Part shown: positions 1 to 64,000 of the stretch, in pieces
How the letters are laid out: each line of letters opens with the position of its first letter
Numbering within the stretch: the first letter of the stretch is position 1
Source: Bradyrhizobium sediminis
GTDB lineage: Bacteria; Pseudomonadota; Alphaproteobacteria; Rhizobiales; Xanthobacteraceae
DNA: 64,000 bases
Direction: 5' to 3'
Assembly: GCF_018736105.1 (NCBI RefSeq)
Contig: NZ_CP076135.1
Coordinates: 124,001-188,000 of the forward strand
Translations under genes and position numbers: made by a program
The notes under the pieces: generated by a model
The model's input: the letters and a program-made list of their open reading frames with translations, nothing else
Databases searched by the model: none
Told to the model about the DNA's origin: nothing

Positions 1-1
1 G

Positions 2-1291
2 CTGGAACTCGCGACCAAACTGGTGATGGAGATGTGCGGCGGCACGCCGTCGGACAACGTCGTGATCGGCAAAGCCTTCGGCGACGACCGCGTGATCGAT
101 TTTCCGCTCACCGAAGTGAAGCGGCTCGCCGGGATCGACGTGCCGCTGCCGGAGATGAAACGCATCCTCGGCCATCTCGGCTTCATGATGGCCGGCTCCG
201 GCCCGGTGGTGAAGGTCGCGGTGCCGTCCTGGCGCTCCGACGTGCACGGCAAGGCCGACATCGTCGAGGAAATCGTGCGCATCGTCGGCGTCGACAAGGT
301 GCCGATGACGCCGTTCGAGCGCGGCGACGCCGCCCGCAAGCCGATCCTCACCGCGATTCAAACCCGCACCCGCCGCGCCAAGCGCGCGCTCGCCGCGCGC
401 GGCATGGTCGAAGCGGTGACGTGGTCGTTCATCGCGAAGCCGCATGCCGAATTGTTCGGCGGCGGGCAGCCCGAACTCGCCCTCGCCAATCCGATCGCAT
501 TGGATCTGTCCGACATGCGGCCGAGCCTGCTGCCGGGCCTGGTCGCGGCGGCGCAAGCCAATGCGGACCGCGGTTTTCCCGACGTGGCGCTGTTCGAGGT
601 CGGACAGGTGTTCCGGAGCGACAGGCCCGAAGGCCAACTGGTCGCGGCATCAGGCGTGCGCCACGGCTTTGCGTCGTCGAAAGGCCTGGGACGGCACTGG
701 TCCGGTTCGGCAACGGCCGACGCGTTGGATGCCAAGGCCGATGCCTTTGCCGTGCTGGCTGCGGCCGGCGCGCCGATGCAGGCGCTGCAGATCGTGCCCG
801 GCGGCGCGAGCTGGCTGCATCCCGGGCGTTCCGGCACCATCCAAATCGGCCCGCAGAACGTGCTCGGCTATTTCGGCGAATTGCATCCGCGCACGCTGGA
901 GCAGCTGGGCGCCGACGGTCCCCTGATCGCCTTCGAGGTGATCCTCGACCGCATTCCGGACGCCAAGCAGCGGCCGACCCGCGCCAAGCCGGTGCTCGAG
1001 CTCTCGGCGTTCCAGCCGGTGTCGCGCGACTTCGCCTTCATCGTCGATCGCAGCGTCAAATCGGGCGACATCGTGCGAGCGGCGCAGGGCGTCGACAAGA
1101 AGCTGATCACGGGCGTCACCGTGTTCGACGTCTACGAGGGCAAGGGCATCGACGACGGCAAGAAGTCGGTCGCAATCGCAGTGACCATCCAGCCGCGCGA
1201 AAAGACCCTGACCGACCAGGAGATCGACGCGGTGGCTGCGAAGATCGTGGCCGAGGTGGCGAAGAAGACCGGCGGCACGTTGCGAGCATGA
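2..1291 (+). CDS. pheT: Phenylalanine-tRNA ligase beta subunit, C-terminal part
   Basis: The reading frame is open from the window edge, so this is the last 429 residues of a protein usually about 800 long. With PheS it forms the cytoplasmic (alpha-beta)2 enzyme that charges tRNA-Phe. The visible part covers the end of the B5 domain (KRLAGIDVPLPEMKRILGHL), the catalytically inactive synthetase-like core, and the C-terminal ferredoxin-fold anticodon-binding domain (from about FQPVSRDFAFIVD to the end, with VFDVYEGKG). The stop is followed by a palindromic repeat. The upstream part and pheS lie outside the window. The family assignment is secure from these domains. Confidence 0.97.
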   Translation: MELATKLVMEMCGGTPSDNVVIGKAFGDDRVIDFPLTEVKRLAGIDVPLPEMKRILGHLGFMMAGSGPVVKVAVPSWRSDVHGKADIVEEIVRIVGVDKVPMTPFERGDAARKPILTAIQTRTRRAKRALAARGMVEAVTWSFIAKPHAELFGGGQPELALANPIALDLSDMRPSLLPGLVAAAQANADRGFPDVALFEVGQVFRSDRPEGQLVAASGVRHGFASSKGLGRHWSGSATADALDAKADAFAVLAAAGAPMQALQIVPGGASWLHPGRSGTIQIGPQNVLGYFGELHPRTLEQLGADGPLIAFEVILDRIPDAKQRPTRAKPVLELSAFQPVSRDFAFIVDRSVKSGDIVRAAQGVDKKLITGVTVFDVYEGKGIDDGKKSVAIAVTIQPREKTLTDQEIDAVAAKIVAEVAKKTGGTLRA

Positions 1292-1320
1292 TACTGAATG
1301 GTCGCACATACTCGGGCTTC

Positions 1321-1414
1321 ATGGTTCGAGACGCGCGGCGGAGCCGCGCTCCTCACCATGAGGGATAGAGAGTTCCTCATCCTGAGGAGGCGCAAAGCGC
1401 CGTCTCGAAGGATG
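1321..1414. repeat. Family A twin-palindrome repeat, copy 1
   Basis: Two adjacent imperfect palindromes of about 45 bases. One is built on ATGGTTCGAGACG...CTCCTCACCATGAG, the other on CCTCATCCTGAGGAG...CGTCTCGAAGGATG. The same unit recurs near 5598, 22962 and 35369. It lies between pheT and the TSUP permease. Only the family resemblance is seen; a terminator or mRNA-stability role is inference. Confidence 0.85.
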
Positions 1415-1443
1415 CGGCCCCGGTACCGGGAATGCCCTAGCGC

Positions 1444-2214
1444 ATGAGCCTCACCGGCTTCATCCCGTCCGACGTCAGCCTCCATGCCGCGATCGCGATC
1501 TGCGCGATCGCTTTCGTATCGGGAACCGCGCGCGGCTTTTCCGGGTTCGGCTCGGCGCTGATCTTCATGCCGCTGGCGAGCAGCATGGCGGCGCCGCAGC
1601 TGGCCGCGGCGGTGCTGCTCATCATCGATTTCATCGCGGCGTTACCCTTGATCCCGAACGCGTGGAAGCAGGCCGACCGCAAGGCAACCGCGGTCATGGT
1701 ATCCGGCGCGCTGATCGGCGTGCCGGTCGGGACCTACTTCCTCACCCGGCTCGATCCGGTGACGACGCGCTGGATCATCTCCGCCTTCGTATTCGCGCTA
1801 TTGTTGCTGCTCTTGTCGGGCTGGCGCTATCGCGGCGAGGACCACCCCGCGCTTTCGGTCGGCATCGGCGGCTTGTCGGGTTTTTGCAGCGGGCTGGCCC
1901 AGACCGGCGGGCCGCCGATCGTGGGCTACTGGCTCGGCCGGCCGGTCGCTTCGGTGATCGCGCGCGCCAACATCCTGCTGTTTTTCGGCGCGTCCGATTT
2001 CTTTTCCGCGGTCAGCTATGCCGCGACCGGGCTCATCACATCCGACTCGATCCGGTTTTCGCTGCTGGTCGGTCCGGTCTATGCCGTCGGCGTGCTGATC
2101 GGCGCCCAGCTGTTCGGCCGCGCCAGCGAAACCCTGTTCCGCGCCATCTGCTACGCGTTGATTGCAGCTGCCGTCATCCTCGGCCTGCCGGCGCTGGATG
2201 GCGTGCTGCGGTGA
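1444..2214 (+). CDS. Sulfite exporter TauE/SafE (TSUP) family permease
   Basis: A 256-residue, strongly hydrophobic protein with about eight predicted membrane segments. It has the TSUP N-terminal pattern: a first helix, then G-T-A-R-G-F-S-G-F-G (residues about 27-36). A second G-x-x-S-G-F-x-S-G-L-A-Q-T-G-G-P-P motif (about 141-160) gives the internal repeat typical of the family. TSUP proteins move sulfur oxyanions or organosulfonates, or small organic acids, across the inner membrane; the substrate cannot be read here. It stands alone between pheT and a convergent DUF71 gene. The ATG at 1444 gives a normal N-terminal helix. Confidence 0.85.
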   Translation: MSLTGFIPSDVSLHAAIAICAIAFVSGTARGFSGFGSALIFMPLASSMAAPQLAAAVLLIIDFIAALPLIPNAWKQADRKATAVMVSGALIGVPVGTYFLTRLDPVTTRWIISAFVFALLLLLLSGWRYRGEDHPALSVGIGGLSGFCSGLAQTGGPPIVGYWLGRPVASVIARANILLFFGASDFFSAVSYAATGLITSDSIRFSLLVGPVYAVGVLIGAQLFGRASETLFRAICYALIAAAVILGLPALDGVLR

Positions 2215-2220
2215 ACCTTC

Positions 2221-2249
2221 TTCCCTCTCTCCCGCTTGCGGGGGAGGGA
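2221..2249. repeat. Family E short palindrome (CCCTCTCCCGC/GCGGGGGAGGG)
   Basis: A hairpin with arms CCCTCTCCCGC and GCGGGGGAGGG around a short loop. It sits in the gap between the convergent TSUP and DUF71 genes, where it could serve as a bidirectional terminator. A related unit is at 20466-20490. Confidence 0.6.
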
Positions 2250-2250
2250 T

Positions 2251-2976
2251 TCAACCCTCCATCACCAGATCGCAATACGCATAGCCGTCGCGCTCGACGC
2301 GCTCGCCGGTCGTAACCGCAAGCCGCTGCGAGAACATCGGACCCGCCACCACGCAGGTATGAAACTCGCCGTTCTCGCCGCAGGGGTCGACGCCGCCGGG
2401 CAAGTCCGCCAGCAATTGCGCATCGAATTTGCGTCCGGCAAATTGGGCCGGCAGCTTCTTCAGATCGACGGTGGCGAGATAGGCTTCCAATCCGCTGGCG
2501 ATCATCGCCTGCGCCAGCGGCAGCGTCGGCCGTTGCCACAGCGGAAACACCGGCGTGATGCCGGTGCCGGCGAGCTTCTGCTCGCGATAGGCCTTGATGT
2601 CTTCGAGAAACAGATCGCCGAAGATCATGTGGGTGACGCCGTCCGCGACCGCCTTGGCGACGGCCTCGCCCATGCGCGCTTCGTAGACTTCGTTCGGGCA
2701 AGGATAAGGGATCGGCACGATGGCCTGCGGCAGGCCCGCCGCCTCACACTGCGCGCGCAGGATTTCCTGCCGCACGCCGTGGATCGACACCCGGGCGAAG
2801 GTCTCGGTCACCGTGGTCAAAGCGCCGACGACGTCGAATTCGCCCGAGCGCCTGATTTCATGCAGCGCGAACGCGCTGTCCTTGCCGCTCGACCACGAGA
2901 TCAGCGCTTTCGGCCGCGATTGCTTCAATTGATCGGCGCTCCCGGGAGCGCCTTCGGTGTTCATGGCCAATTTCAA
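2251..2976 (-). CDS. DUF71/MJ0570-type ATP-pyrophosphatase (diphthine-ammonia-ligase-like)
   Basis: 241 residues. The PP-loop S-S-G-K-D-S (residues 29-34) marks an adenine-nucleotide alpha-hydrolase fold that activates a substrate by adenylation. The C-terminal signature C-G-E-N-G-E-F-H-T-C is the DUF71 hallmark. Archaeal and eukaryotic relatives (Dph6) amidate diphthine, but bacteria lack diphthamide, so the bacterial substrate is unknown. Its start codon overlaps the stop of the amine oxidase gene by four bases (ATGA), so the two are probably translationally coupled. An internal ATG (residue 5) is an alternative start. Confidence 0.85.
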   Translation of the reverse strand: MKLAMNTEGAPGSADQLKQSRPKALISWSSGKDSAFALHEIRRSGEFDVVGALTTVTETFARVSIHGVRQEILRAQCEAAGLPQAIVPIPYPCPNEVYEARMGEAVAKAVADGVTHMIFGDLFLEDIKAYREQKLAGTGITPVFPLWQRPTLPLAQAMIASGLEAYLATVDLKKLPAQFAGRKFDAQLLADLPGGVDPCGENGEFHTCVVAGPMFSQRLAVTTGERVERDGYAYCDLVMEG

Positions 2977-4388
2977 CGGACCGGCGCTCCCGGTACCGGC
3001 GCGGCATGGCGCCGCTGTTTCGGCGCCCGCGTCGTCCCCGTCGGCTCATCCCTGAGCGCGCCGATCCGGCGTAGTGCGGCTTCTGCCGCGCGCTCACCGC
3101 TTTCCCAGGCGCCGTCGACGGTTCCCCACTGGGTTTCGTGGGTCGCCTCGCCCGCCAGGAACATGCAGCCGATCGGCTCGGTCAAGATCTTCCGCGAACC
3201 CTGTCCGCCCGGCGCGGCCACCGACATCGCGCCGAGCGCGAACGGCGCGGCGTTCCAGCGGGTCGCGCTCGATTTTTTGACCGCGGCAGCGATCTCGCTG
3301 CCGAACAGTTTCGTCAGCCATTCCACCGCGAAGGCCTCCATGGCCGGCGCGCCCTGGGCCGACAGATCGCGGCCGAAGGAGCCGGCGACATCGATCGAGC
3401 ACAGCGACGATCCGCCGATGTTGGCAAACAGCAGCGCCGTCCGCGTCGAATTGCTCTGCTCGATGACGATGTCGTCGCGCGCCAGCCCGAGCGGGTTGCC
3501 GGAAAACTGCAGCGCGATGCGATCGAAGCTGCCGAGGCCGAGTTTCGACGCGGCATCGAGATGACGCTTCGGAAGATCCGGCGTGAACTTGATGCCGCCC
3601 GCCGTCAGCACGTTGCTCGACACCGTGATGACGGCGGCGCGGGCGACAATCTTGCCTGACGGCGTCTCCACCGTGACATCGCGGTTGCTCCAGCCGACGC
3701 GGCTTGCGGGCGTCGACAGCGAAACCGGCACCTGCTCGCCAAGCTTCGCCATCAGCGCCCCCAGACCCTGACGGCAGGCGATCGGCGCGTTGTTGCGGTC
3801 CGGCGCCCGGGCCTTGTCGACCGCCGAGATATCCCTGAGGTCCTTGCCCGTGGCATTGGCGCCGAGCACGAATTCCGTCGTCCCCGCCCAGTCGCCGAGC
3901 TCCCTGGGCAGCACCGACGCACACGATACGTCGGCCTTGCCGCGCGAGGCGTCGTCGATGGCGCGGTTGGCGCGCACCAGGGCCGCGAGAAATTCCTCGG
4001 TCTCTCCGGCCCGGGCGTTGCGGCGGCCGATCCGGATTTTCTGGCCGACCGGCGCATTGGCGATATCGAGCCCCGCGGCGCGCGCGAGCCTGATCATCGG
4101 GTTGGTCTCGGGATTGTGCAGCCACCGCGCGCCGCGATCGAACGGCACCCCGAATGTCGAGCTATCGGTCAGGCAGCGGCCGCCGATCTGGCCCGACGCC
4201 TCCACCACGACGACTTTGCGGTTCGCGGCCAGGATGCGCCGCGCCGCCGATATGCCGGCAGCGCCCGCCCCGATCACCACGATGTCGGCGTCGCGCGGCA
4301 GTGGCGCGGCCCAGGCGTGCGCGCCGAGAGCCGGCGCCGCCGCAAGGGCTGCGGACGCCGACAGGAAATCCCGGCGCGTCATTGTCAT
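2973..4388 (-). CDS. TAT-exported flavin monoamine oxidase family protein
   Basis: 471 residues. The N-terminus carries a twin-arginine signal (T-R-R-D-F-L, then an Ala-rich stretch ending A-H-A-W-A), so it is probably folded with FAD and exported to the periplasm. The dinucleotide-binding motif G-A-G-A-A-G (40-45) is followed by V-V-V-E-A and G-G-R, the arrangement of the amine oxidase/phytoene desaturase fold. Near the C-terminus, F-L-A-G-E-A-T-H matches the second FAD contact. These enzymes oxidise amines or amino acids to imines with peroxide formation; the substrate is unknown. It is followed with a 4-base overlap by the DUF71 ATPase. Confidence 0.85.
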   Translation of the reverse strand: MTMTRRDFLSASAALAAAPALGAHAWAAPLPRDADIVVIGAGAAGISAARRILAANRKVVVVEASGQIGGRCLTDSSTFGVPFDRGARWLHNPETNPMIRLARAAGLDIANAPVGQKIRIGRRNARAGETEEFLAALVRANRAIDDASRGKADVSCASVLPRELGDWAGTTEFVLGANATGKDLRDISAVDKARAPDRNNAPIACRQGLGALMAKLGEQVPVSLSTPASRVGWSNRDVTVETPSGKIVARAAVITVSSNVLTAGGIKFTPDLPKRHLDAASKLGLGSFDRIALQFSGNPLGLARDDIVIEQSNSTRTALLFANIGGSSLCSIDVAGSFGRDLSAQGAPAMEAFAVEWLTKLFGSEIAAAVKKSSATRWNAAPFALGAMSVAAPGGQGSRKILTEPIGCMFLAGEATHETQWGTVDGAWESGERAAEAALRRIGALRDEPTGTTRAPKQRRHAAPVPGAPVR

Positions 4389-4473
4389 GTCATGGTTTCC
4401 GGAACTTTGAAGAACGGGAGAACATCCGGCGAACCTTGCCGTATCTCTCCGGGGTCAGCAACCGTCATGGTGA

Positions 4474-4489
4474 ATCAATCATGATTGAT
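4474..4489. promoter_or_regulatory. Perfect 16-bp palindrome upstream of the NlpC/P60-like gene
   Basis: ATCAATCATGATTGAT is a perfect, AT-rich dyad in an otherwise GC-rich gap between the divergent amine oxidase and NlpC/P60-like genes. It is a plausible operator. No known factor is assigned. Confidence 0.4.
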
Positions 4490-4579
4490 CACGCCAATCC
4501 ATGAACTAAATTGCAACGGCTTTCGACCATGATAAGGAAACACAAAAAGCGGTCAGAAAGGCCGCTGGGGGGAACTATC

Positions 4580-5563
4580 ATGGGTGTCGTGCTCGATACC
4601 GTCGGCAAGCTGATCGCGAGTTACCTCCAGAAGGAGGTGCCGGGCTATGAGCCGTTCACGCCGAGCGACCCGGAACATCTGCGCGGCATCATGGAGCCCG
4701 GCGACGTCATGCTGGTCGAGGGCAACAACCGCGTTTCCGGCATCATCAAATACCTGACGCAGTCCACCTGGTCCCATGCCGCGCTCTTTGTCGGTCCGGT
4801 CGGCGGCGCTTGCGAGCCCGACGGCGAGCCGCATGTGCTGATCGAAGCCAATATCGGCGAGGGCGTGACCTCGGCGCCGCTGTCGAAATATTTTCCGTAT
4901 CATACGCGGCTGTGCCGGCCGGTCGGACTGTCCTACGAAGACCGCACCACCGTGTGCCGCTACGCCATCAACCGGATCGGCTTCGGCTACGACACCAAGA
5001 ACATCCTCGATCTGATGCGCTATCTGATCCCGCTGCCGATACCGCAGCGCTGGCGGCGGCGCATGATCGCGTTCGGCTCGGGCGATCCAACCAAGATCAT
5101 CTGCTCGGCCCTGATCGCGCAGGCGTTCGACGCCGTGCGCTATCCGATCCTGCCCAAGATCACGCGCGCCGGCTCGAGGCAGGCGCGGCGCGAAATCCTG
5201 CACATCCGCGATTCATCGCTCTACATGCCCCGCGATTTCGACATCTCGCCCTATTTCGAAGTCGTCAAGCCCACCATCGTGCAGGGCTTCGACTACACCG
5301 CCCTGCACTGGGCCGACAAGCAGAAGCCGCTCCAGGAGGTAGCGGGCGAATTCGGGGTGTTTCCAGAAACGATCCAATCGCCGCCGCTTGTTCCTGAAGC
5401 GACTGACCAGGAGGCGCCGCTTCCGGTTGCGAATACAGAAGTAATGCCGGCTGCCGGCGAAACCACACTGGTCGAGCGCGTCACCGTCGCCGAGCACTAC
5501 ATGGTCGTCGAATACGTCGCGGAACGCCGCGCCCGGCCGCAGGAGCGGGTGTTCGCCGCCTAG
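4580..5563 (+). CDS. YiiX/YebB-like permuted NlpC/P60 family protein
   Basis: 327 residues from the ATG at 4580, chosen because GGGGGGAA lies just before it; an upstream in-frame ATG at 4511 has no such site. The core shows the circularly permuted papain-like order: P-G-D-V-M-L, then W-S-H-A-A-L-F-V-G (His66), an acidic residue in L-I-E-A-N (Glu89), and the nucleophile in I-I-C-S-A-L-I (Cys175). Such enzymes act on amide or ester bonds in peptidoglycan peptides or lipids. The last 80 residues are Pro/Glu-rich and look disordered. No signal peptide is visible. The substrate is unknown. Confidence 0.75.
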   Translation: MGVVLDTVGKLIASYLQKEVPGYEPFTPSDPEHLRGIMEPGDVMLVEGNNRVSGIIKYLTQSTWSHAALFVGPVGGACEPDGEPHVLIEANIGEGVTSAPLSKYFPYHTRLCRPVGLSYEDRTTVCRYAINRIGFGYDTKNILDLMRYLIPLPIPQRWRRRMIAFGSGDPTKIICSALIAQAFDAVRYPILPKITRAGSRQARREILHIRDSSLYMPRDFDISPYFEVVKPTIVQGFDYTALHWADKQKPLQEVAGEFGVFPETIQSPPLVPEATDQEAPLPVANTEVMPAAGETTLVERVTVAEHYMVVEYVAERRARPQERVFAA

Positions 5564-5597
5564 TACCTAGAATCACAAATCGGTATTGCAGCCCATC

Positions 5598-5705
5598 CAT
5601 CCTTCGAGACGGCCGCTTCGCGGCCTCCTCAGGATGAGGTCTAACTTGTTGAAACACAACAACCTCATGCTGAGGAGCGAGCGGCGCGAGCGTCTCGAAG
5701 CATGG
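5598..5705. repeat. Family A twin-palindrome repeat, copy 2
   Basis: CATCCTTCGAGACG...CTCCTCAGGATGAGG followed by CCTCATGCTGAGGAG...CGTCTCGAAGCATG: two hairpin units in tandem, as at 1321. The AT-rich spacer CTAACTTGTTGAAACACAAC lies between the halves. Confidence 0.85.
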
Positions 5706-5753
5706 GCAGCCAGCGACTCACCGACCTCAGATAGTCAGTACCAGGGCGACGCC

Positions 5754-6008
5754 TTATTTCGACGCCGAGGGCTGCGCAAGCGAGAGCGGCGAGTTGGCCG
5801 TCGGGATCTCGCTGCCCCATCCATGCTCTTTCGCCGAAGACCAGTCGCGTCCGACCAGGTTATGGATATTGCCGTGGTCGGGAAGGCGAACGCTGCTCGA
5901 TGAGCCGAAGGCCTGATCGGCGTTGCGCTGCACCGTCTGGTCGAGAATCAGCATCGAACCAATGGCGAGAACGATCGCCGATATTGCTGACACGAGGAAA
6001 ACGCGCAT
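5754..6008 (-). CDS. Small secreted or membrane-anchored hypothetical protein
   Basis: 84 residues from the ATG at 6008, which follows a GAGGAGG ribosome site; a longer frame starts 21 bases upstream. One N-terminal hydrophobic segment (about residues 3-24, V-F-L-V-S-A-I-S-A-I-V-L-A-I-G-S) could be an uncleaved anchor or a signal peptide. The remainder is short, polar and rich in Ser, Asp and His. I do not recognise a domain; the pattern resembles small conserved Bradyrhizobium proteins of unknown function. It stands alone next to a family A repeat. Confidence 0.6.
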   Translation of the reverse strand: MRVFLVSAISAIVLAIGSMLILDQTVQRNADQAFGSSSSVRLPDHGNIHNLVGRDWSSAKEHGWGSEIPTANSPLSLAQPSASK

Positions 6009-6183
6009 GGCAGTTCCTCCTCTCAACATTATATTTAGTGGGAAAAATTATGCCGGATTCCATTGCGAGGCTTGATCTGGGTCAAGACCGCCATACCTGA
6101 GCGAACTGCCGCTCGACCGCGCGAAAATCGGCCGAGGCCGCTGGCGTGATCCTTTGGATCGGAATACCGGGCTTGACGTGCAT

Positions 6184-6858
6184 TCAGCACCAGCTCGCCT
6201 GGTCGGCACCCGGCGCCCGCAATAGTTCCTGGATGTTGGCTTCGATGATCCGGAAGCCGACATTGCCGTAGAGTTTCTGCCGTCCCTCGTTCAGGACGAA
6301 GCTCGGGCTGCCTTCGATTCGCATCCTGTCGGCGTCCTGGTAGTCGGATGCCAGTTTCGCATAGGCGGTCCCGTCGTGAATGCGCTTTTCGATGGCGCCG
6401 ATGTCGAGGCCCAGCGCCTCGGCCAGTTCGCATTGAACATCCCAGCGCGCAATGTCGCGGCAATCCCGGAAGAACGCGCAACGGAAGGCCCATAGCAGCT
6501 CGTCGAAGACCGACGCTTCGCCGCCTCGCTCGTGCTGCCATTGCTGGACCGCCGTCATGAACAGATGCGCGCTGGTCGAGGTCGGCGGACGCGTCGTCAG
6601 CCAGATGTCCGGATGCAGCGCGACATGCGGGAACTGCAGCGCCAGGTTCCGCAGATGCGCGTTGAATCCGGCATATTCGCCCTTGTCCCGCCACGTCGTC
6701 GGGATCTTGACGGGCGTATTGCCGAACACCGAACAGAACCGATGGTCCAGCCGGACCGCGTCGCCGAACTTCTCCTTGACCGCATCGATGCGCGCCTGGG
6801 CGATATAGGCCCAGATGCATAATGCATCCGAGAAATAGGCAACCTTGACGACACTCAT
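6184..6858 (-). CDS. DsbA/2-hydroxychromene-2-carboxylate isomerase-like thioredoxin-fold protein
   Basis: 224 residues from the second Met (M-S-V-V-K); a Met three codons earlier is also possible. The start K-V-A-Y-F-S-D-A-L-C-I-W-A-Y and the C-terminal G-S-P-S-F-V-L-N-E-G-R-Q-K-L-Y-G-N-V-G-F-R match the DsbA-like fold (the cis-Pro loop and the last beta-alpha unit). Only one Cys (C-I-W-A) is left where disulfide oxidoreductases carry C-x-x-C, so it is more like the GST-kappa/HCCA isomerase branch than a disulfide catalyst. There is no signal peptide, so it is probably cytoplasmic. No operon partner is seen. Confidence 0.75.
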   Translation of the reverse strand: MSVVKVAYFSDALCIWAYIAQARIDAVKEKFGDAVRLDHRFCSVFGNTPVKIPTTWRDKGEYAGFNAHLRNLALQFPHVALHPDIWLTTRPPTSTSAHLFMTAVQQWQHERGGEASVFDELLWAFRCAFFRDCRDIARWDVQCELAEALGLDIGAIEKRIHDGTAYAKLASDYQDADRMRIEGSPSFVLNEGRQKLYGNVGFRIIEANIQELLRAPGADQASWC

Positions 6859-6972
6859 CGATCGCACCGCCGCGAACCGTCCCCTTCAGCATCTAGCCTA
6901 CGCCGCTGCCAGTCGCCGTTGAGCTGGATCAAACCGGCGCTTCAACGGTCGACATTGGCGGGCCGGATGCGA

Positions 6973-7482
6973 TCACTTGACGAAGATCATTCCGACCATT
7001 CCCGCCTCGCGGTGACCGGGGATCAGGCAGGCATACTCGAACTCGCCGGCCTTGGTGAATTTCCAGACCATCTCGCTGGTCTTCTTCGGAGCGAGCCATC
7101 TTGAGTTGGCATCTTCGTGCGCCATCCCCGGGTTCTTTTGCATGACTTCGGCGTGCTTGAGATTGTCCGCGGCGTCCGCCAGGACGAATTCGTGATCGAG
7201 CTCGCCGTTGTTTCGCAGCACGAATTTGATCTGCTCGCCCTTCCTGATCTCGACCCGCGCCGGGACGAACAGCATCTTGCCGTCCGACTCTCCCATCGTC
7301 ACCTGGACGATCTTTGCCGACTTTTTCGGATTGCCGGGCTCGCCGGCCGAGAATGATTCGCCATGGCCATCGCCATGATCATGTCCATGGCTGTGCCCGG
7401 CCGGGCCTTCGCCGGCCCAGGCGCTTGCCGAAAGCAGTGCTGCGGCGACCAGCGCGACCCCGCCTCTATTCCAATTCATCAT
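6973..7482 (-). CDS. Periplasmic cupredoxin, copper-binding
   Basis: 169 residues with a signal peptide (ending A-S-A-W-A), a His-rich linker (G-H-S-H-G-H-D-H-G-D-G-H-G) and a cupredoxin domain. Type-1 copper ligands are visible: His in E-L-D-H-E-F, and the C-terminal set Y-A-C-L-I-P-G-H-R-E-A-G-M (Cys, His, Met). It probably buffers or oxidises copper in the periplasm. GGAG precedes the start. It is the last gene of the minus-strand metal cluster, downstream of the RND genes, which supports a role in metal homeostasis. Confidence 0.88.
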   Translation of the reverse strand: MMNWNRGGVALVAAALLSASAWAGEGPAGHSHGHDHGDGHGESFSAGEPGNPKKSAKIVQVTMGESDGKMLFVPARVEIRKGEQIKFVLRNNGELDHEFVLADAADNLKHAEVMQKNPGMAHEDANSRWLAPKKTSEMVWKFTKAGEFEYACLIPGHREAGMVGMIFVK

Positions 7483-7541
7483 CTCTCAACTCCTTCGCGT
7501 TCGATATTGGGCTCATTGCTGCCGGTTTCGGCGGGCTCGTC

Positions 7542-7907
7542 TCAGTCGAATTTCGCTTGAACGGTCTTGCCGTCGGGGGCCGTCAATTGCACCACCCCTT
7601 TGGGCTGGCCTGGCAGCGCGGCCGCAGCACTGCCGGAAAGGCGCTTGCCATCGACGGGCGCCAGCACCACCCGCTGGGATTTGCCGCCCGCGACGAGGAT
7701 CGCGGTTCCCTTGAATCCCGATGCCTCAACGGGCTTTTCGCCGGCGTCGCTGATGAATACGTCGACGACTTCGGATTTCACGACCATTTCGACATGGTAT
7801 GATCCGGCGTCGGCGATCCGCCCGCCATTCGTTCCCTTGGCTTCATGCGCCCCGGCCGAACCGGACCAGGCAAGCAAAACTCCGATCAATAGACATCTTG
7901 CGTACAT
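7542..7907 (-). CDS. Small periplasmic protein of the metal efflux cluster
   Basis: 121 residues with a clear signal peptide (ending S-G-S-A-G-A, mature end H-E-A-K-G). The body is predicted as beta-strands with D-G-K-T-V and is weakly similar in style to the N-terminal region of the adaptor encoded two genes upstream. I know no named domain for it. A GGAG site lies 7 bases before ATG. It is 21 bases downstream of the RND pump gene and upstream of the cupredoxin, so it is almost certainly cotranscribed with them and may be a periplasmic metal carrier or pump accessory. Confidence 0.7.
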   Translation of the reverse strand: MYARCLLIGVLLAWSGSAGAHEAKGTNGGRIADAGSYHVEMVVKSEVVDVFISDAGEKPVEASGFKGTAILVAGGKSQRVVLAPVDGKRLSGSAAAALPGQPKGVVQLTAPDGKTVQAKFD

Positions 7908-7928
7908 TTGTTTTCTCCGTTGCTGCGA

Positions 7929-10900
7929 TCAAAAGGCTTCGGCTGATGACGTTCCGCGGGCCGGGTCCACGGACGCGGCGGCGTCCCGCCGCAATCGTTC
8001 GAGATGCTTTTCGCCGTACCGCAGGAACAGGACGGGCGTGAGCAGCATGTCGAGTAACGTCGCGCTGATGAGCCCGCCGAATATCGTGACGGCCACGGGA
8101 TGAAGGATTTCCTTGCCGGGCGTGGCCGCGTCGATCAGCAGCGGAACCAGAGCGACGCCCGCCGCCAGCGCCGTCATCAGCACCGGCGTCAGCCGCTCGA
8201 GGCTGCCGCGGAGCACCAGATTGCGCCCGAACGGCATTCCCTCCTGCAGGGCCAGGTTGATGTAATGGCTGATCTTCAGGATGCCGTTGCGCGCCGCGAT
8301 CCCGGTCAAGGTGATGAAACCGATCATCGATGCGACGGAGAGCGGCTGGCCCGTCAACCAGAGCGCCAAGACCGCCCCGATCAGGGCGAGAGGCACGTTG
8401 CCCATCACGATCACGGCAAACAGCACCGAGCGATAGCGGCTATAGAGAATGGCGAAAATCAGCGACAGCGACAGCAGCGAGAGAATCCCGATGGTCCGGC
8501 TGGCTTCTTCCTGCGCCTGAAAGGTGCCCTCGAGGCGGGTATAAAATCCCTCCGGCAGCCTGGTCGACGCCAGCACTTCCCTGATCGATTCGACGATCTT
8601 CGCCATGTCGGCGGTGCCGTTGGTGTTGGCCAATACCACCACGCGACGGCGCCCGTTCTCGCGCAGAATCTGGTTCGGACCCTCGGTCTCCTTGATGTCG
8701 GCAAGCTGCCTTGCCGGAATCCACCCCGTAGGGGTTTCGATCAGGAGGTCGCCCAGTCGTTGCGTGGTGCGAAGCCGGTCCGGCAGCCGCATGGTGACGT
8801 CGAACCTGCGGTAGCCGTCGACAACGCGCGACATGATCCGCCCGTTCGAGAGCCGGCTGAGCTGCTCAACAACGGCCGCCGGCTGCACGCCATAGAGGGC
8901 GGCGCGGCCGTAATCGACGCGGATTTCGAGCTGCGGGATCAGAACCTGCTTCTCGACCTGCAGATCGACGAGCCCGGGGATGCCTATTAGCCGCGTCCGC
9001 ATCATCTCGGCGGTGGCGCGCAGCGCATCCAGGTCGTCGCCGAAGATCTTCAGCGCGACCTCGGCGCGGACCCCGGACAGCAGATGATCGAGCCGATGGG
9101 AGATCGGCTGACCGACATTGATCGAGGCCGGAAGAACCGCGAGCCGCGCGCGAATGTCCGCGATCACATCGATCTTGGTTCGCGGTGATTTGGCGAGGTC
9201 GACATCGAATTCCGAGGAATGCACGCCTTCGGCGTGCTCATCCAGTTCCGCCCGCCCGGTCCGCCGCCCGACCGTCTTGACTTCAGGCACCTCCATGATG
9301 AGGCGCTCGGCAATCAGGCCGACGCGATTGGATTCGGCGAGCGAGATGCCGGGATTGAACAGCATGTTGATGGTGAGCGTGCCCTCGTTGAAGGGCGGCA
9401 GGAACGAGCGCGGAAGAAGGAACGCGGCGATCCCCGCAATGGTCACGGCGAGCAACGCCATGGCCATCAGGGCGGGCTGGTGGCGGAAGGCGCCTTCGAG
9501 CAGCGCGCCGTAACCGCGCTTGAGCAGGCGTACCAGAGCGCTGTCGCCGTGATCGAGACGTTTCAGGTGCGGCAGCATGTAGTAGGCCATCACAGGCGTC
9601 AGCGTGACCGAGACCGCGAGGCTGGCGAGGATTGAAATGATGTAGGCTTCGCCCAAGGGAGCGAACAGCCGGCCCTCGATTCCCGACAGCGCGAACAGCG
9701 GCACGAACACCAGCACGATGATCGTCGTCGCATAGACGATGCCGGACCGGACCTCCTGCGAGGCCGATACGATCACGTCGAATGCCGGCCTGGGACGTTC
9801 CAGCGCGCGATTTTCGCGCAGCCGCCTGAAGATATTCTCCACATCGACGACGGCATCATCGACCAGCTCGCCGAGCGCGATGGCGAGGCCGCCCAGCGTC
9901 ATGGTGTTGATGGACAACCCGGCGAAATAGAACACCGAGGCCGTGGTCAGGATCGAGACCGGGATCGCGGTCAGCGAAATCACCGTGGTCCGCCAGTTCA
10001 GGAGGAAGGCGAACAGAACGAGGGCGACGACAACGCCGGCTTCCAGCAGGACCTGTTCGACGTTGCGGATCGACGTCTCGATGAAGGTGGCCTGGCGGAA
10101 GACGATCTGGTCGGCCTTCATGCCTTCCGGAAGCGACGCCGTGATTTCCTTCAGGACCCGCTCGACCTCGCGGGTTAATCCGATCGTGTCGACGTTGGGC
10201 TGCTTCTCGATCGAGACGATGACGGCCGGCTTGCCCATGTAGCCGGCTTCGCCGCGCTTGACCCTGGGCGCGAACTCGACGGTTGCGACCTGACGCAGAA
10301 ACACCGGCCCGCCGTTCACCTGCGCCACCACCACGCTGCGAAGGTCGTCCAGGCTGGTGGTTCGGCCGATGTTCCGGATCAGGTATTCGCGCGCGTGCTG
10401 ATCGGTGAACCCGCCGCCGGTGTTGACGCCGAACTGGGTCAGGGCCTGTTCGACCTGCTCGTAGGTGACGCCGAGGCTGCGCAACGCAGGCGGATTCGGC
10501 GCAATGCGATACTGGCGGACCTCGCCCCCGATCGGGATGACCTGGGCGACGCCCGGGATCGCGAGCAGGCGCGGCCGAACGACGAAGTCGGCGGCCTCGC
10601 GGACTTCCATCGCGGACGCCTTCTCGCTCGTCATCGCGACGAGCACGATCTGCCCCATGATCGAGCTGATCGGCCCAATTTGCGGCACGGTGTTCGGCGG
10701 CAACTGGGCCCTGACCAGGGAAAGCCGCTCGGCGATCTGCTGCCGGTTGCGGTAGATGTCCGTCCCCCAGTCGAACTCGACATAGACGATCGAGAGCCCA
10801 ACTCCGGAAACCGAGCGCACCCGCGTGACCCCGGGAACGCCGTTCATCTGGGTTTCGATCGGGAAGCTGACGAGCTGCTCGACTTCCGGAGGCGCCAAGC

Positions 10901-11063
10901 CTTCCGATTCGGTCAGGATGGTGACGGTCGGCTTGTTGAGGTCCGGGAAGACGTCGACCGGGAGCCGGCCGGCGCTGAAGATGCCGAGCAGCACGAGCAC
11001 CGATGCGGCGGCAATCACCAGCAGGCGGTTGCGCAACGACTGGGTGACGAGAAAGCGGAACAT
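7929..11063 (-). CDS. Heavy-metal-efflux (HME) RND permease, CzcA/CusA family
   Basis: 1044 residues, the usual length of an inner-membrane RND pump. Twelve membrane helices are implied by the two halves, each with a large periplasmic loop. The start (F-L-V-T-Q-S-L-R-N-R) and V-D-V-F-P-D-L-N-K-P are typical of HME pumps. The TM4 signature reads G-E-L-V-D-D-A-V-V-D-V-E-N, unlike the D-F-G...D-G-A...E-N of CzcA or V-D-A-A...E-N of CusA, so the transported metal cannot be assigned. It couples proton import to export of metal from periplasm or cytoplasm. The adaptor gene lies 12 bases upstream; no outer-membrane channel gene is in the window. Confidence 0.9.
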   Translation of the reverse strand: MFRFLVTQSLRNRLLVIAAASVLVLLGIFSAGRLPVDVFPDLNKPTVTILTESEGLAPPEVEQLVSFPIETQMNGVPGVTRVRSVSGVGLSIVYVEFDWGTDIYRNRQQIAERLSLVRAQLPPNTVPQIGPISSIMGQIVLVAMTSEKASAMEVREAADFVVRPRLLAIPGVAQVIPIGGEVRQYRIAPNPPALRSLGVTYEQVEQALTQFGVNTGGGFTDQHAREYLIRNIGRTTSLDDLRSVVVAQVNGGPVFLRQVATVEFAPRVKRGEAGYMGKPAVIVSIEKQPNVDTIGLTREVERVLKEITASLPEGMKADQIVFRQATFIETSIRNVEQVLLEAGVVVALVLFAFLLNWRTTVISLTAIPVSILTTASVFYFAGLSINTMTLGGLAIALGELVDDAVVDVENIFRRLRENRALERPRPAFDVIVSASQEVRSGIVYATTIIVLVFVPLFALSGIEGRLFAPLGEAYIISILASLAVSVTLTPVMAYYMLPHLKRLDHGDSALVRLLKRGYGALLEGAFRHQPALMAMALLAVTIAGIAAFLLPRSFLPPFNEGTLTINMLFNPGISLAESNRVGLIAERLIMEVPEVKTVGRRTGRAELDEHAEGVHSSEFDVDLAKSPRTKIDVIADIRARLAVLPASINVGQPISHRLDHLLSGVRAEVALKIFGDDLDALRATAEMMRTRLIGIPGLVDLQVEKQVLIPQLEIRVDYGRAALYGVQPAAVVEQLSRLSNGRIMSRVVDGYRRFDVTMRLPDRLRTTQRLGDLLIETPTGWIPARQLADIKETEGPNQILRENGRRRVVVLANTNGTADMAKIVESIREVLASTRLPEGFYTRLEGTFQAQEEASRTIGILSLLSLSLIFAILYSRYRSVLFAVIVMGNVPLALIGAVLALWLTGQPLSVASMIGFITLTGIAARNGILKISHYINLALQEGMPFGRNLVLRGSLERLTPVLMTALAAGVALVPLLIDAATPGKEILHPVAVTIFGGLISATLLDMLLTPVLFLRYGEKHLERLRRDAAASVDPARGTSSAEAF

Positions 11064-11075
11064 CTGGCGTCCTTC

Positions 11076-12752
11076 TCAGCGTACCTGGCCGAGCAACTCG
11101 GCGCCCTGAACGACGAGGCGCTTGCCCGCCGCAAGCCCGGTGGCAATGAAGACGCGATCGCCGTCGAGCGGTTCGACCCGCACCGCGCGCGGTTCGAAGC
11201 GCTCCGCCGCAACATGCTCGTAGACGACATCCTGGCCGTTGGCATTGCGCACCAGCGCTGCCCGGGGAATGGCGAAGCCGGTCTTTTCCTCATCCGTGGT
11301 GGCGAGCACCGTGACGAACTGCCCGGCCCGCAGGCCCGCGACATCGCCCTGAATGGCGAATTGAACCGGGATCGATTGATTGCGGCCGGCGAAACCGGCG
11401 CCCCGAAACGAGAGCGGATAGGTCCGGTCGTTGTTCAACCGGGCCACCGCGCTTTGGACTCCGGGAAGGGAATCGAAGCTGAGCGCCTCCACCCACAGCC
11501 GGGCCGGGTCGACGATGTGAAAGATCACGGCGTTGGATTGGGCGATCTGCCCTGCGACGGCGGTGCCTTCGGCAATGATGCCGTCCACCGGTGCGACCAA
11601 TTCCTCCGGTTCGCGGCGCGACTTGTCGAGCGAGCCGCGCCGGTCCTTCAGGCCTTGCAGTTCGGTTCGCGTATCCTCGAGTTGGGTGCGCGCGATCGCT
11701 CCGCTCGGCACCAGGGTTTCGTAGCGGGCCAGCCGGCGCTCGACGATGGAAATCTGCTGGTCGAGTTCGCCTTGCCGCTGGCGCATGTCGGAAGCGTCGA
11801 TGGCCTGCAGCGGCGGCGTCACATAAGCGAGAACATCGCCCTTCTTGACCGGCGCCCCCAGCCGCGGAAAGCCACCCGGCGGCGGCGAGAGACGGCCGCC
11901 GACCGACGACTGAACGAATCCGCTGGCGTTCGGATCGGGAATGATGCGGCCCGGCAATTCGAGAGCGGAGCGATGCGCCGCCGATTCGATTCTGATGGTG
12001 CGGATCGCGAGAATTCGCTGCGTGCTCTTGGGCACGAACACGCCGCCGTCGGGCAGCCGCTGCGCCAGGTCGCGCACCGCCGGCATCGAAATTGCGGGCG
12101 TGCCATGGTCCTCGCCCTCATGGGCGCGCGCCGCACCGTCCGATATCGCGAGCATCCCGGCGACGATCAGGACCATCGCGGGCCGGCTCCGCCGCCGCGT
12201 CAGGATCATGACGACGGCGCCCGCGGCAAAACCTCCTAATCCGGCGATGAGCAGCAACGGGACATTGCCGGACGATCGCTCGCGGATTCCGCCTGCGGCG
12301 GCCGACTGCGTGGGCGTCCCGGCCGTTCCGCTCAAATCGTCCGGCGGGATGACCAGCGTGGCGGGCAGCACATCGGCGTTGCCGTCCTTGGTGACGGTGA
12401 AGACCAGGTCATAGGACCCCGGCTTGTTGGACCATGGAGCGCTGAGCCGGTAAGGCTCGGTCGTGCCGGCGCGCGCGGATTCAGGACCCGCGGGAGTCTC
12501 GACTTCGATCGTGGCGCCGTCCACGGATTCGTTGGTCGTAAACCGGTCGAGATAGATGGCGAGTTCGCCGGCCCGGGCGATCGCGACCAGCTCATAGAGG
12601 TCCGAGACCGCTTCGGCCCGCGGAGCGAGATTCGAGATCGCTGCCGGAGGCGGCGCGTCATGATCGTGACCCTCATGGGCCGATAGCGGTCCGCTTTCCA
12701 AAAAGGAAGCAAGAGCTGCCGCGCAGAGCGCGACACGAAACAGGGACAACAT
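11076..12752 (-). CDS. RND efflux periplasmic adaptor (HlyD/CzcB-like) with an extra N-terminal domain
   Basis: 558 residues from the ATG at 12752, which has AGGTGAGGAA before it. It has two parts. The first (to about residue 160) is a secreted beta-rich domain with a signal peptide and H-E-G-H-D-H-D. Next come one or two hydrophobic segments (about 164-205) ending in a signal-like A-A-R-A-H-E-G-E-D-H-G. The second part is a standard membrane-fusion adaptor: barrel-sandwich halves around a coiled-coil hairpin (Q-R-Q-G-E-L-D-Q-Q-I to K-D-R-R-G-S-L-D), then beta-barrel and membrane-proximal domains. It links the pump to an outer-membrane channel. The His motif after each export-like segment suggests fusion of two once-separate proteins. 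Confidence 0.85.
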   Translation of the reverse strand: MLSLFRVALCAAALASFLESGPLSAHEGHDHDAPPPAAISNLAPRAEAVSDLYELVAIARAGELAIYLDRFTTNESVDGATIEVETPAGPESARAGTTEPYRLSAPWSNKPGSYDLVFTVTKDGNADVLPATLVIPPDDLSGTAGTPTQSAAAGGIRERSSGNVPLLLIAGLGGFAAGAVVMILTRRRSRPAMVLIVAGMLAISDGAARAHEGEDHGTPAISMPAVRDLAQRLPDGGVFVPKSTQRILAIRTIRIESAAHRSALELPGRIIPDPNASGFVQSSVGGRLSPPPGGFPRLGAPVKKGDVLAYVTPPLQAIDASDMRQRQGELDQQISIVERRLARYETLVPSGAIARTQLEDTRTELQGLKDRRGSLDKSRREPEELVAPVDGIIAEGTAVAGQIAQSNAVIFHIVDPARLWVEALSFDSLPGVQSAVARLNNDRTYPLSFRGAGFAGRNQSIPVQFAIQGDVAGLRAGQFVTVLATTDEEKTGFAIPRAALVRNANGQDVVYEHVAAERFEPRAVRVEPLDGDRVFIATGLAAGKRLVVQGAELLGQVR

Positions 12753-12828
12753 TGAAAATTCCTCACCTGGCAAGAAGCTTCATCGCACGGAGCGGCCTGC
12801 GAGGCCGGAACCGCGGCGATGTCGTTAC

Positions 12829-13353
12829 TCAGGCGAGGGATCGAGGGGGTTTGCGCAGACCTCGAGGGTCCGCTCCGCGAATCGAAATAACGCGTGCAAG
12901 GCCGATGCGCGGCGAACAGGCCCTGGGGGGAAGATCGGGCGAAACAGCTGCCAGAGCGGCTCCGCAGCAACCCGTGCCGCCGCAACAACCCATCACGCAG
13001 GCATTGGAGCCGGAGGGCGATATGCTCCCTGCGGTTCGAACGGCGGCCTTGGCCTGGGCGGCAGGCAGATCCTGAGCGCCAGGCTGGATTTGAGTGTCAC
13101 GCTGGGTTTGTGCGTCACGCTGGGCTTGCGCGACCGGGTGCACTGATCCGGCCTCTACGGCGGAACTCAACCCGGCCTCAACGGCGGAACTCAGATGTGC
13201 AATGCCGACCGCTGCGCCATGCGCCCGGGCAACGTGCCCGTCATGCCCGTGCGAATGACCGCCGTGGGCTTCGGCCGCAACCGATGCGAATTGAACGGCG
13301 ATCAAAAGCATCGCCGCCCCAAACATCCGCAAAAGCGTTCCGGTCGGATTCAT
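12829..13353 (-). CDS. His/Cys-rich small secreted protein of the metal locus
   Basis: 174 residues. It has a signal peptide (ending A-A-E-A-H), a His cluster (H-G-G-H-S-H-G-H-D-G-H), two short internal tandem repeats (L-S-S-A-V-E-A-G twice; Q-R-D-A-Q-T-Q-R-D-T-Q), and a Cys cluster C-V-M-G-C-C-G-G-T-G-C-C-G near residue 120. The ligands suit soft-metal binding in the periplasm, but I recognise no family. It lies upstream of the adaptor gene in the same direction and may head that transcript. The repeats look recently amplified. Confidence 0.6.
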   Translation of the reverse strand: MNPTGTLLRMFGAAMLLIAVQFASVAAEAHGGHSHGHDGHVARAHGAAVGIAHLSSAVEAGLSSAVEAGSVHPVAQAQRDAQTQRDTQIQPGAQDLPAAQAKAAVRTAGSISPSGSNACVMGCCGGTGCCGAALAAVSPDLPPRACSPRIGLARVISIRGADPRGLRKPPRSLA

Positions 13354-13428
13354 GAGCGATTTCTACCATACGGCCCGGGCAAGGGGAACCAGGAATGAAA
13401 TTGCGGTAAATGCATGGTTGTGCCCTGA

Positions 13429-13704
13429 TCAGCGGTCGGATCGGCCGATCACGGCCATCAGTTCCGCGATCTTCTCGCGCTGATCGGCCTTGTTGCCGCT
13501 GGTGATCGCATGTTCGACGCAATGCGACACGTGATCCCTCAGCACCTCTTCCTCGACGCGGCGGAGCGCGGCCCGCACCGCCGAGATCTGCGTGACGATA
13601 TCGATGCAATAGCGGTCCTCGTCGACCATTTTCGACAGGCCGCGAACCTGGCCCTCGATCCGGCTCAACCGCTTCTGACAGGATACCTTGATGTCTTTCC
13701 GCAT
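13429..13704 (-). CDS. csoR: CsoR-family copper-sensing repressor
   Basis: 91 residues, the normal size for the all-helical CsoR/RcnR/FrmR family, whose tetramers release DNA on binding their effector. The Cu(I) ligand pattern is intact: Cys33, His58 and Cys62 with the 25- and 4-residue spacings of CsoR (H-V-S-H-C-V), and R-I-E-G-Q-V-R-G near the N-terminus. FrmR and RcnR have His in place of the last Cys, so copper is the likely signal. It is divergent from the CopA-type ATPase, with a palindromic operator in the 53-base gap, so it probably represses itself and copA. Confidence 0.92.
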
Positions 13705-13712
13705 TTCCCCTA

Positions 13713-13731
13713 TATACCCCTACTGGGTATA
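13713..13731. promoter_or_regulatory. CsoR-type operator between csoR and copA
   Basis: TATACCCCTACTGGGTATA: inverted TATACCC/GGGTATA arms with a 5-base spacer, centred in the 53-base gap between divergent csoR and copA. The C/G tracts flanked by TA match the layout of characterised CsoR-family operators. Confidence 0.8.
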
Positions 13732-13757
13732 GGTTGCAAGAGGCGGTGGAGAGCGCG

Positions 13758-16226
13758 ATGACCGAAGCTGACAACACCGGCGCAGGCGGCGGCGCAGGGA
13801 ATTCCGGCTGCGGCTGCGCCGCCAAAGCGGCGGCCGCCCGCCCTGCGGAAACGGCGAAGACCGGCTGCTGCGGCGGAGGTCACGACCACGCCGCGCATGG
13901 CCACGACCATCACCACGACCATCCTCAGGCCGGCGGCCCCGCCACCGTGCGCGACCCCGTCTGCGGCATGTCGGTAAACCCCGCGACCAGCAAGCACCGG
14001 TTCGATTACAACGGCGAAACCTGGCATTTCTGCTCGGCCGGCTGCCGCACCAAATTTGCCGCCGACCCGCAAGCCTATCTCGGCGGCAGCAAGCCGAAAG
14101 CCAACGTGCCGGAAGGCGCGATCTACACCTGCCCGATGCATCCGCAGATCCGCCAGGTCGGTCCCGGAAGCTGCCCGATCTGCGGCATGGCGCTGGAGCC
14201 CGAGGTCGCGAGCCTGGATACGCCGCCCAACCCCGAACTTGCCGACATGACGCGGCGCTTCTGGATCGGCCTCGTGCTCTCGATTCCACCCGTTGTCCTC
14301 GAGATGGGGGGTCATTTCGCCGGCGGGCATGGCTGGGTCGACCCGACCCTGTCGAATTGGATTCAGCTGGTGTTCGCCACCCCGGTGGTGCTCTGGGCGG
14401 GCTGGCCGTTCTTCGTGCGCGGCTGGCAATCGCTCAAGACCCGCAATCTCAACATGTTCACCTTGATCGCGATGGGCACGGGTGTGGCCCAGATTTACAG
14501 CGTTGTCGGCACCATCGCCCCCGGGGCCTTCCCGGCAACCTTCCGCGGCCATGGCGGCGCGGTTGCGATTTATTTCGAAGCTGCAGCCGTGATCACCGTG
14601 CTCGTCCTGCTCGGCCAGGTGCTGGAATTGCGGGCCCGCGAGGCGACATCGGGCGCGATCAAGGCGCTGCTTCAGCTGGCGCCGAAAACCGCCCGCCGCA
14701 TCGGCGACGATGGCGCCGACCATGAGGTCGCGATCGACAGCCTGCAGGTCGGCGATCGTCTGCGCGTGCGGCCGGGAGAGAAGGTGCCGGTCGACGGTGT
14801 CATTCTCGAGGGCCGCTCAGCACTCGACGAATCCCTGGTCACCGGCGAATCGATGCCGGTCACCAAGGAAGTCGGCGGCAGGGTGATCGCGGGCACGCTC
14901 AACCAGTCCGGCGGCTTCGTGATGCGCGCCGACAAGGTCGGCCGCGACACGCTGCTGTCCCAGATCGTCAGGATGGTGGCGGAGGCGCAGCGCTCGCGCG
15001 CGCCGATCCAGCGGCTGGCCGATCAGGTTTCCGGCTGGTTCGTGCCGGTCGTGATCGTCACGGCCCTGATCGCTTTCGCCGCCTGGGCCTGGTTCGGGCC
15101 GGAACCGCGGATGGCGTACGGCCTGGTGGCGGCCGTCAGCGTGCTGATCATCGCCTGCCCCTGCGCGCTCGGCCTCGCCACGCCGATGTCGATCATGGTC
15201 GGCGTCGGGCGCGGCGCTCAGGCCGGCGTGCTGATCAAGAACGCCGAGGCGCTGGAGCGCATGGAAAAGGTCGACACCCTGGTGGTCGACAAGACCGGCA
15301 CGCTGACCGAGGGCAAGCCGAAGGTCGTCGCGATCGTCGCAGCCCCCGAATTTGGGGCGTCCGAGATCCTGCGGCTCGCCGCCAGCGTCGAGCGCGCCAG
15401 CGAACATCCGCTCGCCGACGCCATCGTGCGGTCCGCCAAGGAGCAAAGTCTCGATCTCGGCAAAGTCGAGGAGTTCGACTCGCCGACCGGCAAGGGCGCG
15501 ACCGGCAAGGTCGACGGCAAGACCGTTCTGCTCGGCAATGCCAACTTCCTGTCGTCGCTCGGTGTCGAAACCGGGGCGCTGAACGAACAGGGCGAACGTC
15601 TGCGCGGCGACGGCGCCACCGTCATCAATATCGCGGTCGATGGCCGGCTGGCGGGGCTGTTTGCCATCGCCGATCCGGTCAAGGCGTCGACGCCGGACGC
15701 CCTGAAGGCACTGGCCGCCGAAGGAATCAAGGTCATCATGCTCACCGGAGACAACCGGACCACGGCCAACGCCGTCGCACGGACGCTCGGGATCACCGAT
15801 GTCGAGGCCGAAGTCCTGCCCGATCAGAAGAGCGCGGTCGTCGCCAAACTGCAGAAGGCCGGGCGGATCGTCGCCATGGCCGGCGACGGCGTCAACGACG
15901 CCCCGGCGCTGGCCGCGGCCGAAGTCGGCATCGCCATGGGCACCGGCACCGACGTCGCGATGGAGAGCGCCGGCGTCACCCTGCTGAAGGGCGACCTCGG
16001 CGGCATCGTTCGCGCCCGGAGGCTTTCGCAGGCCACCATGAGCAACATCCGGCAGAACCTGTTCTTCGCGTTCATCTACAACGCCGCCGGTATCCCGATC
16101 GCCGCGGGCATCCTCTATCCCAGCCTCGGTATCCTGCTGTCGCCGATCATCGCCGCCGCGGCCATGGCGCTGTCGTCGGTCAGCGTGGTCGGCAATGCAT
16201 TGCGATTGCGCGTGACGCGATTGTGA
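13758..16226 (+). CDS. copA: Copper-translocating P-type ATPase
   Basis: 822 residues from the ATG at 13758, preceded by GGAGAG; an upstream TTG would add 8 residues. Order: a Cys/His-rich tail (G-C-G-C-A-A-K, H-D-H-H-H-D-H), a YHS domain (R-D-P-V-C-G-M), a small metal-binding domain (Y-T-C-P-M-H-P), eight membrane helices with C-P-C at 467-469, the phosphorylated Asp511 in D-K-T-G-T, the nucleotide-site H-P, and G-D-G-V-N-D-A-P. It exports Cu(I) from the cytoplasm at the cost of ATP. No classical C-x-x-C HMA domain is visible; the YHS and C-P-M-H-P domains replace it. Regulation is probably by the adjacent CsoR. Confidence 0.93.
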
Positions 16227-16231
16227 TCTAG

Positions 16232-16268
16232 CCACGGACCACAGGAGATTCGTCTCTGTGGTCTGTGG
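16232..16268 (+). promoter_or_regulatory. UUCG-capped hairpin between copA and the YeeE pair
   Basis: The arms CCACGGACCACAGGAGA and TCTCTGTGGTCTGTGG enclose the tetraloop TTCG, with one G-T pair and one bulge. The 3' arm touches the GGAG ribosome site of the next gene. No T-run follows, so it is not a standard intrinsic terminator; an mRNA end-protecting or translation-limiting role is inferred. Confidence 0.6.
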
Positions 16269-16277
16269 AGTAATGCG

Positions 16278-16703
16278 ATGGCTCATTTTACGCCGCTATC
16301 GGCGGCAATCGGCGGCGGGCTGATCGGCCTTTCCTCCGTCCTGCTGATGCTGCTGACCGGCCGAATCGCCGGCATCAGCGGCATATTCGGCGGCCTGCTC
16401 AATCCCAGAAGCGGCGAAATCGGCTGGCGCATCGCCTTCATTGCGGGGCTCATTCTGGCGCCGCTGATCGCGGGCTTGATGGGCCATGGGATGCTTCCCC
16501 CGCGGATGCCGGCAAGCTGGACCGTGATCGTCGGGGCGGGCCTGCTGGTCGGCTTCGGCACCAGGCTTGCCGGCGGCTGCACCTCCGGCCACGGCATCTG
16601 CGGGATGGCGCGCTTCTCCGCCCGCTCCATCGCCGCGACCGTCATCTTCATGGTCGTGGCCATCGCGACCGTTGCGCTCACTCATCACGTGTTCGGAGGC
16701 TGA
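16278..16703 (+). CDS. YeeE/YedE family (DUF395) membrane protein, first half
   Basis: 141 residues with about four membrane helices and the family motif G-G-C-T-S-G-H-G-I-C-G (residues about 93-103), whose Cys residues in thiosulfate transporters lie on the substrate path. It forms a pair with the next gene, 3 bases downstream; in other bacteria the halves are fused or paired (PmpA/PmpB type) and take up or export a sulfur species. The GGAG ribosome site touches the hairpin after copA. Placement after copA suggests a link between sulfur and copper handling, but that is inference. Confidence 0.85.
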   Translation: MAHFTPLSAAIGGGLIGLSSVLLMLLTGRIAGISGIFGGLLNPRSGEIGWRIAFIAGLILAPLIAGLMGHGMLPPRMPASWTVIVGAGLLVGFGTRLAGGCTSGHGICGMARFSARSIAATVIFMVVAIATVALTHHVFGG

Positions 16704-16706
16704 ACC

Positions 16707-17162
16707 ATGCCGATGATCGCATCCTTGTTGTGCGGATTGGTGTTCGGCGCCGGCCTGCTGATTTCGGGAATGGTGCAGCCGACGAAAGTCATCGGCTTTC
16801 TCGATATCTTCGGCGCGTGGGACCCGAGCCTGGCCGTCGTGATGATGGCGGCCCTCGCGGTATCCGTCCCGGGCTTCATGTTGGCGAAGGGCCGTTCACG
16901 GCCGCTGCTGGCAGCTCGAAACTTCTGGCCGGCCAGAGACGATATCGACCGGCCGCTGGTCGTTGGATCTACCCTGTTCGGGATCGGCTGGGGGCTCGTT
17001 GGATTGTGCCCGGGGCCGGCGCTGGAAAACCTCGCGACGCTGTCGCCCGATGTGTTCGTGTTCGTCGCAGCGATGGCCGCGGGCATGGTGCTTCGCGACC
17101 TCTGGCAAAGGTCGCGGTCCGCGACGCCGCGCGAACAGGCGCTGACCAGCGCCGACGGTTAG
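16707..17162 (+). CDS. YeeE/YedE family membrane protein, second half (DUF6691-like)
   Basis: 151 residues with about four membrane segments. It shares the family's G-L-V-F-G-A-G-L-L-I-S-G-M-V-Q-P-T-K-V start and the G-I-G-W-G-L-V-G-L-C-P-G-P-A motif (residues about 91-104), where the Cys corresponds to that of the partner's second motif. It starts 3 bases after the preceding gene, so both are made from one mRNA and probably act as a heteromer in the inner membrane. The C-terminal tail is short and basic. The substrate (thiosulfate or another sulfur compound) cannot be fixed from sequence. Confidence 0.83.
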   Translation: MPMIASLLCGLVFGAGLLISGMVQPTKVIGFLDIFGAWDPSLAVVMMAALAVSVPGFMLAKGRSRPLLAARNFWPARDDIDRPLVVGSTLFGIGWGLVGLCPGPALENLATLSPDVFVFVAAMAAGMVLRDLWQRSRSATPREQALTSADG

Positions 17163-17189
17163 GTTCGCCGTCAGCGCTATTCCGTTGGT

Positions 17190-18140
17190 CTAGGCCGGTA
17201 CATTGGCCGCCGTTCCACCCGGCAGCCCGGCGCGGGCGAGCCCGCCGTAGAGCGTCTCACCGGGCATTTCCGAGCGCAGGATCGATCGCACCGCGATCAG
17301 CTTGTCGATGTCGATGCCGGTGGCGAATCCCTTGCTCTCGCACAGGAATGCGAGATCCTCGAACACCACATTGCCGGTGGCGCCGGGCGCGAACGGGCAG
17401 CCGCCGAGACCGCCGAGCGAGCCGTCGAGAATCCGCGCGCCGGCATCGAGGGCTGCGGACGCATTCGCAATGCCCATGCCGCGGGTATCGTGCAGGTGAA
17501 CGCAGACCGGCTTGGCGCCGGATAGTTTCACGGCCGCTTTGGTCAGTTCGCCGACCTGCTTTGGTCCGGCATAGCCGACGGTATCGGCGATGGCGACGAA
17601 ATCGACGCCGGCTTCCAGGCATTTCTCGACCAGCTTCAGCACGTCCGCAGGGTCGACCGCACCGGTGATCGAACAGCCCAGCGCCATCGAGATCGCGGCG
17701 TTGACGATCGGTTTGTGCGCGCTGGCGTCACGCAGATCGCAAAGCCGCTTGACGTTGGCGATGGCGGACTCGCGCGAGCGGTTGGCGTTGGCCTGGCTGT
17801 GCTCTTCGGTGGCCGAGACTACCGTGGCGATTTCAGCCACCCCTGACGCCAGCGCCTCGTTGACGCCGCGCTCGTTCAGTGCCAGCGCCACGCCATGCGC
17901 GCCCGGCAGTGCGGCTATGGTCGCGATGATCTCGCGCACGTCGGCGAATTGCGGAAAGGTTTTGGCGGGCAGGAACGAGCCTACTTCGAAGTGCCGCACG
18001 CCCGCGCCGTATTCGTCGCGGATCCAGCGCTGCTTTGCCGCGGTCGAGGGAAAGGTCTTCACCAGCTGCAGGCCGTCGCGCAGGCCGACTTCGCGCAGGC
18101 TTACTCGGTCGTCGGGATAAACGTCCTGAACGCGGGTCAT
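17190..18140 (-). CDS. Hydroxymethylglutaryl-CoA lyase-like enzyme
   Basis: 316 residues from the ATG at 18140. It is a TIM-barrel enzyme of the HMG-CoA lyase/isopropylmalate synthase family: S-L-R-E-V-G-L-R-D-G-L-Q near the start (metal-binding Asp), the two His of H-L-H-D-T-R-G-M, and the G-L-G-G-C-P-F-A-P-G-A-T-G-N loop with the Cys of lyases. It would split HMG-CoA, or a close acyl-CoA such as citramalyl-CoA, into acetyl-CoA and a keto acid. The start overlaps the stop of the CaiB gene by four bases (ATGA), showing translational coupling to the CoA-transferase. Confidence 0.9.
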   Translation of the reverse strand: MTRVQDVYPDDRVSLREVGLRDGLQLVKTFPSTAAKQRWIRDEYGAGVRHFEVGSFLPAKTFPQFADVREIIATIAALPGAHGVALALNERGVNEALASGVAEIATVVSATEEHSQANANRSRESAIANVKRLCDLRDASAHKPIVNAAISMALGCSITGAVDPADVLKLVEKCLEAGVDFVAIADTVGYAGPKQVGELTKAAVKLSGAKPVCVHLHDTRGMGIANASAALDAGARILDGSLGGLGGCPFAPGATGNVVFEDLAFLCESKGFATGIDIDKLIAVRSILRSEMPGETLYGGLARAGLPGGTAANVPA

Positions 18141-19318
18141 GCGAGCCTCTTTGCGGTTTTGGCGGTTGCGGAAACGTCCTGTCTTTCGAGCTCGGCGCGA
18201 ACGGCCGGCGTGTCGGCGCCGAGCACGGGCACTTTCAAGCCTTCGCCGATGTTCGCCCCGTTCCACTCGATCGGCAGCGCCGGAACGCGGAACGGCTCAC
18301 CGTTGGCGTTGATGTTATTGACCAGGCCGCCCGGTCGCAACACGTGCGGATCGCTAAACAGGTCCTCCGGGCGGTTGATCGGCGAGAAGCAGATGTTGAG
18401 CCGGTCGAGCGTAGCCGAAAGCTCTTCGGCGTTCCGGTCCCCGATCACCCCGGCCACGCGCGGGATGATTCGCGATCGCGCCAGGATCCGGTCGGTGGTG
18501 GTGCGCAAAGTGGGATCGTCCAAAAATTCCTGCAGGCCGAACTCGCGGCAAAAGCTCTGCCAGTGGCCCTCGGTGACGACGCCGATAAAAATGCGCCCGC
18601 CGCCCGCGGTCTCGAAAATGTCGTAGATCGGCCAGGCATGTTCGCGCTCCGGCATCGAGCGCGGCTTGTTGCCGGTCATCTCGTATTCGACCATGTGCTG
18701 GGCCACCAGGAACAGGCAGTTCTCGAACAGGCCGATTCGGATATCGGCGCCGCCCTTGCCGCCGCCCTTCTTCTGATAGAGCGCCGCCAAAATCGCGATC
18801 GCGCCGAACATGCCGCCCATGATGTCGTTGGCGGACGAGCCGACCCGCTGCGGCTTGTCGCGGGTGCCGGTCATGGCGGCGAGCCCCGACATCATCTGCA
18901 CCACCTCGTCGAGCGCCGGGCGATGCTCGTAGGGGCCGGACAGAAAGCCCTTGTGGCCGGCGACGATCAGGTCAGGATATTTCCGGCGCAGCTCCCCGGC
19001 GCCGAGCCCCTGCTTTTCCAGCTGCCCGTCGCGAAAATTCTCCAGAAACACGTCGGCAGAGGCCAACAGCTGGTGCATGGTCTCGCGGTCTTCAGGGTGA
19101 GCGAAATCGAGCACGACGCTGCGCTTGCCGCGGTTGAACAGCGGGAAGAACGAGGTTCCCATGCCGCCGAGGCTGCGGGTCTTGTCGCCGGCCGGCGGCT
19201 CGACCTTGATGACCTCGGCCCCCAGCTGCGCCAGGATCATGCCGCAGGTCGGCCCCATCACCATGTGGGTCATTTCAATGACCCTCACGCCTGCAAGCGG
19301 CAATTCCGTCCCGGTCAT
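18137..19318 (-). CDS. CaiB/BaiF-type (class III) CoA-transferase
   Basis: 393 residues from the ATG at 19318, which has GGGAGA before it; a GTG 15 bases upstream is possible. Typical features: L-A-G-V-R-V-I-E-M at the start, G-A-E-V-I-K-V-E-P-P, R-G-K-R-S-V-V-L-D and D-V-F-L-E-N-F-R-D-G, the last holding the Asp that forms the aspartyl-CoA intermediate. These enzymes move CoA from succinyl-CoA or another donor to a carboxylic acid. The coupled HMG-CoA lyase suggests that a hydroxy-dicarboxylic acid is activated here and then cleaved. The exact acid is inference. Confidence 0.9.
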   Translation of the reverse strand: MTGTELPLAGVRVIEMTHMVMGPTCGMILAQLGAEVIKVEPPAGDKTRSLGGMGTSFFPLFNRGKRSVVLDFAHPEDRETMHQLLASADVFLENFRDGQLEKQGLGAGELRRKYPDLIVAGHKGFLSGPYEHRPALDEVVQMMSGLAAMTGTRDKPQRVGSSANDIMGGMFGAIAILAALYQKKGGGKGGADIRIGLFENCLFLVAQHMVEYEMTGNKPRSMPEREHAWPIYDIFETAGGGRIFIGVVTEGHWQSFCREFGLQEFLDDPTLRTTTDRILARSRIIPRVAGVIGDRNAEELSATLDRLNICFSPINRPEDLFSDPHVLRPGGLVNNINANGEPFRVPALPIEWNGANIGEGLKVPVLGADTPAVRAELERQDVSATAKTAKRLA

Positions 19319-19400
19319 CGTCGTCTCCCGCACTCGTTCGCTCTTTTATGGCGCGCCAGACTAGGCTTCCTAGCGCCATCTGAAAAATATAATCTGGCGA

Positions 19401-19432
19401 ATAGTTCATTCTCTCTTCTAGAACGATAGTTC
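19401..19432. promoter_or_regulatory. Direct repeat ATAGTTC in the CoA-transferase/LysR divergent gap
   Basis: ATAGTTC occurs at 19401-19407 and 19426-19432, with GTTC-N13-GAAC between. This lies just before the lysR start and upstream of the divergent caiB gene, where LysR proteins normally bind. It is a candidate only. Confidence 0.3.
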
Positions 19433-19433
19433 C

Positions 19434-20363
19434 ATGGATTCGCGCCAGCTTCGCTATTTCATCGCGGTTTACGAGCAGCGCAACCTGTCGCGGGCGGCGG
19501 ACCAGGCCAGCGTCGCGCAATCCGCGCTCAGCCATCACATTTCCAACCTCGAGGCGGAGTTCGCAACGCCCCTGTTCGAGCGCAAGCCGCGCGGCATGCA
19601 ACCCACCGCCGCGGGCGAGCGGCTGTACGAACACGCCCGCATCATCCTGCGCGCGATGGCGGCGGCCGAGCGCGAGATCAAGGAGGGCAGCAGCGTGATC
19701 GCCGGCGACATCTCGATCGGGATGGCGAATTCCGGGGTCAAGGCGATCGGCGTCCCCCTGATGCGCGCCGTGCTCTCGAAATATCCCAATCTGAAGCTGT
19801 CGCTGACCGAGAGCCTGTCGGGCGCGACGCTGATGCATTTGATGGCCTCCGAGGTCGATCTGGCGCTGGTCTACAATCCGCAGTCGGAAAAGGACCTGGT
19901 CGCCGAGCCGGTGCTGGAAGAGCGGATGTTCTGCGTCGGAACCGCGGAGCTCCTCGGCAAGAGCAAGAAGCCGATCAGCTTCGAGGAGGTCACCCGCCTG
20001 CCGCTGATCATGCTTCGTCACGGGCTTTCGTCGCGCGCCTTGCTCGACGACCCGGTACTGCTCAAGAGACTGGAAACCACCAGCGCCATCCTGCATCTCA
20101 ACTCGATCTCAGGCACCACGGGCGCGCTGCTGGCCGGGCTCGGATGCGCGGTCGCGACCAAATTGTTCGTGCAGGAGCAGCTCAAGGCCGGAAGCCTGGT
20201 CGCGCGCGAAGTGATCGAACCCACGCTGACGCGAACGCTCTATCTGTGCCGGCTGCGCAATCGGCCGATGACCTATGCGATGGAGGAAATGCGACGGCTG
20301 ATGCTGAGCCTGATCGCAGAGCAGGTCGGTCGCGGCGCCTGGGAGGCCAAGCTCTTGATCTGA
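19434..20363 (+). CDS. LysR-family transcriptional regulator
   Basis: 309 residues with the standard N-terminal winged helix (M-D-S-R-Q-L-R-Y-F-I-A-V, then A-A-x-x-x-x-V-A-Q-S-A-L-S-H-H-I-S-N-L-E). A two-lobed periplasmic-binding-protein-like effector domain fills residues about 90-300. It is divergent from the CaiB/HMG-CoA lyase operon across 115 bases and is followed by an MFS transporter, so it probably controls these genes in response to the pathway's acid. The lobes resemble those of regulators of aromatic or dicarboxylic acid use (NAC/CatR-like), but the effector is not readable. Confidence 0.9.
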   Translation: MDSRQLRYFIAVYEQRNLSRAADQASVAQSALSHHISNLEAEFATPLFERKPRGMQPTAAGERLYEHARIILRAMAAAEREIKEGSSVIAGDISIGMANSGVKAIGVPLMRAVLSKYPNLKLSLTESLSGATLMHLMASEVDLALVYNPQSEKDLVAEPVLEERMFCVGTAELLGKSKKPISFEEVTRLPLIMLRHGLSSRALLDDPVLLKRLETTSAILHLNSISGTTGALLAGLGCAVATKLFVQEQLKAGSLVAREVIEPTLTRTLYLCRLRNRPMTYAMEEMRRLMLSLIAEQVGRGAWEAKLLI

Positions 20364-20407
20364 GGTGTGATGGCTTTGAGCTTGTTTCGGCTCGAACGTT
20401 TGGCTCC

Positions 20408-20490
20408 GGGTGAGGGGGACTATCCGCGAGTCCGAATATGCCGAGAGTCCCCCTCACCCCAACCCTCTCCCCGCAAGCGGGGCGAGGGAG
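20408..20490. repeat. Family E compound palindrome
   Basis: A perfect 14-base inverted repeat (GGGTGAGGGGGACT / AGTCCCCCTCACCC, 24-base loop) is followed by a second hairpin, CCCTCTCCCCGC / GCGGGGCGAGGG. The second unit resembles the one at 2221. It lies between lysR and the MFS gene. Confidence 0.75.
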
Positions 20491-20629
20491 AAGTGGTCCC
20501 GCGCCATCGATATTATCGAACGTTTCAATCGATATGTTCGTCTGGATTTCTGGCTCGTAACCGCCAAACATGATCCGCCGGTACGCCTTCGCAAGAAAGG
20601 CGGCCTGAAAACCATCAGGGGAGAACGCC

Positions 20630-22042
20630 ATGAGCGCAGTCGGAATCGACGCCGCAACCAATCTTGCCACCGCTTCCGATGGACCGGATGAGATTTCCCG
20701 GCGGCTCGAAAGCCTGCCCACCTCGTCCTATCTGTGGCGGCTGGTGATCCTGCTGTCGCTCGGCGGCTGGTTCGAGGTCTATGACCTGTTCTTCACCGGC
20801 TATATCGCGCCCGGCCTCAACCGCTCGGGCTTGCTGACCACCACCACGCAGGCCTTCTTCGGCTTTTCCGGGATCGGCGCCTTCGTCGCTGCGACCTTTG
20901 CCGGGCTGTTCGTCGGCACTTTCGCGCTGGGCTTCCTCGCCGACCGGTTCGGACGGCGGGCGATCTTCACTTACGCGCTGCTCGGCTACACCGCAGCCAC
21001 GGTGGCGATGGCGTGCCAGACCTCATCCGATGGCGTGCTGCTGTGGCGGTTTATCGCCGGCATCGGCATCGGCGTCGAGATCATCACCATCGACGCCTAT
21101 ATCACCGAACTGGTGCCGAGCCGGATGCGCGGCCGCGCCTTCGCGGTCAACCAGGCCGTGATGTTCACCGCGGTCCCCGTGGTGGCGGCGCTGTCATGGT
21201 GGCTGGTGCCGCTACAGCCCTACGGCGTCGACGGCTGGCGCTGGGTGGTCCTGATCGGCGCCGCCGGCAGCATGGCGATCTGGATCCTGCGGCTCTACGT
21301 GCCGGAAAGCCCGCTGTGGCTGGCGCGGCATGGCCGCACCGCCGAGGCGGTCAAGATCCTGGCGACACTCGAAGCCTCCGCCGGGGCTGCATCCACGCGG
21401 CCGCAAGCGAGGGCTGCTGCAGCGCCGGCACGCCCGGCCGCGAAAGCGGGCTATGCCGAGCTGTTCAGGCCGCCTTATCTGTCGCTGGTCGCCTTGTTCA
21501 TGATCTTCAATCTCTGCCAGGCCTTCGGCGTCTACGGTTTCGCCAACTGGGTGCCGGCGTTGCTGGTCCAGAAGGGCATCACGGTGACGAAGAGCCTGCA
21601 ATATTCCTTCATCATCGCCTTCGCCTATCCGATCGCACCGCTGCTGGCGGCAAGCTTCGCCGACAAGTTCGAACGCAAATGGATCATCTGCGGCGCGGCA
21701 GCCGCCATCGGCGCGTTCGGGATGGCGTTTTCGCAATTCACCGAGCCGGCGCTGCTGATCCTGTGCGGAGTCCTGATCACGGCTTCCAACATGACCCTGT
21801 CCTACGCCTATCACGCCTATCAGACCGAGGTGTTTCCGACCTCGATCCGCGCCCGCGTGGCGGGCCTGGTCTATTCGATGAGCCGGGTCAGCGCGACGTT
21901 TTCGGGCTTCATCGTCGCTTTCACGTTGCGCGAGGCCGGCGTCGGCGGCGTGTTCGGCCTGATCACCACGGCGATGGTCATCGTGATCGTCGCGATGGCG
22001 GCGTTCGGCCCCAACGTCCGCGGCAAGCCGCTCGACGCCTAG
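20630..22042 (+). CDS. MFS transporter, sugar/aromatic-acid:H+ symporter type
   Basis: 470 residues with twelve predicted helices. Motif A is G-F-L-A-D-R-F-G-R-R between helices 2 and 3, and V-P-S-R-M-R-G-R-A-F follows helix 4, both typical of metabolite:H+ symporters of the AAHS/SP branches. It has a cytoplasmic N-terminus and an Ala-rich central loop (about 250-275). GGGGAGAA precedes the ATG. It follows the LysR gene after a palindromic repeat and may import the substrate of the adjacent CoA-transferase/lyase pair; this link rests on position only. Confidence 0.85.
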   Translation: MSAVGIDAATNLATASDGPDEISRRLESLPTSSYLWRLVILLSLGGWFEVYDLFFTGYIAPGLNRSGLLTTTTQAFFGFSGIGAFVAATFAGLFVGTFALGFLADRFGRRAIFTYALLGYTAATVAMACQTSSDGVLLWRFIAGIGIGVEIITIDAYITELVPSRMRGRAFAVNQAVMFTAVPVVAALSWWLVPLQPYGVDGWRWVVLIGAAGSMAIWILRLYVPESPLWLARHGRTAEAVKILATLEASAGAASTRPQARAAAAPARPAAKAGYAELFRPPYLSLVALFMIFNLCQAFGVYGFANWVPALLVQKGITVTKSLQYSFIIAFAYPIAPLLAASFADKFERKWIICGAAAAIGAFGMAFSQFTEPALLILCGVLITASNMTLSYAYHAYQTEVFPTSIRARVAGLVYSMSRVSATFSGFIVAFTLREAGVGGVFGLITTAMVIVIVAMAAFGPNVRGKPLDA

Positions 22043-22052
22043 ACTTTTGTTT

Positions 22053-22103
22053 TGACGCGTTTTCTTTACGCGAACCGGTGCCCACTTCGCTCGAAAACGC
22101 TAT
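22053..22103. repeat. Family B-related palindrome
   Basis: GCGTTTTCTTTACGCGAACCGGTGCCCACTT... ending CGAAAACGC: a palindrome sharing the ACCGGT-CCCACTT core of the family B repeats at 26075, 41712, 53169 and 60062. It lies just after the MFS stop. Confidence 0.6.
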
Positions 22104-22183
22104 GGCGGCTACCGGCCCTTGCCGAAGGCTGCCTGCATGTCTACCTCTCGCGAAATGCTTTTTCGTGAGAGGACCGGACCGCC

Positions 22184-22936
22184 ATGCTCGACGCCGCCGT
22201 CAAGGCGCTATCGCAAATCCTGTCGCCGCCGATGCGCTCGATCCTGTGGCGCTCGATCGGGCTGGCGCTGGTGCTGATCACGGTGCTGGCGATCGGCCTG
22301 CAGCGGCTATTGAGCTGGTTCGCGACCTCGGGCGAAGCCTGGCTCGAGGCGATGCTGGGACCCGGCTTCGAAACGTCAATCAACGTGCTGGCCTGGATCG
22401 TCTCGATCGCCGCCGGTTTCGGCGTCGTGTTCGGCGCGGTGTTCCTGATGCCGGCGATCACTTCGCTGGTGGCAAGCGTGTTCGTCGACGAGGTCGCCGA
22501 CCATGTCGAGCTCGCGCATTATCCGGCGGAACGCCCCGGCACCGCGCTGCCGCTCGGCCTCGCCATGACCGAGGGCGTCAAGACCGCGCTGCTGACGATT
22601 CTGGTCTACCTGATCGCGCTGCCCTTCGTGTTCATCGCGGGTGCCGGCTTCATCGCGTTCTTCATCGCCACCGCATGGCTGTTGGGCCGCGAATATTTCG
22701 AGCTCGCGGCGATGCGGTTTCGCTCGCCCGAGGAAGCCAAGGCGATGCGCAAGCAGAACGCGGCGGTCGTGTTCACCGCGGGGCTGGTGATTGCGGCGTT
22801 CGTGTCGATCCCGATCGTCAACCTGGCGACGCCTTTGTTCGGCATGGCCTTCATGGTCCACATGCACAAGCGCCTCTCCGGCCCGCGGCCGGAACTGATC
22901 GAGCCGGTGCGGAAGACGGGAATGCCGGTGGTGTAG
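22184..22936 (+). CDS. EI24/CysZ-like membrane protein
   Basis: 250 residues with about four to six membrane segments and the EI24-domain layout: an N-terminal amphipathic part, paired long helices (residues 25-45, 66-95, 135-165, 190-212) and a loop with V-F-V-D-E-V-A-D-H-V-E. In gamma-proteobacteria the related CysZ is a sulfate channel. The alphaproteobacterial versions are uncharacterised, so sulfate transport is only a possibility. It stands alone between repeats, with no cys genes nearby. Confidence 0.75.
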   Translation: MLDAAVKALSQILSPPMRSILWRSIGLALVLITVLAIGLQRLLSWFATSGEAWLEAMLGPGFETSINVLAWIVSIAAGFGVVFGAVFLMPAITSLVASVFVDEVADHVELAHYPAERPGTALPLGLAMTEGVKTALLTILVYLIALPFVFIAGAGFIAFFIATAWLLGREYFELAAMRFRSPEEAKAMRKQNAAVVFTAGLVIAAFVSIPIVNLATPLFGMAFMVHMHKRLSGPRPELIEPVRKTGMPVV

Positions 22937-22961
22937 CTTCCTCGTGATCCGGTGGTAAGTT

Positions 22962-23065
22962 CCTCATGGTGAGGAGCCGCGCTCTTCGCGCGGCGTCTCG
23001 AACCATGAGAGCCCCGCTGCGGCCATCCTTCGAGACGCTTGCTTCGCAAGCTCCTCAGGATGAGG
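22962..23065. repeat. Family A twin-palindrome repeat, copy 3
   Basis: CCTCATGGTGAGGAG...CGTCTCGAACCATGAG then CATCCTTCGAGACG...CTCCTCAGGATGAGG. It is the same pair of hairpins as at 1321, 5598 and 35369, in the gap between convergent EI24-like and nth genes. Confidence 0.85.
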
Positions 23066-23093
23066 ACGGAGCAAGCGGGAAGAGGCGAAGTTG

Positions 23094-23894
23094 CTACACC
23101 GTCTTTTCCGGCCACCTGCACAAATCGTTGATCACGCACACCTCGCAGCGTGGCTTGCGGGCGAGGCAGGTGTAACGGCCATGCAGGATCAGCCAATGAT
23201 GTGCGTGCAGCATGAATTCTGCCGGGATCACCTTCTCCAGCCCCAGCTCCACTTCAAGCGGCGTGTTGCCGGGCGCCAGCCCGGTACGGTTGCCGACACG
23301 GAACACGTGGGTGTCGACCGCCATGGTGTGCTCGCCGAAGGCCATGTTGAGCACGACATTGGCGGTCTTGCGGCCGGCGCCCGGTAGCGTCTCGATTTCG
23401 GCACGGCTGCGCGGCACCTCGCCGCCGAATTCGGCGATCAGCTTTTCCGACAGCGCGATGACGTTCCTGGCCTTGTTGCGGTACAGCCCGATGGTCTTGA
23501 TGTAGTCGCGGACTTTTTCCTCGCCGAGTTCGAGCATCTTCTGCGGCGTGTCGGCCACCGCAAACAGCGCCCGCGTCGCCTTGTTGACGCCGGCGTCGGT
23601 CGCCTGCGCCGACAGCACCACGGCGACCAGCAGCGTGTAGGGGTTGAGATGTTCGAGCTCGCCCTTCGGCTCGGGATTGACTTTGCGAAAGCGGCTGAAG
23701 GCTTCGTGCACCTCGGCGGCGGTCCAGGGCTTAGTCTTGGAAGTCTTGATTTTGGAAGTCTTGATCCTGGAAGTCTTGATCTTCGCCGTCTTCTTGACGG
23801 CGCGCGCGGGCTTCGCTTTGGGCGCCGCTTTCTTGCTGGGCTTTGCGACCGGAGATTTGGATTTCGGCCGGGGTCCGCGGGTGATTTTCGCCAT
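23094..23894 (-). CDS. nth: Endonuclease III
   Basis: 266 residues from the ATG at 23894. This DNA glycosylase/AP lyase removes oxidised pyrimidines. The helix-hairpin-helix L-P-G-A-G-R-K-T-A-N-V-V holds the catalytic Lys, the V-D-T-H-V-F-R-V loop holds the catalytic Asp, and the C-terminus carries the 4Fe-4S ligands in C-x6-C-x2-C-x5-C spacing. It is longer than E. coli Nth (211) because of a Lys/Ser/Pro/Ala-rich N-terminal tail of about 55 residues containing K-I-K-T-S units. The tail looks disordered and DNA-binding. Divergent from the DUF2244 gene with only 22 bases between starts. Confidence 0.95.
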   Translation of the reverse strand: MAKITRGPRPKSKSPVAKPSKKAAPKAKPARAVKKTAKIKTSRIKTSKIKTSKTKPWTAAEVHEAFSRFRKVNPEPKGELEHLNPYTLLVAVVLSAQATDAGVNKATRALFAVADTPQKMLELGEEKVRDYIKTIGLYRNKARNVIALSEKLIAEFGGEVPRSRAEIETLPGAGRKTANVVLNMAFGEHTMAVDTHVFRVGNRTGLAPGNTPLEVELGLEKVIPAEFMLHAHHWLILHGRYTCLARKPRCEVCVINDLCRWPEKTV

Positions 23895-23916
23895 GATCCG
23901 GGTATACTGACCCGCA

Positions 23917-24426
23917 ATGACCGCAGGCAACGATTTTGATGCGCAGCCCGAATTGTTTTCAGCGCTGCTGACGCCGCACCGCTCGCTCGGCCGCACCGGC
24001 TTTCTGGTGCTGATGATATTTTTGAGCGTGGTCAGCTTCGCCACCGGGTTGGCGTTTCTGCTGATGGGCGCGTGGCCGGTGTTCGGCTTCTTGTGCCTCG
24101 ACGTGCTGGTGATCTGGTGGGCGTTCCGGATCAATTTCCGCCGCGCGCTGGCCAGCGAAGAGATCCGGATCACGCCGTCGGAGCTGCGCCTGCGCCGGGT
24201 CAGCCACCGCGGCCATGTGGTCGAATGGGTGTTCAATCCCTTGTGGGTGCAGCTCGACCAGAAGATCCACGCCGAATTCGGCATCGAACGGCTCTATCTG
24301 GTTTCGCGGGGGCGCCGGGTGTCGATCGCGAGCTTCCTTGGAGCCGACGAAAAAGCCAGTTTTGCCAAGGCTTTACTGGCTGCGCTGCAGGCCGCCAGGC
24401 GCGGCCCGACTTACAATCCGCTCTGA
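23917..24426 (+). CDS. DUF2244 family membrane protein
   Basis: 169 residues with two adjacent membrane helices (about 27-47 and 50-70) and a cytoplasmic C-terminal domain ending in G-R-R-V-S-I-A-S-F-L, the DUF2244 pattern. Function is unknown. Its start lies 22 bases from the divergent nth start, so promoters must overlap; the next gene encodes an Ada-like repair protein. That position between two repair genes is conserved in many rhizobia, as far as I recall, but no role in repair is known. Confidence 0.85.
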   Translation: MTAGNDFDAQPELFSALLTPHRSLGRTGFLVLMIFLSVVSFATGLAFLLMGAWPVFGFLCLDVLVIWWAFRINFRRALASEEIRITPSELRLRRVSHRGHVVEWVFNPLWVQLDQKIHAEFGIERLYLVSRGRRVSIASFLGADEKASFAKALLAALQAARRGPTYNPL

Positions 24427-24483
24427 TGCGGGGGAATCGGAAATCGGGTGGTTTGGCCGCCGCGACCGTCCTACATCAGACCC

Positions 24484-25380
24484 ATGATGAACCTCGCCAT
24501 GAATGAGCACCGCCTCGCCAAACCGGGCCCCCAGGACGCCGCGCTGCGCGACTATGATTCGGTGCGGCGCGCCATCGCCTTCATCTCGGAGCACTGGCGC
24601 ACGCAGCCGACCATCGAAGCGATGGCGGATGCCGCCAGCGTGACGCCGGACGAACTGCACCACCTGTTCCGCCGCTGGGCCGGACTGACGCCCAAGGCCT
24701 TCATGCAGGCGCTGACGCTCGATCATGCCAAGGGCCTGTTGCGCGATTCCGCCAGCGTGCTCGACGCCGCGCTCGACTCCGGGCTGTCGGGCCCGGGACG
24801 GCTGCACGACCTGTTCGTCACCCATGAGGCGATGTCGCCGGGCGAATGGAAGAACGGCGGCGCCGGCATGACGCTGCGCTACGGCTTCCATCCCTCGCCG
24901 TTCGGCACCGCGATCGTGATCGCCAGCGGCCGCGGCCTCGCCGGGCTTGCGTTCGCCGATCCGGGCGAGGAACCGGCCGCGCTCGCCGACATGCAACGGC
25001 GCTGGCCGCGCGCCACTTATCTCGAAGACCGCGACGGAACCTCGGCGCTGGCGCAGCGCGTGTTCGACACGCGGCTGTGGCGCGCCGACCAGCCGCTGCG
25101 CGTGGTCCTGATCGGCACCGACTTCGAGGTCCGGGTCTGGGAGACGCTGTTGAAAATCCCGATGGGCCGCGCGGTCTGCTATTCCGACATCGCCAACAAG
25201 ATCAACAGCCCGAAGGCGTCACGCGCCGTTGGTGCGGCGGTCGGGCGAAACCCGGTGTCGTTCGTGGTGCCCTGCCATCGCGCGCTCGGCAAGAGCGGCG
25301 CGCTGACCGGCTATCACTGGGGCATCACCCGCAAGCAGGCGATGCTGGGCTGGGAAGCCGGACAGGTCGGCGTGCATTGA
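24484..25380 (+). CDS. Ada-like protein: AraC-type HTH plus O6-methylguanine-DNA methyltransferase
   Basis: 298 residues from the ATG at 24484; ATGs at 24487 and 24499 are also possible because no strong ribosome site decides. Residues about 15-110 form an AraC helix-turn-helix pair (I-E-A-M-A-D-A-A-S-V-T-P-D-E-L-H-H-L-F). Residues 120-290 form the alkyl-transfer domain with the acceptor in V-V-P-C-H-R-A-L-G. It removes alkyl groups from O6-guanine by suicide transfer and may control its own gene. The N-terminal zinc domain of E. coli Ada, which senses phosphotriesters, is absent, so activation must differ. Confidence 0.9.
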   Translation: MMNLAMNEHRLAKPGPQDAALRDYDSVRRAIAFISEHWRTQPTIEAMADAASVTPDELHHLFRRWAGLTPKAFMQALTLDHAKGLLRDSASVLDAALDSGLSGPGRLHDLFVTHEAMSPGEWKNGGAGMTLRYGFHPSPFGTAIVIASGRGLAGLAFADPGEEPAALADMQRRWPRATYLEDRDGTSALAQRVFDTRLWRADQPLRVVLIGTDFEVRVWETLLKIPMGRAVCYSDIANKINSPKASRAVGAAVGRNPVSFVVPCHRALGKSGALTGYHWGITRKQAMLGWEAGQVGVH

Positions 25381-25401
25381 CGCCTTCCCGTTCGAACCAG
25401 C

Positions 25402-26025
25402 CTACGCCGCTAGATCGAGCTTCGATGCCACCGTCGAATCGGCGTTGAGCCGGTAGATCACCGGCGCGCCGGTGGCGAGTTCGCGCTTCAGGATCGTTTC
25501 CGGCGTCAGCTTCTCCAGCACCATGATCAGCGCGCGCAGCGAATTGCCGTGCGCGGCCACCAGCGTGCGCTCGCCGCGCAGCACGCACGGCAAGATCTCC
25601 TGGACGTAATAGGGCAGCGTGCGCGCCAGCGTATCTTTCAGACTTTCGCCGCTGGGCGGCGGCACGTCGTAGGAGCGGCGCCAGACATGCACCTGCTCCT
25701 CGCCCCATTTCTTGCGGGCGTCGTCCTTGTTGAGGCCCGACAGGTCGCCATAGTCGCGCTCATTGAGCGCCAGGTGCTTCCTGGTCGGAAGGCCGGTCTG
25801 GCCGATCTCGGCGAGCATCAGGTCGAGCGTGTGCTGCGCGCGCTGCAAGACCGAGGTGAAGGCGATGTCGAACGACAGCCCCTGCGCCTTCAGCTTGCGG
25901 CCGGCGTCCCTGGCTTCGGCGACGCCCTGTTCGGTCAGGTCGGGATCCTTCCAGCCGGTGAAAAGATTTTTCAGATTCCATTCGCTCTGGCCGTGACGCA
26001 CGAGCACGAGAAGACGGTCGCTCAT
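25402..26025 (-). CDS. gpmA: 2,3-bisphosphoglycerate-dependent phosphoglycerate mutase
   Basis: 207 residues, the short form common in alphaproteobacteria. The phospho-acceptor His is in V-R-H-G-Q-S-E-W-N; the family's N-L-F-T-G-W and [11 protein letters not shown] follow, with the second catalytic His in A-A-H-G-N-S-L-R. It interconverts 3- and 2-phosphoglycerate in glycolysis and gluconeogenesis in the cytoplasm. It is followed upstream by dapB on the same strand across a 120-base gap that holds a family B repeat, so cotranscription is uncertain. Confidence 0.95.
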
Positions 26026-26074
26026 TCCCTTGATTTCCGTTTTGTTTCGAGAAGCCGCTAATTCTTTATTGTTC

Positions 26075-26148
26075 GAGCATGATCTCCGCGCAAACGCTTC
26101 GCGTTTGTCGCGAGGGAAAACCGGTGCCCACTTTTCCGGATCATGCTC
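26075..26148. repeat. Family B palindromic repeat
   Basis: GAGCATGATC...GGGAAAACCGGTGCCCACTTTTCCGGATCATGCTC, 74 bases. Its end overlaps the dapB stop codon (TGA at 26149-26147 on the minus strand, read TGAGCATGATCCGG). The same core recurs at 41712, 53169 and 60062. Confidence 0.85.
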
Positions 26149-26962
26149 AGAAGTCCGTGAGCCCGAGCACGTCGGCCATCGAATACAGCCCGGGCTTCTT
26201 TTCGCGCGCCCACAGCGCGGCCTTGATGGCGCCTTGCGCGAACATGGTCCGGTCCTCGGCCCGGTGCGTCAGCTCGATGCGTTCCATCGCGCCGGCGAAA
26301 ATCACGCTGTGATCGCCGGTGACGGTGCCGCCGCGCAGGGACGCAAAGCCGATATCGCCCGGCCGCCGCGCGCCGGTGATGCCGTCGCGGCCGCGGGCCG
26401 AATGGATGTGGAGATCGATCCCGCGGCCGGCCGCGGCGGCCTCGCCCAGCATCAAGGCGGTGCCCGACGGCGCGTCGATCTTGGCCCGGTGATGCATTTC
26501 CAGGATTTCGATGTCGAAGCTGTCATCCAGCGATTGCGCCACCCGCTTGACCAGCGCCGCCAGCAGGTTGACGCCGAGGCTCATATTGCCCGACTTGACC
26601 ACGGTGGCGCGCGCCGTGACGCTCTTGATCACGGCGTCATCCGACGCCGAAAGACCCGTGGTGCCGATGACGTGGACCAGGCCGCGCTGGGCGGCGATCG
26701 CAACATTGGCGATGGTGGCGCCGGGCACGGTGAAATCCAGGATGCCGTCGGCATTGGCCGACAGCGACCACAGGTCGGCCGACAGCTTGACGCCGTTTTC
26801 GGGCAGGCCGGAAAGCACGCCGGCATCCTTGCCCAATAGCGCCGAACCGGGCGCTTCCAGCGCGCCGGTCAGCACCGCGCCCGGCGTTTCCGAGATCACG
26901 CGCGTCAGCGCACGGCCCATGCGGCCGCCAGCCCCCGCAACGATCAAACGCATGTCGGCCAT
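26147..26962 (-). CDS. dapB: 4-hydroxy-tetrahydrodipicolinate reductase
   Basis: 271 residues. The N-terminal Rossmann motif [10 protein letters not shown] binds NAD(P)H. The catalytic [15 protein letters not shown] segment lies near residue 155. It reduces the DapA product to tetrahydrodipicolinate on the way to lysine and meso-diaminopimelate for peptidoglycan. The stop codon is formed with the first bases of a family B repeat. Genes around it are housekeeping but not lysine-related, so it appears to be transcribed on its own or with gpmA. Confidence 0.96.
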
Positions 26963-27024
26963 GGCTCTACCTCTCTACGCCCTATAGCGGGCGGAGGCCG
27001 TTCCGGCAACCGACCGGGGTTCTG

Positions 27025-27330
27025 TCAGGAGGGCTGCGGTCCGTCATAGCCTTCGATGATCACGAGGTCGCCTTGCGAATGCGGGCTGCGGACCTTCACC
27101 AGATGGGTGTATTCCGGCGAGTTGTAGCAGGCGAGCGCGGTCTCATAATCCTTGAATTCCAGCACCACGTTGCGCGAGCGCGAAGAGCCTTCCCTCGCCT
27201 CGAACCTGCCGCCGCGCACCAGGAATTTGGCGCCGTATTTGGCAAAGACCGCGCCGTTCTGCGCGACATATTCCTTGTAGCCATCCATGTTGTGAACATC
27301 GACGCGCGCGATCCAGTAGCCTTTTGCCAT
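27025..27330 (-). CDS. DUF1330 family protein
   Basis: 101 residues with the ferredoxin-like alpha-beta fold of DUF1330 (A-K-G-Y-W-I-A-R-V-D-V-H at the start, R-N-V-V-L-E-F-K-D-Y-E-T-A-L-A-C-Y in the middle, ending D-L-V-I-I-E-G-Y). These small dimeric proteins resemble antibiotic-monooxygenase and YciI folds; no reaction is established. It lies between dapB and pyrF on the same strand with a 25-base gap to pyrF, so it may be cotranscribed with pyrF. Confidence 0.9.
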   Translation of the reverse strand: MAKGYWIARVDVHNMDGYKEYVAQNGAVFAKYGAKFLVRGGRFEAREGSSRSRNVVLEFKDYETALACYNSPEYTHLVKVRSPHSQGDLVIIEGYDGPQPS

Positions 27331-27355
27331 CTGCGTTTTTTCCCTTTTCGATGCT

Positions 27356-28066
27356 TTAGCCCAGTGCCTGCCTGACCTCGGCCTGGATGGCCTCTGCCGC
27401 GGCCCTGGGGTCGCCGGCTTCGACGATCGGCCGTCCGACCACGAGATAGTCCGCGCCCGCCGCGATGGCGCGGGCGGGCGTCATGATGCGTTTCTGGTCG
27501 CCGGTGGCGCTGCCGGCGGGCCGGATGCCGGGGGTAACCAGGCTCATCTGGTGGCCGACGATCTTGCGCAGGGCGGCCGCCTCCTCCGGCGAACAGACGA
27601 GGCCGTCGACGCCGAGCACCTGGGCCTGCTGGGCGCGGGCCTCGACCAGGTCGGAGACACCGAGCCGGTAGCCGGCGGCGTGCAGGTCGCCGTCGTCATA
27701 GGAGGTCAGCACGGTGACGGCCAGAATCTTCAACCCCGAACCGCCGCGCGCCTCGACCGCCGCCTTCATGGTCTGCGGATAGGCGTGCACGGTGAGGAAC
27801 GTCGCGCCCAGTTTGGCGATGCTCTCGACGCCGCGCGCCACGGTGTTGCCGATGTCGTGCAGCTTGAGATCGATGAAGACCTTCTTGCCCTGGTCCGCGA
27901 GCTGGCGCACCAGCGGCAATCCGCCGGCATAAGCGAGCTGATAGCCGATCTTGTAGAAGCTCACGCTGTCGCCGAGCCTGGCAACCATCGCCTCCGCCGC
28001 CGTGACGCTCGCCAGGTCGAGCGCCACGATCAGGCGGTCGCGGGGGATGATTTCGGAAGGCTGCAT
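27356..28066 (-). CDS. pyrF: Orotidine 5'-phosphate decarboxylase
   Basis: 236 residues, a TIM barrel. The catalytic tetrad region is [11 protein letters not shown] (residues about 62-72), and the phosphate-binding end V-V-G-R-P-I is present. It converts OMP to UMP, the last step of de novo pyrimidine synthesis. The gene is 6 bases downstream of the FMN reductase gene and 25 bases upstream of DUF1330, so these are likely one transcript. No regulatory element is visible. Confidence 0.96.
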
Positions 28067-28072
28067 GTCACC

Positions 28073-28651
28073 TCACATCATGCGCTGGGAAATGTCGATC
28101 AGCTGCCTCGCCAGCGCGCCCATCGCCTCGATATCGGCCGGATGCTTCAGCCTGTCCATATCGTCATAGGCGGCAGAGGCGAACGGCAGCGCGAGCTGGT
28201 TGGGAATGACCAGGGCATGGCAGGCGGTCAGGATCAGCCGCAGCGCCGCCAGGCATCGCGCGCCGCCGAGCCGGTTTTCGGAAGCTGCCGCAATCGCGAA
28301 GGCGCGGCCGCGAAACACCTCGCCGCGGGTCTCGTGGCTGTCCTGCACCCGGCTCACCCAGTCGATGGCGTTCTTGACCAGCGGCGGCACCGACGAATTG
28401 TATTCCGGCGATACGATGAGAACGCCGTGATGGGCCGACATCATGCGCTTGAGATTGACCGCGTTCTTCGGCACGCCGGATTTGCTCTGCAGGTCGCCGT
28501 CGTAGATCGGCAGCGGAAAATCCGACAGCGAGATGCGCGTGACTTCGGCGCCCGCTTGCGCCAGTTCATGGGCCGCCGCCGCCGCGAGCTTCGCATTGAG
28601 CGAGCCTGACCGAAGCGAGCCGGGGATCACGAGGATTTTCAGCGCGGACAT
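28073..28651 (-). CDS. NAD(P)H-dependent FMN reductase family protein
   Basis: 192 residues with the flavodoxin-like fold of the SsuE/ArsH/ChrR branch. The N-terminal P-G-S-L-R-S-G-S-L-N loop binds the FMN phosphate, and V-S-P-E-Y-N-S-S-V-P-P-L-V-K-N-A-I-D-W is the family signature. It probably reduces FMN, quinones or another acceptor in the cytoplasm. It is adjacent to pyrF (6 bases) with the methyltransferase gene upstream. The electron acceptor is unknown. Confidence 0.9.
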   Translation of the reverse strand: MSALKILVIPGSLRSGSLNAKLAAAAAHELAQAGAEVTRISLSDFPLPIYDGDLQSKSGVPKNAVNLKRMMSAHHGVLIVSPEYNSSVPPLVKNAIDWVSRVQDSHETRGEVFRGRAFAIAAASENRLGGARCLAALRLILTACHALVIPNQLALPFASAAYDDMDRLKHPADIEAMGALARQLIDISQRMM

Positions 28652-28702
28652 CGGCCAATCGCAAAAAGGGCGAACCGGCGTTTCGAACGCGCCGGAGCAG
28701 GA

Positions 28703-29302
28703 TCAGCCCTTGCGATACACCCAGACACGGGCCGGCGGAAGGTTCATCCAGATGCGCTCGGACGCCTCTGTGGACACGCCCGGCAGCGACTTCGGAATCG
28801 GCGGCGCCACCGAATAGGTGAACTGCACGAACGGCGCGCCCGGCGCCAGCGTCGCGAAGGCGTCACGGATCAGCTTCAGCCGCGTCAGCATCGGCTTGGT
28901 CACCAGCGGAAGGCCGGACACCACCGCTGCGGCCGGGGCCTTGAGAACGTCCCACAGCGAATCGCGGAGCGTGTAGGCATCGCCCTGCACGACGGTTGCT
29001 TGCGGATAGCGGTCGCGCAGCAGCGCGCAGAAGCCCGGATTATATTCGACCAGCACGAGGCGTTTCTGATCGACGCCGTGCTCGATCAGCGCGTTGGTGA
29101 TCGCTCCGGTGCCAGGTCCGAGCTCGACCACCGGCGCCGACGAGTCGACGTCGACATACTGCGCCATGGTGCGGGCCAGGATTTTTCCGGAGGGCATCAC
29201 CGCGCCCATGTGCAGCGGCTTTTCGATCCATGAACGGAGGAAGCGAACCTCATCGTCGAGACGGGGCTTCTTCAACGCACGCACGGACGATTGCAAAGGC
29301 AT
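28703..29302 (-). CDS. pmtA: Class I SAM-dependent methyltransferase, PmtA-like phospholipid N-methyltransferase
   Basis: 199 residues. Motif I reads V-E-L-G-P-G-T-G-A-I-T (residues about 59-69) and motif II gives L-V-E-Y-N. The N-terminal F-L-R-S-W-I-E-K-P-L-H-M-G-A-V-M-P-S is the signature I associate with the rhizobial PmtA family, which methylates phosphatidylethanolamine to phosphatidylcholine at the inner membrane. It could also be a related uncharacterised methyltransferase; rhizobia have several paralogues. It is monocistronic in appearance (51 bases before the FMN reductase, 99 bases after dnaJ). Confidence 0.7.
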   Translation of the reverse strand: MPLQSSVRALKKPRLDDEVRFLRSWIEKPLHMGAVMPSGKILARTMAQYVDVDSSAPVVELGPGTGAITNALIEHGVDQKRLVLVEYNPGFCALLRDRYPQATVVQGDAYTLRDSLWDVLKAPAAAVVSGLPLVTKPMLTRLKLIRDAFATLAPGAPFVQFTYSVAPPIPKSLPGVSTEASERIWMNLPPARVWVYRKG

Positions 29303-29401
29303 TGTCGCTACCAGGCGGGACCCGCGCGACTGCGCGGGACTGTCAGAAAATAGTCATAAAGAGGTATAGGTCGCAACCGGAACGGTCAAGCCGAAGAGTC
29401 G

Positions 29402-30535
29402 CTACGGGCTGGCGCGATTTCCAAAGAAGTCCTTGACCTTAGTGAAGAAACCGGCCGCTTCCGGCTGGGTCGCACCGGAAGATAATTTTTCGAACTCGGC
29501 CAGCAGCTCCTGCTGCTTCTTGGTGAGATTCTGCGGCGTTTCGACCACGACCTGGACATACATGTCCCCGGTCTGGCGCGAACGGAGCACCGGCATGCCC
29601 TTTGACGCAATGCGAAAACGCCGGCCGGACTGGGTCCCGGAGGGTACTTTCACCTTGGTCTTGCCCTTGTCGATGGTCGGCACCTCGAATTCACCGCCCA
29701 GCGCCGCCGTCACCATCGAGACCGGGACGCGGCAGTGCAGATCGGCGCCGTCGCGCTGAAAGAACTCGTGGCTGGCCAGCGACAGGAAAATGTAGAGGTC
29801 GCCCGGCGGCCCGCCGCGGACGCCGGCCTCGCCCTCGCCGGCAAGGCGGATGCGGGTGCCGTCTTCGACACCTTGCGGAATATTGACCGACAGGGTCCGG
29901 TCGCGCGTCACCCGGCCGGAGCCGGTGCATGACGGACAGGGGTCTTCGATCATCTGGCCGCGGCCCTGACAGCCGGGGCAGGTCCGTTCCAGCGTGAAGA
30001 AGCCCTGCGCCTGCCGCACCCGGCCCGCTCCGCCGCAGGTCGAACAGGCCTTCGGCTTGGTGCCGGCCTTGGCGCCGGTGCCCGAACAGGATTCGCAGGT
30101 CACCGAGACCGGAATCTCGACCTGCGCGGTCTTGCCGAGGAAAGCCTCCTCGAGCGTGATTTCCATGTTGTAGCGCAGGTCCTGGCCGCGCTCGCGGCCG
30201 CCGCGCCCGCGCTGGCCGGCCATGCCGAACAGGTCTTCGAAAATGTCGGAGAAGGACGAGGCGAAGCCGGCGCCGAAGCCGGGACCGCCGCCGCCATGGC
30301 CCTGCTCGAACGCCGCATGGCCGAAGCGGTCATAGGCGGCGCGCTTGTCGCCGTCTTTCAGGACTTCGTAGGCTTCGTTGATTTCCTTGAAACGGATCTC
30401 GCTCGAGGCATCGCCCGGATTCTTGTCCGGATGCCATTTCATCGCCAGCTTGCGGAATGCCGCCTTGAGCTTGGACTCGTCCGCGTTCCGCTCGACTTCC
30501 AGGGTTTCGTAGTAGCAGCGCTTGGTGCTGGACAT
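29402..30535 (-). CDS. dnaJ: Chaperone DnaJ (Hsp40)
   Basis: 377 residues, type I. The J domain has the H-P-D loop (W-H-P-D-K-N) that triggers DnaK ATP hydrolysis. A Gly/Phe-rich stretch follows, then four C-x-x-C-x-G-x-G zinc repeats ([32 protein letters not shown]) and the C-terminal substrate domains. It lies 142 bases after dnaK on the same strand, so it is probably transcribed from the dnaK promoter and perhaps also its own. Confidence 0.97.
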
Positions 30536-30677
30536 AAGTCAGATCCGCCCGAAGTTCGTTCTCATTCCGAAGCCACGCGCCGCAAAGGATGCAGCCTCCG
30601 GCTTAACGAAAAATGACCCCCATCCCTGGAGACGCAACCCGCGCGCTCTTTGGAATGAGGGCCATGGTGACAACCGT

Positions 30678-32579
<1,902 letters not shown>

Positions 32580-32681
32580 GGTCCTCATATCCTTCTTTTT
32601 GCGGCAGGTTGGCTGGGCCCTGACGGCGCACCAATCCGAACCCCCAAACAATCAAATGCTCGCGATATTGCGACGGTGAGC

Positions 32682-32712
32682 CTCATATAGGAGGGGGGGC
32701 AGGCCCCGCAAG
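32682..32712 (-). promoter_or_regulatory. RpoH (sigma-32) type promoter of dnaK
   Basis: On the minus strand CTTG (32712-32709), a 17-base spacer, then CCTATATGAG (32691-32682). This fits the alphaproteobacterial heat-shock consensus CTTG-N17/18-CYTATNTNNG at every defined base, about 100 bases before the dnaK start. Confidence 0.8.
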
Positions 32713-32769
32713 GACCGGGCGCAACCTTAGGCCCACGAAAACCCCTGCCCTTGAAAGATAGTGTCCCGT

Positions 32770-34032
32770 TCAGGCCGGGGCCGGCCGAGGGGAAGGGCGC
32801 AGCCGTACCAGCAGAAAGGCCGCAAAGAAAGGCGCGATCAGCGCCGGGCCCGGCAGGTGCCAGGTCCCGAGCGCCAGCTGCAAGGCCGGGGTCCAGTAGA
32901 CGAGTTGCACCAGCCGCCGGCCGCAAGAATCGAGGTTCGAGCCGGCCAGCAGCGCCACCGCGGCAAACGTCAGCGGCAGCAGGTCGTAGGCCAGCAAATA
33001 GGGCGAGGCGGTGGCGGAACAGGCCAGAAACAGCGCCAGCAGCAGCGGCGGATCGGCGTCCTTGCGGAACCTGAACGCCCAGATCGCCGCGCCGATCGCG
33101 AACGCCGAAAACGCCAGCTGGACCGACATCGCGGCGGCAGCGGACAGATCGAGCCCGCGCAGGTTCATGAAGATGGTGGGATAGAACGGCGTCGCGATCC
33201 GATCCGGATCCGACAGCACCAGACCCTGCACCGGCAGACCTTTTGAAACAAAATCGATCCAGACCTGCGGCCCGAACATCGCGGCGGTGACGCCGACCAG
33301 CGCCAGCGCGGTGACGGCCGCGGCAAGGAAGACCCGCCAACGGCCGGAGGCGATCAGCACGAACGGAAACAGAATCCCGAGCTGCGGCTTGATGGTGAGC
33401 AGCCCGATCAGCACGCCGGCGATAACCGGCCTGCGGTCGAGCAGCGCGAAAATCGCCATCATCATCGCCGTGGTCAGGAACGCGCTCTGGCCCGAGATCA
33501 GGCAGAACAGGGCCGCCGGCGACAGCAGGACCGGAATCAGAATCCGCCCGTCGACGACATGACGGCGTCCGACCGCGACGAGCACCACAACACCCATCAG
33601 CGTCCAGCACGCGAGCGCGGCAAGGTAATTCAATTGCCCGAACGGTGCGGCGAGCCACATCACGCTCGGGGGATACGACCAGTTCTGGCCGGAAAGCTCC
33701 ATGCCGAGGAGATCGCGGATCGCCTGGTGATAGGCGGCGAGATCGTAGAACCGCGCGGGATCGGCTGACACGGCGGCGCGGCCATACATCCAGAAATTCA
33801 GAAAGTCGCGGCCGACCGCGAGCGTGGTGCCGTCGCGCGGGATCGCCCCGCGCCAGTCGATGGTCCAGACATAGGCAATGGAAGTTATCGCGAACAGCGC
33901 ACTGCCCAGCACCGCGAAATCGCGAAACAAAGCGCGGTCGTCGCGGCCAAGCCCGGGCGGCAACCATCGAGCCAGCCAGCCCGCAAAGGCAGGATTTGGC
34001 CGCGGCGCGGTCGCGACGGATGGTCCGGTCAT
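32770..34032 (-). CDS. DUF2029/GT87-family integral membrane glycosyltransferase-like protein
   Basis: 420 residues from the ATG at 34032; the frame extends 48 codons upstream but without conserved features. About ten membrane helices. The first periplasmic loop contains G-R-D-F-L-N-F-W-M-Y-G-R (residues about 67-78), where the acidic residue corresponds to the catalytic Asp of GT-C enzymes, and N-W-S-Y-P-P follows. GT87 enzymes are polyprenyl-phosphate-dependent mannosyltransferases in actinobacteria; in alphaproteobacteria the sugar and acceptor are unknown. It lies alone upstream of dnaK. Confidence 0.8.
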   Translation of the reverse strand: MTGPSVATAPRPNPAFAGWLARWLPPGLGRDDRALFRDFAVLGSALFAITSIAYVWTIDWRGAIPRDGTTLAVGRDFLNFWMYGRAAVSADPARFYDLAAYHQAIRDLLGMELSGQNWSYPPSVMWLAAPFGQLNYLAALACWTLMGVVVLVAVGRRHVVDGRILIPVLLSPAALFCLISGQSAFLTTAMMMAIFALLDRRPVIAGVLIGLLTIKPQLGILFPFVLIASGRWRVFLAAAVTALALVGVTAAMFGPQVWIDFVSKGLPVQGLVLSDPDRIATPFYPTIFMNLRGLDLSAAAAMSVQLAFSAFAIGAAIWAFRFRKDADPPLLLALFLACSATASPYLLAYDLLPLTFAAVALLAGSNLDSCGRRLVQLVYWTPALQLALGTWHLPGPALIAPFFAAFLLVRLRPSPRPAPA

Positions 34033-34250
34033 GGATGGGGAAATGCCCGAAAAATCTTTAAGGACCGGTAATATCAGGCGAAAAACCGGCGATTTTCCGA
34101 AAAGCATCGGGCCCGCAGGCGGGAACGAAACAGGACCTCCCTGTTGCCGCGACTTCAAAGCAGCTAAAAGCGGCACCCAAATGCGGCCCCGCCAAGGAGC
34201 CGCGGCGGCCGACCATTGAACGGCCTTAATGCAAACCCAGTAGATTTTTC

Positions 34251-35186
34251 ATGATGCTGATCCGACTGATGTTCGCGGTTGCCCTGCTTATCCCCGCAAT
34301 AAGCCCCGCCCTTGCCGCGGACCCGGTGTTTCCGCCGGGCATCAGGGTCGGCGTCACGCCGCTGGTCGGCCTCTCCCGCGCCAAGACCTTCGTCGGATTC
34401 GAGACCGAGGATCAGGCCGTCAAGGTGCTGGTGGCGGAGCTTCCGGCCGACGCCTACAACGAGGTCATGAATGCCTTCAAGGCCAATCCCGCCGGCGCCG
34501 GCGGGGTCAAGCCGGAGAGCATCGAAACCGCCGCCGGCCTTGCCTACTACACCATCGAAACCGGCAAGGATGGCACGACCACGGTGCGGCGCTATTCGAT
34601 GATCCTGCCGGGCGGCACCTTCTCCGGCTATATCGCCGTGCAGGTCCCGGAAAACGCCACCAAGATCTATACCGACGACGCCATCAGGCAGATGTTCGCC
34701 TCGGCTGTGATCCGCAAGCAAGTTCCCGTCGAGGAGCAGCTGGCGCAGATGCCGTTCAAGACCGGCGAGCTGAGCGGCTTCAAGAATGTCCGCACCCTGG
34801 CGGTCGGCGCGGCCATCGTTCTCGCCGACGGCGACGAGCAAAAGGGCTTCGAGGGCGCACCCTTCATGATCATCGGCATCGTCGGCGCCGCGCCGAACCA
34901 GCCGGAGGATCGCGGCCGGTTCGCCCAGCAGGCGGCCACCACGATTCCCGGGGTGCGCGAAGCAAGGATCACGATGTCGGAGCCGCTGCGCATCGACGGC
35001 ATGCCCGGCTATGAAACCCGCATCGATGCGGTGAGCGGCAAGGACAATACCCCCGTCACCGTGGTGCAGTGGCTGCGCTTCGGCGGCCAGAGCTCGTTGC
35101 GCATCATCGGCAGCGCGCCGCGCGAGGAATGGAGCAAAGCGTTTCCCCGCTTCCGCGCCGTGCGCGACGGCATTCAGCCGCGCTGA
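34251..35186 (+). CDS. Exported conserved hypothetical protein
   Basis: 311 residues with a signal peptide (hydrophobic to about residue 20, ending S-P-A-L-A-A-D). The mature part looks like a single alpha/beta protein with F-E-T-E-D-Q-A-V-K-V and a C-terminal V-T-V-V-Q-W-L-R-F. I recognise no named domain; it resembles conserved exported proteins of Bradyrhizobium. It stands alone after the GT87-like gene (divergent). The stop is followed directly by a pncA remnant and a family A repeat. Confidence 0.65.
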   Translation: MMLIRLMFAVALLIPAISPALAADPVFPPGIRVGVTPLVGLSRAKTFVGFETEDQAVKVLVAELPADAYNEVMNAFKANPAGAGGVKPESIETAAGLAYYTIETGKDGTTTVRRYSMILPGGTFSGYIAVQVPENATKIYTDDAIRQMFASAVIRKQVPVEEQLAQMPFKTGELSGFKNVRTLAVGAAIVLADGDEQKGFEGAPFMIIGIVGAAPNQPEDRGRFAQQAATTIPGVREARITMSEPLRIDGMPGYETRIDAVSGKDNTPVTVVQWLRFGGQSSLRIIGSAPREEWSKAFPRFRAVRDGIQPR

Positions 35187-35347
35187 ATGAGGCACCCGCG
35201 CTCGATGCGCGCAAGGCCGGGTTCGAAACCTACGTGATCGAAGACGCCTGCCGCGGCATCGACACCCAGGGCTCGCTTGGCCGAGGCCTGGGCCGACTGG
35301 CCAAGGCAGGCGTCAAGCGCATCCAGTCGGCGGATATTGCGGCGTAG
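35187..35347 (+). pseudogene. pncA: Nicotinamidase (pncA) 3' remnant
   Basis: In the frame running to the TAG at 35347, the sequence translates to L-D-A-R-K-A-G-F-E-T-Y-V-I-E-D-A-C-R-G-I-D and ends A-K-A-G-V-K-R-I-Q-S-A-D-I, the last 50 or so residues of rhizobial PncA. No start codon or 5' half is present. Between them, S-L-G-R-G-L-G-R-L stands where the family has S-L-x-x-A-W-A-D, as if one base was gained and another lost about 25 bases later. It is therefore a decayed leftover of a gene whose body was deleted or moved. Confidence 0.75.
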
Positions 35348-35368
35348 GGCGTGTGGTCAGGATGCCCG

Positions 35369-35472
35369 ATGGTTCGAGACGCGCGGCCTTGCCGCGCTCC
35401 TCACCATGAGGAGTGGAACACCGGACCTCATCCTGAGGAGCCGCGCACCTTGCGCGGCGTCTCGAAGGATGA
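35369..35472. repeat. Family A twin-palindrome repeat, copy 4
   Basis: ATGGTTCGAGACG...CTCCTCACCATGAGG and CCTCATCCTGAGGAG...CGTCTCGAAGGATGAAG, as at 1321. It sits between the pncA remnant and the grpE stop. Confidence 0.85.
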
Positions 35473-35493
35473 AGCCCCGAACTCGAAGATGCT

Positions 35494-36090
35494 TTAGGCC
35501 TGCTCGGAAGCCGCAGGCGCCGCTTTCGCGCCGCCCTTGGAGACGGCGACCAGCGCCGGCCGCAGCACGCGTTCGCCGATCATGAAGCCGGCCTGCACGA
35601 CCTGGACCACCGTTCCCGCCGGCACCGACGGATCGGGGACCTCGTACATCGCCTGCTGGAAATTCGGATCGAACTTCTCGCCGGCCGGATCGAATTTCTT
35701 GACGCCGTTTTTCTCCAGCGTGTTGAGCAGCGAGCGCTCGGTCAATTCGACGCCTTCGATCAGGGCCTTCAGGCCGGGATCGGCATTGGCCTTGGCCTCG
35801 GCCGGCACCGCGTCGAGCGCGCGTTGCAGATTGTCGGCGATGTCGAGCACGTCGCGCGCGAAACCGGTGATGCCGTAGGTCCGCGCATCGGCCACCTCGC
35901 GCGCCGTTCGCTTGCGCAGGTTTTCCATTTCCGCCAGCGTGCGCAGCATCTTGTCGCGCGCTTCGGCGGCTTCCTTGGCGAGCGCCTCGGCCGATCCCAC
36001 TTCGGGATCGTCGGGCATGATGTAGGGCTTGGAAATCACGGGTTCGGCTGGTTGCGCCGCGTCATCGTTCGGCCGGTTGGGATCGGTCAT
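35494..36090 (-). CDS. grpE: Nucleotide exchange factor GrpE
   Basis: 198 residues. A long acidic N-terminus and coiled coil (about 40-100) are followed by the beta-domain with F-D-P-x-x-H/Q-Q-A-M-Y-E-V and [21 protein letters not shown]. It releases ADP from DnaK, which is encoded 3 kb away. It is 109 bases downstream of hrcA, with a plausible RpoH promoter in the gap (36146-36174), so it may be expressed both with hrcA and alone under heat stress. Confidence 0.96.
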
Positions 36091-36145
36091 GGATCGCCTT
36101 TTCGAAAAATCGCGTCGGATCGAATTTTAGGGTTTGCTGGCCGGG

Positions 36146-36174
36146 ATATCGGGCTTTAGGCGCCAAAAATCAAG
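36146..36174 (-). promoter_or_regulatory. Possible RpoH promoter of grpE
   Basis: On the minus strand CTTG (36174-36171), an 18-base spacer, then CCGATAT (36152-36146). It differs from CYTATNT at one base. It lies about 55 bases before the grpE start. Confidence 0.45.
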
Positions 36175-36199
36175 GACGACCACCCCATTTCGGGCGGGA

Positions 36200-37288
36200 T
36201 CAGCCGCCCAGCATCCGGCTGACGATCCGCGCCGCATAGTCCACCGTCGGGATAACCCTGGCATAGTTCAGCCGCGTCGGGCCGATCACGCCGAGAACGC
36301 CAACGATATGACCGGTGGCGTCGCTGTAGGGCGCGATGATGGTGGAGGAACCGGACAGCGAAAACAGCTTGTTTTCCGATCCGATGAAAATCCGCACGCC
36401 CTCGGCGCGCTCGGCGCGGCCCAACAGATCGATCACGCCGCGCTTGGTCTCGAGATCGTCGAACAGCGATTTCACCCGCTCGAGGTCTTCCAGCGCGTGC
36501 AGATCCTCCAGCAGATTGGCGTGGCCGCGCACGATCAATTGCCGGTCGTCGCTTTCGCCGCCGGACCAGCTCGCGATCCCGGCAGCGATCACCTTCTGCG
36601 TCAATTGATCGAGTTCGGTGCGGCTTTGCGTCAATGCGGTTTCGAGTTCGAGACGCGCTTCGGCGAGCGTGCGCCCCCTGATCCGCGCATTGAGGAAATT
36701 GGTGGCTTCGATCAGCGCCGAAGATGGCACGCCCGGCGGCAGCGTCAGCACGCGGTTCTCGACCTGGCCGTCCTCGCCGACCAGCACCACCAGCGCCCGC
36801 TCCGGCTCCAGCCGCACGAATTCGATGTGCTTCAGCCGCGAATTGGATTTGGCCGTCAGCACCACCGCCGCGGCCCGGGTCAGGCCGGACAGCCGGGTCA
36901 GGGCCTCGCCGAGAGCAGCCTCGACCGATTGCGCCTTGCCGACGGAGGAAAGCTGGTTCTGGATCGACTCGCGCTCCGGCCCGGTGAGGTCGCCGACCTG
37001 CATCAGGGCGTCGACGAAAAACCGCAGGCCGAGTTCGGTCGGCAGCCGGCCGGCCGAGGTATGCGGCGCGTAGATCAGGCCGAGCTGCTCGAGGTCCGAC
37101 ATCACGTTGCGCACCGAGGCCGGCGACAGCGGCACCGCGATCAGGCGCGAGATATTGCGCGAGCCGACGGGTTCGCCGGTCGCCAGATAACTCTCGACGA
37201 TTTGACGAAAGATGTCCCGCGAGCGCTCGTTGAGCTGGGCGAGCCCGGCATGCGGCGCGATCAGGCCGATCGGATCGTGGTGGGCCAC
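36200..37288 (-). CDS. hrcA: Heat-inducible transcription repressor HrcA
   Basis: 362 residues. The start is GTG, with GGGAG 8 bases before. The N-terminus has a winged helix ([19 protein letters not shown]), then a GAF-like domain with I-I-A-P-Y and [10 protein letters not shown] at the end. It represses class I heat-shock genes through CIRCE sites, usually at groESL; I find no CIRCE dyad in this window. It is transcribed divergently from rph and followed by grpE, as is typical of rhizobia. Confidence 0.96.
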
Positions 37289-37301
37289 AAAAGTACTCCC
37301 A

Positions 37302-37350
37302 GCGCATGATCCGCCAAAGTGTCAGCGGTTTGGCGATAAGATCATGCGCC
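37302..37350. repeat. Family B-like palindrome in the hrcA-rph gap
   Basis: GCGCATGATCCGCCAAAGTG...GGCGATAAGATCATGCGC, a 49-base palindrome related to family B by its GCATGATCCG / GATCATGC ends, starting 14 bases upstream of the hrcA start. Confidence 0.6.
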
Positions 37351-37432
37351 ACTTAATGTTTAAAGCGCGCCCGGACGCAAAACCGGCTGCCGCTTTTGCT
37401 GGTCGCGCTTTCAGACCCTAATCTGTCTATCA

Positions 37433-37496
37433 CAGGGGCCGGTGACAAGCAGGTATTCGCCCCAAACGGACGGCTAAAGGCCGTCCAAGGCCCCTG
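37433..37496. other. Two-stem structured element in the hrcA-rph gap
   Basis: The outer arms CAGGGGCC (37433-37440) and GGCCCCTG (37489-37496) pair perfectly and enclose an inner hairpin GGACGGC-TAAAG-GCCGTCC (37468-37486). It lies 79 bases before the rph start and could be an mRNA leader or a small RNA; the strand is not determined. Confidence 0.45.
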
Positions 37497-37574
37497 CAAG
37501 ACCCTTGCCGCTGCCGCTTCCCCCTCCTACAAGCACCGCGAACCTGTCTTTACTGGATTTTTGGAGGATTTCTC

Positions 37575-38288
37575 ATGCGGCCAAGCCGCCGGGCGCCGGA
37601 TGAACTGCGCGCCGTGTCGCTGGAACGGGGCGTGGTCAAATACGCCGAGGGTTCCTGCATGGTCAAATTCGGCGACACCCATGTGCTGGTGACGGCCACC
37701 CTGGAAGAGCGGCTGCCGCCATGGCTGAAGGGCCAGGGCCGCGGCTGGGTCACCGCCGAATACGGCATGCTGCCGCGGGCGACGCTGGAACGCACCCGCC
37801 GCGAGGCTTCCGCCGGCAAGCAGAACGGCCGCACCGTCGAGATCCAGCGCCTGATCGGCCGCAGCTTGCGCGCCACCGTCGACCTCGAGGCGCTTGGCGA
37901 GCGCCAGATCACCGTCGACTGCGACGTGATCCAGGCCGACGGCGGCACCCGCACCGCCTCGATCACCGGCGCATGGGTGGCGCTGGCCGACTGCATCGGC
38001 TGGATGAAGAACCGCAACATGATCAAGGGCAACGTGCTGCGCGACAACGTCGCGGCGATCTCCTGCGGCATCTATGGCGGCACCCCGGTACTCGACCTCG
38101 ATTACGCCGAGGATTCGGAGGCCGAAACCGATGCCAATTTCGTCATGACCGGCGACGGCCGCATCATCGAGGTGCAGGGCACCGCGGAAAAGACCCCGTT
38201 CTCGCAGGACGAGTTCCTGGCGCTGATGGCGCTGGCGCGCAAGGGCGTGGCGCGGCTGGTGGACCTGCAGAAGATGGCCGTGGCGTGA
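37575..38288 (+). CDS. rph: Ribonuclease PH
   Basis: 237 residues, a phosphorolytic 3'-5' exoribonuclease that trims tRNA 3' ends and rRNA. The start [11 protein letters not shown], the [12 protein letters not shown] region and the phosphate-binding [15 protein letters not shown] are all intact. GGAGG is 9 bases before ATG. It heads a block with rdgB (36 bases downstream) and hemW (overlapping), probably an operon, and is divergent from hrcA. Confidence 0.97.
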
Positions 38289-38324
38289 TTCGAGATCGCG
38301 CGCGCCCTGGCGTAGACTGACCCC

Positions 38325-38954
38325 ATGCATCGTCGAATCACCGGCAAGCTCGTGATCGCGACCCACAATCCCGGCAAGCTCGCCGAGATGCGCGAATTGC
38401 TGGCGCCGCACGGCGTCGAGGCGATTTCCGCCGGCGAGCTCGGCCTCGGCGAGCCCGACGAGACCGGCGACAGCTTTCGCACCAATGCGAAGATCAAGGC
38501 GATGGCGGCGGCCAAAGCCGCGCAGCTGCCGGCCTTCGCCGACGATTCCGGCCTCGTGGTCGACGCGCTGGACGGTGCGCCCGGAATCCTGTCGGCGCGC
38601 TGGGCCGGCGAAGGCAAGGACTTCAACGCCGCCATGACGCGGATCGAGCGCCTGCTGCAGGAGCGCGGCGCCACGACGCCGGACAGGCGCAAGGCGCATT
38701 TCGTTTCCGCGCTCTGCGTCGCCTGGCCCGACGATCATGTCGAGGAGGTCGAGGCGCGCGCCGACGGCACGCTGGTGTGGCCGCCGCGCGGCACCGCCGG
38801 CTTCGGCTACGATCCGGCGTTCCTGCCCGACGGGCACAGCCGCACCTTCGGCGAAATGACCAGCATCGAGAAGCACGGCCTGCCGCCGCTCGGACTCGGC
38901 CTGTCGCACCGGGCACGCGCCTTCGTCAAACTGGCGGAGATCTGTCTTGACTAG
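38325..38954 (+). CDS. rdgB: dITP/XTP pyrophosphatase (RdgB/HAM1 family)
   Basis: 209 residues. The signature [10 protein letters not shown] starts the protein; [15 protein letters not shown] and G-F-G-Y-D-P-A-F-L follow, then S-H-R-A-R-A-F near the end. It hydrolyses dITP, XTP and related non-canonical purine nucleotides to the monophosphates, protecting DNA from deaminated bases. It overlaps the start of hemW by 8 bases, so translation is coupled. Confidence 0.96.
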
Positions 38955-40107
38955 TGCTGACGGAAAACAAGCCTTCGGCGTCTATGTGCACTGGCCGTTC
39001 TGCCTGTCGAAATGCCCGTATTGTGATTTCAACAGCCATGTCCGGCATGCCCCCGTTGACGAGGAACGCTTTGCCCGCGCCTTTGCGCGCGAGATCGAGG
39101 CCACCGCGGCGCGCGCGCCGGGCCGCATCGTGTCGTCGATCTTTCTCGGCGGCGGCACGCCGTCGCTGATGCAGCCCAGAACCGTCGGCGCGATCCTGGA
39201 TTCGATCGCAAGACACTGGCATGTCGCATCCGATGTGGAAGTCACGCTGGAGGCCAATCCCACCAGCGTCGAGGCGACGCGGTTTCGCGGCTATCGCGCA
39301 GCCGGCGTCAACCGGGTGTCGCTCGGCGTGCAGGCGCTGGACGATGCTTCGCTGAAGGCGCTGGGCCGGCTGCATACCGCGCGCGAGGCGCTCGACGCCG
39401 TCGCCATTGCACGCCGCGCGTTCGACCGCTACTCGTTCGACCTGATCTACGCCCGCCCCGACCAGACGCCACAGATGTGGACCGATGAACTGAAGCGCGC
39501 GATTGCGGAAGCCGCCGAGCATCTGTCGCTCTATCAACTCACCATCGAAGAGGGCACGCCGTTCTTCGGCCTGCACGCCGCGGGCAAGCTGAAGACGCCG
39601 GACGAGGCGATGGCGCGCGCGCTCTACGACGTCACGCAGGATGTCTGCGCGGCGCATGGCTTGCCGGCCTACGAGATTTCCAATCACGCCAGACCCGGCG
39701 CGGAGTGCAAACACAACCTGGTCTATTGGCGCGGCGAGGAATATGCCGGCATCGGCCCCGGCGCGCATGGCCGCCTCGATATCGAGGGCATCAGGCACGC
39801 CATCGCCACCGAGAAACGCCCCGAGGCCTGGCTGATGCGGGTCGAGGCGTCAGGCCATGGCGTCGTCGTCGATGATCTCCTCAACAGCGAAGAGCGCGCC
39901 GATGAATTCTTGCTGATGGGCCTGCGGCTCGCCGAAGGCATCGATCCCGAGCGCTACGCAGCATTGTCCGGCCGCACGCTCGATCCCGGCCGCATCGCGA
40001 TCCTGCGCGAGGAAGGCGCCATCACCGTCGACGCCGGCGGCCGGCTGCGGGTGACGCAAGCCGGATTCCCGGTGCTCGATGCGGTGGTGGCGGATCTGGC
40101 AGCTTAG
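38947..40107 (+). CDS. hemW: Radical SAM family heme chaperone HemW
   Basis: 386 residues. The radical-SAM cluster ligands Cys19, Cys23 and Cys26 ([11 protein letters not shown]) are followed by G-G-G-T-P-S-L and the anti-coproporphyrinogen-oxidase variant features of HemW (Y-V-H-W-P-F-C, E-A-N-P-T-S-V). It was long annotated as HemN-like, but HemW binds haem and delivers it to respiratory enzymes; it is not an oxidase. It overlaps rdgB by 8 bases. A family C repeat follows the stop. Confidence 0.92.
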
Positions 40108-40119
40108 ATTTCTCTGGAT

Positions 40120-40242
40120 GTCGTCCCCGCGAACGCGGGGACCCATACGCCGTGCACCCGCGTTATGGCACGGAGGCAGAGACCTTCTGCAACAATCGAC
40201 GCCGGTGGCTATGGGCCCCTTGGGTTCGCAGGGGCGACGACT
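40120..40242. repeat. Family C repeat, copy 1
   Basis: It starts GTCGTCCCCGCGAACGCGGGGACCCATA and ends TATGGGCCCC...GGGGCGACGAC, an inverted pair around a variable middle. A diverged copy is at 58799-58932. Confidence 0.75.
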
Positions 40243-40249
40243 AGCTAGC

Positions 40250-41473
40250 TTACGCGCCAAAACTCTTCGGCGAGCCGGCGACCGGCGTGCTGCCGCCGGA
40301 TCCCACCTTCATGACCGCGAGGCCGCGCTCATTGGTGCCGTCGGCGCGGAACCGGAACAGCCCGTCGATGCCGGCAAAGCCGGAGGGATTGGTCAGCACT
40401 TCCGGCGAGAACCGCGCGCCGCCTTGCGTTCGCGCCAAGGCTGCGACCAGCGCCACCGCGTCATAGGCGAGCGTCGCGGTGCGCACGGGATCGGCGCCGT
40501 ATTTGGCGCGGTAGCGATTGGAGAAACTGCGGAAGCCGGACGGATCGGGCGCGGCATAGAGGCCGCCCTGCAGGGCTGGGCTCGCGAACACCCGCGGATT
40601 GTCCCACAGACCCGTGCCGAGCAGCTGGATGTTGCGCAGATTCGCACCCGCAGCGGTCAGCGCGTCGGCGGTCGCCACCACGGAATCGCCGTCGTCGGCG
40701 ATGAACAGCGCATCGGCCCCACCGAGCGCCTGCGCCACCGTGCGCGCCGGCGTGGCGCGGTCGGCGCCGTATTTCTCGAACGCGACGATGCGCCCGTTCC
40801 TGCGGCCGACCGCCTGCTTGAACGCGGCCTCCACCACATTGCCATAGGCGTTGTCGGGCAGCAGCGCCGCGAAGGATCGCTTGCCGGTGCTGGCCGCGTA
40901 TTCGATGATGCGGTTGACGTCGGATTCGGGGAGAAAGCTCAGGAGATAGACGCCGCGCCCGGCCACGCTGGAATCGGTCGAGAACGCGATCACCGAGACG
41001 CCGCGGGTGCGCGTCAGCTGCGCCGTCGACGGCACCGAGGTCGCAAACAACGGACCGAGGATGATCTCGGCGCCCTCGTCGAGCGCCTGCTGCGCGCCCT
41101 GGCTCGCGCCTTGCGGACTGCCGGCGTCGTCCTTGATCAAAAGCTGGATGTTGGGATTCTGGAATTCCGCCAGCGCCATCTCGGCGGCGTTCTTCATCGA
41201 CTGCGCCGCGACGCCGGCATTGCCCGACGCCGACAGCGGCAGCACCAGGCCGACCTTGACCTGTCCGGTGCCGGCGACGGCCGGCTGCTGCGGCGGTCCG
41301 GCGGGACCGGCATCCGAACTGAACGGATTGGAAAACGAGCCGAGACTCTGCTGCATGCCGGCGCAGGCGCCGAGCAGAGGTGTGCCCAGAATCAGGCCGA
41401 GCGCCGTCCGCCGGGTGGCTCCCGAGGGCGGAGACTTGAAAGGCCATGGTCCGGGTTTGAGCGGCCCTGTCAT
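40250..41473 (-). CDS. LpoA/YraM-like lipoprotein, periplasmic-binding fold
   Basis: 407 residues. A T-R-R-T-A-L-G segment, hydrophobic stretch and lipobox L-L-G-A-C (Cys about residue 37) point to a lipoprotein. The body has the type I periplasmic-binding fold of LivK and of the LpoA C-terminal domain (K-V-G-L-V-L-P-L-S near the start, then G-A-E-I-I-L-G-P-L-F-A). Divergent gene order lpoA/rsmI-yraN is conserved with E. coli, where LpoA activates penicillin-binding protein 1A. That partnership is inferred here; the N-terminal TPR domain of E. coli LpoA is absent. Confidence 0.75.
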   Translation of the reverse strand: MTGPLKPGPWPFKSPPSGATRRTALGLILGTPLLGACAGMQQSLGSFSNPFSSDAGPAGPPQQPAVAGTGQVKVGLVLPLSASGNAGVAAQSMKNAAEMALAEFQNPNIQLLIKDDAGSPQGASQGAQQALDEGAEIILGPLFATSVPSTAQLTRTRGVSVIAFSTDSSVAGRGVYLLSFLPESDVNRIIEYAASTGKRSFAALLPDNAYGNVVEAAFKQAVGRRNGRIVAFEKYGADRATPARTVAQALGGADALFIADDGDSVVATADALTAAGANLRNIQLLGTGLWDNPRVFASPALQGGLYAAPDPSGFRSFSNRYRAKYGADPVRTATLAYDAVALVAALARTQGGARFSPEVLTNPSGFAGIDGLFRFRADGTNERGLAVMKVGSGGSTPVAGSPKSFGA

Positions 41474-41711
41474 CGTATCTCTTCTCTTGACCGGCCGATC
41501 CCGGCCGGCACGTCACCTCCCGACGATCAGGGGGGTGGATTCAGGCATATTGTCGACGAATAGTTAACCAAAACAAAAGGTTTATGGCCATACGGCCCGG
41601 CCGCCGGTTGCAGTTCCCTGCGCCCTCTTGTCCTGCGCGGCATGCCCTCCGGCTGCCGCAGCATGCAGGATGGTGGCGTAAGCGCTGTGTCCCCGGAACT
41701 GATCCGGCTGC
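41474..41711. other. Divergent intergenic region, LpoA-like gene to rsmI
   Basis: The 333-base gap between the two starts. It holds GCCGG/CCGGC inverted repeats near 41495 and a hairpin (GGCATGC...GCATGC) near 41640, then the family B repeat from 41712. Promoters for both genes must lie here but I can assign no clear -35/-10 pair. Confidence 0.4.
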
Positions 41712-41797
41712 ATTCAATCGGATCAGTATCACGTCTATTTGCTTGCGCATGGTCGTTTCGGAAAACCGGTTCCCCCCTTTTCCGGATCATGCTCTAG
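41712..41797. repeat. Family B long-form repeat, copy before rsmI
   Basis: ATTCAATCGGATCAGTATCACG... then TCGGAAAACCGGTTCCCCCCTTTTCCGGATCATGCTCTAG. It shares its full length, including the AATCGGATCA and TTTGCTTG segments, with the copy at 53169-53268. Confidence 0.85.
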
Positions 41798-41806
41798 ATT
41801 GACATT

Positions 41807-42763
41807 ATGCGCCCAAAACCCGCCTCCATAAATACGTCTGATGGCCCGCCGGAACCGTTGCCGCGCACGTTTTCGATAGGCGGCCACGTCCTGAGCGCGC
41901 CGAAGCCGGCTCCCGGGCTGTATCTGGTGGCGACCCCGATCGGCAATCTCGGCGACATCACCCTGCGCGCGCTGGAGACGCTGGCCGGCGTCGACATCAT
42001 CGCCTGCGAAGACACCCGCATGACCCGCCGGCTGACCGAGCGCTACGGCATCACGGCGCTGCTGAAACCCTATCACGAGCACAACGCCGCGCTGGCGCGG
42101 CCGAAGATCCTGCAGAAGCTGGCGCAGGGAACCTCGATCGCCTTGGTCTCCGACGCCGGCACGCCCCTGATATCGGACCCCGGCTTCAAGCTGGTGCGCG
42201 AGGTCTGCGCCGCCGGTCACAAGGTGACCGCGCTGCCAGGACCGTCCTCGGTGCTGGCGGCGCTGTGCGTGTCGGCGCTGCCGACCGACCGGTTCTTCTT
42301 CGAGGGCTTCCTGCCGTCGAAACAGAACGCGCGGCGCACACGGCTTTCGGAACTGTCGCGGATCGACGCCACGCTGGTCATGTTCGAATCCGGCAACCGG
42401 GTGCAGGACACGCTGGCCGATCTCGCCGACATCATGGCCGGCCGCGACGCCGCGATCTGCCGCGAGATGACGAAACTGCACGAGGACATCAGGCGCGCGC
42501 CGATCGCCGAGCTGGCGAGGGACGCCGACACGCTGGAAACGCGCGGCGAATTCGTGCTGGTGATCGGCCCGCCTCAGGCCAACGCGCTGGTCATGACCGA
42601 GGACCGGCTCGACGATCTCCTGCGCTCTTCGCTTGCGACCGGCAGCGTCAAGGACGCGGTGGCGCATGCGGTCGAACTGTCCGGCCGGCCGCGCCGCGAA
42701 ATCTACGCCCGCGCGCTCGAACTCGCCAAGCTTGGCGGCGGGGGCGCCGATGGCGAAACCTGA
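41807..42763 (+). CDS. rsmI: 16S rRNA 2'-O-methyltransferase RsmI
   Basis: 318 residues of the SAM-dependent tetrapyrrole-methylase-like fold. [15 protein letters not shown] begins the domain, E-D-T-R-M-T follows, and [11 protein letters not shown] contributes to the SAM site. It methylates C1402 of 16S rRNA at the ribose. The first 25 residues are a nonconserved extension; an internal start is possible. It overlaps yraN by 14 bases. Family B repeat ends just upstream. Confidence 0.95.
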
Positions 42764-43163
42764 TGGCGCCACCCCGCCCGGCAAGCCCTTGAAAATCGCT
42801 TCGCCCGAGCGCGTCGCGGCGTTTCAGACCGGGCTGTCGGCCGAAAGCCGCGCCGCCGCCTTCCTGATGGCCAAGGGCTATCGCATCCTGGCAAAGCGCT
42901 TTCGCACCCCGCATGGCGAGATCGACATCGTGGCGCGCAAGCGCAGTCTGGTGGCGTTCGTCGAGGTCAAGGCCCGCGCCAGCCTCGATGAGGCCGCCTA
43001 TGCGGTGACGCCGCGCCAGCAGCAACGCATCATCGCCGCCGCTTCAGCCTGGCTGATGGCGCATCCCGAGCATGCGGAATTCGAACTGCGTTTCGACGCC
43101 ATGCTGATTGCGCCGAGGCGCCTGCCGCGCCATCTGTTAGCGGCATTCGACGCCAGCACCTGA
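42750..43163 (+). CDS. YraN/UPF0102 family protein
   Basis: 137 residues from the ATG at 42750, inside the 3' end of rsmI. It has an endonuclease-like fold with the H-G-E-I-D-I-V-A-R and F-V-E-V-K-A-R elements (the D and E-x-K of the catalytic set). A role in nucleic acid processing is inferred from the fold only. It is translationally coupled with rsmI and 47 bases upstream of gshB, an order shared with many proteobacteria. Confidence 0.9.
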
Positions 43164-43210
43164 CCTCTCCTTCCCGACACCCTGCCTCCCCACAACTTGC
43201 GGACATCCAC

Positions 43211-44152
43211 ATGAAATTGAACGTCGCCGTCCAGATGGACCCCATCGCGCGCATCAACATCCGCGGCGATTCGACTTTTGCGCTGTTATTGGAGGCGCAG
43301 AAGCGCGGCCACGCCCTGTCCTATTACACGCCCGACAAGCTGTCGCTGCGCGGCGAGGAACTGGTGGCGCCGGTCCAGGCCCTGACCGTGCGCGACGAGG
43401 CCGGCAATCACTTCACCCTCGGCGAGCCCCGGCGCGAGCCGCTCGCCGCCTTCGACGTCATCCTGTTGCGGCAGGACCCGCCATTCGATCTCGCCTACAT
43501 CACCTCGACGCATTTTCTCGAACGGATTCACCCGAAGACGCTGGTGGTGAACAATCCCGCCAGCGTGCGCAACGCGCCGGAAAAAGTCTTCGTGATGGAT
43601 TTCCCGCAGCTGATGCCGCCGACGCTGATCTCGCGCGACCTCGACGAGATCAATGCGTTCCGCGAAGCGCACGGCGCGGTGGTGATGAAGCCGCTGCACG
43701 GCCATGGCGGCGCGGCGGTGTTCCGCGTGATGCCGCAGGACATGAATTTCGGCTCATTGTTCGACATGTTCTCGGTGACCTTCAAGGAGCCCTGGGTGAT
43801 CCAGCGCTTCCTTCCCGAGGTGAAACACGGCGACAAGCGCATCATCCTGGTCGACGGCGAATTCGCCGGCGCAGTCAATCGCGTGCCGGCGCCGGACGAT
43901 CTGCGTTCCAACATGGTGCGCGGCGGCGCCGCAAAGGCCACCGAGCTTTCGGAGCGCGAGCGCGAGATCTGCAACACGCTGGGCCCACGCTTGCGCGAGC
44001 GCGGGCTGCTGTTCGTCGGCATCGACGTCATCGACGGCTTCCTCACCGAGATCAACGTCACCTCCCCCACCGGCATCCGCGCCATCGCCCGGCTCAACGG
44101 CCCCGATGTCGCGGCGAAAATCTGGGACGTAATCGAGAAGAAGCGGCGCTGA
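43211..44152 (+). CDS. gshB: Glutathione synthetase
   Basis: 313 residues with the ATP-grasp fold. [17 protein letters not shown] starts the protein, L-R-Q-D-P-P-F-D follows, and [10 protein letters not shown] is the ATP-lid. It joins gamma-glutamylcysteine and glycine. It is the last gene of the rsmI-yraN-gshB run. The 48 bases after the stop hold a 16-codon open frame that I do not consider a gene. Confidence 0.97.
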
Positions 44153-44274
44153 AGATGCTGGAGCAGTCGAAGGCCGATCCGGCCGCGGTGTCCAGGCTGA
44201 ATTGAGCGGCGCCACAGATCGGCATCTGGCTCGCGCTTCATGGTTCGAAACGCGCGGCGACGAACCCGCTTTTC

Positions 44275-44363
44275 GTCATGGCCGGGCTTGACCCGGCCAT
44301 CCACGACTTTCTTCCTTCGGCTCCGTCAAGACGTGGATGCCCGGCACAAGGCCGGGCATGACG
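44275..44363. repeat. Family D palindromic repeat
   Basis: CGTCATGGCCGGGC...CCGGCCATCCAC is mirrored by GTGGATGCCCGGC...GCCGGGCATGACG. It lies between convergent gshB and the minus-strand hypothetical gene. Confidence 0.8.
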
Positions 44364-44366
44364 AGC

Positions 44367-44768
44367 TCACCGCGCGAACGCCTCGAGCTTCCGCGAAATA
44401 CTGTGCAGGGTGCCGATGCCGTAACCATCCGGATCGTCCTCCGCGATTCGATAATCCGTTTTGATCACCTCGAGATCCCCGAGCAGGCGATGGGCGTAAC
44501 TCACGGGATCGCCTGACTCGGCCGCGCTCGGCGCCAGAACGATCTTTTCGGCGTAGACCACCGCCACCATTTCGTCATGGCCGACATTATGGCCGCGCGC
44601 GGAGGTGTAATAGGAATCCGACTGGTGGGCGCGGGCGAGCGCGGTCTCCTCCGCGAGAGCCTCTCGAAACTGGTCCTGTATTTCGGCAATGCGTTGCGCA
44701 TGGGCGGCGCTGCCGTCTCCGCGGCCGGTGAAGCAGGCCCGCGCCAACAGCTTCAGGAACGATACCAA
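44367..44768 (-). CDS. Hypothetical protein near the KTSC gene
   Basis: 133 residues if read from the TTG at 44768, which has AAGGGAG before it; an ATG at 44828 would add 20 less plausible residues and overlap. Features: A-E-I-Q-D-Q-F-R-E-A-L-A-E-E-T-A-L-A-R-A as a charged helix, and D-P-V-S-Y-A-H-R-L-L-G-D-L-E-V near the end. I recognise no domain. It may be a small regulatory or envelope protein; its start is uncertain. It is divergent from the KTSC-domain gene. Confidence 0.5.
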   Translation of the reverse strand: MVSFLKLLARACFTGRGDGSAAHAQRIAEIQDQFREALAEETALARAHQSDSYYTSARGHNVGHDEMVAVVYAEKIVLAPSAAESGDPVSYAHRLLGDLEVIKTDYRIAEDDPDGYGIGTLHSISRKLEAFAR

Positions 44769-44874
44769 GCAAACTCCCTTGATCTGGAAGAAAATGACGC
44801 GCGAAATAGCCATCCGGGCGGGGGCCAATGACCTACCCCCGCATGGCGAAGCGAAGGAAGATCAGGCGCGCGGC

Positions 44875-45216
44875 ATGATCAAGGCAGCCACCACCCTCAT
44901 CGCGCTGTTGTTGACCGCAGAGCCCGGCTCCGAGGCGGTCGAGGTCAGGGATCGCGGCACCGTCGATCTCGCGAGCTTCGAATGCCGCGACACCCCGCGC
45001 AGCACCCTGATCCAGCGCGCCTGCTACGACCGGGCGCAGGCCACCATGATCGTCAGCGTCAAGGGCACCTACCACCAGTATTGCAACCTGCCGCCGGCGA
45101 CTTTCGACGACCTGATGGCGGCGCCGTCGATGGGGCAGTTCTTCAGGCAGAATGTTGAGGGGACCGATTCAGATGGCCGGTATGAGTGCCGGAGCGGGCG
45201 GGTGACGGGGTACTAG
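44875..45216 (+). CDS. KTSC-domain exported protein
   Basis: 113 residues from the ATG at 44875. It has a signal peptide (L-I-A-L-L-L-T-A), then a short domain with Y-x-Q-Y-C-N-L-P-P-A-T-F-D-D-L-M-A-A-P-S-M-G-Q-F-F, the KTSC pattern (a small domain found in lysyl-tRNA synthetase and other proteins, of unknown role). Four Cys residues could form two disulfides in the periplasm. It precedes comM after 91 bases and is divergent from the small hypothetical gene. Confidence 0.7.
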   Translation: MIKAATTLIALLLTAEPGSEAVEVRDRGTVDLASFECRDTPRSTLIQRACYDRAQATMIVSVKGTYHQYCNLPPATFDDLMAAPSMGQFFRQNVEGTDSDGRYECRSGRVTGY

Positions 45217-45307
45217 ACTGAAGCGAAGTCACCCTTGCGTGTTCCCTTAATGTTCTTGCCCTGGCCCCTCCTTTCCGCTACCCTCGATTGCGGAAAAGTG
45301 GGGCGGC

Positions 45308-46846
45308 ATGGTCCAGCGGGTTTCTACCGTAGCCTTTGAGGGCATCGAGGCCCGCAGCGTCGACGTGCAGGTGCAGGTCGCGCCGGGATTGCCCGCTTTC
45401 GCCATCGTCGGCCTGCCCGACAAGGCGGTGTCCGAGGCGCGCGAGCGGGTGCGCTCGGCGCTGATCGCCTCCGGGCTGGCGCTGCCCGCGCGGCGCATCA
45501 CCGTCAATCTCGCGCCCGCCGACCTGCCCAAGGAAGGCAGCCATTACGACCTGCCGATCGCGCTCGGGCTGATGGCCGCCATCGGCGCGATCCCGCCGGA
45601 CGCGCTTTCAGGCTTCACCGTGCTCGGCGAACTCGGCCTCGACGGATCGATCGCCCCTGTGGCGGGCGTGTTGCCCGCAGCGATCGGCGCCAACGGGCGC
45701 GACGAGGGCCTGATCTGCCCGGCGGCCTGCGGCGCCGAAGCGGCCTGGGCGAGCCCGGACATCCAGATCGTGGCGGCGAATTCGCTGATCCAGATCGCCA
45801 ACCATTTCAGGGGCACCCAGGTGCTGTCGCGTCCGCAGCCCAAGGTGCACGCGCCGGAGGCCAACCTGCTCGACCTGCGCGACATCAAGGGCCAGGAGAG
45901 CGCCAAGCGCGCGCTCGAGATCGCGGCGGCCGGCGGGCATCATCTCCTGATGATCGGCGCGCCCGGCGCGGGCAAATCGATGCTGGCGGCGCGGCTGCCC
46001 TCGATCCTGCCGCCGCTGTCGCCGTCGGAGCTGCTCGAAGTCTCCATGATCGCTTCCGTCGCCGGCGAAATCCGCGACGGCGCGCTGACCGCGCGGCGGC
46101 CGTTCCGCAGCCCGCATCATTCCGCCAGCATGGCGGCACTGACCGGCGGCGGCATGCGCGCCAAGCCCGGCGAGATCTCGCTGGCGCATCAGGGCGTGCT
46201 GTTCCTCGACGAATTGCCGGAGTTCGACGCCCGCGTGCTGGACTCGCTGCGCCAGCCCCTGGAGAACGGTGAGGTCTCGGTCTCCCGCGCCAATCACCGC
46301 GTCACCTATCCGGCGCGCTTCATGCTGGTCGCCGCCATGAACCCGTGCCGCTGCGGCCATGCCTATGAGCCCGGCTATTCCTGCAAGCGCGGCCGCATCG
46401 ACCGCTGCACCTCCGATTACCAGGCGCGCATTTCCGGCCCGCTGATGGATCGCATCGACCTGCGCATCGAGGTCCCCGCGGTCACCGCCGCCGACCTGAT
46501 CCTGCCGCCGCCGGCCGAAGGCTCGGCGGAAGTCGCAGCAAGAGTCGCCGCGGCGCGCGACATCCAGCTCGCGCGTTACGCCGCCGCAGGTCTGCCGCAG
46601 GTCCGCACCAATGCCGAAGCGCCGGCCTCGGTGCTGGAAGAGATCGTGCAGCTGGATGCGCAAGGCACCAAACTGCTGCGCGACGCGTCGGAGACCATGC
46701 GGCTGTCGGCGCGCGGCTATCACCGCGTGCTGCGCGTCGCCCGCACGCTCGCCGACCTCGACGGGTCAGACAAGATCGGCCGGCTGCATCTGGCCGAAGC
46801 ATTGTCCTATCGCGCGCTGGCGGAGGATCTGCGCAACGCGGCGTGA
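45308..46846 (+). CDS. comM: YifB/ComM family Mg-chelatase-like AAA ATPase
   Basis: 512 residues. N-terminal Lon-protease-like ChlI domain (V-D-V-Q-V-Q-V-A-P-G-L-P-A-F, P-A-D-L-P-K-E-G-S-H-Y-D-L-P), AAA core with Walker A G-A-P-G-A-G-K-S-M-L-A and Walker B L-F-L-D-E-L-P, then a zinc-like C-R-C-G-H, and a C-terminal Mg_chelatase_C domain. In naturally competent bacteria ComM is a DNA helicase that extends recombined strands; here only the homology is seen. Confidence 0.92.
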   Translation: MVQRVSTVAFEGIEARSVDVQVQVAPGLPAFAIVGLPDKAVSEARERVRSALIASGLALPARRITVNLAPADLPKEGSHYDLPIALGLMAAIGAIPPDALSGFTVLGELGLDGSIAPVAGVLPAAIGANGRDEGLICPAACGAEAAWASPDIQIVAANSLIQIANHFRGTQVLSRPQPKVHAPEANLLDLRDIKGQESAKRALEIAAAGGHHLLMIGAPGAGKSMLAARLPSILPPLSPSELLEVSMIASVAGEIRDGALTARRPFRSPHHSASMAALTGGGMRAKPGEISLAHQGVLFLDELPEFDARVLDSLRQPLENGEVSVSRANHRVTYPARFMLVAAMNPCRCGHAYEPGYSCKRGRIDRCTSDYQARISGPLMDRIDLRIEVPAVTAADLILPPPAEGSAEVAARVAAARDIQLARYAAAGLPQVRTNAEAPASVLEEIVQLDAQGTKLLRDASETMRLSARGYHRVLRVARTLADLDGSDKIGRLHLAEALSYRALAEDLRNAA

Positions 46847-47057
46847 CGAGACGAACGGTGCAGCTGCGTTATGACCGCAGCAGACCAAATCGTTCGCAAC
46901 GTCAAAAAAGCTTGCCGATGGGGGCCGCCCACATATGACGGCAGGCGAGTTCCCGGCTATTCCTCTCCCGTCAACCAGCCGGTAACCAGTCCCGTTTACA
47001 CTCTGCCAACCATAAGCCGCGGCGTTGCACCGGCTTATCGGCGGGCGAGTGCGTATC
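46847..47057. other. Gap before the exported hypothetical
   Basis: A 211-base stretch after comM. I see no gene, repeat or clear promoter in it. Confidence 0.4.
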
Positions 47058-47522
47058 ATGTTGCGTTTCAAAGTCCTGGCCTCGGTTGTTCCGCTGCTGG
47101 TTGCCGCCGCGTTCGCGCGCAGCGATTTCCTGCCCGGCGCGAGACCCTGCGTCGCGATCGGCGAAGGTTCGGTCCAGATCACCTCGCTGCCCTGGCAGGC
47201 GCAGTCTCATGTCAGTTTCACCCGCGATCCGGCGCACGCAACCGTGCGGGTCCAGCTGACGGACAATGCGGAGGCGGCGGATTTCGCCGTGCTTGACGAC
47301 GTCGACAGTTCCGAGGCCAGCGCCTGCGCGGTCAATCCGGCGACCCGTTACGTGGCGATCTCCGCAAGCCCCTCGGCGTCGGAGCCGGTGATCTATCTCT
47401 CGCAGCACGGCCCGGCCGATTACCGGATTTTCGTGCGCTCGAAGCGCTTTTCGGCGCGCGACGCCGCCGCCCTCATCGTCGGAGCCCGCGGCGCGCCGCA
47501 GCGGCTCGCCGCCGCGTTCTGA
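47058..47522 (+). CDS. Exported hypothetical protein
   Basis: 154 residues from the ATG at 47058; a start 33 bases upstream is also possible. The signal peptide is followed by R-S-D-F-L-P-G-A-R-P-C and a beta-rich domain with V-R-V-Q-L-T-D-N-A-E-A-A-D-F-A-V. No named domain is recognised. It stands between comM and a hybrid kinase gene; a periplasmic ligand-binding role would be a guess. Confidence 0.55.
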   Translation: MLRFKVLASVVPLLVAAAFARSDFLPGARPCVAIGEGSVQITSLPWQAQSHVSFTRDPAHATVRVQLTDNAEAADFAVLDDVDSSEASACAVNPATRYVAISASPSASEPVIYLSQHGPADYRIFVRSKRFSARDAAALIVGARGAPQRLAAAF

Positions 47523-47700
47523 ACCTTTGGGCGGCGCGGTTTCTTTGCGCGAGCCGGCATCCAGCCTCATGCATTAACCTTTCATCAACCACGTTTTTAG
47601 CTGATGGCGCGAAGCCCTCCGGCCTCAAGCACTTTGCAAGGTCGCCGCGGCATCGTCGGCGCCGCGACAGGCTCGGCAAGACAGGCACAAGGTCATCGGC

Positions 47701-49962
47701 ATGAAGCGGCGGATTTTCCGGATCAAGATACGCATACGTCGCTTCGCCCGGCGCCATCCCTGGCTCATCTTCACCGTCCGCTCCTTCATGATCTTCTCCG
47801 CCGCGTTCGGCGGGGCCTATGGCTTCATCGCCGGCAGCCGGTCCGAAGGTTCCGGCTACGACCCGCACGCCTTTGCGATCGGCGCCAGCTTCCTGTTCGC
47901 GCTCGCCTGCCTCGCGCTCGCGACCCTGAGCTTCCGGTTGCGCTGGATGCGCCAGCAACACAAGAAGTTGGCGCTGCACAACGAAGCGCTGGCCGACCGC
48001 AATTGGGAATTGAAGGAGGCCGAGCAGCGCGCCCGCAGCCTGTTCGAATCGCAGGGCGACCTGATCGTGCTGCGCGACGGCGACGGCCGCATCACCTTCG
48101 TCAACGACGCCTATTGCGAATTGGCGGAACTGCCGCGCGAAAAACTGATCGGCAGCCGCTTCACGCCCACCGTGCTGGCGCAGGGCGACACCGCGATCGA
48201 AACCAACGGCACGCGAATCTACGACCAGAGGATCGCAACCGCGCTCGGGCCGCGCTGGATCGCCTGGCGCGAGGGCCTGGTTCGCATCGATGCCGGACAT
48301 CCGGCGGAAATGCAGAGCGTCGGCCGCGACGTCACCGACCGCACCGAGACCGAACGCGCGCTCGGCGAGGCCCGCGATCATGCCGACGCCGCCAACCGCG
48401 CCAAGTCGCGCTTCCTGGCGATGGCCTCCCACGAAATCCGCACGCCGCTGAACGGCATCATCGGCATGAGCGGCCTGCTGCTCGACACGCCGCTGACGCC
48501 GGAGCAGATGACCTATGCCAGGGCGGTGAAAAGCTCTGGCGACGCGCTGCTGTCGCTGATCGAGGAATTATTGGATTATTCCAAGATCGAGGCCGGCAAG
48601 ATCGATCTCGAACACCGCCCGTTCGCGCTTTCCGCGCTGATCGAGGACATCACCGAATTGCTGGCGCCCCGCGCGCAGGCGCGCAAGCTCGAGATCGCGG
48701 CCTATGTCGACGAGCGGCTGCCGGCGGAGATGGTCGGCGACGCGGCGCGGCTGCGCCAGGTGCTGCTCAATCTCGCCGGCAACGCCATCAAGTTCACCTC
48801 GACCGGCGGCGTGGCGCTGATCGTCGAGCCCGGCATCTGGCCCAATGAAATCTCCTTTCTGGTGCGCGACACCGGCATCGGCATCGCGCCGGAAGCGCGG
48901 GAGCGGATCTTCCGCGAGTTCGAGCAGGCCGACGACCGCATCGGCCGCAGCTATGGCGGCACCGGCCTCGGCCTCAGCATCTCGGAGCGCATCGTCAAGC
49001 GCATGGGCGGACGCATCACGCTGGAGAGCCAGCTCGGCGCCGGTTCCACCTTCGAGGTATCGATCCCGCTCGCGGCTTCCGACAGCGACAGCGGCGCGCA
49101 AAAGGCCTTCGTCGCGCCCGACCTGACCGGTCATGCGATCATGCTGGTGACGCCGCAGAGCATCGAGGCTTCGCTGATCGCGCGGCGGCTGCAGCGCTGG
49201 GGTGGCCAGACCTGCATGGTTTCGGATCTCGCGGTGGCGCAGGCCCTGCTGCCGGAGCGGACCTGGCACGCCGTGCTGCTCGATCATGCGCTGGGCGCCA
49301 AGGAAGTCGCCGCACTCGGCGAGGCCGCGCGCAGCCATGCAACGCAGCGCATCGTGCTGTTCACTCCGGCGACCCGGCAGGAAGTGCTGGCGTCGACATC
49401 CTCCTCCTTCACCGGCTATCTGATCAAACCGCTGCGCGCGGCCTCGCTCGCAGCCCGCCTGACCACCGCGCCGGAAGTTGCCGCGCCCGGTCTTGCCGGC
49501 GATGGCCTGATCGACGTGCCCGAAATGAGCGAGACGCCGGCGCTCGCGCCGGCGCATGGCCTCTCCATCCTGGTGGCCGAGGACAACGAGATCAACGCGC
49601 TCCTGATGCGCTCGCTGCTGACGCGGCTCGGGCATCACGCCGTCATCACCACCAATGGCGAGGAGGCCCTGGAATCCTGGCTCGCCGCCAGGTCCGCCGG
49701 CGCGCCCTATGATCTGGTGCTGATGGATATCCAGATGCCGCAGCTCGACGGCATCGAGACCACCAGGCGGATCCGTGAGCGCGAGGCCGGTCAGCCCGGC
49801 CGCCAGACGCCGATCCTCGCATTGACCGCGAATACGCTGGTGGAGGACCGCTACGCCTGTTTCGAAGCCGGCATGGACGGTTTTCTGATCAAGCCGCTCG
49901 ACCGCGAGAAGCTCGCCGATGCGCTGGCGGGGCTGGCCGCCTCGCGGCATCTCGCGGCGTGA
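47701..49962 (+). CDS. Hybrid sensor histidine kinase with PAS and two receiver domains
   Basis: 753 residues. Two N-terminal membrane segments (about 26-43, 58-80) flank a short periplasmic loop. A PAS domain (about 108-215), a HisKA domain with His244 ([10 protein letters not shown]) and an ATPase domain with D-T-G-I-G-I and G-T-G-L-G-L-S follow. Then a degenerate receiver (about 480-590) and a full receiver with E-D-N-E-I-N and Asp676 in M-D-I-Q-M-P. Phosphate would pass from His244 to Asp676 and on to an external phosphotransfer protein. The signal is unknown. No response regulator is adjacent. Confidence 0.9.
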
Positions 49963-50081
49963 AGGGGGGCGCTGTCACGCCGCGGCAATCGCGGTGTCAC
50001 ATGGCTGTCGAGGGCCCGTGATCTCTCACCCTCGAAGACCGCGCCGATTCGATTCGGGTGAACGCGGCCGCGAGGGAAGCC

Positions 50082-50996
50082 ATGCAGAACGGCGAGTTGG
50101 CGCGATCGACGCAGCGTCTGATCCAGATGCTGCGGCCGGAGCATGTCGGGATCGCCGCGCAGGCGGCGATGACCTGGTTCAAGCCGCCGCCGACCACGCT
50201 CGGACGGCTCGGCGCGCTCGAGGTGCGGTTGGCCGAGGGCAAACGCGAAGTGAAGCGCGCACAAAAACTGCGCTATCGCGTGTTCTACAAGGACGGCACC
50301 GCCATCGCCGACGCCGCCACCCTGCTGGCCCGCCGCGACAAGGATGCGTTCGACAGGATCTGCGATCATCTGATGGTGATCGATCACGCCGCCAAGCCGT
50401 CGATGAGCGGCAAGCAGCCGGTGGTCGGCACCTATCGCCTGCTGCGGCAGGATGTGGCGGAACGCAATGGCGGATTCTACACCGAGAACGAGTTCGACAT
50501 CGCCAGCCTGATCGATCGCCACGCCGGTTTGCGCTTTCTCGAATTGGGGCGATCCTGCGTGCTGCCGCGCTACCGCAACAAGCGCACCGTCGAATTGCTG
50601 TGGCACGGCATCTGGACTTATGTCCGCCGGCACCGGCTGGATGTGATGATCGGCTGCGCCTCTTTCGAGGGCACCGATCCCGACCGGCTGGCGCTGCCGC
50701 TGTCGTTCTTGCATCACTACACCCAGGCGCCGGAAGCCTGGCGCGCATCCGCGCATCCCTCGCGCCGGGTCGAGATGAACCGGATGGCGAAGGAGGCCAT
50801 CAATCCGAAGGCGGCGCTTCACGAGCTGCCGCCTTTGATCAAGGGCTATCTGCGGCTAGGCGCCTTCATCGGCGACGGCGCCGTGATCGACCATCAGTTC
50901 GGCACCACCGACGTGCTGATCGTGATGCCGGTGTCGGCGATCAACGCCCGCTATATCGAGCATTTCGGGGTCGATGCGACACGGCACGCGGCCTAA
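50082..50996 (+). CDS. OlsB/GNAT-type N-acyltransferase
   Basis: 304 residues from the ATG at 50082, which has GAGGGA upstream; a GTG 24 bases earlier is the alternative. The domain matches the OlsB/hemolysin-like acyltransferase family: G-A-L-E-V-R-L-A, the conserved R-Y-R-V-F-Y region, L-E-L-G-R-S-C-V and the F-x-G-T-D-P region. OlsB makes lyso-ornithine lipid from 3-hydroxyacyl-ACP and ornithine; OlsA would be needed for the next step and is not here. It converges on coaA with a 4-base overlap of stop codons. Confidence 0.75.
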
Positions 50997-51949
50997 AGCC
51001 GCCGCAGCGCCACGGTCTCGACCACGTGGTCGGCGCCCTTTTTCAGGATCAGCGTCGCCCGCGGCCGGGTCGGCAGGATGTTTTCCTCGAGATTGGCGAG
51101 GTTGGTCCGCTCCCAGATCGCCAGCGCGGTTGCGGTGGCTTCCTCGTCGGACAGCGGCGCGTAGCGATGGAAATACGATCGCGGATCGTGGAACGCGGTG
51201 TCGCGAAGCGCCAGGAACCGCCTGATGTACCATTCGCGCAGCACGGCTTCGTCGGCATCGATATAGACGGAGAAATCGAAGAAGTCCGAGACCACCGGAA
51301 CGGCCTTGCCGTCGCGCGGCAGCCTGCCGGTCTGCAGGACGTTGACGCCTTCGACGATCAGGATGTCCGGCCGGTCGATTTCGATCCATTCGTTCGGGAT
51401 GATGTCGTAGGTCAAATGCGAATAGACCGGCGCCCGCACCGGCCGCCGTCCGGCCTTGATGTCGCTGAGGAACGACAGCAGCGTCGGCAGATCGTAGCTC
51501 TCGGGAAAACCCTTTTTCTGCATCAGGCCTTGCCGCTCGAGCACGGCATTGGGAAACAGAAAGCCGTCGGTGGTGACCAGATCGACCTTCGGCCGCGGCG
51601 ACCATCGCGCCAGCAGCGCCTGCAGCACGCGCGCGGTGGTCGATTTGCCCACCGCCACCGAACCGGCGACGCCGATGATATAGGGCACCTTGCGATCCCG
51701 GATGCCGAGGAATTGGCGTTGCGCCTGATAGAGCCGGTGCGTGGCGTCGACATAGATCGACAACAGCCGGGACAGCGGCAGAAAGATTTCCTCGACCTCT
51801 TTCATATCGAGGCGGTCATGCATCGAACGCAGCCGTTCGAACTCGCCCGGCTCCAGCGTCATCGGCGTGTCGTCGCGCAGCCGGGCCCATTGTTCCCGGG
51901 TGAAGATCCGGTAAGGATTATACTGTTGTTCCGGTGCCCGAATATCCAT
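50993..51949 (-). CDS. coaA: Pantothenate kinase type I
   Basis: 318 residues. Walker A is [13 protein letters not shown] (residues 93-105), and the rest follows the type I PanK fold (Y-D-I-I-P-N-E-W near the pantothenate site, D-E-A-V-L-R-E-W-Y). It phosphorylates pantothenate and is feedback-controlled by CoA in the family. It lies 17 bases after hisE and is probably the last gene of the his transcript. Its stop overlaps that of the convergent acyltransferase gene. Confidence 0.96.
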
Positions 51950-51966
51950 GACGCCGCCTCCAGCCC

Positions 51967-52293
51967 TTATGAGTCGCGCTTGCGCGCGGCCTTTTCTTCC
52001 AGTCCGGACATGCCCGTGCGCTGTGACAGCGCAGCTTCGACTTCTTCGAGCTTCACGCCGCGCGACTTCAGAAGCACCAGCAGATGGAACAAGAGGTCCG
52101 CGCTTTCGGCGATGAGGTGGCCGCGGTCATTCTCGACTGCGGCGATCACGGTTTCCACCGCCTCCTCGCCAAGTTTCTTGGCGCAATGCTCCGAGCCCTT
52201 GTCCAGGAGCTTGCGGGTATAGGACGCCTCTCCGCCCGACGCCGCGCGGGCATCGATGGTAGCGGCAAGATCGTGGATCGTGAAACGCGACAT
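51967..52293 (-). CDS. hisE: Phosphoribosyl-ATP diphosphatase
   Basis: 108 residues from the ATG at 52293; the frame is open upstream but hisF ends there. The all-alpha NTP-pyrophosphatase fold shows [11 protein letters not shown] (metal-binding Glu residues) and [13 protein letters not shown]. It hydrolyses PR-ATP to PR-AMP, step 2 of histidine synthesis. It follows hisF by 83 bases and precedes coaA by 17, so these are likely one transcript. A hisI gene is not in the window. Confidence 0.95.
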
Positions 52294-52376
52294 CAACCAG
52301 AACTCAACAACGGCGCCCGCCAGGATCGGGGCGCCCATCACCCCGTGGGATGTAGCACTTCTGTCACGAAGAGTCG

Positions 52377-53153
52377 TCAGGGATCGAGCCGCATCGGCAG
52401 CCCGGCGCGGACCATGTGGTCCTTGGCCTGGCGTATGGTGAATTCCCCGAAGTGAAATATCGACGCTGCCAGCACCGCGGTGGCGTGGCCCTGGCGGATG
52501 CCGTCGACCAGATGATCGAGATTGCCCACGCCACCGGAGGCGATCACCGGCACCCGGATGCTGTCGGCCACGGCCTGGGTCAGCGGCAGGTCGAAACCCT
52601 GCCTGGTGCCGTCGCGGTCCATCGAGGTCAGCAGGATTTCGCCGGCGCCGAGCGAGACCACTTCCTGGGCGTATTCGATGGCGTCGATTCCGGTGGAATT
52701 GCGCCCGCCATGGGTGAAGATTTCCCAGCGCTCGCCGCCGCCGCTGCGCTTGACGCGCTTGGCGTCGATCGCCACCACGATGCACTGGTCGCCGAATTTT
52801 TCGGCGGCTTCCTTGACGAATTCGCGTCGGCTGACCGCAGCGCTGTTGATCGACACCTTGTCGGCGCCGGATCGCAGCAGCGTCTTGATGTCGTCGACGG
52901 TGCGCACGCCGCCGCCCACCGTCAGCGGCATGAAACAGGCTTCCGCGGTGCGCCGGACCACATCCAGCATGATGCCGCGATTTTCATGCGTCGCCGTAAT
53001 GTCGAGAAAGCAAAGCTCATCGGCGCCGGCGGCGTCATAGGCGATCGCCGCCTCGACGGGATCGCCGGCGTCGCGCAGATCGACGAAGTTGACGCCCTTG
53101 ACCACGCGCCCGTCCTTGACGTCGAGACAGGGAATTACGCGCACCTTGAACAT
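52377..53153 (-). CDS. hisF: Imidazole glycerol phosphate synthase subunit HisF
   Basis: 258 residues, a TIM barrel. Catalytic Asp11 is in I-P-C-L-D-V-K-D-G. The phosphate-binding loops G-G-V-R-T-V-D-D and A-S-G-G-V-G are present. With HisH (encoded upstream) it forms imidazole glycerol phosphate and AICAR from PRFAR and ammonia. It is separated from hisA by 111 bases that hold a family B repeat, which may divide the transcript into two parts. Confidence 0.97.
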
Positions 53154-53168
53154 TGAAGAACTCCTCGA

Positions 53169-53268
53169 TCATGATCCGATTGGAATTAATCGGATCATGA
53201 TCTCATCTCTTTGCTTGAGCATGATCTTCTCGGAAAACCGGCTGCCACTTTTCCGGATCATGCTCTAG
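53169..53268. repeat. Family B long-form repeat between hisF and hisA
   Basis: A leading dyad ATGATCCGATT...AATCGGATCAT, then TTTGCTTGAGCATGATC...CGGAAAACCGGCTGCCACTTTTCCGGATCATGCTCTAG. The CTAG end supplies the hisA stop codon (TAG on the minus strand). It parallels the copy at 41712. Confidence 0.85.
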
Positions 53269-54005
53269 GCCGCAGCGCGCGCGCTGCGGATCAGCGCCAG
53301 GGCGGCTGCCGGATCGAGGCGGCCGTCGTAAAGCGCGCGCCCCGCGATCGCTCCGGCCAGTTTCCTGGCGCGGGGCTGTAACAGCGCCTTGACGTCCTCG
53401 ATCGATGCAAGGCCGCCGGAGGCGATGACGGGGATCGAGATGCGTTCGGCAAGCTCGATGGTCGCGTCCAGATTGAGGCCCTTCAGCAGGCCGTCGCGGG
53501 CAATATCGGTGAAGATGATCGCGGCGACGCCGGCATCCTCGAACCGCTGCGCGATTTCGAGCGCGGTCACCTGCGAGGTCTCGGCCCAGCCTTCGACCGC
53601 GACCTTGCCGTCGCGGGCGTCGAGACCGACCGCGACACGGCCGGGGAACTTGTTCGCCGCGCCCTTCACCAGTTCGGGATCGCGCACCGCCGCGGTGCCG
53701 ATGATCACCCGCGCGACGCCCTTGGCGAGCCAGGCTTCGACCGTCTTCAGATCGCGGATGCCGCCGCCGAGCTGCACCGGCATGGTCACCGCCTTCAGCA
53801 TCGCCTCGACCGCGGCTGCGTTCATTGGCTTGCCGGCAAAGGCGCCGTCGAGATCGACCACATGCAGATATTCGAAACCCTGCGCGGCGAAGCTCTTCGC
53901 CTGCGCGGCGGGATCGAGGTTGAACACGGTCGCGCGCGCCATGTCGCCCTGCTCCAGGCGTACGCATTGGCCGTTTTTCAGGTCGATGGCGGGAAAGAGG
54001 ATCAC
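53265..54005 (-). CDS. hisA: ProFAR isomerase
   Basis: 246 residues from the GTG at 54005. [14 protein letters not shown] begins the barrel with catalytic Asp8; D-I-A-R-D-G near residue 167-172 provides the second. It isomerises ProFAR to PRFAR (step 4 of histidine synthesis). Its GTG overlaps the hisH stop (GTGA), so the two are translationally coupled. The stop codon lies inside a family B repeat. Confidence 0.96.
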
Positions 54006-54652
54006 GGCTTCCACTTCAGAAAGTTCGAGATCAGGGCCAGTCCGAAGCGCTGGCTCTTCTCGGGGTGAAACTGGGTGCCGATCGCGGTGTCCTTGCCCAC
54101 CATCGCCGTCACCGGCCCGCCGTAATCGGCGCGCGCCAGCACTTCCGCCTCGTTGGTGGCGTTGAGGTGATAGGAGTGCACGAAGTAGGCGTGGCGGCCC
54201 TTCGGCCCCAGCGGCAGTCGTTCCAGCACCGGATGCTCCCTGACCATATCGAGCGTGTTCCAGCCCATATGGGGGATCTTCAAATTCTCCTCGCGCGGCG
54301 AAATCTTTTCGACATCGCCCGCGATCCAGTTGAAGCCGTCGGTGGTGACGTGCTCCTTGCCGCGGGTCGCCATCAACTGCATGCCGACGCAAATGCCGAA
54401 GAACGGCCGCGCCTTGTTGCGCACCGCTTCCGTCATCGCCTCGATCATGCCGTCGAGTGCATCGAGCCCCCTGCGGCAATCGGCGAAGGCGCCGACCCCG
54501 GGCAGCACGATGCGATCGGCGCGATACACCGTCTCGGGATCGCGGGTCACCACGATCCTGGCCGGCACATCCATGCCCCGCGCGGCACGCTCGAACGCCT
54601 TCGCGGCGGAGTGCAGGTTGCCGGAGCCGTAATCGATGATGGCAACGCTCAC
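54002..54652 (-). CDS. hisH: Imidazole glycerol phosphate synthase subunit HisH
   Basis: 216 residues from the GTG at 54652 (GGGAGG lies upstream). Class I glutamine amidotransferase: nucleophile Cys88 in [10 protein letters not shown], and the His196/Glu198 pair in T-Q-F-H-P-E-K. It hydrolyses glutamine and passes ammonia to HisF. It overlaps both neighbours by four bases (GTGA), the DUF2628 gene upstream and hisA downstream, so these three are coupled. Confidence 0.96.
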
Positions 54653-55179
54653 CGTGACCCTCCCGGCTCGGGGAATAACCCGATGATGGCGTTTTGCGGC
54701 AGCGGCGGCGGCCGCGAGAACGGCTGGCCCGCAATATCCCGCGTCGGCGGCGGCCCACCGCGATCGACCGCCACAAAATCGCCGCCCAGCGCACGCTGCT
54801 TGGCGGTCCAGCGATCGAAGAAGCGCCGCTCGGCCTGCTCCAGGCTGTCGGCCACGACGATGTCGAGCTGACGCCAGTTGCGCCGCGACAGGGTCCAGCG
54901 CCGCAGGCTGGCCGCTTCCAATCCCATCAGCAGCGCCAGCACGACGTCGACGAGAAAGATCGCGGTCTGGCCGGCGCCGAGCGCCGCCAATCCGAAATCG
55001 ACCGCGACCATCACGACGATCCAGCCGATCAGCGCCAGCCATAGCCGGTGCCAGGCCAGCCAGACCGCGCCCAGGACCACTGCCCAGAAATGAAAGCCGT
55101 CGCGAACGAAGGCGAACCTGTCGGTCGCGCCAACGCCCGCATGGTTCGTCACTGGTGCATGAACGGTGTAAACCGGCAT
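54649..55179 (-). CDS. DUF2628 membrane protein in the his operon
   Basis: 176 residues from the ATG at 55179, after GGAGAGG. It has two or three membrane helices (about 30-95) and starts with M-P-V-Y-T-V-H. The DUF2628 domain has no assigned reaction. It lies between hisB and hisH, overlapping hisH by four bases, an arrangement I recall from related alphaproteobacteria. Its link to histidine synthesis is positional; a role in the envelope would fit the helices. Confidence 0.75.
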
Positions 55180-55205
55180 CGAACCTCTCCGCCGAAAACG
55201 CAAAA

Positions 55206-55799
55206 TCAGCCGCCGAGCTGACCCTTGGTGGACGGCACTTCGCCCGCGACGCGCGGATCGATCGCCACCGCGGCACGCAATGCCCTCGCCAGACCCTTGA
55301 AGCAGGATTCGGCGATATGATGGCTGTTCTCGCCATATAGGGTCTCGACGTGCAAAGTCACGCCGGCGTTGATGGTAAAGGCGTTGAACCATTCGCGCAC
55401 CAGTTCGGTATCGAATTGACCGACCTTGTCGCGCGGAAACTCGACCTTGAACACCAGCACCGGCCGGCCGGAAATGTCGATCACGACCCGCGACAGGGTC
55501 TCGTCCATCGGCATGTGGACCCCGGCATAGCGGGTGATGCCGGCCATGTTGCCGAGCGCCTGCTTCACCGCCTGTCCCAGCGCGATGCCGACGTCCTCGG
55601 TGGTGTGATGGTCGTCGATGTGAAGGTCGCCGACCGCCTTCACGGTCAGGTCGATGCGCGAATGCCGGGCGAGCAGATCGAGCATATGGTCGAAGAAGCC
55701 GATACCGGTCGCGACGTTGGCCACGCCGGATCCGTCGAGGTTCACCGTCACCTCGATATCGGTCTCTTTGGTCTTGCGCTTGATGGTCGCTGTGCGCAT
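55206..55799 (-). CDS. hisB: Imidazoleglycerol-phosphate dehydratase
   Basis: 197 residues from the ATG at 55799; the single-function form without the phosphatase domain of E. coli. Manganese ligands are in the two copies [12 protein letters not shown] and D-D-H-H-T-T-E-D, and again in G-E-N-S-H-H-I-A-E. It makes imidazole acetol phosphate. It is the first gene of the his block here, 26 bases upstream of DUF2628, divergent from hslV. Confidence 0.96.
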
Positions 55800-56009
55800 G
55801 AAAACTGCTTTCCCTTGACGGCCCTTAATGGCCCTTGGCCGCCCTTGCCCAAAAACGCGCCCTTTTAACAGGCTGATCCGGCCTTCGCTACTGCGGGATG
55901 ACCCGCAAGGGGCCGAACTTCGCCCTATGGTGACCGGAATCCGGCATGAAAACACGCCGATTGTAACCCCGCGCGCCAGCCCCTAAATCTGGGCGAACGT
56001 GAGGTACCC

Positions 56010-56561
56010 ATGCAAGCATCCCAATCCCAGTCGCCGGTCTGGCACGGCACCACGATCTTGACGGTCCGCAAGGGCGGCAAGGTGGTAATCGGCGGCGACG
56101 GGCAGGTCTCGATCGGCCAGACCGTCATCAAATCCAACGCCAAGAAGGTCCGCAAACTCGGCAAGGGCGACGTGATCGGCGGCTTTGCCGGCGCCACCGC
56201 CGACGCCTTTACGCTGTTCGAGCGGCTGGAAGGCAAGCTCGAGCAGTATCCGGGGCAATTGACCCGTGCCGCGGTCGAACTCGCCAAGGACTGGCGCACC
56301 GACCGCTATCTGCGCCGGCTGGAGGCGATGATGATCGTCGCCGACAAGGACGTGTCGCTGGTTCTGACCGGTACCGGCGACGTGCTGGAGCCGGAGGCCG
56401 GCGTCATGGCGATCGGATCCGGCGGCAATTATGCGCTGGCCGCCGCCCGCGCTTTGGTCGATTCCGACAAGGATGCCGAGACCATCGTGCGCCGGGCGCT
56501 CGATATCGCCGCCGATATCTGCGTCTATACCAACCGCAACGTGACCCTCGAGACCCTGTGA
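56010..56561 (+). CDS. hslV: ATP-dependent protease subunit HslV (ClpQ)
   Basis: 183 residues. The Thr nucleophile is in G-T-T-I-L (residue 14 or its neighbour), exposed after processing as in the family; [10 protein letters not shown] and [14 protein letters not shown] are conserved. With HslU it degrades misfolded proteins. The gene precedes the acetyltransferase by 13 bases, and hslU follows after the DUF2585 remnant. A heat-shock promoter was looked for and not convincingly found. Confidence 0.97.
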
Positions 56562-56574
56562 GGGCGGCCGATCG

Positions 56575-57060
56575 ATGGCGCCGGATTACGTCTTCCGCCC
56601 GATGAACGCAGCCGACCTTCCGCTGATCCGGCGTTGGCTTGCCTTGCCGCATGTTCTGGAGTGGTGGGGCGATCCGGAACAACAGTATGGGCTCGTCAGC
56701 GGCGATCTCGATGAGCCCGCCATGGATCAGTATATCGTTGCCGCGGCGGGCAGCCCGTTCGGCTACCTCCAGTGTTACGACCTGACTGCATGGAATTCAG
56801 GTTTCGGGCCGCAGCCTCAAGGCACGCGCGGTATCGACCAGTTCATCGGCGAGCCCGGCATGATCGGGCGCGGCCACGGTTCGGCCCTCATTCGTGCCTT
56901 CGTCGATGACCGGCTCCGAAACGGTGCGCCGCGCGTCGTGACCGATCCCGATCCCGCCAATCTCCGCGCCGTCCGCGCCTACGAAAAGGCGGGGTTTGAG
57001 AGAGACCGCATGGTAGATACGCCTGATGGCCCTGCCCTTCTGATGGTGCGCGACGCATGA
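56575..57060 (+). CDS. GNAT acetyltransferase, AAC(6')/RimJ-like
   Basis: 161 residues with the Acetyltransf_8 pattern: [16 protein letters not shown], the W-W-G region, [15 protein letters not shown] (acetyl-CoA loop) and A-Y-E-K-A-G-F near the end. Related enzymes acetylate aminoglycosides or siderophore precursors. It lies between hslV and hslU in this and related genomes; the substrate is unknown. It overlaps the start of the DUF2585 remnant by four bases. Confidence 0.85.
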
Positions 57061-57435
57061 CGGCCGAACGCAACGCCGCCCCCGCAGCCAGCGGTCTTTC
57101 GACGTGGCACTGGATGGTGATCGCGGGCGGCCTGCTCGGGCTGCAGGCATCGATCCTGTTGGCGATGGGCCGGCTGCCGATTTGCGCCTGCGGCTATGTC
57201 AAGCTCTGGCACGGCGTGGTGCTGGGTTCGGAATTCGGTTTCCGACACGCTGGCGATGGTCGCGGGCTTTCTGCTGACCCGAAGCCTTCCGGTCGGCGTC
57301 ACCGTCGAGCTTGCCATCCTGATCGAGCTCATGATGCTGCTTCACATTTGCGACAATCTTGCACTCAACATCATCATGCTGATCCATCCCTTTGACGCGA
57401 TCCGGCAATGGCAGTCCGGACTGCCGATCATCTGA
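57057..57435 (+). pseudogene. DUF2585 (UPF0314) membrane protein, internal deletion plus frameshift
   Basis: The frame starting at 57057 gives a normal N-terminus to [17 protein letters not shown] (to about 57232). The next bases in another frame give [17 protein letters not shown] and the family C-terminus up to the TGA at 57433. The intact family is about 200 residues, so roughly 75 residues of the middle, with several membrane helices, are missing and the frame is shifted at the junction (about 57232-57240). The flanks are otherwise well kept, so the event looks recent. Product is probably non-functional. Confidence 0.8.
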
Positions 57436-57477
57436 TCGCAGCTTGTGCCAGTCACATTTTGAACCTAGCTAGGGCCA

Positions 57478-58782
57478 ATGACCGACTTTTCCCCCCGTGA
57501 AATCGTTTCCGAGCTCGACCGCTTCATTATCGGCCAGGCTGACGCCAAGCGCGCGGTCTCCATCGCGCTGCGCAACCGCTGGCGGCGGCTGCAGCTCACC
57601 GGCCTGTTGCGCGAGGAAGTGTTGCCGAAAAATATCCTGATGATCGGGCCAACCGGCGTCGGCAAGACCGAGATCGCGCGGCGGCTGGCAAAGCTGGCCG
57701 GCGCGCCATTCATCAAGGTCGAGGCCACCAAGTTCACCGAGGTCGGCTATGTCGGCCGCGACGTCGAGCAGATCATCCGCGACCTGGTCGAGGTCGCGAT
57801 CGCGCAGACCCGCGAGCGCAAGCGCAAGGACGTGCAGGCCCGCGCACAGCTCGCAGCTGAAGATCGCGTGCTCGATGCCCTGGTCGGACCCAGCTCAAGC
57901 GCCGCGACGCGCGATTCGTTTCGCAAGAAATTGCGCGCAGGTGAACTCAACGACAAGGAAATCGAAATCGAGACGCAGTCCTCCGGCGGCATGCCGATGT
58001 TCGAGATTCCCGGCATGCCCGGCGCGCAGCTGGGCGCGATCTCGATCGGCGACATCTTCGGCAAGATGGGCGGACGGACAAAAACCCGCCGCCTGACGGT
58101 CGCGGATTCGCACGAACTCCTGGTCAACGAGGAATCCGACAAGCTGCTGGATAACGACCAGCTGGTGCAGGAATCGATCCATGCGGTCGAGAACAACGGC
58201 ATCGTGTTTCTCGACGAGATCGACAAGATCTGCGTGCGCGAGGGCCGCAGCGGCGGCGGCGATGTCTCGCGCGAAGGCGTGCAGCGCGACCTGCTGCCGC
58301 TGATCGAAGGCACCACGGTCTCGACCAAGCACGGCGCGGTCAAGACCGATCATGTCCTGTTCATCGCGTCAGGTGCGTTTCACATCGCCAAACCGTCGGA
58401 CCTGCTGCCGGAACTGCAGGGCCGCCTGCCGATCCGCGTCGAACTGCAGGCGCTGACCCGCGACGACATGCGCCGCATTCTGACCGAGCCGGAAGCGTCG
58501 CTGATCAAGCAGTATGTCGCGCTGATGCAGACCGAAGGCGTGACGCTGGATATCACGGACGGCGCCATCGACGCGCTGGCCGACGTCGCGGTTGCGGTCA
58601 ATTCGACGGTCGAGAACATCGGCGCGCGGCGATTGCAGACCGTGATGGAGCGGGTGCTCGACGAGATCTCCTTCGCCGCCCCCGACCGCAATGGCGAGAC
58701 CATCCAGATCGATGCCGATTACGTCCAGAAGCACGTCGGCGACCTCGCCAAGAACGCGGATTTGAGCCGGTTTATTCTGTAG
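57478..58782 (+). CDS. hslU: HslU (ClpY) unfoldase subunit
   Basis: 434 residues. Walker [10 protein letters not shown] (residues about 57-65), the pore G-Y-V-G-R-D-V-E, Walker B V-F-L-D-E-I-D-K, and the C-terminal tail L-S-R-F-I-L that docks into HslV. It feeds substrates into HslV. The gene lies 42 bases after the DUF2585 remnant. The family C repeat follows its stop. Confidence 0.97.
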
Positions 58783-58798
58783 GTTTTGCAGGTAAGAT

Positions 58799-58932
58799 CG
58801 TCGTCCCTGCGAAAGCAGGGACCCATACCCACCAATGGCCGTTGCTGAATTCTGACAGCGGCCCAAGCTTTCCCAAGCACGCAAGCCGGTGGTTACGGGT
58901 CCCGGCTCGCGCTTTGCTTGGCCGGGACGACG
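58799..58932. repeat. Family C repeat, copy 2
   Basis: CGTCGTCCCTGCGAAAGCAGGGACCCATA ... TGGTTACGGGTCCC...GGGACGACG: an inverted pair around a variable middle, related to 40120-40242. It ends immediately before the start of the next gene. Confidence 0.75.
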
Positions 58933-60063
58933 ATGAATCTAATCTTGCGGATGCGGGAGAACCCCTGGCGGCTGATGCTGGCCGTCAATGCCGCCGTGCT
59001 AGCGGGGGTTTTTCTCTACAAGCTGCCGCGCGAGCCCTACGTCCCCTACATTCATCTGCTGGTGGATTATCATTTCGGCTTCACCAAGCGGGCGCTGGTC
59101 GGCGCCGCAGTCTCGCTGTTCGTCGAAAAAGTGCCGGTGTGGCTGGTGTTCGCGCTCTCCGGCGCGGTGTGGCTGATCACGCTCGCGCTGTTCGCAAGAC
59201 TGTTCCGGCGAACCTTCGGCTTTGGCGACGCGCAGATGCCGCTGTTGGTGTTCATGGCGGGATCGCCGTTCTTCCTGAAGAATTTCATGCATACGCTGGG
59301 GCATTTCGACATCTATGGCTGCGCGCTTGCGATTTGCCTTCTGCTGATCCCGGCGCGCTCGATCGCCTATGTGCTGCTGGCGGCCTTCTTCTCCGTCATC
59401 CTCATTCTGATCCACCACATTCATCTCCTGATGTATGTGCCGACCATCGCAGCGATCGTGGTGCTGCGCCATTATCTCGTGCAGGGAGTGAGCCGGCAGA
59501 ACGCGGGCGTCGGAATTGCCGCAGCGCTTGCCGTCAGCCTGCTGTTCTTCGTCGCGCAGTTCTGGGGATCGCTGGCGGTACCCGAGTCGGAATTCGTCGC
59601 CCACCTGCAAAGCCGGATGGCCGACCCCACCCGGACCAGGCTCCTGAGTTTCAGTTACATCTGGTATCAGCCGCTTGCCCAGGAAATCCGCGACACCTGG
59701 GAACGCATGCCCTCGAACCTGCTCGGCGTTCCAGTGTTCGCGCTGCTGATCTGGCTGCATGCCCCGCTGTGGAGATATTTCGCCGATTTGATCCGCGCGC
59801 TTTCGGATCAATGGCATCGCCGCATCGTCATCGCCGCGATCGTCGCGGTGAGCATGGCCTATCTCGTGATGTTCGCGATCGTGTTCGATTATTCCCGATG
59901 GATTTCGAACTGGGCAGTCTGCATGTTCCTGATCCTGCATGCGGTGAAGACCCTGCCTGCCTCACGGGAAGTGCCGCTGATACCGCGCGACGATCCGAAG
60001 ACCATCCTGTTCGGCTGGATCGTGACGCTGATCCCGCGGGTCGGAATCGTGCGGCCGTTCTGA
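58933..60063 (+). CDS. Polytopic membrane protein of unknown function
   Basis: 376 residues from the ATG at 58933; a TTG at 58918 inside the family C repeat would add five residues. About nine or ten membrane helices. The first loop has L-P-R-E-P-Y-V-P-Y-I-H-L-L-V-D-Y-H-F-G-F, and a middle loop has T-L-G-H-F-D-I-Y-G. The D-Y-H-F-G-F-T-K-R signature recalls lipid-linked sugar transferases (GT-C type) but I cannot assign a family. The stop lies within a family B repeat. Convergent with smr. Confidence 0.65.
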   Translation: MNLILRMRENPWRLMLAVNAAVLAGVFLYKLPREPYVPYIHLLVDYHFGFTKRALVGAAVSLFVEKVPVWLVFALSGAVWLITLALFARLFRRTFGFGDAQMPLLVFMAGSPFFLKNFMHTLGHFDIYGCALAICLLLIPARSIAYVLLAAFFSVILILIHHIHLLMYVPTIAAIVVLRHYLVQGVSRQNAGVGIAAALAVSLLFFVAQFWGSLAVPESEFVAHLQSRMADPTRTRLLSFSYIWYQPLAQEIRDTWERMPSNLLGVPVFALLIWLHAPLWRYFADLIRALSDQWHRRIVIAAIVAVSMAYLVMFAIVFDYSRWISNWAVCMFLILHAVKTLPASREVPLIPRDDPKTILFGWIVTLIPRVGIVRPF

Positions 60064-60105
60064 GCATGATCCGGAAAAGTGGGAACCGGTTTTCCGAAAA
60101 GGCTC
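60062..60105. repeat. Family B short-form repeat between convergent genes
   Basis: GAGCATGATCCGGAAAAGTG...CCGGTTTTCCGAAAAGGCTC. Its left edge carries the TGA of the membrane protein gene (60061-60063) and its right edge the TCA (TGA on minus strand) of smr (60104-60106). Confidence 0.85.
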
Positions 60106-60706
60106 AAATACGTGAGCGCCGGACCCGGACATAGAGCGCGCCCTCGCCGCCATGGCCGATATGCGCTTCCTCGAAGCCGACCACCAGCGAACGGAACTCC
60201 GGCAGGCTGAGCCATTGCGGCACCTGCCGGCGCAGCACCCCGCGTTCGGATTCGGCGCCGATTTTGCCCTTGCCGGTGATGACGAGCACGAAGGTCAGGC
60301 CGTCGCTGTGGGCACGCTGCAGGAATCCGAACAACGCGCGGTGGGCGCGCGTCTGCGTCATGCCGTGCAGATCGAGCCGGGCATCGATCTCCTTCCGCCC
60401 GCGCGACAGTTGCGAGCGCTCGCGACGTCCGAGCGGCGCCAGCGGCGGCGCGGCCGGCGGCAACGCCGGTTTCGGCGCGCGCGGAGTCCTGGCGGGCGGA
60501 AGATGCTTCGGCGGGTTTGCGGATGTTGTAGCGGCCGGCGTTTCCGGATCCGGCGCCACATCAAGCGCCTTCGCGGCGCGCGGCTTCTTGCGCAGCGGTT
60601 TTGTTTGCCTGGCGACGCTCTCCCACAGCGCGCGTTCTTCCTCGCTCAGGCCGCGTTTGCGCCGCGGCGGCGCGGGTAATTCCGGGATCGGGTTCGGACG
60701 CTTCAT
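60104..60706 (-). CDS. Smr-domain protein
   Basis: 200 residues from the ATG at 60706. The N-terminal half is basic and Pro/Ala-rich (likely disordered). The C-terminal half is an Smr domain with L-D-L-H-G-M-T-Q-T-R-A-H (111-122) and I-T-G-K-G-K (143-148), as in nucleases that act on RNA or branched DNA. The start overlaps the mltA stop by four bases, so it is coupled to mltA. The cellular role is unknown. The family B repeat supplies its stop. Confidence 0.88.
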   Translation of the reverse strand: MKRPNPIPELPAPPRRKRGLSEEERALWESVARQTKPLRKKPRAAKALDVAPDPETPAATTSANPPKHLPPARTPRAPKPALPPAAPPLAPLGRRERSQLSRGRKEIDARLDLHGMTQTRAHRALFGFLQRAHSDGLTFVLVITGKGKIGAESERGVLRRQVPQWLSLPEFRSLVVGFEEAHIGHGGEGALYVRVRRSRI

Positions 60707-62337
60707 CGAACGCGGCGGATATGGCGGTAATGACGATGGCGGCGCACTTCCCGGCTCGGCGCGATGTTGGGCCGCGCTTCCGGCAACGGCACCGGTTTCG
60801 CCACCGCCGTCCGGGTCGTCGCAGACGGCGCGACCGTCGCAGGAGCGCCGTTCTTTGCGGGTTCCCTGGCGCCGACGGCAGCCTTCGAGCCGGCCGCCGC
60901 GGAGGCGTCGGTCGGCTTGGTGCCGTTCTTCTGATCCTTGGCCTGGTCCTTGGGCTGATCCTTCAAGGGATCGACCTGCGGAAACAGCTTTGCGATTTTC
61001 TCCGACGGCCGCTCGTCCGGCACCGGCATCTTGCGGCCCCGCGCCACCGGATCGAGGCTTTTCGGAATCAGGATCGCGAAGCGCGCATTGTGCCGCATCC
61101 GGCCGGATACTTTTCCGGCCTCGGCGCCGGCGCCGAAATAGAGATCGGCGCGCGCCGGACCGACGATCGCCGAGCCCGTGTCCTGCGCGATCATCAGCCG
61201 GCGGAACGGCGTTTTCGATAGCTCGGATTCGATCGGCAGCTCGCCCTCGATGAAGAACGGCGTGCCGTAGACATGCAGCGCCTTGTCGACGGCGATCGAC
61301 CGGCCCGGGGTCAGCGGGACGCCCTGCGCGCCCACCGCCTCGTCCTTGTCGGAGAGGTTCACTTCGCGAAAGAACACATAAGAGCGGTTCTGCCGGCGCA
61401 ATTCGTTGGCGCCGTCGGGGTTCTGCTCCATCCACTCCCTGATCTTCTGCATCGACATCTGATCCTTCGGGATGATGTTGCGTTCGATCAGGATGCGGCC
61501 GACCGGCGTATAGGGATAGCCGTTGTGTGCGTCGTAGTTGATGCGGATGGTGGACCCGTCTTCGAGCTTCACCCGCGCAGAGCCCTGGATCTGCGTGAAC
61601 AGCAGATCGGTCTGGTTCTTGAGCCAGCAGATTTCGAGCCCGCGGCCGGCAATCGCGCCGTCCTCGATCTCGGCGCGATCGTAATAGGGCACGAGCTTGC
61701 GGCGGCCGATCTTGCGATACACCTGCCCCTTGTTGGGCAGTCCGGCCGAACTTTGGCTGGTGCCGCGCACGAACAGATTGGAGGGGCGGCGATAGACCGG
61801 CACGGTGTAGACATCGGTCTGGGTCCTGGAGCCGTCGATCACGGGCTCGTAGTATCCGGTAACGAAGCCCTCGCCTTCGCCAAGCCGGGAGATGCGCAAG
61901 GGGAGAAAATGTTCCTCGAAAAAGGCTTTGGCCCTGGCGCCCTCGGTGAGGTCGAGACCTTTGGCGATCCAGCAGGGGTCGCGCAACGACATGCCGAGGG
62001 CCTTTGGGTCGGAAGCAGGCTTTCGCTGCGCCGCTATCGGCCGGCAGCTCACGCGAAACGCCTTGTAGCCGGCGAGATGATCGTCCCCGCTCCAGCCGGC
62101 GATATCGGCCCATGCGACCGGCGCATATTGGCTTCCGCTGATTTCAAGCGGCCAGGCAAGACGGGGATACGGAACAGCCCGGATATTCGGAAGATGCGGA
62201 CGCGCGCTGTGCGACTTGTGCGCACGTTGCGCGGCGAACGCGCTCAAAGGCGCCATCGACAATGCGACAGCGATCGCACAAAACGCGGCGGCGTAACGCT
62301 TGACGCCGCCCGCGTCAGCTAGCGCTGCCGGTGCCAA
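60703..62337 (-). CDS. mltA: Membrane-bound lytic murein transglycosylase A (MltA)
   Basis: 544 residues from the TTG at 62337; an ATG 54 bases upstream is possible, both overlapping the end of tim44. A signal-like hydrophobic segment (A-A-A-F-C-A-I-A-V-A-L-S) is followed by the MltA domain (G-F-V-T-G-Y-Y-E-P) and the 3D domain with the catalytic Asp region (Q-D-T-G-S-A-I-V-G-P-A-R-A-D-L-Y-F-G). It cleaves glycan strands to 1,6-anhydro products. A Pro/Ala/Lys-rich C-terminal tail of about 130 residues is atypical. Coupled to smr; start uncertain. Confidence 0.9.
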   Translation of the reverse strand: MAPAALADAGGVKRYAAAFCAIAVALSMAPLSAFAAQRAHKSHSARPHLPNIRAVPYPRLAWPLEISGSQYAPVAWADIAGWSGDDHLAGYKAFRVSCRPIAAQRKPASDPKALGMSLRDPCWIAKGLDLTEGARAKAFFEEHFLPLRISRLGEGEGFVTGYYEPVIDGSRTQTDVYTVPVYRRPSNLFVRGTSQSSAGLPNKGQVYRKIGRRKLVPYYDRAEIEDGAIAGRGLEICWLKNQTDLLFTQIQGSARVKLEDGSTIRINYDAHNGYPYTPVGRILIERNIIPKDQMSMQKIREWMEQNPDGANELRRQNRSYVFFREVNLSDKDEAVGAQGVPLTPGRSIAVDKALHVYGTPFFIEGELPIESELSKTPFRRLMIAQDTGSAIVGPARADLYFGAGAEAGKVSGRMRHNARFAILIPKSLDPVARGRKMPVPDERPSEKIAKLFPQVDPLKDQPKDQAKDQKNGTKPTDASAAAGSKAAVGAREPAKNGAPATVAPSATTRTAVAKPVPLPEARPNIAPSREVRRHRHYRHIRRVR

Positions 62338-63019
62338 CCAGCTTCCAGTTCGGATCGCGTGAGGTGACGTCGCGGGCGAAGGTCCAGACATCGGTAATAT
62401 CTGCGACCTTGTCCGGATTGCCGTCGACGATCGTTCCGGCCTTGTCTCGGGTCACCGAGACCATCTGCGACACGAAACGGACGGTCAGCTGCGCCGCGCG
62501 GTCGCGGGCTTCAGCACCGACGAGCTCGGCCTTGTCGATCGAGACAAACCGGGTTTCCGTCTTCTGCTCGTGCTTTTCGCGATCCTTGATCACGGACTCG
62601 AAGCTCTCATAGACCTCGGACGACAGCAGGTCCTTCAGCGCGCGGCGGTCGCCATTGGCGAAAGCCAGCACGATCATCTCGTAGGCACTCTTCGCGCCGC
62701 TGAGGAAATGCCGCGGATCGAACGAGGAGTCCTGGGCGGCAATGGCGTCGAGCCCCTGCGCCAGCGGCGTGCCCGTCTCGGCCAGACCCTTCCAGCGATC
62801 TGACGGCGGCGTCACTTCAGCGGTCGGCGCCAGCGGCGCCTGATCGATCACCGCGCCCGGCATCGGCACCACGTTATTGTCCTGCGTGCCCTGCAGGACG
62901 TTGCGGGCCGCGCGATCGAAGGGCGGCCGTTCGCTTCCGGTGCGCTGCCCGAGAACGTTACGCAGGCGCAGGAAGATGAAGACCGCCAGTGCCAGGAAGA
63001 TGATGGTGTAAATATCCAC
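62315..63019 (-). CDS. Tim44/TimA family protein
   Basis: 234 residues. One N-terminal membrane helix ([16 protein letters not shown]), then a Tim44-like domain (residues about 85-230) with [13 protein letters not shown] and a C-terminal W-K-L-V-G-T. The mitochondrial relative tethers mtHsp70 to the translocon; the bacterial role is not established. It overlaps mltA by 23 bases or more and precedes secB in a divergent layout. Confidence 0.9.
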
Positions 63020-63449
63020 GTCGCATTCGCTTTCTTGTTCTCACGCCGGCAACGGGTCCGGCGGTAGAGCGTTCCCTCCGGGAACGGCAGAGACTACATC
63101 ATCGGTTGGGTCTGCAGCATGTAGGCACGAAATCTGGCCCGGCCAATGGCGCCCTTTGCCACGGACGAATGTAGCGCGTTTTGGCCGAAAGGGGAAACCC
63201 CGATCACGTCCGGAAATCACGCATATTCAACAATTTAGGGCTTACCCCGGCAGCCCGACCCACTCTCCGGGACCGGATCCCCGGGAGCCCACTGCTCCCC
63301 CGGGTTACCTTAACCGGGGGGAGGCGATTGTCGTCCTTGTGGACCGAGGCGGGGCTATGATAGCCACTCGCCCCGACAAAGGCGTTTTCGCGCCCCACGA
63401 GCGAATTCAAACGCATAACCGGCCCCGCTCGGCTCCAGGAGAGATTTTC
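63020..63449. other. Divergent intergenic region, tim44 to secB
   Basis: A 430-base gap. Beyond the hairpin pair at 63283-63320 I see no gene; the open frame from 63156 has no conserved N-terminus. In some rhizobia an fxsA gene lies here as I recall; none is present. Confidence 0.5.
63283..63320 (+). promoter_or_regulatory. Two overlapping hairpins upstream of secB
   Basis: Hairpin 1: GGGAGC (63283-63288), CCACT, GCTCCC (63294-63299). Hairpin 2: CCCCCGGGTTA (63297-63307), CCT, TAACCGGGGG (63311-63320) with one bulged G. They share 63297-63299 and cannot form together. They lie about 130 bases before secB. Confidence 0.4.
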
Positions 63450-63935
63450 ATGACCAACGGCAACGGCGCGCCCCCCGAGGCGGCCCCTCCTCAGTTGAAC
63501 GTGCTGGCGCAGTACACCAAGGACCTGTCGTTCGAAAATCCGAACGCGCCGGCCTCGCTGGCGCCGCAGCAGCAGCAGCCCGCGATCAACATTCAGATCA
63601 ACGTCAGCGCCAATAATATCGCCGAAAACGAGTTCGAAGTGACGCTTTCGGTCGAGGGCAAGGCTGAAAACGCCGGCAAGGTGATGTTCAGCTTCGATCT
63701 CGCCTATGCTGGCGTATTCCGCATCGTCAACGTGCCCAAGGAAAACCTGCACCCGCTGGTCATGATCGAATGCCCGCGGCTGCTGTTCCCGTTCGCGCGC
63801 GAGATCATCGCGACTTCGGTGCGTGACGGCGGTTTCCCGCCGCTGATGCTGGACCCGGTCGATTTCGTAGGATTGTACCGGCAGAACCTGGAGCGGCAGG
63901 CTGCGGCCCAGGCCTCGCAGGCCAAGCCGAGCTGA
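63450..63935 (+). CDS. secB: Protein-export chaperone SecB
   Basis: 161 residues from the ATG at 63450, after AGGAGAG; the frame is open upstream but without conservation. The SecB fold is clear: [13 protein letters not shown] near the start, then E-F-E-V-T-L-S-V and the C-terminal [13 protein letters not shown]. It holds precursors unfolded for SecA. The N-terminal extension (about 15 residues, Pro/Ala-rich) and C-terminal tail are typical of alphaproteobacteria. It is convergent with the probable dnaQ. Confidence 0.96.
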
Positions 63936-63941
63936 CGCGGG

Positions 63942-64000
63942 TCAACCGCCCAGAAATTCGTTCCAGATCGGCTTGTCGCCCAGCGTGGCGACAAAGGCCC
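63942..64000 (-). CDS. dnaQ: Probable DNA polymerase III epsilon subunit, last 18 residues
   Basis: The minus strand ends with A-F-V-A-T-L-G-D-K-P-I-W-N-E-F-L-G-G and a TGA at 63944-63942, cut by the window edge. The ending resembles the C-terminus of alphaproteobacterial DnaQ, and convergent secB/dnaQ is a common order in this group. With only 18 residues visible the call rests partly on context. Confidence 0.6.
   Translation of the reverse strand, partial: AFVATLGDKPIWNEFLGG

Follow-up and report, generated by a model that had tools for sequence, protein, structure and literature searches.

Judged by its genes and its operator, the locus described here is the known Bradyrhizobium csoR-cueA divergon, extended behind csoR by an efflux operon built around an RND pump whose motifs fit the NieA/HME5 class. 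It lies in a window of 64,000 nucleotides (C1:124001-188000) from Bradyrhizobium sediminis, and our genome-wide scans of this genome covered one contig of 5.45 Mb. CsoR divergons and HME5 pumps are individually known; what may be new is the arrangement, since the accessible parts of open-licence PMC papers yielded no description of a CsoR-box with RND pump genes behind it. We lean towards reading the locus as a CsoR-derepressed copper efflux line that uses a shared TolC, in which a NieA/HME5-class operon resembling CopBAC has been added to the csoR-cueA divergon.

The open reading frames listed in the initial annotation for a cupredoxin, an RND pump, CsoR, CopA and a YeeE/YedE pair proved real, each with Pfam or NCBIfam support. 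On the minus strand, csoR (13429..13704) encodes a copper-sensing repressor of 91 aa (PF02583, 6.4e-30) in which alignment with solved CsoR chains shows the Cys / His-x3-Cys residues to be kept (RYCID, DHVSHC), which we take to be the ligand set of copper-sensing CsoR. It is followed on the same strand by a His/Cys-rich secreted protein of 174 aa (12829..13353), a fused Cep::NieB-type periplasmic adaptor of 558 aa (11076..12752; PF13437 over cut-off, TIGR01730 at 83 bits, under the cut-off of 94.9), the HME-RND pump of 1044 aa (7929..11063; TIGR00914 at 761 bits, over cut-off; placed as NieA/HME5 type by motifs and tree), a small periplasmic protein of 121 aa (7542..7907) and a CopI-like cupredoxin of 169 aa with a His-rich N-terminus (6973..7482; PF00127, 3.5e-11, the NCBIfam CopI models matching below their cut-offs). 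Divergent from csoR on the plus strand lies copA/cueA (13734..16226), a Cu(I) P1B-1 type ATPase (TIGR01511 at 604.6 bits, over cut-off, with CPC, YN and MALSS strings), and 3' of it a YeeE-type membrane protein (16278..16703, PF04143) and a YedE/DUF6691 membrane protein (16707..17162, PF20398, 4.8e-44), both on the plus strand. The small periplasmic protein is likewise a real reading frame, found without Pfam or NCBIfam support, and the His/Cys-rich frame has no match in either collection, yet occupies the same position in eight other loci. The adaptor had been described as two-part; it is present, as a single fused frame rather than in two parts.

The csoR/copA interval holds a 19-bp CsoR-box, TATACCCCTACTGGGTATA, at 13713-13731, the sole match in the window at up to three mismatches (shuffle mean 0.11) and the only perfect site in the window genome. 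It agrees letter for letter with the box TATACCCnnnnnGGGTATA published for the B. liaoningense csoR-cueA divergon, in the same genus and with the same divergent csoR and P1B-1 ATPase genes (PMC5057107), and it also fits the Streptomyces type-2 CsoR consensus, as far as the accessible text of that report gives it (PMC3902906). According to the accessible text on B. liaoningense, the divergon has a bidirectional promoter under CsoR-dependent repression and is induced by Cu as well as by Zn and Cd; csoR and cueA are what is described there, whereas here an RND efflux operon follows csoR (PMC5057107). A CsoR-box with at most one mismatch was present in all 30 csoR loci read (the 30 best-scoring, the window locus among them), and CsoR itself was found at E<=1e-30 in 194 of 195 Bradyrhizobium genomes.

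Transcription on the csoR side probably extends across the pump genes. The gaps between successive genes on this side are 75, 76 (with the adaptor ATG at 12752), 12, 21 and 59 nt, and a simple scan of 6800-13800 in the window found no terminator-like site between the genes; the two such sites in that interval both fall within coding sequence (shuffle mean 5.2). A simple scan also gave no sigma-70-like promoter in 6800-13800 (shuffle mean 1.0), which leaves the csoR promoter unplaced and counts against our explanation. The order of copA divergent from csoR, then the His/Cys-rich frame, adaptor, pump, small protein and cupredoxin, recurs in L205, L206, L061 and L113 (L061 and L113 apparently coinciding with contigs G167:C229 and G006:C19); match edges put the gaps at about 11-118 nt, and copA runs past the contig end in L206 and L061. 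The YeeE-type and YedE/DUF6691 genes are also present in L205 and L113, and a multicopper oxidase gene comes after the operon in L061, L113 and L206. Across the genus, 38 of 195 Bradyrhizobium genomes carry a pump of this clade at >=62% identity, at 40 places in all. Among the matches listed, csoR lies on the pump contig, within about 3 kb, in at least five of these 38 (G000, G006, G115, G141 and G167), whose pumps share at least 90% identity with that of the window. In L150, L207 and L208 the pumps stand at 85% and the His/Cys-rich frame at 30-33%, and there is no csoR match within the stretch examined. The simplest history may be that, within one small lineage, a pump operon became placed behind csoR.

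The pump was aligned with E. coli CusA, Synechocystis CopA, three pumps of pMOL30 and the three further metal-type pumps that the window genome encodes. This alignment, which the initial annotation had proposed as a check for the Met triad of the CusA porter domain, gives N, S and H where CusA carries Met, at what we take to be M573, M623 and M672. The window genome has a separate CusA-type pump with the triad (MMM) at C1:1116578. Of the characterised pumps aligned, the closest is Synechocystis CopA at 40% identity, with helix 4 reading GSVVDDSIVDMEN; identity is 30% to CusA and 33% to the L145 pump of pMOL30, presumably CzcA by its start and its DFG..DGA motif. Helix 4 of the window pump (residues 398-410, 9834..9872, minus strand) is GELVDDAVVDVEN, exactly the signature G-E-L-V-D-D-A...V-E-N noted at the outset; the corresponding CusA motif is GAMVDAAIVMIEN. 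The D-A-A..EN motif of CusA/HME4 is absent from the aligned pump, as is the DFG...DGA...VEN of CzcA/HME1-2 from its TM4, DFG..DGA being the HME1/HME2 consensus in the accessible text of PMC3637150. An ordinary Cus system is thus ruled out, since the pump has neither Met triad nor DAA motif and the genome has the separate MMM pump; what the locus shares with CusCFBA (HME4) is the RND and adaptor architecture and the copper setting, and it also differs in having no CusC.

The view that the pump fits neither Czc nor Cus therefore stands, but not the implication that it falls outside the described classes. NieA of Cupriavidus neocaledonicus has been described as a pump of the HME5 type in which the HAEGVH and HRLDH motifs are conserved, and a new class 6 was proposed for it (PMC7060636, accessible text). 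Both motifs occur in the porter domain of the window pump, HAEGVH at residues 610-615 (9219..9236, minus strand) and HRLDH at residues 656-660 (9084..9098, minus strand), its last His being aligned to CusA M672. Of 104 clade pumps, all have HR[LIM]DH, 101 have HAEG[VI]H and 101 show the helix-4 pattern. By these described motifs the window pump fits the NieA/HME5 "class 6". The available description of NieA likewise disposes of the idea of an unclassified pump (PMC7060636).

The adaptor, whose best named match (95% identical) is from Bradyrhizobium sediminis, consists of an N-terminal exported domain, a hydrophobic segment (by hydropathy, residues 163-187 in the translation examined), an Arg-rich stretch and an HlyD-type adaptor. 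Reading of the sequence also gave a second signal-like stretch after the Arg-rich one. Such hydrophobic, Arg-rich and signal-like stretches are as expected from the joining of two exported proteins, and the two halves may be linked by a hairpin. The N-terminal part is 23-41% identical to betaproteobacterial cep proteins and 26-71% to its fused relatives; three annotated betaproteobacterial records show the order TolC, exported cep (~190 aa), adaptor (~370-390 aa), pump, small protein. Members of the small-protein cluster occur in 70 of 91 loci, typically directly after the pump, and a profile built from 47 of them gave an hhalign probability of 91.8% (E 7.4e-7, 97 columns) against Synechocystis CopC (slr6044), the product of the small gene that follows copA on pSYSX. 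The His/Cys-rich protein keeps its Cys cluster and KPPR end in the eight other loci, although the match in L063 spans just 74 of 174 residues. Its reading frame was missed by a simple gene caller. We liken its leader position to that of CzcI.

Two described systems come closest to this set of parts. NieI-NieC-Cep-NieB-NieA of C. neocaledonicus shares HAEGVH and HRLDH; its gene order is matched in part, with leader, Cep, adaptor and pump in sequence and the His/Cys-rich protein standing in the position of NieI, but the window locus has no NieC (TolC), Cep is fused with NieB, and CsoR and copper genes are attached (PMC7060636, accessible text). CopBAC of Synechocystis PCC 6803 (plasmid pSYSX) has VDD..D.EN in helix 4, an adaptor, a related small third protein and no outer-membrane factor annotated adjoining, but it is regulated by CopRS, its adaptor gave no match to the Cep profile, and its pump, unlike that of the window, has no HAEGVH and is missing the final His of HRLDH. 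CopBAC is copper-inducible and required for copper tolerance, and Synechocystis without copBAC is copper-sensitive, according to the accessible text of the two reports (PMC4335983; PMC4284471).

The neighbourhoods of related pumps were compared in a panel of 105 loci: the window, L051-L140 (90 loci) and L150-L160 with L162-L164 (14 loci), L161 being left out as a duplicate of L076. L051-L060 are ten of forty plasmid rows, chosen for spread, and L061-L140 are the best 80 of at least 587 places. L100 (short pump ORF, TolC present) was excluded from the tree and the tally. In a FastTree phylogeny in which long outgroup branches meet, 45 rows including the window form an alphaproteobacterial clade (the alpha clade) with support of 99.

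Within 6 kb of the pump, the 45 alpha-clade loci carried copper markers (CsoR, CueR-like, Cu-type P1B, multicopper oxidase, CopI-like) in 20 cases, Zn/Cd/Pb/Co markers in 3, a NicO-like gene in 1, chromate markers in 3 and no marker in 19; for the 60 loci of other clades the counts were 8, 12, 0, 2 and 36. The marker-free loci (19/45 and 36/60) were tallied as negatives, and the classes come from our own sequence clusters and patterns, ten cluster representatives having been run through Pfam and the remaining names resting on record annotation or sequence reading. Fisher values for the alpha clade against the rest were 6.5e-4 for copper markers and 0.09 for Zn-type markers, and 1.8e-16 for the TolC counts given below, all of which overstate significance because the loci are related. 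The marker counts thus favour copper in the alpha clade and leave the other clades undecided. The identity of the metal had been called open. It is no longer fully so, as the CsoR-box and the divergon point to copper, although Zn and Cd, too, induce the published divergon. Copper is probably the main substrate of the pump; we go no further than probably because there is no CusA Met site, because the divergon responds to Zn and Cd and because the genome has an extra pump of CusA type.

The main rival to copper is the export of divalent metals, whether Zn/Cd or a wider set, with Bradyrhizobium CsoR acting as a multi-metal switch, so that co-regulation would not imply a copper substrate. In B. 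liaoningense, according to the accessible text, cueA mRNA rose about 90-fold with Zn and about 135-fold with Cd, and cueA conferred Zn/Cd tolerance (PMC5057107). Several beta-clade relatives also lie near CadR-like MerR, ZntA-like ATPase and CDF genes. Nevertheless, copper markers outnumber those for Zn/Cd/Pb/Co by 20 to 3 in the 45 alpha-clade loci, a cupredoxin gene lies within the operon and the multicopper oxidase gene follows it in three of the loci with conserved order; we consider this reading unlikely.

No outer-membrane-factor gene was found in or near the locus, by PF02321 over the whole genome and by the TolC scan, just as the initial annotation had it. The search for an unpaired TolC/CusC gene which it had suggested was run with the same profile and gave four outer-membrane-factor genes, and the four metal-type RND pumps have none of these nearby. 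The genes are one unpaired TolC (C1:2073270-2074685, with no adjoining adaptor or pump in a reading of the ORFs), one beside ABC/HlyD-type genes (sequence reading) and two flanking two other RND pumps. A dedicated channel elsewhere in the genome was considered and rejected on this set of genes; none of the four found lies near the window pump. The unpaired TolC protein has matches in all 98 Bradyrhizobium genomes searched. A transposon mutant in the tolC of B. liaoningense, a possible orthologue of the window-genome gene, is copper-sensitive and has, to a varying extent, lowered tolerance to other metals among Zn, Pb, Cd, Co and Ni, as given in the accessible text (PMC5057107). The channel partner is indeed missing from the locus, but this has a likely and ordinary explanation: no outer-membrane factor lies near any of the four pumps, and the genome has an unpaired TolC.

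The absence of a channel gene from the operon is a feature of the clade. In a tblastn scan at 1e-8 with queries mostly from panel loci, 0 of 39 scored alpha-clade loci had a TolC-type sequence in the 3 kb upstream of the pump, as against 41 of 51 scored loci outside the clade (14 loci, 6 of the alpha clade and 8 outside, could not be scored); the window genome was covered by the Pfam profile. The figure of 41/51 is a lower bound, as L058, among the ten negatives outside the clade, has an annotated TolC that the scan did not pick up; a divergent alpha-clade channel could be missed in the same way. The plasmid records L051, L052 and L060, of the alpha clade and with at least 6.9 kb upstream, list no TolC in gene tables that are incomplete. 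Fused adaptors do occur together with TolC, for example in L053, L074, L079 and L099, so that fusion and channel loss are separate events. TolC was absent with a fused adaptor in 38 loci, present with a split one in 30, present with a fused one in 9 and absent with a split one in 8, and the tree asks for 7 changes for TolC and 11 for fusion, all with a crude fused/split label taken from open-frame length, by which L164 (566-aa adaptor) counts as split.

TolC sharing among pumps is already known, and the pump probably borrows the cell's general outer-membrane channel. Alternatively, it could work without any such channel, moving metal from the cytoplasm or membrane into the periplasm, or onto carrier proteins, as the lack of any TolC found before the pump in all 39 scored alpha-clade loci would allow; the Synechocystis copBAC region, too, has no annotated outer-membrane factor, in an incomplete gene table. 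We regard this as improbable. Sister lineages have TolC directly before the adaptor, so the ancestral machine was probably tripartite, a genus-wide TolC is at hand, and the B. liaoningense tolC mutant is copper-sensitive (PMC5057107, accessible text).

A nickel pump, as proposed for NieA from the histidines of HAEGVH and HRLDH (PMC7060636, accessible text), is the least probable reading by our estimate: both motifs are present here, and NicO-like genes (sequence reading) occur within 6 kb in L075 of the alpha clade and, just beyond that cut at about 6.0 kb, in L074 outside it, but that assignment is a prediction from sequence, and the same motifs occur here in an operon that is tied to CsoR and includes a cupredoxin; within 6 kb, NicO-like neighbours amount to 1/45 and 0/60.

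The copper efflux line that we favour would work as follows. In the absence of copper, CsoR would sit on the single box at 13713-13731 and silence both directions, and with copper present it would be released. CopA/CueA would then move Cu(I) from the cytoplasm into the periplasm, where the cupredoxin, the His/Cys-rich protein and the CopC-like protein could hold the metal until the pump and its two-domain adaptor eject it through the housekeeping TolC, an exit suggested by the lack of a TolC gene in the operons of this clade. Co-transcription, CsoR control of the box, the copper substrate, TolC use and the roles of the carriers are what we infer here. The explanation as a whole is favoured by the exact CsoR-box, the gene order kept in four other genomes, the 40% identity to Synechocystis CopA, the CopC kinship and the 20/45 versus 3/45 markers. 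The TolC counts (0/39 against 41/51), the unpaired TolC found genus-wide and the copper-sensitive B. liaoningense tolC mutant, as reported in the accessible text (PMC5057107), also speak for it. Other observations weigh against it: induction of the divergon by Zn/Cd (PMC5057107) and a His-rich motif ascribed to nickel (PMC7060636), both in the accessible texts, the missing Met triad, the other clades with Zn/Cd/Pb/Co markers in 12/60 loci and copper markers in 8/60, the 19/45 marker-free alpha loci, the CusA-type pump already present at C1:1116578 and the adjoining of csoR and clade pump in at least 5/38 genomes.

More tentatively, and with rather less confidence than we give to the locus itself, one may propose that class 6 pumps, at least in alphaproteobacteria, export copper by a His- rather than a Met-based site, that in this clade the machine was streamlined, the metal-receiving Cep domain becoming fused to the adaptor and the clade's own channel being given up for the housekeeping TolC, and that the export line as a whole was brought under CsoR in a single Bradyrhizobium lineage. 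We found no report of an experiment on a NieA-class pump in the accessible parts of open-licence PMC papers, and nickel alone was named there as a metal for the class, as a suggestion from sequence in a study that names the knockout as future work (PMC7060636). A NieA-class member wired to a characterised copper switch offers a direct and cheap test of this nickel proposal, in a genus in which csoR, cueA and tolC mutants have already been made (PMC5057107, accessible text). The clade-wide absence of the channel gene is likewise a natural experiment on TolC sharing by metal RND pumps. If our reading is true, a single CsoR-box would govern the removal of copper from the cytoplasm and from the periplasm jointly.

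A second palindrome resembling the CsoR box, the 19-bp element between csoR and copA, was identified outside the window, with one mismatch, at G000:C1:356190-356208 of the same genome (locus L171). It starts 42 nt upstream of a gene read as the aconitase gene acnA, and a ccmA-like ABC gene flanks it on the side opposite this putative acnA. By a rough hand estimate, about 0.4 box sites with one mismatch are expected by chance per genome, and the reversed control pattern of the box gave no site in the B. sediminis genome. We followed the acnA-side site in 30 genus loci, the best 30 of the matches found in 59 of 60 genus genomes, the B. sediminis locus included. A box with a 5-nt spacer and at most two mismatches is present in 21 of these 30 loci, half-sites separated by 4 or 6 nt occur in a further seven, and neither arrangement is kept in two; the regulator acting there may be CsoR or a different one.

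Within the window, the His/Cys-rich protein (12829-13353) is fast-changing, sharing 47-53% identity with its versions in the four csoR-linked relatives; the pumps of the same relatives are 90-93% identical. Its Cys cluster and its KPPR end have been retained despite this rapid divergence; leader proteins located ahead of some betaproteobacterial operons carry RPPR-like or similar C-terminal strings. Three relatives (L061, L113 and L206) carry a multicopper oxidase gene between the cupredoxin and dsbA genes, where the window has just 105 bp (6868-6972). No match to this oxidase was detected within the first 25 kb of the window, and Cu-oxidase_2 has three matches elsewhere in the genome. The YeeE/YedE (DUF6691) pair located 3' of copA (16278-17162) is also present in L205 and L113, with 75-79% identity.

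The same genome encodes a further pump, of the CusA type and carrying the Met triad in full (G000:C1:1116578-1119673), followed downstream by a P1B ATPase gene; as for the window pump, no outer-membrane factor gene was found nearby. Among other pumps, that of L133, on an Aquabacterium MAG contig, is nearly identical to that of L132 from Stutzerimonas kunmingensis, which could reflect either a recent transfer or a binning error.
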